Source: Leucosporidium creatinivorum (Eukaryota; Basidiomycota; Microbotryomycetes; Leucosporidiales; Leucosporidiaceae). Taken from it: a DNA stretch of 64,000 nt. Positions 1-64,000 of this stretch are shown here, piece after piece. Every line of letters starts with the position of its first letter. Within the stretch, counting starts at the first letter, position 1. The translations under genes and the position numbers were made by a program. The stretch lies in contig BCKL01000001.1 in NCBI GenBank assembly GCA_001600635.1, positions 89,550 through 153,549 on the forward strand. The letters are read 5' to 3'. The notes under the pieces are model-generated. The model saw only the letters and a list, made by a program, of their open reading frames with translations. It ran no database searches and was not told the DNA's origin.

Positions 1-1275
1 CGTTGGTCGTCATTGTGAGCTCGAGATGAAGCAAGAGGGAGTCAGAGGTCGCTCGCTTCGCACGGCTCCTCATCTCTCGCCCGAATTGCTCGCTCCTCTG
101 CTCGTTTCGCGGCTGCTTGAGGACCGCTATCAGCTAGGTAGGGCTTTATACACTGCTCTCGGCGTCTGCTGCTCGCCTGTACCTCGTCAAGACCTGGCTG
201 GAGTGGGCGCCTGAGATCTCGATCTGTAGACGTTCGCCGAGCAGCAAGTGCAGAGCCGAGGCCTGCGAACAACGTGCAAGGCTGTTTGGGCCCCATCAGC
301 ACGTCAGAGCTGCATGCCTTGCTAGCGTGTGGAAGCTTCCTACGAGGCGCGAAGGAGGCTGCCTGAGCTTGACAAGCGCGTTTGTAGCTCCCTGCTGCCA
401 CGCCGAAGCTCGAGCGTGATTCTCTCCGCCGATACAGATCTGCAGAACTCCCTTGCTGCACGAGATGCACGAGACAGCTGTTATCCCCATTCGGCGCAGG
501 TTCAAGGACTTCGCTGAACACCTCTATCCCCACCTTCCCCTCTCGCTTGTTTCTGCAGGCAGACAGAAGCGGGAGTGCACGCGCCAGCGTCAAACTCCCC
601 TGCTCGGCGCTGATCTTGCTAGTCAATGTCTCAGCGCAGAGAACAGATCACCCGTTTTTCGGGAGCGGCTGCGCTTCATCTCCCTTCATTCGCTTCATCA
701 ACCCAAGCTCGGTCGAAGAAAGGTGGCTCGTTGAACGGCTCAACTACTTCGCCTGCAGCTTCTAGTACACCCCGCTCTGCTCGCTGCAGCTGTGGCAAAG
801 AGCGAGGCGTCCGGCGACGGCAATGGGCGATGTTACAGCTCCGATTGTCGAGTGCTAGCGTCTAGCTCTGTAGTCCAAGTGCGCAGGACCGAGGTCAAGC
901 AGAGCCAGCGGGGTTTATTCGAGCTCTCGTTGACCTCCCACGACCTGGGTGCAGCTACGAAAGAGGCGCTCTCGCAGCCAGCGCCGAGGGGGAACCTCCT
1001 CGTCGGGACCGGCTCGCTTCGGCTCCTTGCCTCATGCATCATGCTTCAACATGGAACTTGTTTCCAGAACGCTATCTACTGTTCCAGGCGAGAAATTGAA
1101 CTTGGCCAGCAGCTCCAGGAACGCCGAATTCGGCAAGGAGGGCTCGTACCCACTTTCGCTGGCCTCGACGGGCTTTCCCACATCTCGCTTCTTTCAGCCT
1201 CCTCCTCTGTCTTCTTCCTACCACCACACTCTTCTCGCTACCTCTATCTTCTTCGTCGCTCCTTTGTTTGCAGCC
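1..1275. other. intergenic, upstream of RAX1-like gene
   Basis: I see no supportable gene here. The open frames are short, unsupported by splice sites and overlap each other. The last 100 bases before the next start codon are pyrimidine-rich, as expected for a fungal promoter and 5' leader. The TCGGCG-type hexamer discussed in the findings recurs. Confidence 0.5.
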
Positions 1276-3031
1276 ATGTCGACTCTCGCTCCTCCTCAGC
1301 AGCCCCAGAAGCTTCGCAAGATCCAGCCTCAGCCTGCTGGTCTGCGTCCCAAGAAGGGCCACCCTTTCCCCGTGTGGAACCTCATCAAGGTGCCCATTCG
1401 TGTCCTTAGCCCTCCCAAGGCTACTGGCATGGTCGGCTCGGTCAGGTCGTTCAAGTCGACCCCCTTGACCGACGTTCGCCTCGCCGACGTTATCGCCAAC
1501 AAGCACTTGTCGCCACTTTCGCTCAAGGACTTCGAGGTGAGTTGCATGCTTTCACTCCCTCTGCTTCCTCTTTCCTTCCTTCCGTCTCCCACGCCATGGC
1601 CGTCGCTGCCTCCTGCTTTTCATTGAGCGCTTAATTAACCAGCTTCTCCTTCATCTCGCGCGTGCGCAGGGCTACCTCGTCTTCAGGGAGTACTCGGCAG
1701 AGTCGCTCTACTTCATTCTCTGGCTCAACGAGTACGAGAAGGAGTACACCGCCTGGGCCAACGACCCTTCCGTCGAGCACCCCGCTCAAGCTAGCAACGC
1801 CAACACGGACCCTACCGCCTACCGCACCACCTCCCACTTGCCCGACTACCTCAGCGAGTCGCTCCGTCGTGGCCTCGACGTCTTCTTCACCCCCGATGGA
1901 CCGCTCGAGCTCAACCTCCCCCACACTACCCGCGACAAGGTCCTGGTCGAGGCTGGAAACTCGGGAAACCCCACCGACTTCGCCGAGGCTCGCGACATCA
2001 TCGAGCACTCGCTCAACCGTAGCCTCGCTACCCACGCCAAGTCGTGCACCGCCAACGCTGGACCTCGCCGCCTCGTCTTCTGCTTCTGCCTTGGACTTTC
2101 GGTCTTCTGCCTCGGCTTGATCCCCATGCTCGTCGGCATCATGTGAGTGCTTGTCGCTTTGGGTTGAGATATAGGGCGGTCTAAAGCTGACTCGCCTTTA
2201 CCCCTTCAGTGGTGGCTACGCTCGTGGTGTTCGCGCCGCTGGTCTCTTCTTCATCTGGTTCGGAACTGCTGTCATGGCTATGGCCATCCAGAGGATCTGT
2301 GGTGTCATCTGGCTTCTGTGAGTATTGTCTCTTGCTACTAGGATGGCTAGCAGCGTTCTCGGAAGCGGCAGAGGGGCTGGAGCGCGCCGCCGGACCTTCG
2401 CCGAGCAGTCAATGATTTTCGCCGAGCAGTCGATTTTCGCTGAGCAGCTCGCTGACCTTGCTCGCTATCTCCTCCCACAGCGGCGAGGACCGTCAGCTTC
2501 TTCCCTGGGAGCTCGCCTCGCCTCAAGTCACCTCCGGTACCATTGTCCCCATGAACTGCCCCTCGACCCCCTCCTCGTCTTCCTGGGATGAGGAGTCGAC
2601 CTATGGAGACGACAAGTCGCCCGCTTCCTCGTACCGCACTCAGAACTCGGCCAACCCCTACCCCTGGGAGAAGCAGGAGGCCGCCCTCGAGGGCGAGGGC
2701 TCCGTCGCCGTCGACATTCCCACCTCGCGCCCTCCTTCCTACATCTCCAAGAAGTCCGACACTCGCTCCCTCGTTCCCTCTTCTGCTGTGAGTTACATTT
2801 CATGCTTTTCTGTACCTTCTCAGCGGGCCCTCTCTCTTTCTCGAGCAGTCTTGCTGACCCTCGCCTTCTCGCTCGCCTTCGCAGCCCGTCTGGGGATCTT
2901 GCACCTCGGTCTTCAGCCCTGACGTAGCTCGTTACCAGTGGAGGGCCGCCATCTTCGCTTTCCTGTGGGGTGTCGGTGCTCTCTGTACTGTGGGCGCAGT
3001 GCTGATGGCAGTTCCTCCCCGTCGCCGCTAG
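1276..3031 (+). CDS. RAX1: RGS-like domain membrane protein, RAX1-like
   Basis: Five exons: 1276-1536, 1670-2142, 2210-2317, 2481-2787 and 2885-3031, giving 431 aa, close to the length of yeast Rax1. An RGS-like fold spans about residues 60-220; the segments LKDFEGYLVFREYS and LYFILWLNEYEKEY are typical of RGS helices. Three hydrophobic segments follow: one ending exon 2 (FCFCLGLSVFCLGLIPML), one in exon 3 (AAGLFFIWFGTAVMAMAI) and one near the C-terminus (FAFLWGVGALCTVGAVLMAV). In yeast Rax1 is a plasma-membrane protein that marks bud sites with Rax2. The architecture is seen directly; a bud-site or polarity role here is inferred. It could instead be another fungal RGS-TM protein. The start is the first ATG in frame, after a pyrimidine-rich leader. 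Confidence 0.7.
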
Positions 3032-3883
3032 TTTCGTTTCTTGGCCTCTTCCGCGCTATGGTCTCACTTTAATAGGATTGTATCAGCATCTAGGGCTATT
3101 TGTAGGGCATCTCATCAGTCTATAGCTCGTTGCGAGATGAGAGGTGGTCTGGGTCGTGTTCGACGTGAGATCCCGAGCCGAGACGGTTCGGCCGAAGCGA
3201 AGCTGCTAATGACGGCCTGCAGCTCGTAGAGCGAGAGTCGGCCAGCAAGATAGAGCAACTCAAGAAACCCGAGTGACTTTTCGACGGGCAAACGAGACGG
3301 AGGCAGCCTTCTCGGAAAGGGAGGTGAGGGAGACGCCGAGCCGCCGAGCCCGAGTTGAACCGAGAGGAGCGAGAAAATTGAGCTTTGAGCTGGGTTCAGC
3401 AGCTTTGCGGGACCAGTAGAAGCACAGAACTACCGCCGAGACTGGGTACTCAGCGACAACTCGTCGTCGCTAGCGGCGAGTCGGTCGACCCGACCCGACT
3501 CGACTCGACTTCACCGAGGTAAACTGGCGCGCGGTTGGTCGAGCTCGACTGAGTCGTCGAGGAGACTCGTTGGTACATCAAGCAAAATGACAGACTCGTT
3601 GAAAGACGTTTGACGATCGCAGACTGCGCTCGGCGCCCTCGATAAGCAGCAATTTCGCTCTCTCAGGTCTTCGCCCAAAGTTCGCGCCATCTCAAGTCGA
3701 GGAGGGGAAGGAGTAAGGTGCAAGCGAGACGACATATCTAACGCGATGGTATAGTTGGGAGCAAGAGGTCGAAGGGGAATGATGGTACATGATGGAGGGA
3801 GAAGGAGAAAGAGCAAGAAACGGGGGACTATCACACGAGCTCATCAGGAAGCCTCGCCGCCCTTACGACAACTCCGACGAGTC
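3032..3883. other. convergent intergenic region
   Basis: This lies between two genes that end towards each other. No coding sequence is supported. It holds a short CGACC/CGACT tandem run around 3486-3511 and otherwise nothing recognisable. Confidence 0.5.
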
Positions 3884-5033
3884 CTAGATGCAGATGTTCT
3901 CGGGCAAGATGCCGACGGTAGCTCCACTACGGTAAGAAGCGCATTAGCTTTGATCCTCGCACAGGAAAGGGAAACGAGAGCGCCGAGCTCACCGAGCAGG
4001 TCCGCTGCCGAGGGGCACGATGATCTTGGCGAGAATGTCGTTGGCATCCTTCTTGCGAGCGACCCAGCTGACCTCAGCGAACGCCCAGCCGAGCTTCCTA
4101 TCCCACTGACGGTCGAGCGCTTCGTCTTCGGCGAGCTCGGCGGACGAGCGCTGACCGTTGTCCTTGACTTGCTGCTTCTCGTCGGCGTCGGTGATGAAGT
4201 CAAGCTGCTTGAGAAGGGTGTGGACCTTGTAGCCCGTCCTGTGAAAGAGAAGATGAGGTCAGCTTGCGCCCTCTCCAGTCGGCCGAACTCAGGCTCGGAG
4301 TCGCACCTAGTCCACGCGGGCGACTCCAAGCGAATGTTGCCTGTAGGGGAGCAGAATCGAGGTCAGCAGCTGTATTAGAGGAGCTTGAGTTATAGGCTCA
4401 CCATGAAGGAGTCCATCAAAGTTCAAGTCGTCGCTCGAGACGAGGGTCCAGTTGAGTCCCCTCTTCTTGAACTCGGCGGTAGCGTAATCCATGAATTTGG
4501 CGGTTGAGTTGATCTTCTTCTCCTTCATCGCATCGTTGAGGAGTCCTTGGAGCTGCTCGTGAGTGTAGAGGACCTTGGTGAACTGTGGGTGCGAAAGAGA
4601 GCTCGGTCAGCAACTGCTCGGCGAAGCTCAGGCTCATCTCCAGTAGCTACCTCGGTGTATCGGTTGTTCTCTCCATAGACGAGCTTGGTGTTCTTGCACT
4701 CCGCGACGAGCTTCTGCTTGAGGTGGTCGAGCTTCTTCCAGTCGACGGGTGCGACCAGCGGCTCGACGGCCTCGTAGCTTCCATGCTTCTCGAGCAGCTT
4801 CATCAGCTCGCGCGTGTTTTGAGGGCACTTCATCAGGTCTATCAGACGACAGCCGTTAGCTCTATGAACGAGCCAACTGCAAGGGCTTTCTCCCCTCGCC
4901 GAGCAGACTCACCTTTTTGCCCAGCGTAGCGGTCGGTGTTGAAGTGGTGCTGCATCTTAGGGTCGTCAGGGTCGATCCCATCCCTCTTTGTAGGCTTGCG
5001 GTCACGCTTGGAGGAACGAAGAGGTGTCGACAT
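3884..5033 (-). CDS. hypothetical protein, 270 aa
   Basis: Six exons on the minus strand: 4913-5033, 4651-4838, 4402-4582, 4307-4340, 3993-4238 and 3884-3926, summing to 270 codons. I do not recognise the family. The N-terminus is basic (MSTPLRSSKRDRKPTKRDG), suggesting nuclear or nucleic-acid contact. The middle is helical and charged (CPQNTRELMKLLEKHGSYEA, then KKINSTAKFMDYATAEFKKR). There is no signal peptide or membrane segment. It shares a 309-base divergent promoter with the large gene to its right. The donor after 4651 is GTAGCT, slightly unusual, but the phase and sequence continuity across the junction support it. Confidence 0.75.
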
Positions 5034-5342
5034 GGCGATTTGAGCGAGCAGTGAGCGGTAGAAGGGAGAGAAGCGAGGTGCGACGCTGACAGAGGGACCA
5101 GCTCTTTCGCTTTGACCAGCTTCGGAGATTCCGACTTAGCTCACTACAAATCGACGCCGAGCTCAGCAGCAAGCCAGCCCATCCTGATCTGTAAGCTATC
5201 ACTCTGCACTTGTCTCCTTCGCTCGGTCGGTCGGCAGATCCCCTCGAAAGAAGCGAGCGGCTCTGGCTTTTTCCTTTCTCGCTTGCAACGAGCTCATTTG
5301 ACAGAGCTGTAGCTGACTATATCCTGTGTGTTATTGCAGAGG
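5034..5342. promoter_or_regulatory. divergent promoter region
   Basis: This is the only sequence between two genes read in opposite directions (starts at 5033 and 5343). It contains GAGCTGTAGC near 5309, a motif repeated upstream of other genes in the window. A GTAAGC donor near 5191 and a TTGCAG acceptor near 5336 could mark a 5'-UTR intron of the rightward gene. Confidence 0.4.
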
Positions 5343-8300
5343 ATGGGCCTCCATGTTGTACCTCCCGTCAAGGACGCCGCCGCCGCTTCTCGTTCTCACC
5401 TCCAGCAAAAGCCGACCACTCCGCCGGATGAAGTCAAGCCCATCATCGTGGATCAGTCCTACCTTGGCTACATGTACCAGCGAGTAGCCTCTCCCCCTGG
5501 AGTACCGCGCTCCAGCGCTAACCGCGTCCTTCTCCAGCCATGTCGCATCGCATGTCGGCGCTACGAAAGCAGCAGCGATGGGCCTCGCCAACTACCTCGG
5601 TCTACTCAACAGCAACCCCGTCACCGCTGTACTCGACTGCTCCGAGTCTCTCAACAAGGGAGGCAAGCCCGATCGAGCCTGGCGCAAAGGCGAGGGCGGG
5701 GTGCCCATCACCGAGATTGCTCGAGAGGGGGAGAGGCTGAAGAAGGTGCGAGTTTCGGAGGAGAAGGAGAAGAGTAAGAAGGGGAAGGGAAAGAAGAAGC
5801 GAAAGGCGGCTGAGGAGGACGGTGGGGAGGAGCAGGATGAGGAGCAAGACGAGCCCGCGCAGCCGAAGCTCGGCGCCGAGGTCGAGGGCAGGTCGAGGGC
5901 GACTGCTGTGCGGGAGATGTGTGCTTCAGGCGATCCGGGGCAGATCGTGCAGGGGTGGATGAAGGCTGTCGATTTGGAGGAAGAAGAGGAGCGATTCCTG
6001 CTCGACGGCAAGGACGCGCAAGGACGACCTCAGCCCTTTCCCTCTCACCCTCTCCCTCCTCCCTCTGCACAAGAGTATGAGACCACCTGGAGCCTTTTCA
6101 ACAATGCGCTCGCCTACCTCTCCCTTACTACTCCCCATCTCACCTTCCTTCGCGCTCCCGGACAGGCGGACGGCGTAATCGGCACCCTCGCCGACCTCGT
6201 TCAGCTCCCTACCTCGTCTGCTCCCGCCCCTTCAACTACATCCTCTTCTCCCTCACCCCAAGCCTCCATCCCCTCCTCCTCTCCCTCCCTCGAACCCCTC
6301 GACGACCCAACGCCCTCGCTCGAGGAGCCCAAAGCCGCAGAATCGCTCTTCGAACCCTCCGACTCGAACCTCTCGGAACCAGCTGCTACTCCTGCGGCGC
6401 CAGACGACCAGCCTGAAGCCGAGCTCATCGATGTGCTCGGCCTACCGCCCCTCGAGTTGATTCAGTGGATCATCGGCGACTGGACCTCGCTCGCTGAGAC
6501 CCTCGATCCCTCGCGGCCTGCCATCTTCGCCAACGCCCTCGCCGCCGAGCTCGCTTATGGGACGCTAAGGAAGGAGCGAGGACATGAGCTGAGCGAGGAG
6601 GAGCTAGTCAATTCGCCCGAGGGGCAGGAGCTTCTCGCGGTTCGGCGCTTGGAGCACGAGTTGGTGCAGCGGGCTAGCGAGGCGGCTGAGCGCCTCGAGC
6701 TCTTGCGCGAGTTTGAGAAGCAGCAGCGGCCGCTCCTCATCCCTCGCCAGTCCCTCCGCGCCGTCAGAGCCGTCGTCCTCGGCACCGACCGCGATCTCCT
6801 CTCGAGCATCACCGACATCCTCCTCGCCGACAAGCCGACCTTCCTCCCTCAGCAGACTCAGCACTTCAAGACCCAGCACTCCAACATCTTCCGGTCCACT
6901 CTCGTCAACTCGCTGCTCGCCTACGCCGACCTCCTCGCCGAACATTCCTTCCCTTCGGCCATCTACGCTCTCGTACTCTCCTTCATCTCGGACAACATCA
7001 GTGATGGTCCTTGTGAGGGCTTGGGTCCAACGGGCCAGGTCAAGTCGTTGATGGAGGCCTACGCCGAGGCGGTGGAGGAAGATACTCGGTCGCTGAGCGA
7101 GATTGTCGAGATGATGCTCGGCAAGAAGTTGGATGAAGCGAGTGAGGTCTGGGACGAGATTGCTGAGGAGTATAAGAATGTGATGGGGCACGTTGGAGGG
7201 GATAGTAGGAAGAGGGGTAGGGATTGGGAAGAGGACTTACGCCAGGCCGCCATTCGCGTCGCCAACCGTCGCCGAAAAGGACGTCTTCACCAAGCCGTCA
7301 CCTCCTTCTTCCAAGTCACCATCGCCAACCTCCTTGAATCCTCCAATCTCGACATTCGCTCCAATCTTCGCCACTTTTGCCACCTCCCCACAGAGGACTC
7401 GCCCGCCGAACCTCAAACCCCCTTCTACGAGTACAGCGCCAATATGCCCGACGAGGAGGCCGCTGCCGTCATCGTCGCTCTCGGTCGGCTCATCGCGTCG
7501 GAGAGGCTTCGTGGGACACCCGTCGACGAGGTCAAGATCGACGGTCTCGCGGTCGAGGAGCTCGCCTCGGTCGAAGCCATCCTCGCCGCTACTCCTTCTC
7601 GCCGCCAACTCATCATCCATGCCCTCTATCACGCGGTCCGCGCCATTCCTCGAGACTACCCCCGCCCTCTCCTCGACCCCATTCGCGACTTCTCCGCCCA
7701 CGCCCACCTCGCTCGCCTCGGCCTCCTTCCTCCTGCCTCCCCGAACGAGCCCATCTCGCTCCGCCTCCAAGCCCTTCACCAGGTCCTCGACCTCGCCGGA
7801 AAGATGCCCAAGGGTACGAGGCCCTGGAACCCGTGGGAGTACGAGTCGTCGAAAGGGAAAGCTGTCGACGACTCGACCGCGTTCTTCGGCGACGACTCGA
7901 CGATGGGGACGGAGACCCTTGCCGATGAGGAGGAGAAAAAGCAGGCGAGGCAGAAGCAATCCGATTTCGCGCGAGATCACCACATTCATCTAAGGGGCCT
8001 TCTCGCGGAGGGAGGGAGGCAGGACTTTGTGGAAGAGACGATGGAGCGACTGGCCGCGCAACCGACGTTCACCAGGCTCGAGATCAAGGCTGGGACGCTG
8101 CAGGCAGCTTGGGAGGAGCAGTACAGCATGTCGACGAGTACGGGAGACGCTACCTTGCAGGAGTTGCCGAGTTTGATCCAGGAGATGAGGTTCGAGGAGG
8201 ATGGCGTTCTGTTGCAGGTCACGGATAGGACCCGCCGCTTCGAGATCAGGCAGGTGAGTCGATTTGTTCGTTACCATCGAGATTCTCGAGCTGACTACAA

Positions 8301-9422
8301 TTGTCGCAGTTCCTCCACTCGTTCGGCGTCTCCGACTACTGCTACGACGACGGCCTCGCCTACAGCAGAAAGCGTGACAAGCTCACCGGCGCTATCGACA
8401 GCGGCATCATCAGCAACACCTACCCTCTCTCCCACAATGTCGGCCTCATCGCCCTGTCCCTTGCCTTCAGGCTGCCAATCGCCGAGCAGGTCAAGGCGGT
8501 CACTCGCGCACCCTCCGAGTTTGAGAAGCTCTCCAACACCTGGCTCATGCACCACAGTGGCCTTCGGACCTCCTCCAACCAAACCAGCACCTCATCATCC
8601 GGCGACCAAGTCCCACTCAGCGCCTCCTCCACCTTCGACCCACTCGGCGCCGCCTCGCCCTCCTCCTTCTCTCCCTCTCAAAACCAAGTCAGCGCCTCCT
8701 CTTCAACTCCCAGCTACTTTGGCACCAGCTCACTCCCCTCCTCCTCCCGCGCTCAGATCGGCTCCGCTCCACCTTCAACGCCGTCGCGCTCCCCCGTCGC
8801 CTCGGCCGGCGCCTTCTCCTCCTTCGTCGAAGCCTCCAGTGCAGCACAGGTCTTCACCCAAGTCCTCCAGGGACTCGCGCTGGACGCTAAAGCAGCAGAG
8901 AAGAAGCAGATGGAACGGCTCGCCTTGCCGTGGCTCGGCCTGGAGTTCTCCACCCGCCAGGCGATCCGCGATCTCGGCGCCGTCATCAACTCGTACAAGC
9001 GCGAGCAGTTCCCTTTCAAGGGTCAAGACCTACCCGCCGCTCTCCAGATCCTCGAGGCGTCGACGGATCAAGCGCTTCGGGAGGGGTTCGCTCTTCTCGT
9101 CTTCCTCTTCTCCCGCGCTCAAGAAGGACTCAGCTCGCCCGCCAACCTCCCCATCACCACCACCACCTCCCTCCACTCCGCCATCACCACCAAGCTCTTC
9201 GCCGCCAACAATAGGGGAGCGGGAGGCGATCGCAAGGGCGCCGAGGATTGGATCGCGACGAACAAGTGGCTGGCTTATTGGCTGAGGGGAGCTCTTGGGG
9301 CGCTCAAGGGGTTCCACTGCTCGGAGCAGAAGATGCCCACGACGAGGGGGTGGTTGGTTTTGGTGGCCTTATGCCAGGGAGTGGGCTTAGTTTCGGAGGG
9401 AGCGTGGCCACCGAGGGTTTGA
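5343..9422 (+). CDS. hypothetical large protein, 1319 aa
   Basis: Three exons: 5343-5473, 5538-8253 and 8310-9422, totalling 1319 codons. Family not recognised. After a short conserved-looking N-terminus (GYIHVASHVGATKAAAMGLA across the first junction) comes a Lys/Glu-rich basic patch (KEKSKKGKGKKKRKAAEED) that could be a nuclear localisation signal, then a Ser/Pro-rich linker near residues 250-310. Mostly helical, charged sequence follows to about residue 950, then a Ser/Thr/Pro-rich segment and a helical C-terminus. No membrane segment or catalytic motif is evident. The first exon is inferred from a 64-base intron with a CTAAC branch site; the conservative alternative start is the ATG at 5578. 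Long helical blocks suggest a scaffold, but that is a guess. Confidence 0.7.
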
Positions 9423-9880
9423 GAAGAGGAGGGACTCCCATTTGCTTGCTTTAGCGTCTCCCACCTAGTCATCTCAGCTAGTCAATGGATCTGTAACATT
9501 AGAAACCACTCCACGCTAGAGCTTGATGCAGCTCGATGCACCAAGTGCCCAGAAGCTGGCGAGCGAACTTCGGCGCTGGGAGATGCCGATCAGGCGCCGT
9601 TCATCGATACAGGCCAATCTTGCTGCAGCTTCTTCTCGCCTCTCACAGAACATCTCATAGTACAGACTGATTGAGCAGCTCAACTTAAAGCCCCGCTTGA
9701 CCCACTCTTCTCTCTGCCTTGCAAATCTCGGCTCGGCGCTCTCTCGACCTCGCATTTCGATGGCTCGCTCGAGCGCGCCTGCCTCGCGCCTGTTCGCTCT
9801 CGGACGACTTGGTAGCATATGAGCGCGTTGCTGAAGTGCTATGCAGATACGACACAGCGTACCCAAAATTTTGGCCTGGC
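9423..9880. other. intergenic
   Basis: Downstream of the large gene. No reading frame here has splice support. It may include the 3' part of the broken minus-strand gene to the right. Confidence 0.35.
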
Positions 9881-10542
9881 ACATCCTTGCGCTCGCAGAG
9901 CGCCGAGGGAGAAATGTGGCAGCGCTTCGAGGAGGGGGAGAGGATGGCGGACGGTAAAGAGGAGTGAGGGGGTTGTAGTCGGCGGAGTAGAGCGAGTTGG
10001 GAGGGGTGGTGATGGTGAAGATGGCGCACTGACGGCGAGGAGAGCACGGGTGAGGGAGGCGAGCGGGCAAAGTCGTCCGAATCTCGTCGGTCCAGCCCTG
10101 GGCGTCTTCTCCATCGACGTCGACATCCATCTCAACCATAGCGGGCGAGGATCTTCCATCTCGACCTCTTCGGGCGGTCATTGGCCGTCGCCTTGCGAAC
10201 GAAGGGCGCCGAGCTGCTGGATAAGCTCGCGATTGGGCCGCTTTGGAGGGGAGAGACGCTGCCAGCGGTAGTGGTGGTCGTCGTGCTGAAGACCTCGAGT
10301 GAGTGGAGGCGAGAGGGAGCGCGGAGAGGGCGTTGTGAGGCGACCGAGTCGGGGCATTGGCGTGGGAGAAGGGCGAGGAGCGGAGGTAGGCGAAGCTGGG
10401 CTAGGTTTGGAGATGGCGAGAAGAGAGACGGCTGGTCGAGTGAAGGACCTGTGGAATGAGGCAAGAGTGAGGAGCTGATCCCGGTCGACTGGGTACAGCG
10501 CGACTTACCCTTGGCCGTAGCGTGATCCGAGAAACCGCTCAT
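9880..10542 (-). pseudogene. probable broken or unresolved protein gene
   Basis: Two protein-like stretches on the minus strand lie in different frames. The 5' part begins MSGFSDHATAKG, has a clean GTAAGT...CACAG intron (about 10450-10510) and runs to a stop near 10132. The 3' part, from about 10180 down to 9900, reads WTDEIRTTLPARLPHPC and NSLYSADYNPLTPLYRPPS, which looks like a genuine conserved segment. I found no GT-AG pair that joins the two frames. Either a frameshift has broken the gene, or the sequence has an error, or an intron was missed. I do not recognise the family. Confidence 0.35.
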
Positions 10543-11383
10543 ATCGCCTCGGAACCTCGCAGCTGCCCTCGCGACCTGTTACACTACACAGCTCCGACAC
10601 TGCCAACAGCTGCCTCGGTCCAAACAGCGTCACGATCTCTCCTGGAGCTGGCTAAGGAGCGGCTCATGAGATCCTGCTTCGAGCGAGAGAGAGCGATGCC
10701 GAAGAGAAGAGCAAGGGGGAGCAGGGGCGTGAAATGTCGATAGGGTTGATGACTGCAAGGTGTAGGACAGCAGGGTCAGCTAGCAGCTCTTAGGCGGCTC
10801 TCTAGGCCAACTGCCGTCAGCGGAGCGCGTTTTCGTCGCTGAGAAGGGCTACAGATGGCAGTCCAGAGGCCTGCAACGTACCGTTTGCTGGGATAGCGGC
10901 TCCTGCTGCTACGTGGCGCCTCGGAAGGTGTCCTGTGCCCTGCTGCATCGCTTTCTCTGTCCACGCTGAATGAGCGTCCAGGCTGTAGGCTGCTGAGGGT
11001 GCTCAAGCGGGAGCTGTAGGTTTGCAGCCTTTCATCGCTGTGTTGAGTAGGCGCTCCAGCGAGTTTGACGGTCGCGACGAGTAAGACGAGGTGAGCGGGG
11101 GAGGCAAAGAGAAGATCGAAGAGCAGGCTCCGCCGAGGGTGCAAGTCGGCTAGGGGCCAATTCGAAAAGCTGTAGCGAGATGCGTGCTTGGCTTTGAGCA
11201 TATTGCTACACAATCTCTATCTCTCCTCTTGCGCTTGCAGGCAGGTTTCCGCGAAACCGACGACCGAAACTCTCTCGTCGTTCGCACCGAAGCGCCTCTC
11301 TCCCTTCTTCGTCTTTCGGCCGCATTCTGCACCTCTTTGCAGCTTCAATCACTCGTCAGCTCTTTCCTGCTGCTCACGCGCTA
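10543..11383. other. intergenic
   Basis: No gene supported. GAGCTGTAG and AAGCTGTAGC motifs occur near 10999 and 11168. The open frames on both strands look like chance. Confidence 0.4.
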
Positions 11384-12124
11384 GGCAAGCCTACACCCGT
11401 CAACCTATCGACTGTTCGCCTGCTCGAGCTCTCACACAGCACCACCAGACTGGAGCAGGCCTGCTCTCCCTACAACGGCCGGCGCTCCGTCTTCCAGTAA
11501 CGAGCATTTTGTGCAGAGTACTTTCGGAAACAACAGGTGAGTGAGATCCAACAAAGTCGATGAGGGGTTGTGGAAGGGCTGCAGGGAGCAAGAAGGGGAG
11601 GACGAGGCTGGCACCGGGCTGTTGAGCTGCTGTGAGTGTAGCAGCTGACCTGCTCTGTAGCCCGACATCAATAGTCTCCGCCCTCCCGCGCCGTCGATCG
11701 ACCTCGCCACCTCCAGCCTCGAGGAGCTCATCGCCGAGGTCTACCTCTTCCGACTCGTCCTTCCGCGCCTTCCTCTCGCCGACGCCGAACCTCCGGCTTC
11801 GGTCTTCCCCTCCTTCACCTTCACGCGTTTCCTTCGCCCTTCCGCCTCTCGATGAACACCACCACACCCTCGCGTACCTCCAGTCGGACTCGTACTCCGA
11901 CGAAGCCATTCGCTTCGGCGCCGGCGGCGGTGCCAAAGCTGTCCAACTCCAAGGGCAGACGGATCAAGCCCAAGGCAGCGAGCTATATCTCTACCGCGCA
12001 GGCCGACGGCGGTCTCCCCGTAAGCTCTCTTGCGGCTTTCTGTGTCCCCTCATTCGCCTCCGCCGAGTCTCCGACATCATAACAGAGTGCGCTCTCGAAG
12101 CAGGCTGTGGCTCAGAGCTCGTGA
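11384..12124 (+). CDS. Ser/Pro-rich protein gene, structure unresolved
   Basis: A multi-exon gene is suggested by a donor near 11536 (AACAACAG|GTGAGT) paired with an acceptor at 11660, and a donor at 12020 paired with the acceptor ending at 12085. The first reading frame is Ser/Arg/Pro-rich and includes FALPPLDEHHHTLAYLQSDS. The last part reads best in another frame (KLSNSKGRRIKPKAASYIST), splicing into SALSKQAVAQSS and a TGA at 12122-12124. The two frames disagree around 11930-11950 without an obvious intron, so a frameshift or sequence error is likely. The start is unknown. The product is unrecognised. Confidence 0.35.
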
Positions 12125-12190
12125 GAAGTCTATAATACATGATAGCTACTTCGAATGCTCACCTGTGGCTCAGAGCTCGTGAGAAGTCTA
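12105..12190. repeat. 28-base direct repeat, spacing 58
   Basis: The segment CTGTGGCTCAGAGCTCGTGA plus eight further bases is identical at 12105-12132 and 12163-12190. Similar ATGATAGC sequence follows each copy. Unresolved bases (N) lie just beyond, at 12197 and 12234, so this may be an assembly artefact rather than a biological duplication. The first copy contains the stop codon of the preceding gene. Confidence 0.85.
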
Positions 12191-12503
12191 AGGCCANCAG
12201 ATGATAGCCGCTCCCTCAGCCTAAAGCCCGCTCNCCGCCTCAACTCTCCTACATCCCTAATCCTTCTCCTGCACATCCCTCCTAATCTCTCCAATCCCTA
12301 CCAACCGTACGGTCGGTCCTATCCATCTCTCCTGAGCCCATCGAGGGAGAGATCTCGTTCCGAGCTGGGACGAGCGAAGGCCGAGCCGAAGGGAGGTCGA
12401 GCGAGTTGAGGAAGGAGCGAAGGGCGAGTCGTAGCGAGGTCGAGCGAGTACTGAATGAGTGCTGATATATCGTACATGGAATGGTGAAGCGATAGAGGTG
12501 CGA

Positions 12504-13620
12504 ATGCCTATGCTCGGACACATCATCGCTTACTCTCCTCCCCCTTCAAAGGCGATTATCGACGGAATGGGATCGACGAAGAGGGGGCTCAACTTCTACT
12601 TTCGCCTCTGCATGAAGAAGAGCGCTGGCATCACCCCGAAACAAGACTGCTACCTTTCCAACAATCCCGACATCGAAGGAATCTGCGAGAAGATGGGAGT
12701 GACGCCGGACGAGCTCGTGAGCTGCACGGGGGTCCTCAAGATCATCAACGGCTCGGTAGTGTGGATTGTAAACGATGGTCAGAAGGAGACGTTGATCGAC
12801 GAGGAGGACCTGAGGATCAACGATGCTCTCTCGCGCCTGTTCGCGATGCACGATGCCGTTGTCGTCAAAGGACGTCCTTACCGGCCTACTCGTGGGTCGT
12901 TAGAAAGACGGTGTCGCCTCCTGCTGACCACTCTTCTCTCACCCCTACTTAGCAAGCAAGCGCAGCAGGTCGCCGTCGCCTTCTCTCTCGACTTCGCCCG
13001 AAGCTGAGCTTGAAGACGAAGACGAGGTGAGTTCAGGCTTACACTTCTTGTTCTGACGGTTTACATGCTGACCTACCGCTCTTCATTAACTACAGGACTA
13101 CCTTCCCACTCCTACTCCTACTGCTGCGGGGCGCCGTGTCGCAAGGTCGCCGTCCCCTTTCTCCATCGCCTGCTCCTCCGCGCCTGGCTCGCCTCGCCCT
13201 CGCAGCTGGCCCTCCTCTTCTACCTCGACTCTCAACTCGGCACGCCCTTCGAAGTCCTCCCGCAAGGCCCTCTCCTCGTCTTCCTCCGGCTCGCACAGCT
13301 CGGCGATAGCCTCAAGCTCGACGAGGACCTTACCATCGGCAACCCGTCTCTCCAACGCGTCCTATGTGCTCCTTACTACTACTACCGACCCCTACATCCC
13401 CTCCGATGCGGACTGCGAGTCCGAGGACGGCTTCGACTCGGGCGGAATCGACCTCAATCTGTTCGACGAGCAACAGCGCATGGACGATCTCCATCGTGCG
13501 CTGAAGAAGGAGCTTCCCAAGAATCAGAGGAACCTCAAGCCTGGAGAGCACCTCCCCAGCACCGACTGGCGCCATGGAGTTCGAGGAAACTGGAAGTTCG
13601 GCGCCGAGGACGAGGACTAG
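12504..13620 (+). CDS. hypothetical Ser-rich protein, 328 aa
   Basis: Three exons: 12504-12891, 12953-13026 and 13096-13620, giving 328 codons. Family not recognised. The N-terminal 130 residues look folded (SNNPDIEGICEKMGVTPDEL, then TGVLKIINGSVVWIVNDGQK). A basic Ser/Pro stretch follows (SKRSRSPSPSLSTSPE), then a long low-complexity Ser/Thr/Arg region. The acidic, charged C-terminus (DLHRALKKELPKNQRNLKPG) ends in GAEDED. The composition suggests a nuclear, phosphorylated protein; that is inference. The start is uncertain, because the reading frame stays open for about 15 codons upstream and the sequence there is near unresolved bases. Confidence 0.6.
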
Positions 13621-14912
13621 CGAGGGAGGTGAGGACTCGACGTGTGGCTGCTGGAGGGGGTGCTTGATAGGATCGCATGCTTAGTTCACTAGATACTTCC
13701 CTAACTCTGCTCAGATCACTACCGATGGCGCTAAAGATGAGCGAGGACTGCTTGGACGTTGGAGGAAGAGGTCGAGGAAGGCGGAGATGGACTAGCTCGC
13801 TCGTAGATATCATAGCTCTTGCACATTGTATACTGCCGCCACTTGAGCTCGTTCGCCGCGAGCGAAAGTCTCCGCGAGGTCGTCGTCGATCCCTCAACTC
13901 GGCGCACAGAGCTCAGCCTCCCTTTTTGTCCGAACGCCAATTTGCGCTCGACGGGAGAGGAAACATGCTGCGCTCGGATACGTAGCTCCACTTGCATCCT
14001 AACTCGCATGGAGTATCTGCCAACGCTCCCAAGCCACACGACTAGCAGAGGCTCAGCGCAGGCCTCTTGCGCCAGCTCGGCGATGATTCCCTCGGCTGCA
14101 CTGACTCATTCTCTGCTCGCCCTCTCCTGTTGCCGCCGATGAGCGGCTGAATATACACCCAAGCGTCTGGCGAGAGCGGGCTGTTAGGTCGAAGAGCCTC
14201 GAGGACGAGGTGGGAGCCAACTCTCGCTCCTTTCGCTTCCCACTTCGCGCCGAAAACAGGCGCCGCTATGGTGCACCGAGCACGCTTCGAAGCAGTAGCA
14301 AAAAGGGCCAGTGAGGGGTACGCTTGCAGTGACCTCGCCAAGGGTGGCCCTACCAGGAAGCATCCTAGAAGGGTTTGTCGAAGCTGCAGCTGCTGAGCCT
14401 GCCTTCGCCGAGGGAGCGCGGAACACGAGAAGCTGTACTCCTGCATGTCCCAGCGAAGTTGTACGGGTCAATCGAGTGTTCCAAGGTCGTTTTCACTTGC
14501 TGTGAGCATTGTAAAGCAAGGTGTACGGATCTCAATCGGCCCCAAACGAGCGCCGAGCGAACTGGGCTCAGCTGAACAGCTCAAAAACGGATTTCAACAT
14601 ACATGCGAATGAGTTGGGAGGCTCAGATAGGTTTCACAAACTCTGTGTGGATCTCTGGCGGCACTTCTTGGCATACTTTGTCGAGTTTGAAACTTAGCCC
14701 TCGCCGAGCTTGGCTTCGCCGAAGGGCTCGCCAGTGCCGCCGAAGGCGTAGTCTGGGAGGTCTCAGCAAGGTACGCCCGGGTGTTGTAAGCTTCGGAAGT
14801 AGATTCGTACACTTCTCGCTGCCCCTTGGTGCGGTGTGCTCCGCTAAACTTCGGCGGAAGGGAGCGCGAGAGCGGACTTCTAGGTCTCCTTCTCTCTAAA
14901 TTCTACCTTGTC
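13621..14912. other. intergenic, 1.3 kb
   Basis: No gene supported on either strand. Many TCGGCG/CGCCGA hexamers are present, for instance three between 14699 and 14745. The final bases form the promoter of the recycling-factor gene. Confidence 0.45.
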
Positions 14913-16021
14913 ATGTCGCACGCCCTACGAGCTCTCGTCCGCCCCTCATCAGCTCGACTACTCGTCAGCCCTCGCCTAGCAGCCTGCAGCTGTCGCCCAG
15001 CCTTACAGCCAGTCGTCTTCTCGCCCTCGCTGCTCTCCCGCTCATACGCCTCCAAGAAGAGCAAGGGCGGCAAGAAAGCAGCAGCTACATTCGACGAGGA
15101 CGACGAACCTGCTGCAGCAAAGGGCAAAGGCGGCAAGAAGGGCAAGGGCAAGTCGTTTGCTGAGGAGGAGGTCGCGGCTGCTGGAGGCGACGAGGTGCGC
15201 TTCGATTTGAAGGCTGTAGAGCAGTCGATGGACGAGTCGGTCGACAAGCTTCGTGTAGGGCTCAAGTCGGTCGTTGGGCGCGTAGGCTGGGTCTCTCCTG
15301 GTGAGCTGCAGCTGCTTTCTTGGTTTGCGGGCGGAGCCGGCTGCCGAACGACCTGTTGGGCTGACAGAGGCTTTCTTGCACCGCTGCAGACCTGCTGAAT
15401 GGTGTCAAAGTCGAAATGGAGGGTCAACGCCGACCGCTCGGCGAGCTCGCAACCGTGTCTGTCAAGGATGGCAAGGACCTTCTCGTGACTGTCTACGACG
15501 AGGCTGTAGGTCGGACTCTAATCTCAAGGCGTTCCGAAAGCTGACCTATACCACTACAGTACCTCAAAGCCGTCTCACAAGCTCTCTACGCCTCCTCGCT
15601 GAACCTCGCCCCTCAAGCTACCTCGGCGACGGCTCTTCGCGTTCCCGTCCCTCGCGCTGACTGGGACAAGCGGCAACAGCTCGTTCGTCAGGCTTCCGAG
15701 CTCTGTGAGAGTGCCAGGGTGGCGGTCCGATCGTCGAGGACCAAGGGTCAGAAGGATCTCAAGAGCGACATTGATGCCAAGGCGTTCAGCAAGGATGAGG
15801 GAAGGAATGAGACCAAGAGGGTGAGATGGGTGTACTCTATCGATGTGTGGAGCGAGCTGCTGACTCTACCCGGCCCCACAGCTCGACACCTCGACCAAAA
15901 AGCGAACGGACGAGGTCGATGCCATCTTTGAGCAGGCCAAGAAGGTGTAGGTTGTCGAGTCTCGGCCTTTGGTGTCGAATTCGCTGACCTTTTATTGACC
16001 CTCAGGCTCATGGACGAGTAG
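14913..16021 (+). CDS. RRF1: mitochondrial ribosome recycling factor
   Basis: Five exons: 14913-15300, 15390-15505, 15560-15820, 15882-15946 and 16006-16021, giving 281 aa. The first ~45 residues are rich in Arg, Ser and Ala with no acids (RALVRPSSARLLVSPRLAAC), a typical mitochondrial presequence. A Lys/Gly-rich linker follows, then the RRF domain from about residue 100: an N-terminal three-helix arm (FDLKAVEQSMDESVDKLRVG), the compact domain with LYASSLNLAPQATSATALRV, and the closing helix (TDEVDAIFEQAKKVLMDE). RRF splits the post-termination mitochondrial ribosome together with mtEF-G2. The last intron uses a GTAGGT donor; splicing it restores the family's usual LM-acid C-terminal end, which is why I prefer it to the early stop. 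Confidence 0.88.
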
Positions 16022-16507
16022 AAGCTGCCGAATCTGAACGAAAGCGCTCCCACTCCCTGTGCTCGGCGCAAGCTTTCCGCGAGCCTCTGCTCGTCATTGC
16101 CCTCAGCTACGACTTCCGCCGACGCTCCACGCTCTTAACACCACACACTATGACCAGTCAACATCCTCTGTAGTAAGCAAACGCGAAGGACTTGAGCGTT
16201 CGACTCAGCGCCGAGGTGAGCGAGATCGCCGAACTTTCGATCGGCATCAAGCTGCGAGCGCCGTTCATGTTGTGAGCTGATTTTCGGAGGCTGGATTCCC
16301 CCTTCGCTGCCTCGCTATACAGCACCGAAGATGCCTCCACTTCGATTCGCATCTGGACCCTCCGGCGATGACGACGGCCGGGGCGTGAGGCGACTTCAAG
16401 TTCCGTCGCGGCGATTTCAACTTCGCAGGTTGTTCTCCTGCCTCTTCCTCGTCTCGACTCACTCGTTCTCCTGCTTCTTTCACCCGGACAACTCTCAACT
16501 CACCACC
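16022..16507. other. intergenic / promoter of MAPEG-like gene
   Basis: No coding sequence supported. The last 80 bases before the ATG at 16508 are CT-rich (CCTGCCTCTTCCTCGTCTCG), like other leaders here. GTGAGC and CAG signals near 16216-16320 might belong to a 5'-UTR intron. Confidence 0.4.
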
Positions 16508-17349
16508 ATGACTACGACCAACTACTCGTTCTATGCCATCCCCGCCATGTGGGGTGTCTCCATCGGCGCTCACTTCTACGCCGCCAGTCTTACCAGTCAC
16601 CGCGACTTTGCTGGAGCTTTCGACAACGTCTCCCCTCGTGAGTCGCGCTTCTGTAGCAGTTTGTTGCAGTTTGAGCCGCTTCGGCGCTCGGCTGAGGTCT
16701 CTTCGCCTCTTTTCCGCCGCCCAGCTGTACGGAGCTGACATTCAACACCACAGGTGAATACCTCGCGAAGGTCCGCTCGTTGGAGAAGAAGTCTCCTATT
16801 GTGCATCGCTACTTACGTGCAGAGGCAGCCCAGCAAAACTCGTTTGAGGTGAGGGTCACCCTCCGGGGGTTTTTTGGGTCGCTGAAGCCGAATCTGGCAC
16901 TTTCAGAGTCCATTGGAGGGCTCACTCTACCTTCCTACCTTCCTACCTTCCTACAGAACTGGGGAATCTTCGCGGCCGCCGTGGTCGCCGGAAACGTCGC
17001 TCGCCTGCCCGTCTCGACCCTCAACCTCTTTGCTGTACGTTCCTCGGCCCACACTTGGCTCGATCCTATTGCTGACCTGCAGCATATCTACAGGGCTCCT
17101 ACCTCGCCCTCCGCGTCCTCTTCAACGTCCTGTACATCAGCACCACCGACGCCAAGCTCTCGACCCTTCGGTCCATCACTTACGTCGCCAGTACGTCCCC
17201 TTCTCCTCCTGATGAGCACCCTCCGTCCATCAGCAATCAGCTTGAGACTCCGGCCAACCCTCTGCCGCTCTACAGGCATCGTCGGCTGCTCGGCCGTCTT
17301 CATCCAGGCTGGCAACGTCTTCAACAAGGGGCTCGGCTTGGCTCTTTGA
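16508..17349 (+). CDS. MAPEG-like integral membrane protein
   Basis: Five exons: 16508-16637, 16754-16848, 16957-17034, 17094-17190 and 17276-17349, giving 157 aa. The size, four hydrophobic segments and YAIPAMW, NWGIFAAAVVAGNVARLP and NLFAGSYLALRVLFNVLYI motifs fit the MAPEG family (membrane-associated proteins in eicosanoid and glutathione metabolism). The first helix is followed by a polar loop (VRSLEKKSPIVHRYLRAEAA), as in microsomal GST-like members. A glutathione-dependent detoxification role is family-level inference; the substrate is unknown. Its paralog lies tail to tail at 17617-18437 with four equivalent splice junctions. The third exon is preceded by a CCTTCCTAC tandem run forming the acceptor tract. 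Confidence 0.78.
16929..16956 (+). repeat. CCTTCCTAC tandem repeat in an intron
   Basis: About three copies of a CTTCCTAC unit run into the CTACAG acceptor of the second intron of the MAPEG-like gene, so the repeat also serves as its polypyrimidine tract. Confidence 0.8.
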
Positions 17350-17616
17350 AGGGCTTCATAGACAGCTATAGATCTAGAACTCGAATGTCCATATTTCACA
17401 CGGTCACTCGGTCTCTCTCGGGCGTCAGGGAGACGTGAGAGAAGTGCGAAGGGGACTTGCTGTCTTCGCCGAGCTCCGAAGCTTGCGGTCGCTGCTTCGT
17501 CCCTCACTACTCAAGAGAGGGCCTCTGTTGATCTACAAACGACGATCACCTTGTTTCAGATGTACAGCTCCAGAGTCTAGGCCAGCTTCTCCCACTCTTG
17601 CCCAGCTCACGCTCCC

Positions 17617-18437
17617 TCACTTCAACAGCCTCGCTCGGTTGAGGGCGTTGCCAGCCTTGACAAAGATGGTGAGGCAGCTGATTAGGCCTAGAGTTGTGAT
17701 AGTAGTGTCAGCTCTCGCTCCCAACAGACGAGGTCGAGCAACAGCCCTCACCAACCATGTAGGTTGAGGAGCGAAGAGCGCCCATCTTGCGGCTCGTCGA
17801 GGTGACGTAGATGTACTGTGGAGCAACGGGAAGATTCAGCAGGTCAGTAGATCGCCTCAGAAAGACACGAGAAAGCACACTCACGTTGTAGACTAGACGT
17901 GTACCGAGGTAGAAGCCGGCGAAGAGGTTCATTCCGGGAAGCTCGGTCAACTCGCCCACGACGATGGCGGCGGCAAAGAGGGGCAGGTTCTGTATGGGAG
18001 AGGAAGAGGACGCGGGTGTTGACGCTGTGTTAGTTTCCAGCTCAAGAGATGGGTCCAAGTGGACTGGAGAGAGCAATCTTTCACCTCGTAGCCGTTCGCC
18101 GAGGCTGATTCGGCCAACAAGTAGCGTCGAACATCCTACAGAAATTCTAATTCAGCTCACCGCGGGGAAGAGAAGGTTCTCCGGCGACCTACAGGGCTCT
18201 GCTTCTCCTGCGCCCTCACTTTGGCCAGAAACTCGCCTGTATAAGGAGAGGTGGGGCAGCTCAGCTCCGGCGTTCGATTCAGGACTCTAAGCGAGACTTA
18301 CGAGGAGCCGTGTTATCGTAGAACTTGAGTTCGGGCGAGCTCTTCGTGAGCCAGCCGCCATACCACTTGGGAAGAGCTGCAACGACCCAGGCAGCTGGGA
18401 TGGCGTAGAGCGAGAGGCCGGTCATGGACATCGGCAT
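17617..18437 (-). CDS. MAPEG-like integral membrane protein (paralog)
   Basis: Six exons: 18302-18437, 18193-18236, 18085-18135, 17885-17989, 17752-17815 and 17617-17687, giving 156 aa. It aligns along its length with the neighbour at 16508-17349: YAIPAAW/YAIPAMW, REFLAKV/REYLAKV, KQSPDVRRYLLAE/KKSPIVHRYLRAE, NLFAGFYLGTRLVYN/NLFAGSYLALRVLFN and TIFVKAGNALN/VFIQAGNVFN. Four junctions are at matching codons; this copy has one additional intron inside the loop (GTAGGT donor at 18192). The pair therefore arose by duplication with inversion and later intron gain or loss. Function as for the paralog, probably glutathione- or lipid-related membrane chemistry. The start is the first of three Met codons (MPMSM). 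Confidence 0.78.
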
Positions 18438-19596
18438 TCGGCTAAGGTAGAGCAGAGGTTCTAGTGTAGCAGGGGGCAGATCGGTGGCCGAAAGGAATGC
18501 TGATGCGATGAGATGCAGAAATGCGACGACGTAGCAGGAGGAAGAGGAGGGGCGGGCAGCGAATCTAATCCGGCTTGGCTCCGACCACGTCTTTGGCTCG
18601 CTTCGCTTCTCGACTCGCCGGCAGATCGATCTACAGAGGAGGATTTTGGAAAGCTGCTGGACCCCTACCAAGCCTCGCCTCTCCTCCCTCCGACCTCGCT
18701 CGAACTGCCTCTCGTCAACCGGCTTGGGCGCGCTGAGGAAGAGCTGTACACGACTGCTGCTGGTCGCACGAGCTGTACTGAGCGAGAAGGTGAGCTTCCT
18801 GATCTTGCGGTGCTGTCCGAGGTCTGTAGGCGCGTCTCTCGTCGAGTTTGGGCCTCACGACGAGCGCTGAGCCCGTGGAGCGCCAGCGAGGCCGGCTGCT
18901 CAGGATAGCGGGCTAATGCTATCGAGGACGAAGAGGGTTCCAGCTGACCGACTTCCATCTGCTCAGACTGCTCGTCTGCTGCACCTTCGAAGCTTTACCG
19001 GTCGCGCTCGTTCGCCCCAAGCGCCGAAGGTGAACTCCGCTGTTCGTGGTGCATCACACGCAGCTCGCTGATCTTCGACGTTTCAAACAGCTCTCCCTCT
19101 CCCTCCCCCTCCTCACCGACCCCAATGCCCGACGCCGAAGCTTCCCCTCCCGACGCCGAGCTCGCTTAAAGTCGATGGAGACGAAGGAGGAGGGATTCGG
19201 CGACTCGCGCCTTGGTAGTCTCCTACGCTCCCGACGTCTCTCCTGCGACCTTGAAGCTTTGCCCACGGACGACGAAGAGAGATGGATCAGCGTCCGCTCA
19301 TGCTCGGAGTGACACACTACATCGGTCGCCTGCACCTTTCCCCTCGGCTTGCTCGCTGCTCGACCTCGCTTCTCGCTGAACTTTCCAGTCTTCGCTGCTC
19401 TTGCTCGGTCGAGAGGGAAGATGGAGTGATATCGCGGTCACATTAGCAACCAAGTGGCTGACCGTGGGTGAGGGGGATAGCTCGAGAGAGCTCGAGTCTC
19501 GCAAAAGGGAGAAGAAGAGAGGGAGGGTACACAGAGGCGGGGGTAAAGCAAGGGGGGAAAGATCTATCGAGCCGAGGGAAAGAAGAGACGAGCTAC
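18438..19596. other. intergenic, 1.2 kb
   Basis: This lies upstream of the MAPEG paralog and downstream of eEF3. No gene is supported. A segment near 18590-18640 (TCTTTGGCTCGCTTCGCTTC) weakly resembles the start of the F-box leader repeats near 24497, 55745 and 62929, and could be a decayed relic of one. Confidence 0.4.
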
Positions 19597-22500
19597 TTAA
19601 AGCTCCTCCTCCTCCTCGGAAGGAAGACCAGCCTTCTTGCGGGCCTGTGGAGAGAGAAGAGTCAGCGCCGAACACGAAAAGCGAAGCCACTCCCGCCCAA
19701 CTCACCATTCGCTCCTTCTTCTTCTTGCGAAGCTCGGACGAGGAGAGGGCCTTAGCCTTCTTGTTCTGTACGATCTTGTTGCTGCAGGTGTTGAAGAGGA
19801 TGGAGGTCAGCGCCGAGCTCGAGCGAAGGCGAGACGGACGGGGAAGAAACTCACCCCATGGCATCGAAGACGTCCTTCTCGTCATCGTCGACCTTGTCAA
19901 TACGGGGACCGGCTCCCTGGCCCTCCACCCAGTTGTGGCCGGAGGCTTCCAGGTAGCCCTGGTTCATCGCCCACACCTCCGAGCAAATCGACTCGGAGAA
20001 CTCGCGGTTGTGGGTGATGACCAGCACTCCTCCCTCGAATGTCTTGAGCGCAGCGATAAGGGCGGCGAGCGACTCGCGGTCGAGGTAGTTGGTGGGCTCG
20101 TCGAGGATGACGACGTGCGGCCGGCGCCAGGTGGCGGCAGCGAGAACGACCTTGACCTTCTGTCCTCCCGAAAGACCACGCATGGTGTTGTCTGTAGGTG
20201 AGGCGAGAGGTCAGCGATGAAGAGTAGAAAGAGGAAGGAGCTGGAACGCACGGGTAACGAACTCGGGCTCGAGTCCGAAGTCGGCCATGTGGAGCTCGAT
20301 CTCGCGACGGACGAGGGGACGGAGGAGACCAGCCTTCTGGGCCTCGCGGGTGTCGACCTCCATGATCTTCTTCTCGAATCCACGGCGGATAAGGTCGTCC
20401 CTAGGAAGCCAAATGTTCTCCGAGGAGGACATGCCGACGAAGGCGCACTCGTACTCGAAGGACTGCTTGAGCCTGAGGAGGGGAGGAAGAGCGAGGTCAG
20501 CGACGGTTCACGAGCTAGAAAGCTACAGAGTACTCACTTCTTGCGGTTGATGACATCCTCGATGATGCGCTTGGCGCCCTCGACAATGACGGTCGATCCA
20601 TCCTTCATCTTCTTCTCCTCCTCCTCGGAGAGCTTGCGGTTGCCCTTCTCGAGCTCCTCGAGATCCTCTCCGGTCTGGTAACGCTGGAGCATGTACTGGA
20701 GGGGGGTGAGGTCGAGGTGGTTGTCGATGTGGTGGAAGGCGTGCTGGGCGACGTATCCGATGACAAGGTTGGGGTGCTTCCACACCTCACCACCCTTGTT
20801 GGCCTCGGTCTCTCCGACGAGGAGCTTGACGAGGGTCGACTTTCCGGATCCGTTGGGTCCGAGGACTGCGACACGGGAGGAGAGCGAGACCTGGAGCGAG
20901 ACGTCGTAGAGCTGCTGGACGGGCGAGGTGGGGTACTGGAATCCGACGTGGCGCATCTTCATGAGCGACTTCTCCTTAGTCTTGACTCCGTCGAGAAGAG
21001 GGGGGTCGGGGAACTTGAACTGGTACTCCTCGTCGACGTTGAGCTCGTAGTAGGCCTTGGCCTCGGGGACGTGCTTGACGAAGGCCTGGAGGTTTCCTGG
21101 GTATCGCTTAACCTTGAAGCGGTTAAGGTGGAGGATGTCGGTGGTGACGTTGTTGAGGAAGCCCGAGTCGTCTGTGGTGGAAGAAGCGAGAGAAGGTCAG
21201 CGAGCTGCTCGGCGAAGGTGAAGCTCGAAGAACTCACGGGAAACGATGATCGAGGTGCAAGTCTTAAGCGAGCAAAGGTAGTTCTCGAGCCACGCGACGT
21301 TGATAACATCCAAGTGGTTGGTGGGCTCATCGAGGAGGAGGATATCGGCCTCGAAGAGAATGGCGCGAGCGAGGGCGAGCTTCATCTTCCATCCTCCGGA
21401 GAGGGATCCGATGGCGGCCTCCTGGCGCTCGGGGGTGAAGCCGACGGTCTCGAGGACGTCGCGGCACTCCTGCTCGGTCTTGAGGATACGCTTGTCCTTG
21501 ATGACGAACGAGATGATGGTGTTCTCGGTCTCGTCTCCGTCGACATCGTGCTCGACGTAGAAGGTGCGGACCTCGTCGGGCGAAGGGAATCCCTCAACCT
21601 GTCCGTTGTCGATAGCCCTCTGTGGGAAGCGAGAAGAGCGAAGGTCAGCGTCAAGTCTCGCGGTAAAGATGAGAAGAAGCGACGAACCATCAGGGTCGAC
21701 TTTCCGGATCCGTTACGTCCACAGAGTCCGTAGCGGTGACCACGCTTGAGACGGAGGGTAGCGGTGTTGAGAAGAATCTTGGCTCCGTAGGCGAGCGAGA
21801 ACGTGCAGTTACAGAGGTCCTCTCCCTCCTCCTCATCGTCGAAGACCTCGACGGTCTCGCCCTCCTCGAGAGCGGACTTCTCGAGGATGTCCTTGACGAC
21901 GGTGATGGCCTCGTTGGCGCGGATCTCGTGGGGGAGAGCGAGCGAAACGTAGGGGACGAGCGACGAATCCCACTCGGTGGGCTCGAAGTTGCGAGCGTTA
22001 ACGAGGTTGGCGACGAGCGAAGCGATGTAGTGGATGAGGGGCGACTTCTCGTCGAGCTTGGAGGCAGCGTCGACTCCACGGAGCGAGCCGATGACGATGG
22101 GGGCCGAGAGGACGGCGGTCTGCTGCTTGAGGGGGGGAAGGTCGGTTCCGTCTCCCTCGGGGAGGTTTCCGATCTCGCGGAGGGTCTTGATCGCCTTGAC
22201 GACGACACCACGGGCCTCGGGGTCTCCAACGGTCTGCTCGACCTTGAGAAGGCCGGGAAGGAGCTTGGGAAGGAAGGGGCGGACGGTGTACTGGTTGTCG
22301 ACGAGCTTGGCCATGTTGTCCTGTGGGGAGCGAGCGACGAGGTCAGCGAGGGCTCGCAAAGGTACAGGATATCGCCGAGATCACTCACAATGATGGTGGC
22401 GACCTTGCGGACGGTGGAAGTGAGCTTCTCGGTGAGACCACGCGAGAGGAGGGGCGCCATGAGGGCGAGGGTAGGCGAGTCGACCTCGGAAACGAAGGTG

Positions 22501-23613
22501 GTGGCAGCGAGGAGCTGGATGGTCTTGGGAACCTCCTCAACGGGGTTGATCAGGGCGTTGCTGTAGGGGTAGCGAGCGGGTCAGCTTCCCGAATCTAGCG
22601 ACACGCGCCGAATCGGCGCCGAAGTGGCTCGAAATCACTCACATGAGGGCGGGAATGAACTTCTCGATATCCTTGTTCGAGACGAGAGCGCAAAGCTTGG
22701 AAAGCGAGGCGCGGGCAGCCTTCTTGACATCCGACTTGGTGTCTGTGAAGCGCGAACGAAAAAGTCAGCGAGCGTTCGAGCTGACGCCGGGAGCGCGGTG
22801 GAAGCCGATGTAGTGGTGCAGGGCGGGTCGTCGAGTCGTGGGAATGTGGAGAGAATGGGGTAGAAGTGATATAAAGGAACAGAACGCACCCCAGATGGCG
22901 TCGACCATGACGGGGATGATGTCGGGCATGAGGTTGGCGCACTGCTCGGGGGCGGAGATGACGAGCTGGTCGATGATGGCGAGGGCGCCGGTCTTGACCT
23001 GCCACTTTCCGGCAGTCTTGATCTGCTCGAGGAGGATAGGGAGGAAGATGGGGGTGGCCCACGAGGTGGCGACCTGGACAACCGACTTGACAGCCGAGAT
23101 GGCGGCGGTGCGGACGGGGGTGACCTTGTCGGCGAAAGTCTCGGCGACCATGGTCTGCATCACCTTCTCGAAGAAGAAGGGCTCGACGGCGTTTCCGACA
23201 CCCTGCTCAACGAGGATCGAGATCAACTCGCAGGCTCCCTCGCGGGCGATGGCGTTCTTCTTGTCGTTAAGTCCCTGCTCGATGGCGGCAGCGAGTCCGA
23301 GGTTGACGAAGGTCTGGGGTCCGTTGATCTACGAGTTTGAACGTGCGTTAGCGAAAACCGATGTCGCTCAAGTTTCAACGCCGAAGGCAGCGCCGAGGCT
23401 GGGTAACCGGCAAGGGGCAAAGCTCACCTTGACAAGGTCAACGAGCTCGACGGCAGCGGCCTCGCGAGCAGCGCGGTCGGCCGACGAGAAGACGGTCTTG
23501 ATATCAACCTTGGCCTCGGCGGCGCTGGCGACGTGGTGTCCCTCGGCCTGGATGGCCTTGGGGTCAATGGTGACGGGAGTGGGGACGGCAGGGCTGGACA
23601 TGGCGGCGGGCAT
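19597..23613 (-). CDS. YEF3: translation elongation factor 3 (eEF3)
   Basis: Eleven exons on the minus strand: 23428-23613, 22890-23328, 22643-22742, 22389-22560, 21688-22320, 21238-21619, 20538-21171, 20252-20472, 19855-20191, 19706-19781 and 19597-19644, encoding 1075 aa (yeast 1044). Order: N-terminal HEAT repeats; ABC1 with Walker [10 protein letters not shown], signature [14 protein letters not shown] and Walker [16 protein letters not shown]2 with Walker [10 protein letters not shown], signature [12 protein letters not shown] and Walker [13 protein letters not shown]; and a Lys-rich tail ([19 protein letters not shown]). eEF3 is the fungus-specific ATPase that promotes E-site tRNA release and translocation. 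A second ATG, four codons downstream of the chosen start, is an equally possible start. All catalytic motifs are intact. Confidence 0.97.
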
Positions 23614-23860
23614 GTAGCTTGGTAGCTGTGGTTGGCGAGCGAGATGGGAAAGTCGAGATTGTGCGGGTTTTGCGAGTGGCGAGAGAGAAGGGTTTCGGGA
23701 GGGGCAGAGAAGAGCGAAGAGGGTACAATGGTTAGCTACCGCTCCAAAATAGTTCCCTACAATCATCCTGCACCACGAAACCGCCGCCAATACGATGTAA
23801 TGAGGCTTCGAACGTACGATTAAAGAAGAATGCGACGGGGAGGTCTGGGTTTTGAAGCGT
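23614..23860 (-). promoter_or_regulatory. eEF3 promoter and 5' leader
   Basis: Upstream of the eEF3 start on the minus strand, ending where the direct repeat begins at 23861. The repeat therefore sits about 250 bases from a highly expressed housekeeping gene. No clear TATA box was identified. Confidence 0.4.
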
Positions 23861-24318
23861 CTAGAGTGGCTGTCGAAGCGAGTCTAGGTGTGGGCGGAGG
23901 GGAGAGAGGTACAGGAAGCCTTCTAGAGGTAACTGTCCGTAGGAAGAGAGGGAGGAGAGAAGCCGGGGGAAGGGGGGAGGAGAAGAGAGATTTGGCTGTA
24001 AAAAATCGAACTGGCCGCCTCCGGCAGCTCCAGGCTCGCCCACCCTCGAATCGCTCCTAAATCAGCTACATAGCCAGCTACAGAAGCACCACAGCCATAC
24101 ACAACTCGAAAGATCGTATTGCAGCTCTCTCCTTGCAATTCGCGCCAACCCTTCGGCGAAGGCTGCTGCTCGCTGCCAGCTTCGAACGTTTCGCATCTTG
24201 CGCCTCCAGCCCAAGGTCATCTCTATACGAGGATAGCAGCGAGTCAACCCGAGAGTTCCGAGCTTGTCTGAGCAGTTGGAAGCTCGTTAGAGCCGACTGT
24301 GGCCCAGTTCGCCGAGAA
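23861..24318. repeat. direct repeat, copy A (~458 bases)
   Basis: Copy A matches copy B (26373-26830), 2512 bases away in the same orientation. Over the first ~425 bases I can find one substitution; the last ~30 bases diverge. Inside are a GA-rich tract and paired AGCTACAG/AGCTACAT motifs near 24062-24080. No transposase, terminal inverted repeat or target-site duplication is visible. The pair flanks the F-box-like gene, so the unit looks like a recent segmental duplication. Confidence 0.9.
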
Positions 24319-24496
24319 GGCCCCTTTTTGAGCAAGTGCGGCACAGAAGCATCCGCAGTTGATGTACAGCGACGCAATAAGACGAGTAAAGCAACATGCT
24401 TCGTTAGAAGTAGCTGCAACTATCCCCTACAGCGTGAGATGTCGAAACTGACCTCTCGGCGAGGTTTGAGCTGCTCGCAGAGTTCGCTCCCACCAC

Positions 24497-25061
24497 ATCT
24501 TGGCTCGTCTCGCTTCTTCAACTCGTCGCGGCATATCAGTCTACACACAGACCTGTCCTTGCTCACTCAAGCTCAGCCGTGTGGCGCCTCTCGCTGGGCT
24601 TCGACCGCGCTCTCGTCGCGCTCTCTCGAACCGCTGGAATAGAGCTCTAAGGACTAGGCCGGAGCTGCTGCACGCCGCAGATATACCTGACGAGCTCTAG
24701 GTAAGCTTTCTCACTCTGTGACCCCGTATCCTCGGAGCGTTTGGTAGAGGGATAAACGACATTAAACCCTGGAGCGCGTTGAGCAAAAGCGACGGGCACT
24801 GGGATGGGCTACAGACGATGCGACGCAGCTTGGGGCCGAGGTGAGATCTGTAGTGGACTAACACTGACTTCCGCTTGCTTTCACTCGACCAGATCCCGTT
24901 CACTCGCTCGGCGAAGCTCGCTCGCTTCCTTCTTCCCCAAGCGCCGCTCCAGCGTCCTCTAGGTGAGCTCAGCTGAGGCAGAGCGCCTCGAGAAACAGGA
25001 TCATAACGTTTCATCTCACTGCAGGCTCCCGCCGACCCCCCTCTTCTCCTCTCTGGCCGAC
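24497..25061 (+). promoter_or_regulatory. F-box family leader, copy 1
   Basis: Non-coding leader homologous to 55745-56303 and, more distantly, 62929-63267. Shared landmarks are CTTGGCTCGTCTCGC at the left, GAGCTCTAAGGACTAGG near 24642, a first intron (donor GTAAGCTTTCTC at about 24700, acceptor TCGACCAG near 24892), GGGATGGGCTACAGACGATG, and a second intron (donor at about 24962, acceptor CACTGCAG at about 25023) just before the ATG. Two conserved 5'-UTR introns imply that the leader is transcribed and probably still promoter-active. Confidence 0.75.
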
Positions 25062-26245
25062 ATGTCCTCCGCCGAAGCTGCCTCCACCGCTCGCCTCCCC
25101 TCCTCATCTCCTCGCCTACCCCTCGAGCTCATCACCGCCATCTTCGGAAAAGCTTACAAGCCGTTCGAAGCGAGCTACGACCCAGCCGCACGGAGCGGGC
25201 TCGTCTCACGCTACTCGGCCAAGCTCTGCCTCGTCAACCGAGAGCTACTTCCCATCGCCCGCCGCCTCCTCTACCAGGAGCTCGTCATACAAGTCGTGCC
25301 GTGGAAGGCGTATCTCGAATCTGGGGCGGAATCACAGGAGGCCCACCTCATGTGCATGATTCCCGCGCTCATGTCGGGCTTGCTGAGACGATTAGCCAAC
25401 GCCGAGTTGGTGCGCAGCGTTCGATTCCGGCAGCGTGGACGGGCGAGGAAGAGCAGAGACTGCTCTCCTTTGCGCATGTGCTGCTGCGACGGTGCACCAG
25501 AGCGACATCCTTTCGCCTCAGCATCGACAACGTCGAGCTTTCCCCGATGGCAGCTCGGGTCGCCTTGAACCTACTTCGCCCAGATCTTGCGGAAGGATTG
25601 CAAGAGTTGGCGATACCCTACATGGGTAGTCACGAGAACGGCCTCGTCCTCTCCAGATTGCCGGCTCTACGCCATCTCACTTTGCTCGGCACCCACGGCA
25701 CGGCCTTCGACGAGCAATCCTCTCAGCCTCCCCACTTCCCCTTCCAACTTGCCTCGCTCAAAATCACCAGAGGTATTACCCTCAGCACACTCCACGACAT
25801 CGCCTCCCACTCCCTCACCTCACTCCAGCACCTCACCCTTCCTTCGGAGCTCCTACTCGCCGACCCGACCTTCCTACCTCGACTCACCGTCCTTCAAACA
25901 CTGAAGATCCACCTCGACTTCCCTCCCCTGGAACCCCTCCTCTTCGACATCATCTCTCGCTGTCCCTCCATCCACAATCTCGTCCTCGTCGACTCGTACG
26001 GTTCTCGCCCCGAGCCTCTCCTCGACATCCCACCGAACATCACCTCGCTCGTCCTCGACTGCCTGAGATACGACCAGATGGCTATCTACAACCTAGTTGC
26101 TAGCAACAGGTATCCTAACTTGCGGAGCCTCGCCTTCCGGTTAAAGGAGTGGAGTCAGCTGGAGCGCTTCGTAGTTGAGAAGGCCGGCGCCGAGCGAGGG
26201 CTTTCGTTGAAGCATGTAGACAGAGGTAGTTTGATGCAGCTGTAG
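25062..26245 (+). pseudogene. F-box-like protein gene, frameshifted
   Basis: The N-terminus has the basidiomycete F-box-like signature (SPRLPLELITAIFGKAYKPF ... AKLCLVNRELLPIARRLLYQ). The C-terminal two thirds are leucine-rich-repeat-like (LQELAIPYMGSHENGL, LPALRHLTLLGTHG, VLQTLKIHLDFPPLEPLL). The two parts are in different frames: the first frame is good to about 25430 and the second from about 25432. No intron of credible length joins them (the only GT...AG pair is about 24 bases). F-box proteins are substrate receptors of SCF ubiquitin ligases. Paralogs lie at 54268-55387, 56304-57464 and 63268. It is either a pseudogene or carries a sequence error; the intact leader argues that the damage is recent. 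Confidence 0.65.
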
Positions 26246-26372
26246 ATCATTTTACATTGACTAGAGGCTATCGTCGGGGACACTTCGGGCTACAGCGTCA
26301 GGGTTCGAAAGTCACGAGAGCCAATTGCTCCGCGCCCTGCTCGGCGACCGCTGCGAACGTCTGGCGAAGCCT

Positions 26373-26830
26373 CTAGAGTGGCTGTCGAAGCGATTCTAGG
26401 TGTGGGCGGAGGGGAGAGAGGTACAGGAAGCCTTCTAGAGGTAACTGTCCGTAGGAAGAGAGGGAGGAGAGAAGCCGGGGGAAGGGGGGAGGAGAAGAGA
26501 GATTTGGCTGTAAAAAATCGAACTGGCCGCCTCCGGCAGCTCCAGGCTCGCCCACCCTCGAATCGCTCCTAAATCAGCTACATAGCCAGCTACAGAAGCA
26601 CCACAGCCATACACAACTCGAAAGATCGTATTGCAGCTCTCTCCTTGCAATTCGCGCCAACCCTTCGGCGAAGGCTGCTGCTCGCTGCCAGCTTCGAACG
26701 TTTCGCATCTTGCGCCTCCAGCCCAAGGTCATCTCTATACGAGGATAGCAGCGAGTCAACCCGAGAGTTCCGAGCTTGTCTGAGCAGTTGGAAGCTCGCT
26801 GGAGCCGACTCTGGACCCGTTCGCCGAAGG
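26373..26830. repeat. direct repeat, copy B (~458 bases)
   Basis: Direct copy of 23861-24318, placed between the end of the F-box-like gene and the 3' end of the decarboxylase gene. The sequence is essentially identical across the GA-rich tract and the AGCTACATAGCCAGCTACAG segment; it diverges after the shared GAAGCTCG. Confidence 0.9.
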
Positions 26831-26911
26831 ACTGCCGTTGCTTCCAGAGCAAAGGAGTATCTACATCAGGTTTCTGCAAGCTCTACTAGTCTGTTCTAGC
26901 TATAGTCTAGC

Positions 26912-29349
26912 TCACTTCGCCTTTACCTGAACTCCCTTCGCCTCCTCGGCGAGCTCTTTGATGACCTTCCAGACCTTTTCAATGTGTTCGTCCTTGCTGC
27001 GAGAGTTCAAATCCGACCGGTCAGCGTTCCCTCGATGCAACAGAGCCTCTCGGCGCTGTTCGACACCACTCAGCAGCACGGCCAGGTCGGCGGAAAGAGA
27101 ATGGCAGGGGACGGAGGGGCAGGGGAGGGGAGGATATGGCATTGGGGAAATCAAGCTCACGTAAAAGGCGAACCAATCGCTATCCTCGTGCAGTACTTGC
27201 CTCCCACCGTCGTCGGCGTAAGATGGATGTCCTTCCTCTCGGCCGTAAGCGCAAAGAACCTCTTGTTCAACTCGTTCGCATCCTTATCCTCGTGCTCGCC
27301 ATTCTTGAGCGACGGGGCCTTGAGCCGAATGACGACGAGCGAGAAGCGACGGGGGACGAAGAGCTCAAAGTCGTTGGGAGAGGTGAGGACGAGGGATTCG
27401 AGGTGAGCGGCGCGGGAGATGAGGTTACGCAGGTGGGATTGGAAGCCGTTGACGCCCTGCAGGAGGAAGCGGAGTGTTAGATGAGGTTATTCGGATCGAG
27501 GAGGTGAGGACCTACGTAGCTGCGCAGGACGAAGTAGATCTTGAGCGAGCGGAAGCGACGACCGAGCGAGATCTGCCAGTTCCGATAGTCTGCAGAGGGC
27601 CAAGCATGAGCTCGAAGCGCTCAAGAGAGAGCTACTCGATGTGATACTGACCGACGACGAGACCTGCGAGCAGAACAGTCAGCTCAAGGTCGACCAGACA
27701 TGCTCGGAGAGGGCTCACCAGTATCCGTGTGCTTGTTGCGAAGGAAAGGAGGAGTGATGTCGAGCGCTTCGGTGAGAAGCTTGCGGTCGCGCACCCTGTA
27801 GTATGAAGCGGATCAGCATGCAGCTCGCCTGGGCAAGCAGTCAGCTCGGCGTTGCAACTCACCAGAGACACGAAGCGTCGAAGGTTACCAATCCCGACCT
27901 GCGAGCATGCGAGCAGAGCATCAGCTCTAGCACTTCCCTCACGCGCATCAAGGCCGGCCTACTTGTGCAAGTTGGTGCAGAACGAGTGCACCTCTCCGCT
28001 TGCGCAGATCTCAACCTCGGCGTTGACGGCCTTCGAGCGAGCGTTGATGGCGTCGAGATAGCACTCCTCGCGAGCCTCGGGGAGAGCAAGCATGACTCCA
28101 GCCCAGGCAGCGTCGATGTGGATGAAGAGCTCTGGGTACGAGGCGGCGGCAGCGGTGATCTCGGCGATGTTGTCGATGGCGCCGGTGGAGGTGGAGCCGA
28201 TGGTGGCCACTGTGAGGGGCAGAGTCAGTCTCAGAGAGATGGAGAGAGATCGCAGAACTCACGCAGCGCGAACGGCAGCTTTCCCTCGGCCTTCAGCTTG
28301 TCCAGCGTGTCCTTCAAAGCCTCGCCACGCAGCGCCCAAGCATCCTCCTCCTTCGTCTCGATCGCTGCAAAGCTCAGACCGAGAATCAAAGCGGCCTTGG
28401 CTCCAAGCGAGTGGGTTTGGGTGGTACCGACGATGACCATCTGCTCGAACGGCGTGCCGGGATGAAGGCGAAGTGCTCGCTCGCGAGCGGCGATGCAGAC
28501 GGTAAGGCATGACTCGGATGCTGAGCCCTGCAGACCACGAGAGAAGAGTCAATCACGTGTACCAGAATCGGAGGAAGGAGCTGCTGACCATGATGATGCC
28601 TCCTCCTACACCGGAAGAGTTGTGGAAGGACTCGTCGAGGCCGAGGAGCTGAGCGACCCAATCCATCTGTACGACCTCGAGCTCGGTGCAAGCGGGAGAG
28701 CAGAGCCAGTTGAACTGTGTAAGATGTGAAGGGGTCAGCGAGATCCAATCTCAGCGGAAACCGAAGGCAGCGCACGCCGGGGTTCGACACGGCGCCGGCG
28801 TAGATGTCGGCGAGGATAGACTCGTAGGTCGTGTTGGCGGGGAAGTACGCCATGAAGTTGGGACTTTGCCAATGGGTGATTCTGACGATGGAGGAGGTCA
28901 GCTTTCGAAGCTGGCGCCGAGCCTGAGGTGTCAAGTCGGCTTCGGCGACGGAAGACAGGACCGACCCAGGCATGATGACCTTGTCGAAGTCGGCGGCAAT
29001 CGTGCTCCACTCCTCGCCTTCTACAGGTGCACTCTCTGGCAGGAGAGCATGCAAAGTCAGCGAGCGAGCGGAGGGAACTTGAAGCGCCGGCGTCGACTTC
29101 GGCTCACTTGGGATCATGCGGCCGACGTCTCCAGGCTCCACAGAGGGCATCACATCGATGTTGGGAAGCTCCTCGAAGTAGTCGCATATGCTAGAGAATG
29201 ATGGGATCAGCAGCGGAAGCTGGCGGAGCGGGTCAACCTCGCTCACCGGTCGATGGCAGCGTAGCCGGCTTTACGGAATCTATGAGAGCAGCAGAATCAG
29301 CAAATGATAGCGAGAAATCAGTACAGGCTGCTCACTGCTCGCGATCCAT
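26912..29349 (-). CDS. aromatic-L-amino-acid decarboxylase family (PLP, group II)
   Basis: Fourteen exons: 29336-29349, 29247-29279, 29108-29190, 28966-29035, 28776-28881, 28589-28714, 28263-28527, 27963-28209, 27863-27898, 27719-27795, 27652-27663, 27516-27589, 27161-27456 and 26912-26996, for 507 aa. Diagnostic motifs in order: [78 protein letters not shown] (Asp pairing the PLP ring) and NLHK with the Schiff-base lysine. The family decarboxylates Tyr, Trp, DOPA or 5-HTP to amines. The residue after the catalytic lysine is Ser ([16 protein letters not shown]), where animal and plant members have Trp, so substrate choice is uncertain. It includes 14- and 12-base exons. Confidence 0.92.
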
Positions 29350-29618
29350 CGTTCACGTAGCAGGCAAGCGAGAGCCGTGGGGTAGAAGGAAGCCGAACAG
29401 AGAGCTGAAGGCTGTCGCGGATCAGCCTGGACCGAGCAGTGTCACAGCGTTCAGTCCCACTCACCTGCAGTCGCCAAAGCCGAGACGTCGAAATGCAGTC
29501 GAAGGTCAAGAGCGGATTCGCTCGCCCACCGCGCTCTCCCTCCGCTCATCTCGCTGTCAGCTCGGCCTTCGTTTCGCAAACTCAGGGAGCAGCTACAAAA
29601 CGTGTGTAGCTGTATAGG
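29350..29618. promoter_or_regulatory. divergent promoter, decarboxylase / exostosin-like
   Basis: A 269-base gap between two start codons facing away from each other. Just before the rightward ATG (29619) lies AGCTACA...TGTAGCT (about 29591-29611), an inverted motif also found upstream of other genes in this window. Confidence 0.45.
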
Positions 29619-31464
29619 ATGGCCTCGGACAAAAAAGCTCGCCCACGGCCAGCCGGCCCCTCGCTGAGCCTGATCCTGAACAACCTCCGAACGCGCCGCA
29701 AGCTCTCGACGCTGCTGCTGCTCGCCGTCGCGGGCTGGCTCTGGTTAGCAAGACGAGGGAGAGCTGCAGAAGCTGCTGCGGAGGATGGCTCGGCGATGAG
29801 CAAGCGGCAGGTCAGGTTTGACCGCGAGAGGGAGCTGGAGGGGCTCGTAGCATTCCCGGCGCTGGATGAGCTCGTAGACAGGGATAGGATGTGGCCGCCA
29901 GATCTCTGTGAGTATCTTTCTCTGCTCTCGTGTACTCGGATCTGCTGCAGGAGGGCAGCGCAGCGCTCGGACATGATGGGCGCTTCCAAGCGCGACGTTC
30001 GGCGATCGGGCTGGAGGGAGGCGCAGCTACATAAAGGCCCACAAGAGCTACACTGACCCGCCACTCTCGGCCTCGCTACAGCTAAGCCCATCTGCACGCT
30101 CAAGATCTTCGTGAGCTCCTCCTTCGCGCTCGGCGCTTCAAAACCTGACCACTGCTACACAGGTTCACACCCTTCCTCCACATCTCACCCTTCCCGAGTC
30201 GACTGTCTCTCGATGCCGCTGGTCGGCATACAACTCCGAGCTCCTCATTCACCAACTTCTCACGTCGACGACCACCGACCCTTCGCTCTCCTCTCACATC
30301 CTCGTCACCCACGACCCCTCGGAAGCCGACGTCTTTTTTATCCCCCTCTTCTCCTCCTGCTACCTCTTCGATTGCTGGGTCAAAGCCGGCTGGAAGAAGA
30401 CGGAACGCTGCGACGTCGACGAAGGCTACATCCAGCCGGCGATGCAGTGGGTCAAGGAGCAGGGCTACTGGGACGCCAACGGCGGTGCGGACCACATCAT
30501 TCCCCATCCTATGGACTTCGGCGACGGCTACTACACCGAGACCTCGAGGACGGCCATGAACTCGTCCATCTACCTCGTCACCGTTGGCGATAATCGACCT
30601 CCTCCCTACTCCTCTCATTTCCGCCATTATCGCGACCTCGTCATCCCTTCATCGACCCATCTCCTCAACTCCTACTACATCAACCCTATGGACTACCTCG
30701 ATGAACAAGGACACCCTCTCGTCAAGCCTCGAGGCGCCGCCGACCCTTCGCGGCGAGACAAGATGGCTCCCACTCGAGCCGAGATCTTCGAGCCCACACG
30801 CACGCCAGGAGGCGTCTGGGGCAAAGCACCTTTCGCCAAGCTGCGCGAGAAGCTCGCCAGTGCTCTCCCCGCCGTTCGAACGACGACCGCCATCTTCCGA
30901 GGCGGCATCGGCCAAGCAGGCGAGGGAGAATCCTACGCCCTCTCCATTCGGTCGCTCCTCTTCCCCTCCACCACAGGCAACGTCTCCCTCCCTCCCTTCT
31001 CCTCGACCGTCCATCCCGGCTTCTCCTCCCTCCCGGGCTACGACATCGCCCAATGGACCGAGAACGAAGCCTACGCGCACGCCCTCTCTCGCTCCAAGTT
31101 CGGTCTCGCACCGCCGGGATACACACTCGACACAACAAGGATCTACGAGTACCTCGCCTTTGGCGTCGTACCCGTCTTCATCGGCTCGGGACCCATCGCA
31201 GGGCAAGTCATGCCCTTCGAAGCCGACTTCGATTATCGGTCTTTCAGCATCTCCATCCCGAGGGAGAGGGCGCATGAGGTGCCGCAGATATTGGCGGCGG
31301 TCAGTGAGGAAGAGTATGAGAGGTTGAGGAGGAAGGTGTGGGAGACGGGGAGGTTGTTGGTGCTGGAGGGGAGGAAGGGGAATGTGTGGAGGTGGTTGGC
31401 GAGAGGCCTGTGTAGGATGAGGAGGATTGGGACGGATGCGGGGCCCGAGATCTCGAACAATTGA
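29619..31464 (+). CDS. exostosin-like glycosyltransferase (GT47 type)
   Basis: Three exons: 29619-29907, 30082-30110 and 30163-31464, for 539 aa. The N-terminus is that of a type II Golgi protein: a short basic cytosolic tail, then one membrane anchor (KLSTLLLLAVAGWLWLA, residues ~28-45). The lumenal part has exostosin-domain blocks: KICTLKIF-type start (SKPICTLKIF), HDPSEADVFFIPLFSSCYLF, HIIPHPMDFGDGY, TAIFRGGIGQAGEGES and the acceptor-side SRSKFGLAPPGYTLDTTRIYE followed by FGVVPVFIG. In other eukaryotes this family adds GlcA, GlcNAc, Gal or Xyl to glycans; in this fungus a cell-wall or capsule polysaccharide role is only inferred. The sequence looks complete. Confidence 0.85.
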
Positions 31465-31755
31465 ATGACCTTTGTTATGTATGAGCTCCAGGAGGCGGCA
31501 GAGAGCAGAGAGCGCCGAGCAGGCGAGCGCCGAATTGTCGAGGGACGAGCTCTGAAGGCCTGAGTAGCTTCGCCAACTCCGCTTGCGGTCTCGATCTCGT
31601 CGCCAGTAGGTCATGGATGACTGCTATGCTTTACAGCGGCGTTGATACACTGCTCGCGGAACCTGAGGGAGGGAGGGAGGGTCAGCTTTCGGCGCCGACG
31701 ACGACACTCAGCTGCGGCGAAAGCAGACTCACCCCTGTGGATAACCTCCGGTTCT

Positions 31756-32420
31756 CTAGTAGTACCCCGGCAGCTGACTCCTCGCCTCTTCAGCCTCAGC
31801 AGCGTCCTCCGGCAGCCGACGACCAAACTTGACGGTGGGATCCTCTGGGGGCGCCGTGATGTCGGCCAACTTGGAGCCGAGCTTGAGCGTAGTCCATCTG
31901 AATTCGTGTGTCAATGTCAGCGAGCCTGCAGGTTGAACTGGCCGCCGAAGCGAAGGGAAAAGGACGCACCGAAGAACGCGAGGATCCAGCCGCAGGCGCT
32001 CGTTCAATGCGGCGACGGTGGGAGGGTTGGCATCGAAGCGCATAGTCCAGTAGCTGTACGATGAGATGCGAGCACTTCTGTCAGCTCTGGAGCTCGACGC
32101 CGAGCTAAGGCGCGGGTTTGACCGCTGGCAGCTCCCGAGAGCAGCTGAGCGGCCAGGATAAAGAGCTTCAACTCACTCTCCGGTCAAACTAGAACCATCA
32201 CCACGCTTCATCTTTTGTGGCAGGTGACGAGTGCCCCAGTGGTCCAGCGAGCGCACGACTCCGCCGTTAGCGAGGATCAAAGAAGTGGTGGTGGTCGTAA
32301 GAGCGCGTAGAGGTGCCTGTAGGATGTCAGGTCAGCTCGAGGAACCCTAAAAAGTGATTCTGTAGTACTCACCAGCTGCGCGTGGTGTCCTGCGATGCAG
32401 ACGAGCTCGTAAAGCGGCAT
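31756..32420 (-). CDS. MRP17: mitochondrial small-subunit ribosomal protein bS6m
   Basis: Four exons: 32373-32420, 32177-32316, 31970-32053 and 31756-31897, for 137 aa. Bacterial S6-type fold: first strand MPLYELVCIAG, helix APLRALTTTTTSLILA, then GGVVRSLDHWGTRHLPQKMK, second strand pair YWTMRFDANPPTVAALNERL and RLDPRVLRWTTLKLG. This is the canonical arrangement of the S6/MRP17 family, which binds the central domain of the mitoribosomal small-subunit rRNA. A short charged tail follows. Fungal MRP17 usually lacks a long cleaved presequence, as here. It is read divergently from the Zn2Cys6 gene to its right. Confidence 0.9.
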
Positions 32421-32686
32421 TTCGACGGGTAGAGCTGGGAGAAGAAGCTGGAGTAAGATGTAGGGCTGTAGATAGGCTGCTAGCTGGTCCTTTAGGTGTC
32501 AAAAGTGTTGTAGGAAAGTAGCGAGTGATTTGGGTTCCGCCAAGCTGCTCTGCCCGATTGGCTTTCGGCTGACAAGAACTCCGAGATTTGTGCTCCGCTG
32601 CTTGGCTTTGTTCGTGTCGCTTCGTCTGAACTTCGCTTCTCGTACAGCGTAAGGAGCTACAATACAAAAGAATCGCCTACAGCTTC

Positions 32687-32698
32687 CTGTAGCTACAG
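32687..32698. promoter_or_regulatory. perfect 12-base palindrome CTGTAGCTACAG
   Basis: Located 12 bases before the ATG of the Zn2Cys6 gene. Half-sites (CTGTAG or CTACAG) recur close to several other starts in this window. The role is unknown; it could be a factor-binding site or a leader hairpin. Confidence 0.5.
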
Positions 32699-32710
32699 CA
32701 AGCTCTCACC

Positions 32711-35700
32711 ATGGAGCCCACGCAACTCCCCGCCTTCTCAACGACGCTGGGCGCTCCTCCTCCGCCTCCTCAGCGTGCAGTGAGGGCGATGCTCGGCAGA
32801 GGTGCAGCGTAAGTTCATCAACCTACATCTAGTGCTGCTCCACCATCTCCGACGGCCTCTGCAGCCTTTCTAGCGACTGTTCGCTCTCGCTGCCCTCACG
32901 GGACTGGAACCGGCGGCGGCGGTGCTGGCCGTCTCTGTACTTCTACAACAGCGCTGACCCCTCGAACGAATCGCTTAGGTGTGATCTGTGCCGAGCGCGC
33001 AAAGTGAAGTGTGATGGAGAGAGGCCAGTTTGTGCTCGTAAGGCTGCCGGCGACGCGCGTTCGGCCACCAAAGTCAAGACATCACTGACCCTTTTCCGTG
33101 GTACAGAATGCCTCAAATCCGCCAAAGGTAACGCCGACGCTTGCAACTGTGTCTACGAGGGCGCTGGAACGGTCGCCAAGGGTGCCATTCCCGTGCCGAA
33201 GAAGCGACCTTCGGCGACGGCAAGGGCATCCAGCGATGGCAGCAGCGCTGGGGAAAAGCGAGCGAGGGTGGCAGACGATGGAGACAGGGATGACGGCGGA
33301 GCTAAGAAGAAGGGCGGTCAGCGTATCGAGACGCTCGTCGACCGAATCAGTGAGCACGGTCCTCGCCCTCGCCGAAGTTGAGCTGACGAATCTCCCTCGC
33401 AGCCGAGCTCGAGGACCGCCTTCGAGCTCAAGCTCAAGCTCAGTCCTTCCCTACCACCGCCAGCGGAGGCTTTCGACCCACCTCGTCCTATCCCGCCTCC
33501 TTCGCTCCCGCTCAGCAGACCCACTCCGCTCCGCCGCCAGTGCAGAGCTATCCTCCTCATTCCTCCAACTACTCAGCTCCCCTCTCCAGCTACCCTCCCG
33601 TATCCAGCTACCCCGCTGCACCTCGTCCTACTTCGGCCAACGCCGCCGCCGCACCCTCCACCGGATCATGGGCGGCGCAGGAGAGCAGCGTCAGAGCAGA
33701 GGCTCAAGCTCGTCCTGCACCCCAGCAGTCGACAATCGGTTACCCCGGGCTCGCCGCGTCCGACACGGCGCTCAACTCGGCTTTCGCTGGCAGCTCATAC
33801 CCTCCCCTCAACTACGCCCCAGCCGCCGAAGCTTCGGCAGGAGCGATGGCAAGCGGACGGAACGGCTACGTCCCCAGCCCATCCGAGAGCATGCTCAGCG
33901 GCATGTCGAGCAACAACAACTTGACCAGCGACTCGCCCATCGACTTCAATGCCAGCGACTTTGGCAACTCGACGTCCTCGACTCGCATCAACCCGGCGAC
34001 CAATGGGTTCAACACTTCCTCCTCGACCGGCGGAGGCTCGCTCGCCGCCTCGCCCGATTCATCTCTCGGTCTCGACGCCGCTTTCCTCCAAATCCTCTAC
34101 CCCGCCTGGCCCACAACCCTCCCCTCGCCTTCCATCGTCCAGCACCTCGTTCACATCTTCTTCACCCGCGCCACCATCCCCGCCGCCATGTTCAACAAGC
34201 CTCGTTTCCTTGCGTCGATGGACCTTCCTCCTACCTCGGCGAACTTCCCCGAGACGGCGCTGCTGCATGCCATCTGCGGCTATGCGGCGTTGCTGGTTAG
34301 TGAGGATACGCTGAGTCAGAGGGACGATTTTGGAAGGCGGTATTGGGAGGGAGAGAAAACCCCGAGGGAGTATCACTATGCCTGTGCGCGGAAGGATATC
34401 GACCGAGGCGTGGTCGCCAACTCGAAGACATTCCAGGTGAGTTGTCGTCTTCCGGCCTACCGTCCAGCCGGTCGCTGACCATCATCACCACTATCAGGTC
34501 CTCCAAGCGACAATTCTCTGCTGCTACATCGCCTACCAAGCTGCTTCGTTCACCGAGCTCTGGCTTCTCTCGGGAACGGCAACACGACTCTGCACCCCTC
34601 TCGGTCTCAACCACCTCCCTCCCTTCGACTACAGCAACGGTCTGCCCGGCGCGCCCTACCCCGATTGGTCCAACAGGATCCGCATGATCCCATCGACCGT
34701 CACAAACTCGCTCTTGCCGCCGCCGTGAGCTGCCCCTGCGCTACTGCCCGTCGAGATCCCGAGCTGATGGCGTCTATTACCCAACAGAGTGGATCAAGAG
34801 GAGTACTTCGAGAGGACGGTGACCTTCTGGACGGCCTTCGCTATCGATCGACATGCGAGCGCTTCGACGGATTGGTCGACTTCGATTGACGAGCGTGAGT
34901 TGCGCTTCCTTCCTTCGCGACGAATCTCGCTGACCTCCTCCTCTTTTTCCCACTGACAGAGGACATCTCGACCCATCTCCCCTGCTTCACCAACGTCCCC
35001 AACCCTTCACTCCAGATCGACCCTCTTCAAGGCCGAATCCACCATCTCTCCCTTAAGGATGCCGACTTTCTGCATGAGACGACAGCTCCTATCGGTAGCC
35101 TTGGCTTGTACATCAAAGGCAACGTTCTGCTCGGTCGCGTAGTCAACTGGATACAGCGTGAGTCGCCTTGCCGTCGCTCGTCGCCGTACGCCGAAGCTCA
35201 TTCAGATTCTCGCAGGCCTGCCTCGCTACGCCGTCGCCCCCGTGGGAGAGACCTGCTCTACCATGAAGGCCAAGATCAAGGAGTCGTCCGTCTTTCTTCG
35301 CTTTTTGTCGAGCTTTCGCTGATCCGCCTCTCGCCAGGCCCGAGTTCAAGGAGCTCGACTTCGCCCTCAGCAAGTTCCGCACCACAGTCAGCGGCAACTT
35401 CATCGACGCAGGGAACCAGATTGACGGCTACTTGGCTTCGAGCTATGCGATCCCTCATGTGTGAGTGATGATGCCCTCTCCTACAGGCGACTCCGCTCAC
35501 CCGCTTCCCTCCTCCAGCGCCACCATCCTTCTCCACGAGCCATTCTGCGATCGCCATGACCAGAGCAGCAACTCAAGCCTTGCGCGCTGCCTCTTGAGCG
35601 CCAAGTGTGTGGTTCAATCCGTGTGGGCGTTCTTCGGTACAAGTAACGACCTCGCCGGCGTTGATCCGTTCGTCCCTTTCCTCTACCCTCGGAGCCGAGC

Positions 35701-36110
35701 TTCGTGCTCATTTTCATTCCATCGTCGCAAAAGTTTCCTATGCTTCTCGTGGAGTGTCGTCGGCCGAGCCCTCGTCCGCGACCACGCCGTTCGCCGTCTT
35801 TGGGGCGACATGGAGGCAGCGGCCGCTTCGCGCTCTTTGGCTGAGAGCTGCTTGCAGCTCGTCACTACTTGCAGCAAGGCCGGGCTTGGAATCTCGGGTG
35901 AGCACCCGTCACTCTCATCTCGTCTCCGCTTCTTCTACGCCGAGGCTAACGCGCCTCGCTACCACAGTCGCCCTCGGCGAATCGCTCAAGGACCTTCTCA
36001 ACAACCCCAACAAGGTCCTTCCACCCGATGGCATTGAGGATGGCTTGTGTCTCTCCGACCCTCGCAACCACCCTCAGATGCACGAGATCCCGATCCACGT
36101 ACAGCCTTAG
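32711..36110 (+). CDS. Zn2Cys6 fungal transcription factor
   Basis: Eleven exons (32711-32808, 32979-33037, 33107-33349, 33403-34436, 34498-34724, 34788-34894, 34960-35157, 35216-35285, 35338-35460, 35518-35897 and 35968-36110), 893 aa. The binuclear zinc cluster CDLCRARKVKC...PVCAQC lies at residues ~34-60 and is split by an intron after the fourth Cys. A basic linker (PVPKKRPSATAR) and a coiled-coil start (IETLVDRITELEDRLRAQAQ) follow, then a long Ser/Pro/Ala-rich region. The fungal-specific regulatory domain starts at about LQILYPAWPTTLPSPS and includes ALLHAICGYAALL and FERTVTFWTAFAIDRHAS. It is a nuclear sequence-specific regulator; the target is unknown. The adjacent tail-to-tail transporter is a possible target by context. 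Confidence 0.9.
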
Positions 36111-36246
36111 TCCCCTCGCTCGCTGCCCTTCTCCCTCTTCCCGCCTCTACTTCTCTCGTACGTGACTCTATGTTGCATCCCTTCTACTTCTTGAGCACCC
36201 TGTTAGTATCTGTAACCTTCTATCTAAACAGCAAACATCGCGAGTT

Positions 36247-38209
36247 CTACTCGGCGGCGAGTAGCTTGCGATTGTGTAGCAGACGGCTGACGATGACTAG
36301 GCATGTCGACGCGATGAGGAGACATCCCCAGAGTATGCCGGCCCTGCGAGAGCGAGAAACGACGGTGAGCGAAGCTCGGCGATGAAAGGAGCAGAGGGCC
36401 TCACCTCTGGTACCCGACTTGGGCGTTCTCTGCACTCGGGTGGATGAAAAGACCTCCCAAAGCGGCCCCAGCGAGTCCTCCTGGCCATGACATGAAGTAC
36501 AGCAGGCCGAAGGATGATCTGCAGAGAGACGGAACTCGGTCAGCTGGGACTGCGCTTCAACGAGCTCGTGAAGGGCCCTTGTAAGAAATGGGAGGACGTC
36601 GAGCTTACGCTACGTTTTCAGGTCCTGCGAGACGAGGGACGCAGCCTGGGAGGACCGAGACCTGTAGAGCAGCGCGGTTAGCGCTCGCCGTGAACAGGTT
36701 CGGCGAAAGCGAACGACTTACCCAGGCGCCCGAGGTGATGCCGTACAATGCTGCTGTCCATAAGATACCGAGCTCGTTATGCGATGGAATCCAGCTGGGG
36801 GCAGCGAGCGTCAGTCAGCGGCGATCACAGCGAGCTCGCTCGGTGATTCGGCGAGAACTCACGCTGCAAAGATCACAACGGCGCCGAGCAAGTTGGCCAT
36901 CGCCCAGGTATTCATCGGCCCCACTCGGTCAGAGATCATACCAGGAATGATACGGCCGAGAATGGATACGGCGTTGAGGATGGGAAGAATGTAAGGGGTG
37001 AGGCTTGCTCGAACGCCGAGCGAGACGGCGCGTGATTGGATGTTGAAGATTGGGCCGAAGAGGGCGAAGTAGCCGATGCAGTTGGCGAGAAGTAGCGCGA
37101 GGAAGGCCTTCTTGCGGAGGAGGGAAAAGTCGGGAATGATCTGGATCAGAGCGCCGAGTGAGCGATCGGAACCGAGATGAGGTAGGAAGGAGATGTGCGC
37201 ACCGATTGACCTCGCTTAGGAGCTACTCGAGGCTCCAAGATTATGGTGGCGGCGCTGCAGGTCACCAAGACCACGAAGCCAGAGATGCGAGTGCTCCAGC
37301 CGAAGCCGACCTCTCGCAGCAGTCGCGAGAGCATGATGGGCCTGCGCGGATAAAGTATCAGCTGGCGCCTTGGCATGGGAAGGGCAACACTCACCAGATC
37401 ACTCCTCCCAGGCTAGCTCCACAGGTGACGAATGCAATGGCGAGTCCTCGGCGCCGAAGGAAGTAGGTCGCGGGCATGCTGATGCAGGGGAAGAAGACTG
37501 TGAGGTGAGTCAGTACGAGCTGAAGGATAAGCAAAGCGATCTAGTACCAAGGCTCATCCCAACGCCGTACAGCAGACCTTGACAGAGGAAGATCTGCAAT
37601 CATGAGCGCCGAGGTCAGCTCCGAATCTCGTCTCAGCTCGGCTCCGACATCACGCTCACCTGCCATATCGCGGAAGTGAGGCTGAGCATCATCAACGAGA
37701 AGGTGCAGATGATGGTGCCCGCTCCAATAACCAGCTTCGGCCCGAAGACATCGACAGCTCGGCCGCTGAAGGGACCGCCGAGGTACAGACAGGCGACCTG
37801 CAGGCCTCCGATGAGGGAGATGGTGGCCGAGTTGGTATTGAAGCGTTGGAGATAGTAGCTCTGATATGCGCCGAATCCTGTAGGTGTTGGTATCAGCGAG
37901 CGACCCTTTCGAGAGCTCGGAGCGTGAACCAACCGTTGGTGAATCCCTGCACTTGATTGGGTCAGCGGATGCATAGATAACGTCCAGAGTACTCACAAAG
38001 GTAGCAAATAGCCCGAGAAACCCCCCAGTAGCCATCATCCATCCTCTTCGCCCGTCGAAAGGCGGGAGGATCGGTTCACCCGCCTTCTCCAGTTGCACCT
38101 CAATATCGCGGCTTGTCACAGCAGCAGCATCTTCCTTGGCCGACATTTTGCTTCCGATACTTGTTGCACGAGTCGGTACAGCTGTAGTGTCGTCGTCGCG
38201 CGGATCCAT
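36247..38209 (-). CDS. MFS transporter, monocarboxylate (SLC16/MCH) type
   Basis: Eleven exons: 37997-38209, 37934-37946, 37660-37877, 37548-37593, 37395-37497, 37203-37341, 36863-37140, 36722-36794, 36609-36661, 36405-36518 and 36247-36343, 448 aa. About twelve hydrophobic segments flank a short central loop. Family hallmarks: GWMMATGGFLGLFATFGFTN then GAYQSYYLQ in TM1 and its loop, the glycine-rich loop before TM6 (YFLRRRGLAIAFVTCGASLG), and LGRIIPGMISDRVGPMN in TM8. MCH/SLC16-like fungal proteins export or import small carboxylates, siderophore-like compounds or riboflavin (Mch5); the substrate is unknown. The second exon is only 13 bases. It ends 136 bases from the end of the Zn2Cys6 gene. 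A CTGTAGC motif lies near 38281 upstream. Confidence 0.88.
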
Positions 38210-38925
38210 TGCGAGCGGCAGACGCACTCCGGGCCAGACGGGTGAGCTGTAGAGGTGGCTATTCGATAGTAGAGATCGTCTGTAGCTGTCAAGTGTTGTT
38301 TTCGGAGCTGTAGCCGAATATGGAAGTAGCGAGAAGAGCAAGAAGTGAGGCAGCGGTCGAAACGAGAGGGGGTGAGCGAGCGGCGGAGTAAAGTGAGGGC
38401 GGCGGCGAAAGGGACTTGACTTGCATCAGGAGGGGCTAGGTCAGGTAGAAGCGTAACAAAATCTGAATGTACTTGGGCGACTGCTGGATATCTGCGAATG
38501 CTCGGAGAACGACCCTGCTTCGACTTCGAGCCCATCGCCGAAGCTCGCCCGAGTCGACTGATGTCGCACCTGAGCCGCTGGCGTATGCAGCCGACATCAG
38601 AAAAATTCTAGCTGGTGTATTAGACACTTCCTTCGAAGATGACAACTACAGCGAGGCGTCCAACGAGTTTCAAAGCGCTCGTCCTCGGCGATTCCTTGCG
38701 GCTCGGTCGACGTTGTCGGGCCCTCCGGCGAGCATGCCCTCGACGTGGCACACCTTATGAGTCGCATCAAGTAGCCTGAGAGAGCTCGCTGCACCTCGCA
38801 ATCGCTCGTCGACTCCTTGAACCACCCAAGCCAACTCCAGCTCGATCCGACTCTTTCATCTCTGTTCCTCCTGCGCTGCATCTCGTTCTTGTCGCCGCGT
38901 CCCGACTCTCTGGACGACATTAAAA
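38210..38925. other. divergent intergenic region
   Basis: Between the MFS transporter start and the two-TM protein start. No gene is supported. CTGTAGCTG near 38281 and GAGCTGTAGCC near 38305 repeat the motif seen upstream of other genes. Confidence 0.4.
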
Positions 38926-41061
38926 ATGAAGCAGAATACCTTCGACAAGCTTACAGAGCTCGAGTACCCCGTCACTAAGGTACTTCCAGCTTCCCTCCGC
39001 TCGCGCCTGCAAGAGCTGACTCGGCGTGCTGCTTTACAGCCCTTTCCTACATCCTGGCGCTGCTTTGGACCCATTTTACTGCTGTTGTGCTCCCCGGTGC
39101 TGCTCGTGCTGCTCACTCTGCTCAATGGTAAGCCCACACGGCGGCGAGAGGGGCGAGCGAGCTGACGCGCTGGCGGCAGTATCGACTGTGGGAAGGGAGA
39201 ACGTCGCCGTAGAGACCCCTCAATTTGCGGATGAGACGAGGTCATAGTGGTGAGCTGCTCCGCCGCTCTGTCTAGGCCATAGACAGCTGATAGCCTCGGC
39301 GCAGGGGGGTTCTCTCGAGCACGCCCTCGGCGAAAGCTTGCGAGCCTCACCACTTCCTCCTGTACGTCTCTCGCGCTGTTGGAGGGTACAAAGCTAATCC
39401 GCTTGTCTTACAGAGGAGACATCTTTCGCAGCACCGTCGGATCGTTCGACTACAGCCTCTTCTCGGTGACGCTCCCGAACGGCAAGACCGAGGCCGACGA
39501 CATCGCTGCTTTGGCGTTGAGCAATCTGTCGGTCACCGCTCATGCTTGTGCGCTCTCTCATACCTGAAAGACTGCTCAAAGTCCGAGCTGATCACTCTCG
39601 CGTAGACGGCTTCGACTACAGGCAGGAGAGCATCGCCGGGAGCTGCTACTCGTCGAACGCGGCAAGCACGGCGTCACTTCGCACCCTCGCCGTCACCGCC
39701 GACTTGAGTACCTTCACCGTCAATGGAGAGGTACGTACTCCTCTCATCTTTGAGGTAACGTGACCGTCCCTCACTCTCTCGGCTTTGTAGGTCGCCTTTT
39801 TTTGCTCGAACCCCGACGGGTCAATCGCCCAGCTCCGCCTCTCTCATGTGACCAAACCGCTCGAGACTCAGTCGGTGGACTCCCAGACCAGCATGCGTCG
39901 CAACTCGGACGTTCAGAAGCTCGTCGATCTGATGGCGGTCGACCTTCTCCAATCCATGCGCTTCGCCTTTGCCACCGAGGACCAGGTCTCGCTCATGCAG
40001 ATCACCGCCTCGGCTCGAATGAGGTGTCAAGCTACATCGAGTACTACACAGCCAGTCGACCTCGATTGCCCTTTCTACTCTCAAACGCCCTCACTTCAGA
40101 ACTCGGTCGGCAGGGTCGCGAGGGCGGCCAGCATCGACTTCATCGACCTTGCCGACTCTTCAGTCACTTATCCCGCCGGACTCGCCATTAGCCAGCGCAA
40201 CTACTTCTCGGTCCTCGCTTCGGCTAGTCTCATCGACATCGGAGAGTGCGAGGGTAACCCCTTGTTGTCGAGCGAGTGGTTCAATCTCAGCATCGACTCG
40301 AATGGTGCGTTCGACCTTCAAGTGTGACGGTGAGCGCCTCTAGCTGACCCTGTTCACCTGAAGACGTCCTCTCGCAGCTCTACCGCAACCAGGAAGGCCT
40401 TGGCTCGGTCCAGCTCGTTAACGCCTCATTCCCTACGCCCGCCGACTCGCTCTTCTATAACCAGTCGCTCTCCAACGCTGCGATGCTCAGATCTACGCCA
40501 GCGATGCCGTTCAACGAGACTCTTCTGGCGCCACCAGTCTGGGGTAAGCTTTCTCGGCGCCGCTTTCTCCACCTCCGAGCTCTCGGCGCTGACGTGAGCT
40601 CGCTCGAACTTGACAGCCGTCAACTACCTCTGCCGGACGAGTCGACCGAAGGCTGGGCTTGCACTCGCTATCTGTCTGTCAACTAAATACTCCACCGAGC
40701 TCGAGGGCTGGGAGCTGACTTTCTCGCACCCTCGCCCAGCCGTCCTCGTCGCCGATGTCTCCCTCTTCGGCGCTTGCTGGGGCATCTTCATGATCATCGC
40801 TACTCCTGTTGCTCGCCGCCAAAGTAGGATACATCCTCTCGGTCCCCTGCCCGACGTCACGCTGACTCCATCTTTGCAGCCGACTCGACTTCGCCCGCCT
40901 CCGCCGACAAGTCCTCGCCGAGCAGCAGCAAGCCGATGCTCCCCGGGCTCGCCAAGGATTCTGCTCAACAGACCTTGTTGTACACAACAAAGAGCTCTAC
41001 CTCGCCTACTTCTCTCACCTCTCCCACCTCCCTTGACTATGGCATCGCCGAGCACGAGTAG
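38926..41061 (+). CDS. hypothetical membrane protein with two TM segments, 533 aa
   Basis: Ten exons: 38926-38979, 39040-39127, 39180-39240, 39305-39361, 39414-39547, 39606-39730, 39791-40304, 40364-40543, 40617-40823 and 40880-41061. There is one TM near the N-terminus (FGPILLLLCSPVLLVLLTLL) and one near the C-terminus (DVSLFGACWGIFMIIATPVA). The ~400 residues between are probably lumenal or extracellular, with NLS, NAS, NQS and NET N-glycosylation sites and few Cys. The tail is Ser/Pro/Thr-rich and probably cytosolic. I do not recognise the family. Exons 3-4 are the least certain: their phases fit, but alternatives exist. A further 66-base GT...AG segment within exon 9 (about 40675-40740) is in frame and could be a retained or optional intron. 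Confidence 0.7.
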
Positions 41062-42413
41062 GCGCCGAGCAGGGGAAAGCGACGCTGAGATGCTCGTTGC
41101 TCAAGAGGGTGAATTGTTATTCGGTTTGCAAGTGTATCCGATTTGGGATCTCCCTCTGAGCGAGCGAGAGAGTCTAGAGAGAGTCCTCTACGATCGAATC
41201 GAGCTGGAGTCTGGAGATGAGGCATGCGAAGCCGACTTGGCTGGTGCAGGAAAGGGTTGCACGATGAGCGTCGAGAGCCAGGTCTTTACAGGATCTTAGC
41301 GAGCGTAGACTCCTCGCAGGCTGCTGTAGCTTGACGGGACCACAAGTTCAGGAGCTCTCATCGCCGAGCTTGCGAATTTGGCTCGTCGCTCGCTCGCTGC
41401 CCATACAGATCCGGCCGCTTGTAAGATTTAACAGAGCATCTGCCTCCTGCTGTGACATCCGCTACACCTCGCCAGCCTCGCTGTATGCAAGCTCGCTCCC
41501 CTCGGCGCTCGACCCTCGTCCGTCCTGCAAGAGGAGGTCGGCCTGAACTCGTCTTTTGATCTCTCGCCTCTTCCTGCCGTCCAAGCTGCTTGCTATTACT
41601 CGGGACGATCCCTCGACGAACAGGAAGCACAAGGAAGGGGCTTTGCTTAGCGCGTTCTCAGCGCCTCACGCGAGCTCACTCTCGGCAGCTTTGGCGGGCG
41701 TCTTCTCGCTCGGATTTGAGTCGAGTGTTCGCCTTCTATCGCTAGTGAAGGTGCTTCGGGGGATTTCACAAGATCTAAATTGCTTCTATCGAGGCTACTT
41801 ACAACGCTCTGCTGTTCTATTCTAATGCACAGCAGACCGAGCTCGGCGCTGCAGGAAGAAGGGCGCTGCTTCGCTTGGCTGCGATGAACGTCACGCTGAT
41901 TGATCGCCTGTGGGTGCGAGAATCGGTGTGCTGTCGAGATGCTCTTGCAGTTGATAGCGCGTATCCCATACTGGGGTACAGCTAGCGTGAGTGTGGAGGG
42001 AAGCTCGGCGCTCGGTGCAGGAGGGGAGGGGAGGATGGGCGCTGTGAAGCAGCAAGGGATACTGTGGTGCACCGAGTGGTCGAGTGTGGAGTCCGCGCGG
42101 GGGTTCCGTGACCGACAAACATTCCTCGAGCCGACGCGTCGAAGTGTTGTGTTCAATCGTCGAAACTCTAACGATCGCAATTTGGGCCGGGCGCCTGCCT
42201 TTGGCCCTCCTCGTCTCCCTCTCTCTCCCTCTCTCCACCACCGCCAACACCTCTTCACTTCAAGAGCACCACTTCGTCGGCGTTCACCCTTCCCCCCCCG
42301 TGTCCAACTCACCGGCCTTCGCCAACCCCACACTCCTTTCAACAGCTTCAGTCCCTTCCCCTCCCCTTCTTCGCCGTTCAAACACTCCCCTCCCCCCGCG
42401 CACCTCTTTAAAC
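41062..42413. other. intergenic, 1.35 kb
   Basis: No gene is supported. The last 200 bases are strongly CT-rich (repeated CTCCCTCT), as in promoters of highly expressed fungal genes, which fits the secreted protein that follows. CTGCTGTAGC lies near 41322. Confidence 0.45.
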
Positions 42414-44185
42414 ATGCTTCGCCTTTCCCTCGTCTCGGCTCTTGCCATTGCTACGGCCGCCCAGGCTTCGGTCATCTCTACCTCTGTGTTCCCCAACTCG
42501 GCCTGCGCCGGCGCGTCGTCGTCGCTTGGAGGTCTCGTCGGCGTTGGCAGGGTCACCCTCTCCAACGGCGAGGTTGAGACCCACTGTGGATGCCCTTCGG
42601 TATGTTTCCATCTACTACAACCCTGCAGAAGACTACCGACGCGCCCAACCACCTTGGAATGTGACGCGAGGCAAAGGCTGACCGCTCATGTTGAATCACC
42701 GAAAACAGGACAACCTCCCTTCCTTTGAGGCCTGCCCCTCGTCCGACAACGGCGAGGCCGTCTGCAACTCTGTCCTCGACCTTGAGTCGGGCGCCTTCAC
42801 TGCCTCGTGCGGTGTGGTGGCCTGCCAGGGAACGTGAGTTCTTGCCTTCCCCCTTCGGCCGTTCCGACGCGTCGTGATGGCCTGATAACTGACTCTCTCC
42901 TCTCATCTTTCGCTTCGCCTGCATTCGCCTGCATTTTCTACCACGCAGCGAGTGCCCTTCGACCGTCGTCAACACCGTTGTCGTCGACGAGACCGACTGC
43001 TCGGCTTCGGACAAGGGAGCCATTGGAATCTCCAACGTTGATGGCGAGGAGAAGTGCGCGTGCTCGGCCGTGAGTATTGGCGGTAGTATCATTGGTGATG
43101 TTGGACGGGAAGTTGACTTGCTCTTGTCGCTCTGCAGGACGCTGGAGAGTTCACCGCCTGCCCCACCCCCGAGAACGGTCGCGCTTCGTGCGTTGCTACC
43201 GACTCTGACTTCCTCGGAATGGCCTACACCCACAAGGAGACCGTCAAGTGCGGTGTTGTCTGCGATGAGGTGAGTTGATTCGACCACCGAGGTCCTAGCT
43301 CGGCGCAAGGCTGACCTCGCGTTGCACTCTCAGGGCTTCTTCCTCTCGCCCGGAGGATCGTGCGTGAAGCTCGCCAAGCGTGTCTTCCACTCTCCCGGAC
43401 CCATCAAGGTCGGCCCCTCGGCTTCCAAGTCGCACTCCAAGGCCCACTCGACCACCTCGCCTACCCAGCGCCGCCCTCACACCCCTTCCCACACTCACAC
43501 CCGTCACTCGACCGGCGGAGTCTTCACCACCAGCTCGCGCTCGACCAACCCCCCTGCCTCCACCTCGACCTCCTCGACCAAGAAGCACCACGGATCGTCC
43601 AAGAAGCACCACGGCCACAAGTCGACCACCGAGCACAACTTCTCCACCACTGGCCCCATCAAGGTCGGACCTTCGGCTTCGTTCACTGGAACCGGTCCCA
43701 TCAAGGTTGGACCTTCCCAGGTCGCTCGCCGTGCTGTTGAGGAGATTGTCTTCCAGGAGGTCTGCGCCCAGGACGAGCGCTCGTGCCCTGCTGGCGACTT
43801 CGGTGACTTCTCCGTGAGTCGAGCTTTCCTCCCTTCATCTTCTCTGTACCCCGACCTCCTCGTCTTCCTTCGCTCGCCTTGTGCTCCCCTACGAGACCCG
43901 AACGAATGCTGACCTCGGCCTCTCGTTCTCACAGTGCGTTCGCCTCGACGATGTCACCGAGTGCGGTGGATGCAACTCCCTCGGCGATGCCGTCTCCTGC
44001 CTCGACATGCCTGGTGTCGCCTCCGCTGCCTGCCTCCGTGGCGGCTGCGTTGTTCGTACGTTTTCTCGTCTCTCCCTCACCTCTCACTCGGCGCTCTTCG
44101 CTGACCCTCTCTTCCTCCTTTCGCAGGCGCTTGCCAGACTGGCTTCGTCCAGACCTCGGAAGGCACCTGCTCCCCCAAGGCTTAG
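42414..44185 (+). CDS. PriA-like cysteine-rich secreted protein with GPIKVGPS repeats
   Basis: Seven exons: 42414-42599, 42709-42833, 42949-43069, 43138-43269, 43334-43813, 43935-44055 and 44127-44185, 407 aa. Signal peptide LRLSLVSALAIATAAQAS. Residues ~20-205 form a Cys-rich N-terminal half. A Ser/Thr/His linker (~210-310) follows, with THTRHSTGG, KKHHGSSKKHHGHKS and three copies of GPIKVGPS. The C-terminal Cys-rich domain (CVRLDDVTECGGCNSLGD, then VASAACLRGGCVV and CQTGF) matches the pattern of basidiomycete PriA proteins, known as secreted, development-associated proteins. There is no GPI-type C-terminus. Likely secreted or cell-wall associated and O-mannosylated on the linker; function unknown. 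Every intron falls in or between Cys-rich modules. Confidence 0.82.
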
Positions 44186-44784
44186 AGATCGTGTTTCCTC
44201 GGCTCGGTCGTCGGTCGTCGTTCTTCGTGTCTTCCTCTACGCCTCCCTCATGTCATCACCCATTCACGCCCCCTTACCAACGCAGCGAGCACCTCCCCCC
44301 CACTCCCCCCCTTCTTTATCTTACTCGTATTATAGGTGCAACGCGCGATGCCCCGATACCCATTTCTCCTCCTCATTTCCCTCTTTCTCTCGGCGCCTAC
44401 TCCCAGTCTCCCTTTTCCTTGGTACGAGCAGCCTCACAAGCAAGGCGCGAGCAATGGCAGCCCCAAACCCTTTCACCCCTTTTCTTCCTCTCACTCTCAT
44501 GTATATGGACATTCACGGGCGAGGCTTGGGCTTGACGATGGCGATCGCCGAACTTCTCGGCGCGCGCTCTTGACAGCTCTAGTCTCGATGTTGTACTTTA
44601 TCAAGGAATTCACACAACACCGGGCAAGTCTCGAGCGAGCGCAAAGCGGCGAATCAAATCCTCGCAGAGCAACGCAGCAGGAGCACCGTCGAACCCCACG
44701 CAGCGAACTCTCGCTTCGGCGCCCGCTTTCTCGCCTCTCAACGAACTCTTCTCGCATCGACCGACGTACAGCGACAAAGATGCA
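44186..44784. other. convergent intergenic region
   Basis: Between two genes that end towards each other. It contains CT-rich and C-rich runs near 44270-44320. No gene is supported, although long chance open frames exist. Confidence 0.45.
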
Positions 44785-46756
44785 TCACTTCCACAATACC
44801 GCCGCGGCCCCACAACTCGCTACAAACATCCCAATGCTCACAAACAGCAACATCTTGAGGAACCCGTTCTCCACCATGATGGGCTTTCCAATACTCGCGG
44901 CATCGCAACACGCCCTCTCCATCTCTTCCCCCAACTTCTCCTCGGAGAACTTGTCCCTCACTCGCTGCTTGCCTGCTTCTCCCACTGCCTTCCTCCGAGA
45001 GGGAGACAGCTCGAGCAGATCCTTGATCGCTTCGGCCCAGCCCTTCTCGTTTGGCGACCGCAGGAGGCCTGTAGTCGCTGCTGAGGCGAGACCATCATCC
45101 AAGATCGTCTCTGTTGGTCCACCCGAGTTGGTAGCGAGGACGGGGAGGCCCGAGGCCATGGCTTCGAGGGGGACGATGCCGAAGTGCTCGAAGGAGGGAG
45201 TGTAGAGGAGGGCGAGAGTCGAGGACTGGGAGAGGAGGAGAGCCTTTTGAGACGAGGTCATGTTGAGAAGGAACAGGATTTGAGGAGGGGTCGTGGGAGC
45301 AGTGGAGGAGATGGACGCGGCCGAGTAAAGGGAGGCATCGGGGCCGGAGGTGGCGGAGGTGGAAGAGGTGAAGGCGTAGTGAGAGAGCGAGTGCTTGGTG
45401 GCGAGCTTTTGTAGCGAGGCGAGGGTCGACACATTGTCGGCGAGTCGAGGATCGTAGCCGCCTGCGAGGAGAGAGGGTGAGCTCGGCGAAGGAGAGGTGA
45501 GAGTGAAAGAAGCAACGTACCTGCAACGACCAGACGAAGGTTCTTGTGATCCTTCTGTGCTCGAGCAAAAGCTTCCAAGCCGAGAGCGACGTCCTTTTTC
45601 GCCTCGAAGCGGTTGATGGAGAGGAGGGTCGGCTGATCGCTGCTCGTCGGAGGAGGGTCAGTGAGGCTCTCTCGAAAATCATCAAACGCACCTGACCAGC
45701 CACTCGTCTCCCTTTGCCGGCTTGATCTCTTTCCCATACGCATGAACGTCGACCGAGGGATAAACCACCCTCGGCAGCCTGTGCAATCCCGGGAACGTCA
45801 TCTCAAAGACCTGTCCCGTAAACTCAGAGTTGACAAGAATCTTATCCGCCTCGCCAGTGGTAGTCTCCTCGAGCGCATCGATTGGCTTTCGGTACAAACT
45901 CCGAACTTGTCCTTTCAGAGACCACGGCTTAGGGGCTCTTGGGTCGTTCAGAGCGTGCGAGGCGGGTCGAGAAGGCGAGAGGAGGAGGTCGGGGAAATGG
46001 CAGTAGAAGACGACTCGGTTTTGGCCGAACCAGCGTAGGAGGGGGACCGAGGCCGAGAGTTGGTCGACGATGAGGACGTCGAATGGGAGGAGCTGTCGGC
46101 GCGAGGACCAGTCGGCGGAGGAGGTGAAAGGGTGTGATTCTGGATGGATGTAGGTGGAGAAGAGCGGAAGGCCGGAGAGGTAGTAGAAGAGCGAGGCGAG
46201 GAGGAAGGAGAAGGTGAGGTGAAGTTGCCGAAGGATGGCGCAGATGATGGTGAAGCGGCCGGCGATGGATTGGGGGAAGAGCCAGTCTCCTAGTCGATGC
46301 ACTTGAAGAGTTCCTGTAGGGCGGTAGCTGGTCAACCCTCCGCGAAACGGCGAGGCAGCCCCACCAACGCGCTGGGCGTCGCAGCCCGGCCTATTCGATC
46401 TGACTGCTGTGGGACTGCACTTGAGCAGCAGAGAGCACTACGCACCATTTCTAGTCTCCTCAAAGCTCCTGCCGCCCGGTCCATCTTCGTGAAAGCTAGT
46501 GAACAGCTCGACGTGGTGTCCCCTCTTCTGCAGCGCAACAGCAGCGTCCACGACCAGTCGCTCAGCACCACCTGTACCAGAGAGCAAATCTAATGAGTCC
46601 TGACACTGTATAGGAGCAGTGCGCGAGCGTACCGATGCCCAAGTCGGGGTGAATGAAAGCGATGCGAAGCTGGGGCTGGCCGTCCGAGTTGTAGTTGAGT
46701 GAGAGAGGTGGGTAGATCTTCTCTTCGGCTGTATCTGACGGGAAGACTTCGGCCAT
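44785..46756 (-). CDS. ALG2: ALG2 alpha-1,3/1,6-mannosyltransferase
   Basis: Five exons: 46633-46756, 46446-46571, 45692-46313, 45521-45639 and 44785-45461, 555 aa. GT4 fold: N-terminal [20 protein letters not shown] (glycine-rich donor loop), then [13 protein letters not shown] and the linker region with [20 protein letters not shown]. In the C-terminal Rossmann domain are [47 protein letters not shown] (EX7E) and [12 protein letters not shown] hydrophobic C-terminal helix ([20 protein letters not shown]) matches yeast Alg2. The enzyme adds the second and third mannoses to Man1GlcNAc2-PP-dolichol on the cytosolic face of the ER. The usual fungal length is about 500 aa. First of three same-strand housekeeping genes. 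Confidence 0.95.
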
Positions 46757-47056
46757 TGCTAACGAGTGTTGAGAAAGCTGCGACGATGATGAAGTCGGAG
46801 TGCAAGAGGGGCGGCGGTCGAGTTCGCAGGAAGGGGTTGGCTTGAAAGAGCTTGAGAGAGATCTTGGACGTGGTTGAGCTACAAAGAGCTGCTTCCAGTC
46901 TAGTGGGAACGATACAGCCATGTCTCGATGGGTCCGGTCGCAATTCGCCCTTCGGCGCTCAACTCGGCGCTCAACTCGGTGCTCGGTCGCCCTCGCAGGC
47001 TTCTGTGCACACTGTATAGATATCGCAAAGTAGCAATTACACCCTCATCTCACTCG
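46757..47056. other. short intergenic region
   Basis: About 300 bases between the start of ALG2 and the end of TSR1, both on the minus strand. Nothing recognisable apart from promoter-like sequence for ALG2 and a direct repeat of CTCGGCGCTCAA near 46960-46980. Confidence 0.45.
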
Positions 47057-49951
47057 TCACCTCATCTCGACATCCCCAAACTGCACCTGTCTCTGCCTGA
47101 TATGCTCATTCTCCTTCTCCTCCATAGCTTCCTCGACCTCGCTCCTCTTGGGCGCGCCGACCAGTCCTCCATCCCAGACAGCCGACCACTTGGGGAAGCA
47201 GCGCTTGTAGAGGGTGAGGCAGATCTGGTCCATCTGCTGGATCGGGCCGTCGAAGCCAGCCTGTTCGAGAGCGAGTCAGCTTCGGCGATGACAAAACGAG
47301 AACAAGAGAGCTCACCTTGAAGTAACCATGAGTACCGAGCGACTCCTTGATGTAACCCGTCCTTCCACTCTTCGTCCTAAGCTGCACCGGCTTGTAGTAC
47401 TCAATGTCCGGCTGGTTGAAGAACATGTACCGGATCGTCGCTGTCTTTTTGTGAACCTTGAAAGGATGGCCAGTGAGGATGATCCTCTTGGCCGTAATCC
47501 TTGTAGGATCCGAAGACAGGAGCGATCCGGTACCGACGAGGTGGACGGAGGGGTCGTTCCAAGCCGCCGAGGGATTGGCCGTCGACTCGGAGGAGGGAAC
47601 GCGAAGGAGGACGGCGGGGACGTTGCCAAAGGTGATGGGGAGGTAGGCGGTCGCGATGGTGTGGTTGATACCATGGCGAAGGAAGCGCTCGAACTTGTGA
47701 ACGTTGTTGCTGCCCTTGCCGCCGTTGCGAACGGTGTGTTGGGAAAAGATGGGGTTGATGAGGAAGCGACGGAAGCCGAGCTGGACGACGAGGGGGTCCT
47801 TGGAGCGGACCATGCCGTCGTACTCGGTGTTGCGCTGGACGGTGAAGTGCATCACCGAGTATTTGTGCTCGTGCTTGAGGAGGCCGAAGACGATGAAGGG
47901 GAGGAGGGGATTGTAGGCCTCGTAGGCCGCGCGAGGGACGTTGGCGATGCGGAGGACGATGCGAGTGCCAGCCTAGAGAAGCGAGGAGGGAAAGACGGTC
48001 AGCGTCCCTTCCGAGATTCGAACGAGCCCGAACACTCACCTCGACTCCCTCCAGCGCAGCCTTCCTCTCCATCTTCCTGCCCATCGTTTTGAAGTCCTCA
48101 AACATGAAACACCTCGAGTACTCGACCGGAAGCTCCTCGTACGGGTCCCACTTGCTCGTCCTAAAGCTCTTCAATCCACGATACCTCGCGAATCGCTCCC
48201 TCGCCGCAATGACCATGGGCGTATCGATCTCGTCGGGGAAGGCCATGTCGTCCTTGTTGGCGTGAGCGCGCTCCTTTGCTCGGTCGGCGAGGTAGGCCTG
48301 CAGCTGCTCCTCCTCCTGCTCGGGCGAAAGGTCGGCGAAAGGGCGAGTCGAGACCGAGGCCTGATCGTCCGTCGTCTCGCGAGGATCAATCATGACCGAC
48401 TCGTCGTCGTCGTCGTCCGCCGCGCCCGTCTCGCCCATCGTGGCGTCCTGCTCCTCCTCCTCGTCCGAGTACTCTCCCTCCTCATCATCGCTCTCGTCGA
48501 TGATCCACGCTGCCTGGTAGGCGCTCGTTCCTTTAGGAACCCTCTTGAGGCGAGGAGTAGTTCCAGGAAGAGCGGGAGGAAGCATGTCTCCTCCTGCGCG
48601 AGACGAGGAAGCGGCAGGAGCGGAAGCCATCTCCTCCTCGGTGGGCCAGGTCTGCTCGGCGAGTCCGAACTCCTCCTCGTCGGGGACATTGGTCGAGGCG
48701 AGAGAGTCGGCGTCGTCGTTGGGGATGGAGAGGTCGTCGAGGGGGGCGGAGGTGTCCATAGCGTCCGAGCGGGAGGCCTTGCGATTGGGAAGAGCGGCGG
48801 CGGTGATCTGTAAGGCGCGGGTCAGGATCGGTCAAAGCCGCCGAGAGTACAGCAAAGCTCACCCTCTCAATCTTGTAGTCACCAAAGTTTTGAAGGTGAA
48901 CCAATCGGTTGGCATCGAGCCTTCCTCCCCTCACGACTCCCTCGACAACGAGCGTTCCCTCTCCATCCACTCCCTCGGCATTCTCCTCCCATGTGACATT
49001 CTCGGCCAGCACCCTGCCCCTCGCTTCCCTCCACCTAATACCCTTGGGCACCTTCTCGCAGAGCGAGCGAACGACGGTCGAGCACTCGGTCGACGAAGCG
49101 GCGTTGTGCACGCGGTCGAGAGAGGGGAAGAAGTGGGTGAGGAAGGAGTGGAGGGATGCGCGAGTGGAGGAGGCGAGAGTAATGTTGGAAGGGAGGTTCT
49201 GCGGTGAGAAGCGGGTCAGCGAATGAGCGCCGAAGTGAGCGCCGAACGAGGACCAACCCTGACGACACCAAAGACTCCGCCCGAGTTTCCCATTCCGGTT
49301 CCCGTAAGACTTCTCAACGTAGTCTCTGCCTGCGTGCCGACCTCCTCCTCACTGGAGAGACCGAAAAGGACAAAGTCGGCGGCGTTGCAGCCGTCGATGA
49401 TGGCGAAGGTCGACTTAGGGTCGGAAGCGGGAGGAAGGAGGAGGAAGCGAAGAGTTTGATTGTGGAACTTGACGACGCTGGTAGGTTACAGAAGTGCAGA
49501 AGATTAGCGAAAGAGCTCCGCAAAGAGCCTGCGAAAGCGCAACTCACTCTCCGGTCCTGTAACCGCCCTCTCCCTGCACCTCGACGCCGACAGACTGCAG
49601 CAATTGCTGTGCGATATCCTCGGCGCTGACATCGTTGGTGAGAGGTACAACGGCGATAATCCGCTGGACCTTCTCTGCGCCTTTGCGGTTGAACAGCTTG
49701 GTAACGTCCTCGAGCGCCTCAATCTTCTTCTGCTTCATCTGCGCCGCATGGTGCCGGCGGTTGACCTTCTTCTGCGAGGCGGCGAGCGAAGCGTTGGACT
49801 TGGCGTGCTTCTGACTGCCAGCAGCAGGGTCCAAAGGGCCCATCCGCCCCTTTTGCTGGTCCCGAATCGAGCGCGACGAGGCGTGGCGGGATTTCCTCTT
49901 CTTGTTCGTCTGCGAGAGCGAAGGACGATGACTATGCGAGTCGCCGGCCAT
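47057..49951 (-). CDS. TSR1: TSR1, 20S rRNA accumulation / 40S assembly factor
   Basis: Six exons: 49548-49951, 49258-49477, 48863-49198, 48040-48807, 47316-47972 and 47057-47260, 862 aa (yeast 788). The N-terminal basic tract (TNKKRKSRHASSRSIRDQQK) precedes the GTPase-like domain, which, as in all TSR1, lacks a proper P-loop (VQRIIAVVPLTNDVSAEDIA). A long acidic insert follows (ESDDEEGEYSDEEEEQD). The AARP2CN/Bms1-Tsr1 C-terminal region includes DPYEELPVEYSRCFMFEDFK, LLKHEHKYSVMHFTVQRN, FLINPIFSQHTVRNGGKGSN and RTKSGRTGYIKESLGTHGYF, and ends KRCFPKWSAVWDGG. TSR1 is a structural factor on late pre-40S particles that blocks premature subunit joining. The second intron uses a GTTGGT donor. Confidence 0.96.
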
Positions 49952-50374
49952 GATGAGGTGCAGAGCCGAGTCGAACGAGACTGTTGTTGGCGAAAGAGCA
50001 AGCCGCGAAATGTGAAATTTGAGGCGACCGAGTCCCATCCTTCAAGGTCCTCATAAAGACGTGCAAAGGCTTCTACGGGTCTGTAGAATGATACTGAAGC
50101 AGTTCCGACCGTTTCCGAATCAACTGTAACCTCCTTGGCTCGTTCTCGCTCGTTCGCAAGACCCCTTCGCCGCGAAGCCCTCTCGGCGCAGCAGATGACT
50201 CCCAACAGCGGTGTACATTCATCGCGCGCGCTACAGTATCTTCTGCTACACGCCCTCCGAGCTACGGTTCCTACAGGTCATCAAAAGGGTCAGCCTTCAA
50301 GCTCGGCGCTCATCTCGACAGGTTCAACTCACCTTCGATCAAGCTCAGCGGTCTTCGACTATTCCACGCCTCGT
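49952..50374. other. intergenic
   Basis: Promoter side of TSR1 and 3' side of the PRP4 kinase gene. No gene is supported; several long frames here are antisense or shadow frames. Confidence 0.45.
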
Positions 50375-53715
<3,341 letters not shown>

Positions 53716-54267
53716 TGGGGCGATTTGGAAAGGGCGCGGTTTGAGGATGTAGGAGAGTAGAAGAGGTGTCAGCGATGGGGTGCTAAGCTTGCAGAGGGTG
53801 GGGGGACCCGGTACAGGTAGTACAGTCGCTGTAGGAGAGCGAGCTGGGTAGCGTAGGCGGGCGGGCGAGGATGTGGTTGGAGTGAGAGAGGCGAGAGGCG
53901 AGAGGCGGCAGAGGCCGGGGGTCGTCGACTTCTGAGCTGCTCAAAGGCGAGGATTCTGTTGCTCAGGGTGATCCGAAAGATTCTAGTGATACGACTCGCC
54001 AGTTTTGCACCTCTACAGCTCTCTATCTTGGTGCTGAGATCGCCGAGCAAGCGTCCTCGCTCGGCGTTTGCTTCGGCTCGTCGTTCTTTCGCTATCAAAG
54101 GCGTTGATAGCATGAGGAAAAATCTTGAGCTCCCGACGGGCGCTCTCTGCGCTCTTATTTTTGGCCAGAGTAGTGTTGCCGCTGGTGGCTCGGCGCTGCC
54201 AGCCGTCTCGCTCGTGTGCTGGCCGTTCTCGTCTTGCCCATTCCGAGTATCTACAATTAAAGCCCGC
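53716..54267. other. intergenic
   Basis: Upstream of the PRP4 kinase start on the minus strand and past the 3' end of the next minus-strand gene. CTCTACAGCTC lies near 54010. No gene is supported. Confidence 0.45.
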
Positions 54268-55387
54268 CTACTCGTACCTCCATTCGTCTAAGTCTCTATC
54301 CCACCAAACGGGCCTTATACCTCGTTCCCTACAGGCCTCGGCGACCTCAGCCCGCTTCTCCAGCGTCCATACGGCCCCCTCCCACCAATCATCAAAGGAC
54401 AACAACTTCAATGCTTGAGGTGCTTGTCGTGCGTAGTCGAGTAGACAGCTGGCGCAGCACTCTCCGTCCGAGAGGTCGAGGTGGGTGATGGCGACGGGTA
54501 GGTGAAGGAGGAGGTCGAGGGTGAGATTGCGCTCCAGGTCGCCGACTTCGATGAGATGGAGGTGGCGCAGCGAGGGGAAGGCGTGGATGTAGATAAGGGT
54601 CGAATCGACATCAATGTCGTCCCAAGCGTTGAAGTCGACGCTGAGGTAGGAGAGTTGATTGAACGATTCAAGGCTCTTTGGGTTCGGCGCTAGTTGAGTG
54701 AGGTAGTCGTAGCGAAGTGTGAGGCGGCGGAGTGAGGAAGCCGAAGAGAGGAAGATGGAGGAAAGGGGGTGTAGTCCTCGCTCGGCCCCTGGAATTTCAG
54801 GGAGGAGAGAGCGAATGGGAAAGGACCGGAGAGGCAGTCGGCGGGAAGGCGGGAAGAGGGGGCTCGAATAACGAGCGTCCTGAGGCGGTGTAGACTTGAA
54901 AGTAGTGGTATAAACTCTTCGTCGAATAATCGATGGCGAGCACTTCGAGCTTGAGTTCGAGGCCGGCCACAGCTCCGCCGAGGATGGAGCGACCCTGGGC
55001 AGAGACTTCTTCGAGCTCTAGCCAACGCAGGTTGGAGCATGCTCGGAAGAGCTGGCGGATGTTGGACACGACGAGCGAAGGATATCGACACGACCTGCGG
55101 TAGAGGGTGAGTCTACGGACGTGAATTGCGAGCTGAGGTCGACCTATGAGCGTGGCGAGGAGCGTCTGACGAGACGGGATGCGGGCGCCCTGTATGTCCA
55201 TATTTCCGTCCGAACCGCCGTCCTCCGCGTCGAGCTCGATGATTAGGTGGCGGTAGAGCGATGCCTGCGCGGGGATGGCCAGCGACTTCGAGACGAGGCA
55301 GAGACCGGCTGCCTCAGCAGCTCCAGCATCCAGTATTGCGAGGTCGACAATATCCTGCATCAGCTCGAGTGGTAGCCTCGGCGACAT
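54268..55387 (-). pseudogene. F-box-like protein gene with frame breaks
   Basis: The N-terminus MSPRLPLELMQDIVDLAILD ... GLCLVSKSLAIPAQASLYRH is F-box-like. Leucine-rich sequence follows (LVVSNIRQLFRACSNLRWLE, LKLEVLAIDYS). The protein-like reading then moves to a second frame (FIPLLSSLHRLRTLVIRAP) and a third (ASSLRRLTLRYDYLTQLAPN ... HLDLSDGECCASCLLDYA), ending at a TAG at 54268-54270. No credible introns join the frames, so at least two frameshifts are implied. Upstream, GTGAGT at 55495 and CCGCAG near 55442 look like a 5'-UTR intron. It is head to head with the paralog at 56304. Confidence 0.6.
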
Positions 55388-55744
55388 GGCTGGGAGGTGG
55401 AGCTGAGAGCGAGTGCCGAGGTCGTGGATTCGGAGAGCTGCGGGGAAAGCAAGGGTCGGTAGGGTGTAGACGAGCTGCACGATGATATCACTCACCTCGG
55501 AAGACGAGGTAAAACCGAACAGCAGCGCTCAAACCGCCGTACGGACAGCGATGCTCGTCGAGGGAGAGCGAACCGGGTTTCAAAGAGAAGGGGCTGGTCT
55601 AGTACAGCCTAGCAGGATGACCTTATCTTAGTTATAGTCTCGGCGATGCGGGAGCTGAGCGACGAGTCGAAGACGAGGTAGCGGCAGGAGCGAGAAAGGC
55701 CAGAAGCGATTCGCTCGTAGAGCCAAGGTTGAGCTCCTCCTACA
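55388..55744. promoter_or_regulatory. shared upstream region of two divergent F-box-like genes
   Basis: Contains the probable 5'-UTR intron of the leftward gene (about 55442-55495) and otherwise unremarkable sequence leading to the conserved leader of the rightward gene. Confidence 0.4.
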
Positions 55745-56303
55745 TCTTTGGCTCGTCTCGGCTACTTCTAATCGCGTACGGGATAGTGGACTATAGAAGG
55801 ACTCGCGTGTGCTGTACCAAGCTCTACCACCGGACTAGCTCTCGCTAAGCTTCCGACATCTCGTCGCGCTATTTCGAGCCGCTGGAATTGAGCTCTAGGA
55901 CTAGGCCGAAGCTGCTGCACGCTACAGAGATACCTGACAAGCTTTAGGTAAGCTTTCTCGCTCTGTTACCGTGTGTCCTCCAACCGTTTGAAACGACCTT
56001 TAAACCTGGAGCGCGTTGAGCAAAAGTAACGGGCGCTGGGATGGGCTACAGACGATGCGACGCAGCTTGGGGCCGAAATGAGATCTGTAGTGGACTAAGA
56101 CTGACCTCCGGTGCTTTCACTCGACCAGATTCCGTCCATTCGCTCGCTCGGCGAAGCTTGCCCGCTTCCTTCTTCCTATCCAACGCCGCTCCAGCATCCT
56201 CAAGGTGAGCCCGACTGAGGCAGAGCATTTGCAGAAACGAGAGTCTGACATTACATCTTACTACAGCCTTTCGCCGACCTCCAGATACCCTGCTCTCGCC
56301 GAC
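55745..56303 (+). promoter_or_regulatory. F-box family leader, copy 2
   Basis: Homologous to the leader at 24497-25061. Shared blocks include TTTGGCTCGTCTCG, GAGCTCTAGGACTAGG, GTAAGCTTTCTC, CTGGAGCGCGTTGAGCAAAA, GGGATGGGCTACAGACGATG, GAGATCTGTAGTGGACTAA, TCACTCGACCAGAT and GACATGTCCTCCGCCGAA over the start codon. Both 5'-UTR introns are retained (donors near 55949 and 56203, acceptors near 56129 and 56266). A third, more distant copy lies at 62929-63267. Confidence 0.78.
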
Positions 56304-57464
56304 ATGTCCTCCGCCGAATCCTCCCCCTCGCCTCCGCCCTCATCGCCTCGCCTTCCTCTCGAGCTCCTCGCCGCCATCTTCGAAGAAACGTACAAACCGC
56401 CCAGTACCTACACCTTCAACATCTCCAACTACTCTTCCAAGCTCTGTCTCATCAATCACGCTCTCCTCCCCATCGCTCGGCGCCTGCTCTACGGCAGGCT
56501 CACCTTCGACATCAGCGTCCTGAAACCCTGAGGGGAGATAGGCGTAGGATGGCCTTTCCACGGTCCTGTCCCGGATACGACGGTGGACTCGCACGCCGAT
56601 GTGATCCAGCCTGTGTTGAAGGCCCGACCCGACCTCGCCGCCTTTGTGCGCTCCATCTCAATCAAGCTGGACCACGTGGATTGGGCGACGGCGCGATGGG
56701 GATGTGAGGAGGAACTTCTATTTGCGGAAGTTGAGGGGCTCTTGAGCCTTTGCCCCAACACCACCGCTTTGCGCGTGGAAGTCGAGCCGGACCAGGAGTC
56801 GCTCACGGCGGCGTTTGGGGAAAGGATGGGCAATCTCGCCGTCAGCGAAGAGCTGGTGGAGCTAGATGTCCCCTACGACGGAGCCGGAAGCCTACGGCTC
56901 GCCTCGAGGATGCCGTTGCTCCGCCGCCTCGCGCTTCGGGAGTACTGCTCGGCGAAGGACCAACTCGACATCCCCACCACCTTCCCCTTCCAACTCACTT
57001 CCCTCGAGATCGAAGCCGACCTCACCCTACGCGCTTTCCACGCCGTAACTTCCACCTCGCATCACTCCCTTCGGCATCTTAGCGTTCACGCCTCCCCCCT
57101 CGTGGACGACATGTCCCTCCTGACGCCCTTTCGTTCCCTACAATCTCTTACCATTGATCTCGGATGGATCGAAGAGGGCGCAATTGCTCAACTCAGTCTC
57201 ACTCTCTCCCAAGCAACCACTCTCCGCATCCTCGGTCTCGAGTACGGCCACAATGTCGACCTCAACCTCGCCGACCTCATTCCCTCAAGCATCACCACAT
57301 TACGCCTCACCGACTCCGTTACCGCAAAACAGCTCTACCAATATATCTTTTGGGCCATTCATTTCTATCTGCGCGTGGTTTCTCGCCAGAGCTGGCACGA
57401 GGGCGAAAGAGAGGAGCTAAGTGAGGCGTGTACCGAGGCCGGGTTGCTGTTGGTGACACATTGA
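56304..57464 (+). pseudogene. F-box-like protein gene with an in-frame stop
   Basis: Starts MSSAES with the F-box-like segment SPRLPLELLAAIFEETYKPP ... SSKLCLINHALLPIARRLLY. One TGA at 56529-56531 follows DISVLKP. The same frame then continues open for about 310 codons of leucine-rich sequence (VRSISIKLDHVDWA, EGLLSLCPNTTALRVEVEPD, LTSLEIEADLTLRAFHAVTS, TTLRILGLEYGHNVDLNLAD) to the stop at 57462-57464. No intron of reasonable form removes the TGA. A single nonsense change, readthrough or a sequence error could explain it. Its first codons match the paralog at 25062 (MSSAE). Confidence 0.65.
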
Positions 57465-57564
57465 AGGCTCAGAAGTTTTGCGTAGACTTGGGGCTTGAAC
57501 TGGCTAGCCCACTTGTGCGCTCGTATAAGAGGGATGGACGACGAGAGAATGAGAGCCGGGCGCC

Positions 57565-58130
57565 GAGCGAAGGTGAAGATCAGGTTTTGTGTGTGTCGTC
57601 AGTCGCCGCCCGCGAAGGGTAACGTCGGTGACAATAAATATAAAGCATCACGTCTCGGCATTGGTCGAGTGGAGGGAGGTGCGGGAGAGGGAGGGGAGGG
57701 AGACGAGCGAAGCTTACGAGTTGCGAGGGGTTCGAACGAGGGCGACGAGTTGCCTGAGTAGGGGAGGTCTGCGGAGGAGAAGGATGAAAAAAGTCAGCGC
57801 TAGCTTGTCGAAGCTCAAAAGCTGCTCCCTCTCCACCCTCCTCGACTCGAACTCGTGACTTCGGCGATCGCATCAGGGATTGAGTAGTAGTGAATATGCT
57901 CCTCATAGACCAGCCCCTGCGTACAGGGATGATGCTGCTGGGTCGGATGAACAGAATTCTATATAGTTATCCTCATCGCGATTGCTCGAAGAAACGAGTC
58001 GAGTCGAGTGGCGCCGAGAGCTCAAAGAGAGGCGGCGGGGAAGGAGAGGGGGACGGGGCAGCTATAACAGAACGCCCGACTGACCTCCAGCTGAAGATCA
58101 AGTCTCCGAGTTCGCCTGCGAAGCTAGCGG
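57565..58130. repeat. inverted repeat, left arm (~566 bases)
   Basis: Reverse complement of 59831-60418 with a few percent mismatch and one ~25-base length difference (near 58020 against 59945-59970). The arm nearest the loop reads, in reverse complement, as the last codons and stop of the RCAN gene (PLASQANSET then TGA, against PLASQEYSET), so this arm is an inverted duplicate of the RCAN 3' end and its downstream flank. A 108-codon frame without demonstrated function stays open in both arms. Confidence 0.92.
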
Positions 58131-58580
58131 AGACCCTGCTCGGCGCAGGAGAATAAGCCAGCTCGGTCTGCAGCTTTTCAAAACCCGTGGAGGAGATGCT
58201 GGCAGCTCAAGCGCTCAAGCGCCTGCTCTCCGGTCTCCCACAGTTAGCGGAGACTTCGCCGTGAGATCTCCTCCCAGAGGAAAGATCGCCGAAAGCCTCG
58301 CCGAGCATGCACTGGTCCCGATTGGGACCGCCGCCTCGCCGTTGAGCCGCGAAAGCAGCGTAATCGAAAGATGATGGTGTTGCAGAGCAAGTGATCTGCA
58401 CGGCCCAAAGTGTCCTCGTTGAGCGTACAAGGACCGCTGAGCTTGACAAAAGCGAGCAAGTAGCGGAGCACTCGGCGCGGCTCCAGCTAGCTCGGGAGAG
58501 CAAGAGAGGTCAATCAGAGTGTATTGCGAGATTCCTGCCCCATCCTCTCGCCTTCCAAGCCAAAGCCGAACGTAGCATTG
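58131..58580. promoter_or_regulatory. RCAN upstream region
   Basis: 450 bases between the left inverted-repeat arm and the RCAN start codon. No coding sequence is supported. This is the only unique-sequence promoter available to the RCAN gene. Confidence 0.4.
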
Positions 58581-59863
58581 ATGACGGCGACAGGCGAGGG
58601 CCAGGGGCGCTCGCTCGTGAGCTCGACCATCGCTTGCCTCCGCCCGCTTCGCCTGCTTTCGACTCCGACTCGAGACTACCTGGAAAGCACTACAGCGACG
58701 ATCTACCGCTGCTCAGACGACCTCGGACCAACCTACAGCAGCCACTCTCGCCCAGTCATGGTGACGCCGACCAACTCGCTCATCCTCTTGCTACCGCCGT
58801 CGCTCTTCTCGCCGGCGTTGCTGCCCATGTTTGAAGCTCATTTCGCCTCGTACGGCTCCATGGTGCTGTGGACCCCGCTGGAGAAGCTCGGACGTGTGCT
58901 CGTCGCTTACGAGGAGGTGGACGGCGCGACCGAAGCTCGGAGAGAGATGGATGGATTCGTCTGGGAGGCCGAGGGAGAAGCTACAGAACCCGAAGCTGCT
59001 ACTACGCTACCGGAGAGCGATGTAGGGTGAGTCCTTGCTATTTCGCACCCCACCACCGCTGCGCTAGAAAACCATCCCGACGCGCCCGCTCACCTTTCTT
59101 TCTCCTACCCACCACTGCTCCCGCCTCCTTCGACATCATGTCGTGATACAGGCTACCTCTACGAGCCTTCTTCGGACCTCCCCTCACCCTACCATTACCC
59201 TCGCTCCACTCTACGCTCCTTAGCGTTCCCGAGCTCGGCCGCAATTTTCTCATTTCCCCTCCCGGCTCTCCGCCTGTAGGATGGGAGCAGGTCCTCGAGG
59301 AAGCTCCGAATAGTCAAGCACTACCGGAGGACGGCGGCTGGGCCGACGAGCTGGCACGGGCACTTCGCTTTTTGAGCACGGAGGGCGGCGGCGACGACGA
59401 GAACGATGCTGCTGGGCTGCAGGAAGCGCCGACACTCACGGCCGCCAATCCTTCATCGTATGGCGCACCTCAAGAGTCGACTACATCCCTCCTCATCCCT
59501 CCCTCGGCGACCGTCTCTCGCACGTCCATCACCGTTTCCACTCCTCCCACCCTTTCGCACCCTTCTTCCGCCGCGCCCGGCACCGACACTCCACCACCGA
59601 ACGCACAGAAAATTGGAGCCGTCAAGGCTACCATCGAATCGATGCTAGGACGGAAACGGAGCTATAGCGATTTGGGATTGGGAGCGAGGACCGCCGCTGG
59701 CTCGGCGGAGGGGCCTACTGAGGCGCCGACGGCCATGGACGAGGACGCACCGAGCTTGCAGATCGAAGAGGCGCCGCCAACGCTGGGGTTGGGCATGCCT
59801 AGGACGTCCATTACGCCCACGGCGCGGCCGCCGCTGGCTTCGCAGGAGTACTCGGAGACTTGA
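58581..59863 (+). CDS. RCN1: calcipressin / regulator of calcineurin (RCAN)
   Basis: Two exons: 58581-59026 and 59152-59863, 385 aa. The N-terminal RRM-like domain starts near TNSLILLLPPSLFSPALLPM, continues to FASYGSMVLWTPLEKLGRVL, and resumes across the intron (LPLRAFFGPPLTLPLPSLHS). The family signature is VPELGRNFLISPPGSPPVGW, whose serines are the GSK3/MAPK phospho-site pair, followed by WEQVLEEAPN. The C-terminus is Ser/Thr/Pro-rich and includes SMLGRKRSYSDLGLG. RCAN binds and modulates calcineurin (Cbp1 in Cryptococcus, Rcn1 in yeast). The start is uncertain; 58758 (MVTPTNS) is an alternative. The last ~10 codons lie inside the right inverted-repeat arm. Confidence 0.9.
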
Positions 59864-60418
59864 TCTTCAGCTGGAGGTCAGTCGGGCGTTCTGTTATAGC
59901 TGCCCCGTGCCCCCTCCTTTCCCGCCGCCTCTCCTCGAGCTTCTGTCCGGCGGCTCGTCGAGCTCTCGGCGCCACTCGACTCGACTTGTTTCTTCGAGCA
60001 ATCGCGATGAGGATAATTATATAGATTTCTGTTCATCCGACCCAGCAGCATCATCCCTGTACGCAGGGGCTGGTCTATGAGGAGCATATTCACTACTACT
60101 CAATCACTGATGCGATCGCCGAAGTCACGAGTTCGAGTCGAGGAGGGTGGAGAGGGAGCAGCTTTTGAGCTTCGACGAGCTAGCGCTGACTTTTTTCATC
60201 CTTCTCCTTCGCAGACCTCCCCTACTCAGGCAACTCGTCGCCCTCGTTCGCACCCCTCGCAACTCGTAAGCTTCGCTCGTCTCCCTCCCCTCCCTCTCCC
60301 GCACCTCCCTCCACTCGACCAATGCCGAGACGTGATGCTTTATATTTATTGTCACCGACGTTACCCTTCGCGGGCGGCGACTGACGACAAACACAAAACC
60401 TGATCTCCACCTTCGCTC
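59831..60418. repeat. inverted repeat, right arm (~588 bases)
   Basis: Partner of 57565-58130. It includes the RCAN stop codon (59861-59863), its presumed 3'-UTR and flank. Splice-like signals (CTTCGCAG ending at about 60211 and GTAAGC near 60257) are present in both arms, but no gene around them could be built. Confidence 0.92.
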
Positions 60419-61607
60419 ACCCCTTCGCAACTCAACTCGCTCGGCCGTATTCGAGCATGAGCTGACCTCGTCTTTCTCGTCGCTCACAGGCATCTTCATC
60501 GTCGTTCCAAACTCGCCTTCTCCGGCCTCTACTCTCCCGCCTGCACTACGTTAGTCCTCCTCCTTACTTCGGCCCACGTTCTCCTTCATCTCGGCGCTCG
60601 GCTCTCGACGATTGGGAGTGATGAATAGCCCTGATCACAGACCTGTTCTCCGCACCCTGTCCACCGTTCGAGGTTTCTCACGGCTGGATGGGGCCATGGA
60701 AGAGAATCGGCATTGGCTGACCCTTTCGTCGATGGAGCTGGCTCCGAGTTGAAGGAGAAGACAAATGACTGCGAGGAGAGCTATCGCTGACATCATTCTC
60801 TTCTTTCCGCGTTCAACAGGACCTCAAACACACCTCAACGCTTATCTTGCAGCCGATCCTTTCGCCGCCTCCCCGTAAGGCGCCCTCCCTTCATCCTTCC
60901 CAGCCCTCGGCAAGCTCGCTCGCTCTCGCATCCTTTTTGTGATGATACAGACGTTCACAGACCTGATCGCCGTCTAGCCTCGTCGACCATTCGAGGTATC
61001 TCATGGTTCGGCGAGGCCGTGGTTGATAATAATGCTCGCCAAGAGACCACTGATAGATTAGGATGCGGAGCACACGAGCGGGCTGGGAGCAAAACATTAG
61101 TACCTGAACACTCTGGAATCGAGCTGACCTTCGTCCTCGCCCTTTTCTAGCAGGCCACTTCGCCGATGGAATCTCGGTCGAGGAAGCGATGGCACAGTGT
61201 CGCTGATAGGTGCTGCAACAGCTTAGTCGTTACTTTCTCATTCTTGACGGACCTTGCGAGCGCCAGCGAGTCGTAAATAAGAGCTCCCTGCGATCCAGTG
61301 CCTTCGCCGAGTAGTCGGCCGATTCGCTGAACCGCCAAAGACAGAGAACGACCATCTGCGGCTGTCGATATCGCTCGCACATCTCCTCAGTCGGCTGGGC
61401 GCAGGTTCGAAGAAGCGCGCGAGTAACGGTGCTGAGTCGATGTATCCAGCAAGCGCTCAGGTCGACTCAGCGGCGGCGGGCTGCTCGCGAACGCGTCGCT
61501 GCAGAAGCACAGTTCTCGAGGTGAAATATAAGCGGGGGAACCGTTCTATTCGAGCTCAAAGGATCTATGCAAATGCTCTATATACAGTCTAGAACGTCGA
61601 GCCTCGT
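60419..61607. other. intergenic, 1.2 kb, with a degenerate local duplication
   Basis: No gene supported. Two stretches resemble each other: near 60637-60690 and 60955-61010, both CACAGACCTG then CCG...TCGTCC/GACCRTTCGAGGT and TCTCAYGG. They may be remnants of duplicated exons or leader sequence. The right end is the 3' flank of the small secreted protein gene. Confidence 0.4.
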
Positions 61608-62271
61608 TCAAGCGGTGCAGAGGGCGGAGGAAGCGCCGACCGAGAAGAGAGTTCCCTGGGCGAGGTTGTGCTCCTGGGTGGCCGAGACGGTGATGGGGAG
61701 GGTGATTGCGGCGATACCGCTACCGCAGACGTTGTCGCTGGAGGTGAAGACGAGTCAGCTTCGTTCTCGCTGCTCGGCTCGGCTCGGCGTCGACGTCGTC
61801 CAAGCTCAGAGCTCCTGGAGCGCGCTACATAGACCACAGCAGATGCCGAGACGAGCTACAGATGAGAGAGAATGTCACTCACTAGCTGAAGGCGCAGTTG
61901 GCGGACTTGCAAGCGACGATCTGGTCGACACCAGCTCCGGCGGCGTTGGTGTAGGGAAGGCAAGCTCCCGAGGCGACGGTGGTGGTCGAGGCGTCCTTGT
62001 AGCTGACGGCGACGATCTGTTGACATGATGCAAACGCGGAGGGCACGCGAAGTCGACGTGAGATGAGGTAGAAAGGCGAAGAAAGTCAGCTTTGTCTGTC
62101 GCCGAGCAGTCGGACTCGGAGAGAAGCAAGATTTACGGCACCGGCAGACTGGCAGCTGGCCTGCAGCTGAGCAAAGGTGGGAGCCATAGCAGCACGCTGA
62201 ACGATGGGCTGAGGAGCGGCGTAGGCGACCGAGGCGGCGGCAAGAGCGGCGAAGGGGAGGGAGAAGTGCAT
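61608..62271 (-). CDS. small secreted protein, 132 aa
   Basis: Three exons: 62137-62271, 61883-62016 and 61608-61737. A clear signal peptide (HFSLPFAALAAASVAYAAPQ) is cut near residue 19-20. The mature part has a short pro-like segment (PIVQR) and four to six Cys (SCQSAGA, GACLPYTNAAG, ACKSANCAFS, DNVCGSG, SSALCTA), giving likely disulphides, and no membrane anchor. I do not recognise a named family; the pattern resembles small secreted proteins of basidiomycetes. The first intron has a GTAAAT donor. Possible roles (cell wall, effector-like) are guesses. Confidence 0.8.
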
Positions 62272-62928
62272 AATGTTCGGCGGAGGTTTTGAGGTGGTGA
62301 AGGGAGTTGGTGAAGGTGTGTGAAGTGAGTAGAGTGAAGGAGAAAGAGCGGGAGCGCGACTTGAGCTCGATTTTGTATCCCAACGAGATCTGTAGGTGAG
62401 GTCATGAGAAGGCCGACCCTTCCGACCAAGCCGGCAAAGGAGGTGCTGAGGGCAAACTAAGTTTGGGGATACAGTCGGGGCTGAAGGGAAGGCTTGATGA
62501 AAGTCTGGACTCTGCCACAACACCTGGAAAGCGTTGAAAGGCTTTCCTACGCCTGCAGGAAGGTAGGCTCGGCGCATCGCTCAGCCCAGCTGCTCTGGGG
62601 CTTGTGCTCCTTAGTGGTGCAGTCTGAAAGAGCGAGATGCGCGCCGAGGATTGTACTGCACCGCAGCGTGAGGTCATGCCCCCCTCTACACCAGAGCGAC
62701 GAGGGCATCATCCTCGCGCGACCCTTCGCGACTCGAGCTGAGGGGGCGTTTAGCGCGAGCCTCCCCGCAGGATGAAGGAAGAAAGATTGTCGTGGTTGTC
62801 GTAGCTACTTAAGAGCTCTGTAAGATGGTACAGACTTGCGAGAGAAGTGAGAGTTCTGTCTCGAGCTGTCTCGAGAAAGGAGGAGAGAGGCGTCGCGTCC
62901 AACGAAAGCTTTCCACTTCTGCCACATC
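62272..62928. other. divergent intergenic region
   Basis: Promoter of the small secreted protein on the left and upstream flank of an F-box leader on the right. GTAGCTAC, an 8-base palindrome, lies near 62802. No gene is supported. Confidence 0.4.
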
Positions 62929-63267
62929 CTTGCTCGTCTCGCTGCTCGACTCGCTACGGACGACAAAGCTACAGAAAGACTCGCACTTGCTCTACTAAGC
63001 TCCACTACCGGACCAGCTCTCGCTCAGCTTTCGACGCCTTTCGTCGCGTGCTCTCAACTCGCCGGAAACGAGCTCAAAGGATTAGATCGAAGCTGCTCAG
63101 CGCTGGCTGAGCGGAAAAGTCATGACGCGTTCGAACGGCTGGAGAAGCCTGCAGAGCAGGTTCAAGGATGTCTGTGGCGCATCAGCATTATGTCTTGCAT
63201 ATAGAGCATATGAGCTGACTTTATCTCCTTTCCCCCCACCAGCAGCCTCAGAACACCAAGTTCGGCG
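62929..63267 (+). promoter_or_regulatory. F-box family leader, copy 3 (diverged, shorter)
   Basis: Begins CTTGCTCGTCTCGC and continues with ACTACCGGACCAGCTCTCGC, CAGCTTTCGACG and CTCGTCGCG-like blocks, then GAGCTCAAAGGATTAG, in the same order as copy 2. The long middle part of copies 1 and 2 is missing or unrecognisable. Confidence 0.6.
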
Positions 63268-64000
63268 ATGTCTCGGTCCTCCTCGCCCGATGGGCTCTCG
63301 TCTTCCTCCGAGGTGAGCTACATCATTGCTCTGCTTGCTCAGGGAACATCAAATTGATTCTTCATACCCACAGAGCTCCGCCTCGTCGTATACCTCCTCT
63401 CGCGACCGCTTTGCCCTCCCGCCATCCGAAGCCGCCCGCCGTTTACCCCTCGAGCTGCTCGGAATGATCACCACAGAAGCTGCCAAAATTATGGACGACT
63501 CTCCCGGCGGCGGTTGGCGTGAGGCTGGCCTCTGCCTCGTTTCCAGGTCGCTCCTCCCCTTCGCGCGCGCCGGCCTTTACCACACCATCTGCGCCTACCA
63601 CTGCAGAGACTACGACAGCGAGGAGGTCGATGCGACGGAAGCGTTCGACCTTAATGACCCTTCTGCCGGGTTTTCGGACGACAGCAACGTCAGGCGGACG
63701 CTGAAGGAGAACCCTTCGCTCGGACGTCTCTGCCGAAAGCTCAGCGTCGACGTAGGATACTCGGACTACCAGGAGGACCTGGAAGACCATCCCGTGTGGA
63801 CGCGCGTCAAGGAGCTGCTGTACGCCTGTCCTGACGTCCAGAGCTTGTCTCTCTCCTCGGACGACAGCTACGCCGAGCTAGTCCTCGACACCATTTTCGC
63901 CGAGCTCGCACAGCAAGGATGGGGCTCGCAGCTCCGGTCCCTCACGGCAAGCTTCACGGGACCTGGACTCCTCTCCTTTCTCAGTAAACTTCCCCACTTG
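63268..64000 (+). CDS. F-box-like protein gene, runs off the window edge
   Basis: Exon 1 is 63268-63312 (MSRSSSPDGLSSSSE); exon 2 starts at 63374 and is open to the window edge. The F-box-like segment is RRLPLELLGMITTEAAKIMD ... GLCLVSRSLLPFARAGLYHT. Leucine-rich sequence follows (LGRLCRKLSVDVGYSDYQED, VKELLYACPDVQSLSLSSDD). This is the only family member here with no visible damage, though only part is seen. It is a likely substrate receptor of an SCF ubiquitin ligase; the target is unknown. Unlike the others it has an intron within the coding region after codon 15. Confidence 0.7.

Follow-up and report, generated by a model that had tools for sequence, protein, structure and literature searches.

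The four F-box/leucine-rich repeat (LRR) genes in the window, by which we mean the whole 64,000-nucleotide stretch of DNA analysed, belong to a large clustered family. This family has probably grown by duplication of units consisting of a leader and a receptor body, has probably been reshuffled by recombination between leaders and bodies, and would be losing dispensable copies to random point mutations. As part of this explanation, we regard genes A, B and C as likely recently dead members and gene D as an open one. The genes and the repeats that flank gene A are as follows (coordinates are those of the window; C1 is the contig).

25062-26245, plus strand: F-box/LRR gene A (C1:114611-115794), one frame change near 25430
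55387-54268, minus strand: F-box/LRR gene B (C1:143817-144936), two frame changes, head-to-head with gene C
56304-57464, plus strand: F-box/LRR gene C (C1:145853-147013), one in-frame TGA at 56529-56531
63268-64000 and beyond the window, plus strand: F-box/LRR gene D, open, ending at C1:154083, likely intron at 63313-63373
55948-56266, plus strand: 5' leader of gene C with likely untranslated-region introns
23854-24315, plus strand: direct repeat left of the gene A unit, 462 bp, 98.5% identical to 26366-26827
26366-26827, plus strand: direct repeat right of the gene A unit, 462 bp, partner of 23854-24315

The preliminary description had placed four such genes here, and its positions proved correct, as all four match one another by tblastn inside the window. 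The breaks it listed were also confirmed. In gene A, the N-terminal conserved frame runs to about 25433 and the C-terminal one, in a different frame, starts at about 25430. Gene B consists of three overlapping pieces, each in another of the three frames, and gene C is open apart from its TGA. In the gene C leader, the likely introns are 56205-56266 and one that starts at 55948, the latter read by eye.

With queries taken entirely from the C1 cluster, which relatives elsewhere matched over shorter stretches, we found 77 related loci in the genome, 45 of them within the first 0.72 Mb of contig C1 (C1:7-717 kb). The genome-wide copy count proposed with the preliminary description thus shows that these are not four single-copy genes. 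In C1:1-260000, the parts that we read contain 20 such genes; in 9 the frame stays open from the F-box onwards to the end, and the other 11 are broken. Protein identity ranges from 82-89% in the closest pairs to below 30% in the most distant, and young duplicate pairs coexist with pairs saturated at synonymous sites, the latter being most of those compared. Paralogues of different age therefore lie physically clustered, and a sizeable share is inactivated (18/45 with a stop; 11/20 broken in the stretch read).

By their fold, the proteins look like FBXL-type F-box/LRR receptors. The structure model of an intact member (pTM 0.81) consists of repeated helix-strand units, and Foldseek placed FBXL2 at the top, TIR1 next, and SKP2, COI1 and FBXL17 within the first eight; other LRR proteins (NLRs, ribonuclease inhibitors, cytoplasmic lattice chains) were also returned, and TM-scores were 0.3-0.5. 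The N-terminal F-box is putative, with F-box/LRR chains at the first two places of the fold search but Pfam scores below the cut-offs. The C-terminal leucine-rich repeats are indicated by profile matches to LRR chains and by the helix-strand repeats of the model. Pfam F-box and LRR scores stayed under the cut-offs in 8 of 10 proteins, those with any match. The proteins share with known FBXL receptors (SKP2, FBXL2, FBXL17, TIR1, COI1) predicted N-terminal helices followed by helix-strand leucine-rich repeats; they differ in low sequence similarity, below Pfam cut-offs, in forming a clustered paralogue set and in that their SKP1 binding is putative. On the strength of the fold, the most likely role for them is that of substrate receptors in SCF (SKP1-cullin-F-box) ubiquitin ligases.

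We examined whether the breaks could reflect errors in the sequence or introns that had been missed. Neither the gene C TGA nor the approximate break points of gene B are spanned by an intron with a GTRNGY donor. For gene A, one weak 47-nt GT-AG candidate fits the frame, which speaks for an intron; it would excise a family-matching stretch and is shorter than the likely nearby introns (61-62 nt). At the 11 breaks that could be placed on the family profile, the DNA exceeds the profile by at most 18 nt, and at the g409 stop the gap measures 54 nt where the profile has 63. We therefore rejected introns for gene B, since its pieces overlap and no donor was found, and also for gene C and nine other profile-placed breaks; for gene A an intron is still weakly conceivable. 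With this reserve, introns, which the preliminary description had named as a possible refutation, do not explain the breaks. Stops are concentrated in the cluster, with 18/45 loci affected compared with 1/32 relatives elsewhere (Fisher p = 1.3e-4). The difference held after correction for matched length (22 stops in the cluster and 1 elsewhere, p = 0.003) and among loci whose match spanned at least about 600 nt (16/41 versus 0/14, p = 0.005). Furthermore, stops rather than frame changes account for 8 of the 11 broken copies in the stretch read, which also argues against base errors. Taken together, these observations make errors or missed introns an extremely improbable account of the breaks.

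Another possibility is that copies with a single stop are still in use, whether by read-through of the stop, by RNA editing or because each yields two separate short proteins. Most broken copies that we read do have one in-frame stop with conserved frame on either side, and 15 of the 18 stop-bearing cluster loci have only one over the matched stretch. However, all three stop codons occur among the 22 in the cluster (TGA 10, TAG 8, TAA 4), at differing places and without obvious common context, and genes A and B are broken by frame changes instead. Where g227 has its stop, the closest intact paralogue carries Glu, a residue that could not be regained by A-to-I editing. The number of stops per cluster locus also equals the expectation for random hits: 27, 15, 2 and 1 loci carry none, one, two and three stops, compared with 27.6, 13.5, 3.3 and 0.6 under a Poisson distribution (mean 0.49, variance 0.47). 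We thus consider continued use very unlikely. The Poisson fit suggests that the stops are random hits across the cluster.

The same spread, as if all 45 loci were equally exposed, would also be expected if a new host or habitat or an altered sexual cycle had recently made the whole array purposeless, so that it was decaying all together instead of undergoing steady turnover. In keeping with this, the level of stops corresponds to only about 0.014 substitutions per site of neutral drift (0.49 divided by 34 stops per gene for each unit of divergence), in a family where most compared pairs are saturated at synonymous sites. On the other hand, module copies without a detected body (see below) and copies with two or three breaks suggest earlier deaths, and the young intact pair g372/g481 has a dN/dS near 0.5 (0.057/0.116), a ratio that is neither neutral nor strongly constrained. 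Decay of the entire array at one time is therefore somewhat unlikely. The birth-and-death family proposed in the preliminary description is supported by the 45 clustered relatives, the many broken copies and the presence of young pairs beside saturated ones.

The strongest feature, invisible to the preliminary description, is what sequence comparison indicates to be a common leader recombined onto different bodies. Fourteen of the 20 genes in C1:1-260000 have a common upstream module in the same orientation, and its distance to the start codon is 371-458 bp in 12 of the 14. The module profile was built from 7 of the 14 copies, leaving out g053, g181, g185, g187, g222, g227 and g248, and the best match in a reversed-sequence control had an E of 0.009. 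Copies in the window include the following.

24459-24658, plus strand: gene A module (right-hand part only), 404 bp before the start codon, in the profile-building set
55582-55903, plus strand: module in the B-C interval, directed towards C and 401 bp from its start codon
62873-63086, plus strand: gene D module, 182 bp before the first-exon start codon
18520-18748, plus strand: module copy with no F-box body detected behind it, 48.7 bits, possibly a relic

Of the 26 module matches at E <= 1e-3 in C1:1-260000, 12 are not followed by an F-box gene in the matching orientation; these are mostly weak, and three of them are counted copies matched on their reverse side. The local profile also gave a weak match (E 2.5e-5) upstream of the F-box gene L005 on contig C2. 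A mobile element was rejected as the source of the module: two whole-genome DNA searches, which are less sensitive than the local profile, each found six places, all on C1 and located at F-box genes or at the 67-kb orphan copy. An RNA element in the leader was also rejected, with no Rfam match in five sources, an unfavourable covariation term and 3 of 40 pairs changed on both sides. Separately, a promoter common to F-box and BTB genes is conceivable: weak module-like matches occur close to BTB genes around 231 and 243 kb (E 2e-6 and 3e-7), but the clusters of BTB genes are on other contigs (C21, C3).

Comparison of leaders and bodies indicated conflicting histories in one subgroup, the T group. 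A leader match was present in 50 of the 91 pairs of the 14 genes and was at least 80 nt long in 34. In 33 of these 34, leader identity exceeded third-position identity by at least 10 points; leader matches had a median identity of 76%, and third codon positions were near chance (41%, chance 32.5%). In trees of the seven-gene T group, upstream DNA rejected the protein grouping of g222, g181, g227 and g187 (AU p = 0.0006) and proteins rejected the grouping of g222, g248 and g185 (AU p = 7e-10), the groupings tested having been named after the identity profiles were inspected. Upstream DNA failed to reject the grouping of g248 and g257 (p = 0.12). Some of the leader similarity of g185, g222 and g248 accompanies an adjoining near-identical glutamine amidase gene. 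From -400 to -200, g227 is 92-94% identical to g187 (g181 there 32-56%), and from +100 to +500 it is 86-100% identical to g181 (g187 there 44-70%). Judged by this change of partner, g227 is a mosaic. The conflict between leader and body for the Q and S groups is suggestive only (p = 0.081), and we do not claim it.

Leaders might also be alike merely through purifying selection on a long promoter and 5' untranslated region, with recombination unneeded. The constant orientation and narrow spacing of the module agree with this, as does its core, which is the best-conserved block between groups whose gene-nearer DNA is unalignable. However, the T-group upstream and body trees reject each other's groupings, and selection on one promoter does not produce mosaics such as g227. 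Selection as the sole cause is thus unlikely, although purifying selection may act on the module core as well.

We favour recombination, and propose the following mechanism. The F-box would dock on SKP1 and the repeats would choose the target, as the fold suggests. The family would expand as an upstream leader and its receptor body are duplicated together as one unit. Copies that otherwise differ would remain homologous in the conserved leader and start-codon zone, and ectopic crossing-over or gene conversion there may then join similar leaders to different bodies, which would account for the mosaics seen in one subgroup. Most bodies appear to have diverged to saturation, single copies would be dispensable, and point mutations would now be killing copies at random across the cluster, consistent with the Poisson spread of stops.

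It is conceivable that the cluster is a working diversity system. The constant leader and start-codon zone would then be a recombination adaptor that joins new or reshuffled bodies to an active promoter, and strains would differ in live and dead F-box receptors recognising foreign or changing proteins (non-self, viruses, host molecules). This idea, which is comparable in logic to variable receptor repertoires elsewhere, is doubtful at present. Fungal NWD/het incompatibility repertoires consist of receptor paralogues whose repeats are diversified by recombination; paralogy and recombination are the same here, whereas the protein class is different and no incompatibility function is linked to this cluster. 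Nor was linkage to mating type seen, with a STE3-type receptor on contig C25, a homeodomain gene on C24 and the cluster on C1; because contigs are not chromosomes, they may still be linked over a long distance. Thus, of the interpretation in the preliminary description, birth-and-death gained support from the 45 clustered relatives and the substrate-receptor role from the FBXL-like fold, and the self/non-self role stays doubtful.

Birth-and-death of F-box genes is known in plants and nematodes, and the cluster is a variant of that process. The part of Hua et al. (2011; PMC3030570) considered here describes genomic drift in the plant F-box superfamily, with many loci, lineage-specific copies and many frameshift or premature-stop pseudogenes. 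Our family shares these features and differs from that account in its fungus-like genome, its one dominant cluster and a leader common to synonymously saturated copies. Tandem, species-specific expansion and loss are likewise shared with the Caenorhabditis F-box family (PMC8665587), for which the portion of the report considered describes exon and intron changes, whereas here a leader appears to have become common to different bodies through recombination. For six Pucciniomycotina, Table 3 of PMC4469406 gives 7 to 18 F-box proteins per genome by Pfam. Our Pfam search of this genome found 32 F-box places, none in the C1 cluster; such a family would escape Pfam-based counts, because the scores of cluster members fall short of the cut-off. 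We met no description of this cluster in the literature searched, though one may exist. Collectively, the observations suggest rapid gain, reshuffling and loss in this F-box set, with about two in five copies carrying a premature stop. With its small genome, dense receptor cluster, common leader and visible leader/body mosaics, this system lends itself to asking whether such repertoires are shaped by drift or by selection.

The four F-box/leucine-rich-repeat (LRR) genes of the window, A (25062–26245, plus strand), B (55387–54268, minus), C (56304–57464, plus) and D (63268, plus, to beyond the window), all match one another in sequence. The preliminary description held A, B and C to be disrupted, and they are broken as claimed (A with some reserve); D is open, its reading frame continuing to C1:154083. 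C1 is contig BCKL01000001.1, of which the window covers 89550-153549. Likely introns measure ~61 nt, and the G+C content of the window is 59%. Checked on a family profile, introns fail to explain the breaks, because the DNA surplus over the profile is at most 18 nt at the 11 breaks for which both flanks could be located on it and because pieces of B overlap one another. A has a single frame-compatible GT-AG intron candidate of 47 nt, and since its excision would remove a family-matching stretch we treat the gene as broken, with some reserve. Two repeat pairs were found in the window:

23854–24315 and 26366–26827: direct repeats of 462 bp, 98.5% identical, enclosing A and its leader (upstream DNA)
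57565–58130 and 59831–60418: inverted repeats of ~588 bp, 93.5% alike, on both sides of a calcipressin-like gene

The first arrangement resembles, and might be, an inserted unit; self-comparison of C1:1-260000 listed no further copy of these repeats above 200 nt. The calcipressin-like gene (~58764–59863) scores slightly below the Pfam Calcipressin cut-off (E 4e-4).

A genome-wide count of homologs, as the preliminary description had suggested, gave at least 77 related loci, 45 of them in a cluster at C1:7-717 kb and 32 elsewhere, including 5 further along C1. These counts come from five merged protein searches, every query being from the cluster, and are lower bounds. Stops within the match occurred in 18 of the 45 cluster loci versus 1 of the 32 others (p = 1.3e-4). 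After length correction, 22 of 23 stops fell in the cluster against 70% expected (p = 0.003), and among loci with ~600 nt or more matched the figures were 16/41 and 0/14 (p = 0.005). The read parts of C1:1-260000 contain 20 genes, 9 open and 11 broken, eight through stops and three with frame changes (A, B and g018). Stops per locus (27/15/2/1; mean 0.49, variance 0.47) fit a Poisson law. TGA is in excess among them (10 of 22, a quarter expected), which C-to-T change at CGA codons, a candidate cause, would explain. Under random substitution each unit of divergence brings ~34 stops per gene, and the observed load thus corresponds to ~0.014 neutral substitutions per site. As this lies far below the divergence at synonymous sites in most of the pairs compared (dS ~0.8–1.4), the broken copies would most simply be young deaths of old genes. 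With one genome examined, the array may be in steady turnover, may be decaying as a whole, or may carry null alleles differing between strains.

Pfam scanning of 10 proteins or pieces gave F-box, F-box-like or LRR scores in eight, all below threshold, and none in two. A search of the PDB with a profile built from 15 intact members matched LRR proteins, including TIR1 and COI1. Foldseek, run with the predicted structure of an intact member (pTM 0.81), ranked FBXL2 highest and TIR1 next, and also had SKP2, COI1 and FBXL17 in the top eight. Because TM-scores were 0.3–0.5 and other LRR proteins (for example NLRs and ribonuclease inhibitors) matched further down, the fold supports the general architecture, not its detail. 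A Pfam F-box search of the genome (27.7 Mb, 63 contigs) gave 32 places, none inside the cluster. Further local groups of F-box genes above the Pfam cut-off lie at C16:282-521 kb, C4:122-223 kb and C10:176-279 kb. The genome also has both a STE3-type receptor and a homeodomain gene and, with the intron length and G+C content, looks fungal, probably basidiomycete; one in-frame TAG inside the receptor match (C25:435951-436283) may lie within an intron.

Five gene pairs are head to head (g008/g009, g018/g020, g030/g031, g079/g080 and B/C), with a module of ~320 bp between the genes, oriented toward one of the two. A profile from eight copies (before g009, g018, g030, g080, C, A and D, plus an orphan at 67 kb) gave 26 matches at E <= 1e-3 in C1:1-260000, and its reversed-sequence control a top match of E 0.009. 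Of the 26, 14 precede an F-box gene and share its orientation, at 371–458 bp from the start codon in 12 (exceptions, D at 182 and g053 at 318), and half of these 14 (g053, g181, g185, g187, g222, g227 and g248) were outside the profile-building set. In this search the module was absent upstream of g008, g020, g031, g079, B and g257, 6 of 20 genes. The other 12 matches have no F-box gene behind them; ten are weaker, three of these lying on the opposite strand of a copy already counted, and two are:

67 kb on C1: module copy, 212 bits
window 18520–18748: module copy, 49 bits

A further copy precedes the cluster gene at 423 kb (L024). Whole-genome DNA searches found no module outside C1, and every match there belonged to an F-box gene or to the orphan at 67 kb; the profile gave a weak match (E 2.5e-5) before an F-box gene on C2 (L005). 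BTB-domain genes are another class of ubiquitin-ligase adaptors. Such genes lie in inverted duplicate segments at C1:231 and 243 kb (L045, L046), near weak module-like matches (E 2e-6 and 3e-7), and are clustered too, with 8 of 29 matches at C21:109-136 kb and 4 of 29 at C3:1.43-1.52 Mb.

Leaders matched in 50 of the 91 pairs of 14 genes, over at least 80 nt in 34. Median identity in those 34 was 76% for the leader, taken from the best local BLAST block and so biased upward, versus 41% at third positions of the body (the receptor coding part; chance, 32.5%). The leader exceeded the body by 10 points in all but one pair (33/34), the young g181/g227. Between A and C, identity is 83–93% from −400 to −100, 70% in the final 100 nt before the gene and 79% in the first 100 nt within it, and then falls markedly to 61% in the next and 31–62% beyond. 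Purifying selection on a promoter core may act here alongside recombination.

Recombination was analysed with trees in seven genes (C1:181-258 kb), the groupings being picked after viewing identity profiles, and the p-values are to be read accordingly. Upstream DNA unites g222 with g185 and g248, and a grouping of g222 with g181/g227/g187 is rejected (AU p = 0.0006), whereas the proteins show the opposite pattern and reject the upstream grouping (p = 7e-10). Upstream DNA did not reject g248 with g257, the pair favoured by proteins (p = 0.12), and the Q/S comparison of leader and body gave no significant conflict (p = 0.081). g227 is a mosaic: it resembles g187 from −400 to −200 (92–94% identity, against 32–56% with g181) and g181 from +100 to +500 (86–100%, against 44–70% with g187), and from −150 to +50 it is 74–89% identical to both, a zone that would offer homology to a crossover. 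Near g185, g222, g248 and g257 lie genes for N-terminal glutamine amidase, an enzyme of the N-degron pathway:

C1:184-185 kb (L040), 224-225 kb (L044), 247-248 kb (L046) and 259-260 kb (L047): four amidase copies, upstream of F-box genes

One copy was scanned (Pfam E 4.6e-22), and the others are 96%, 92% and 81% identical to it in DNA. Duplication or conversion of the amidase gene, carrying upstream DNA along, accounts for part of the pattern, but not for the g227 mosaic. We propose that units of leader and body duplicate, that ectopic exchange joins similar leaders to unlike bodies, that bodies diverge, and that copies die through single mutations.

Published work describes F-box birth-and-death with many pseudogenes in plants (PMC3030570) and F-box family expansion in nematodes (PMC8665587). 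For fungi, Pfam-based counts of F-box proteins range from 7 to 18 across six Pucciniomycotina, with 43 given for Agaricomycetes (PMC4469406). Compared with the plant and nematode families as described there, this genome shows a variant, a clustered F-box array with a shared, recombining leader. The family likely selects targets for an SCF ubiquitin ligase, and non-self recognition, raised in the preliminary description, would be a guess.
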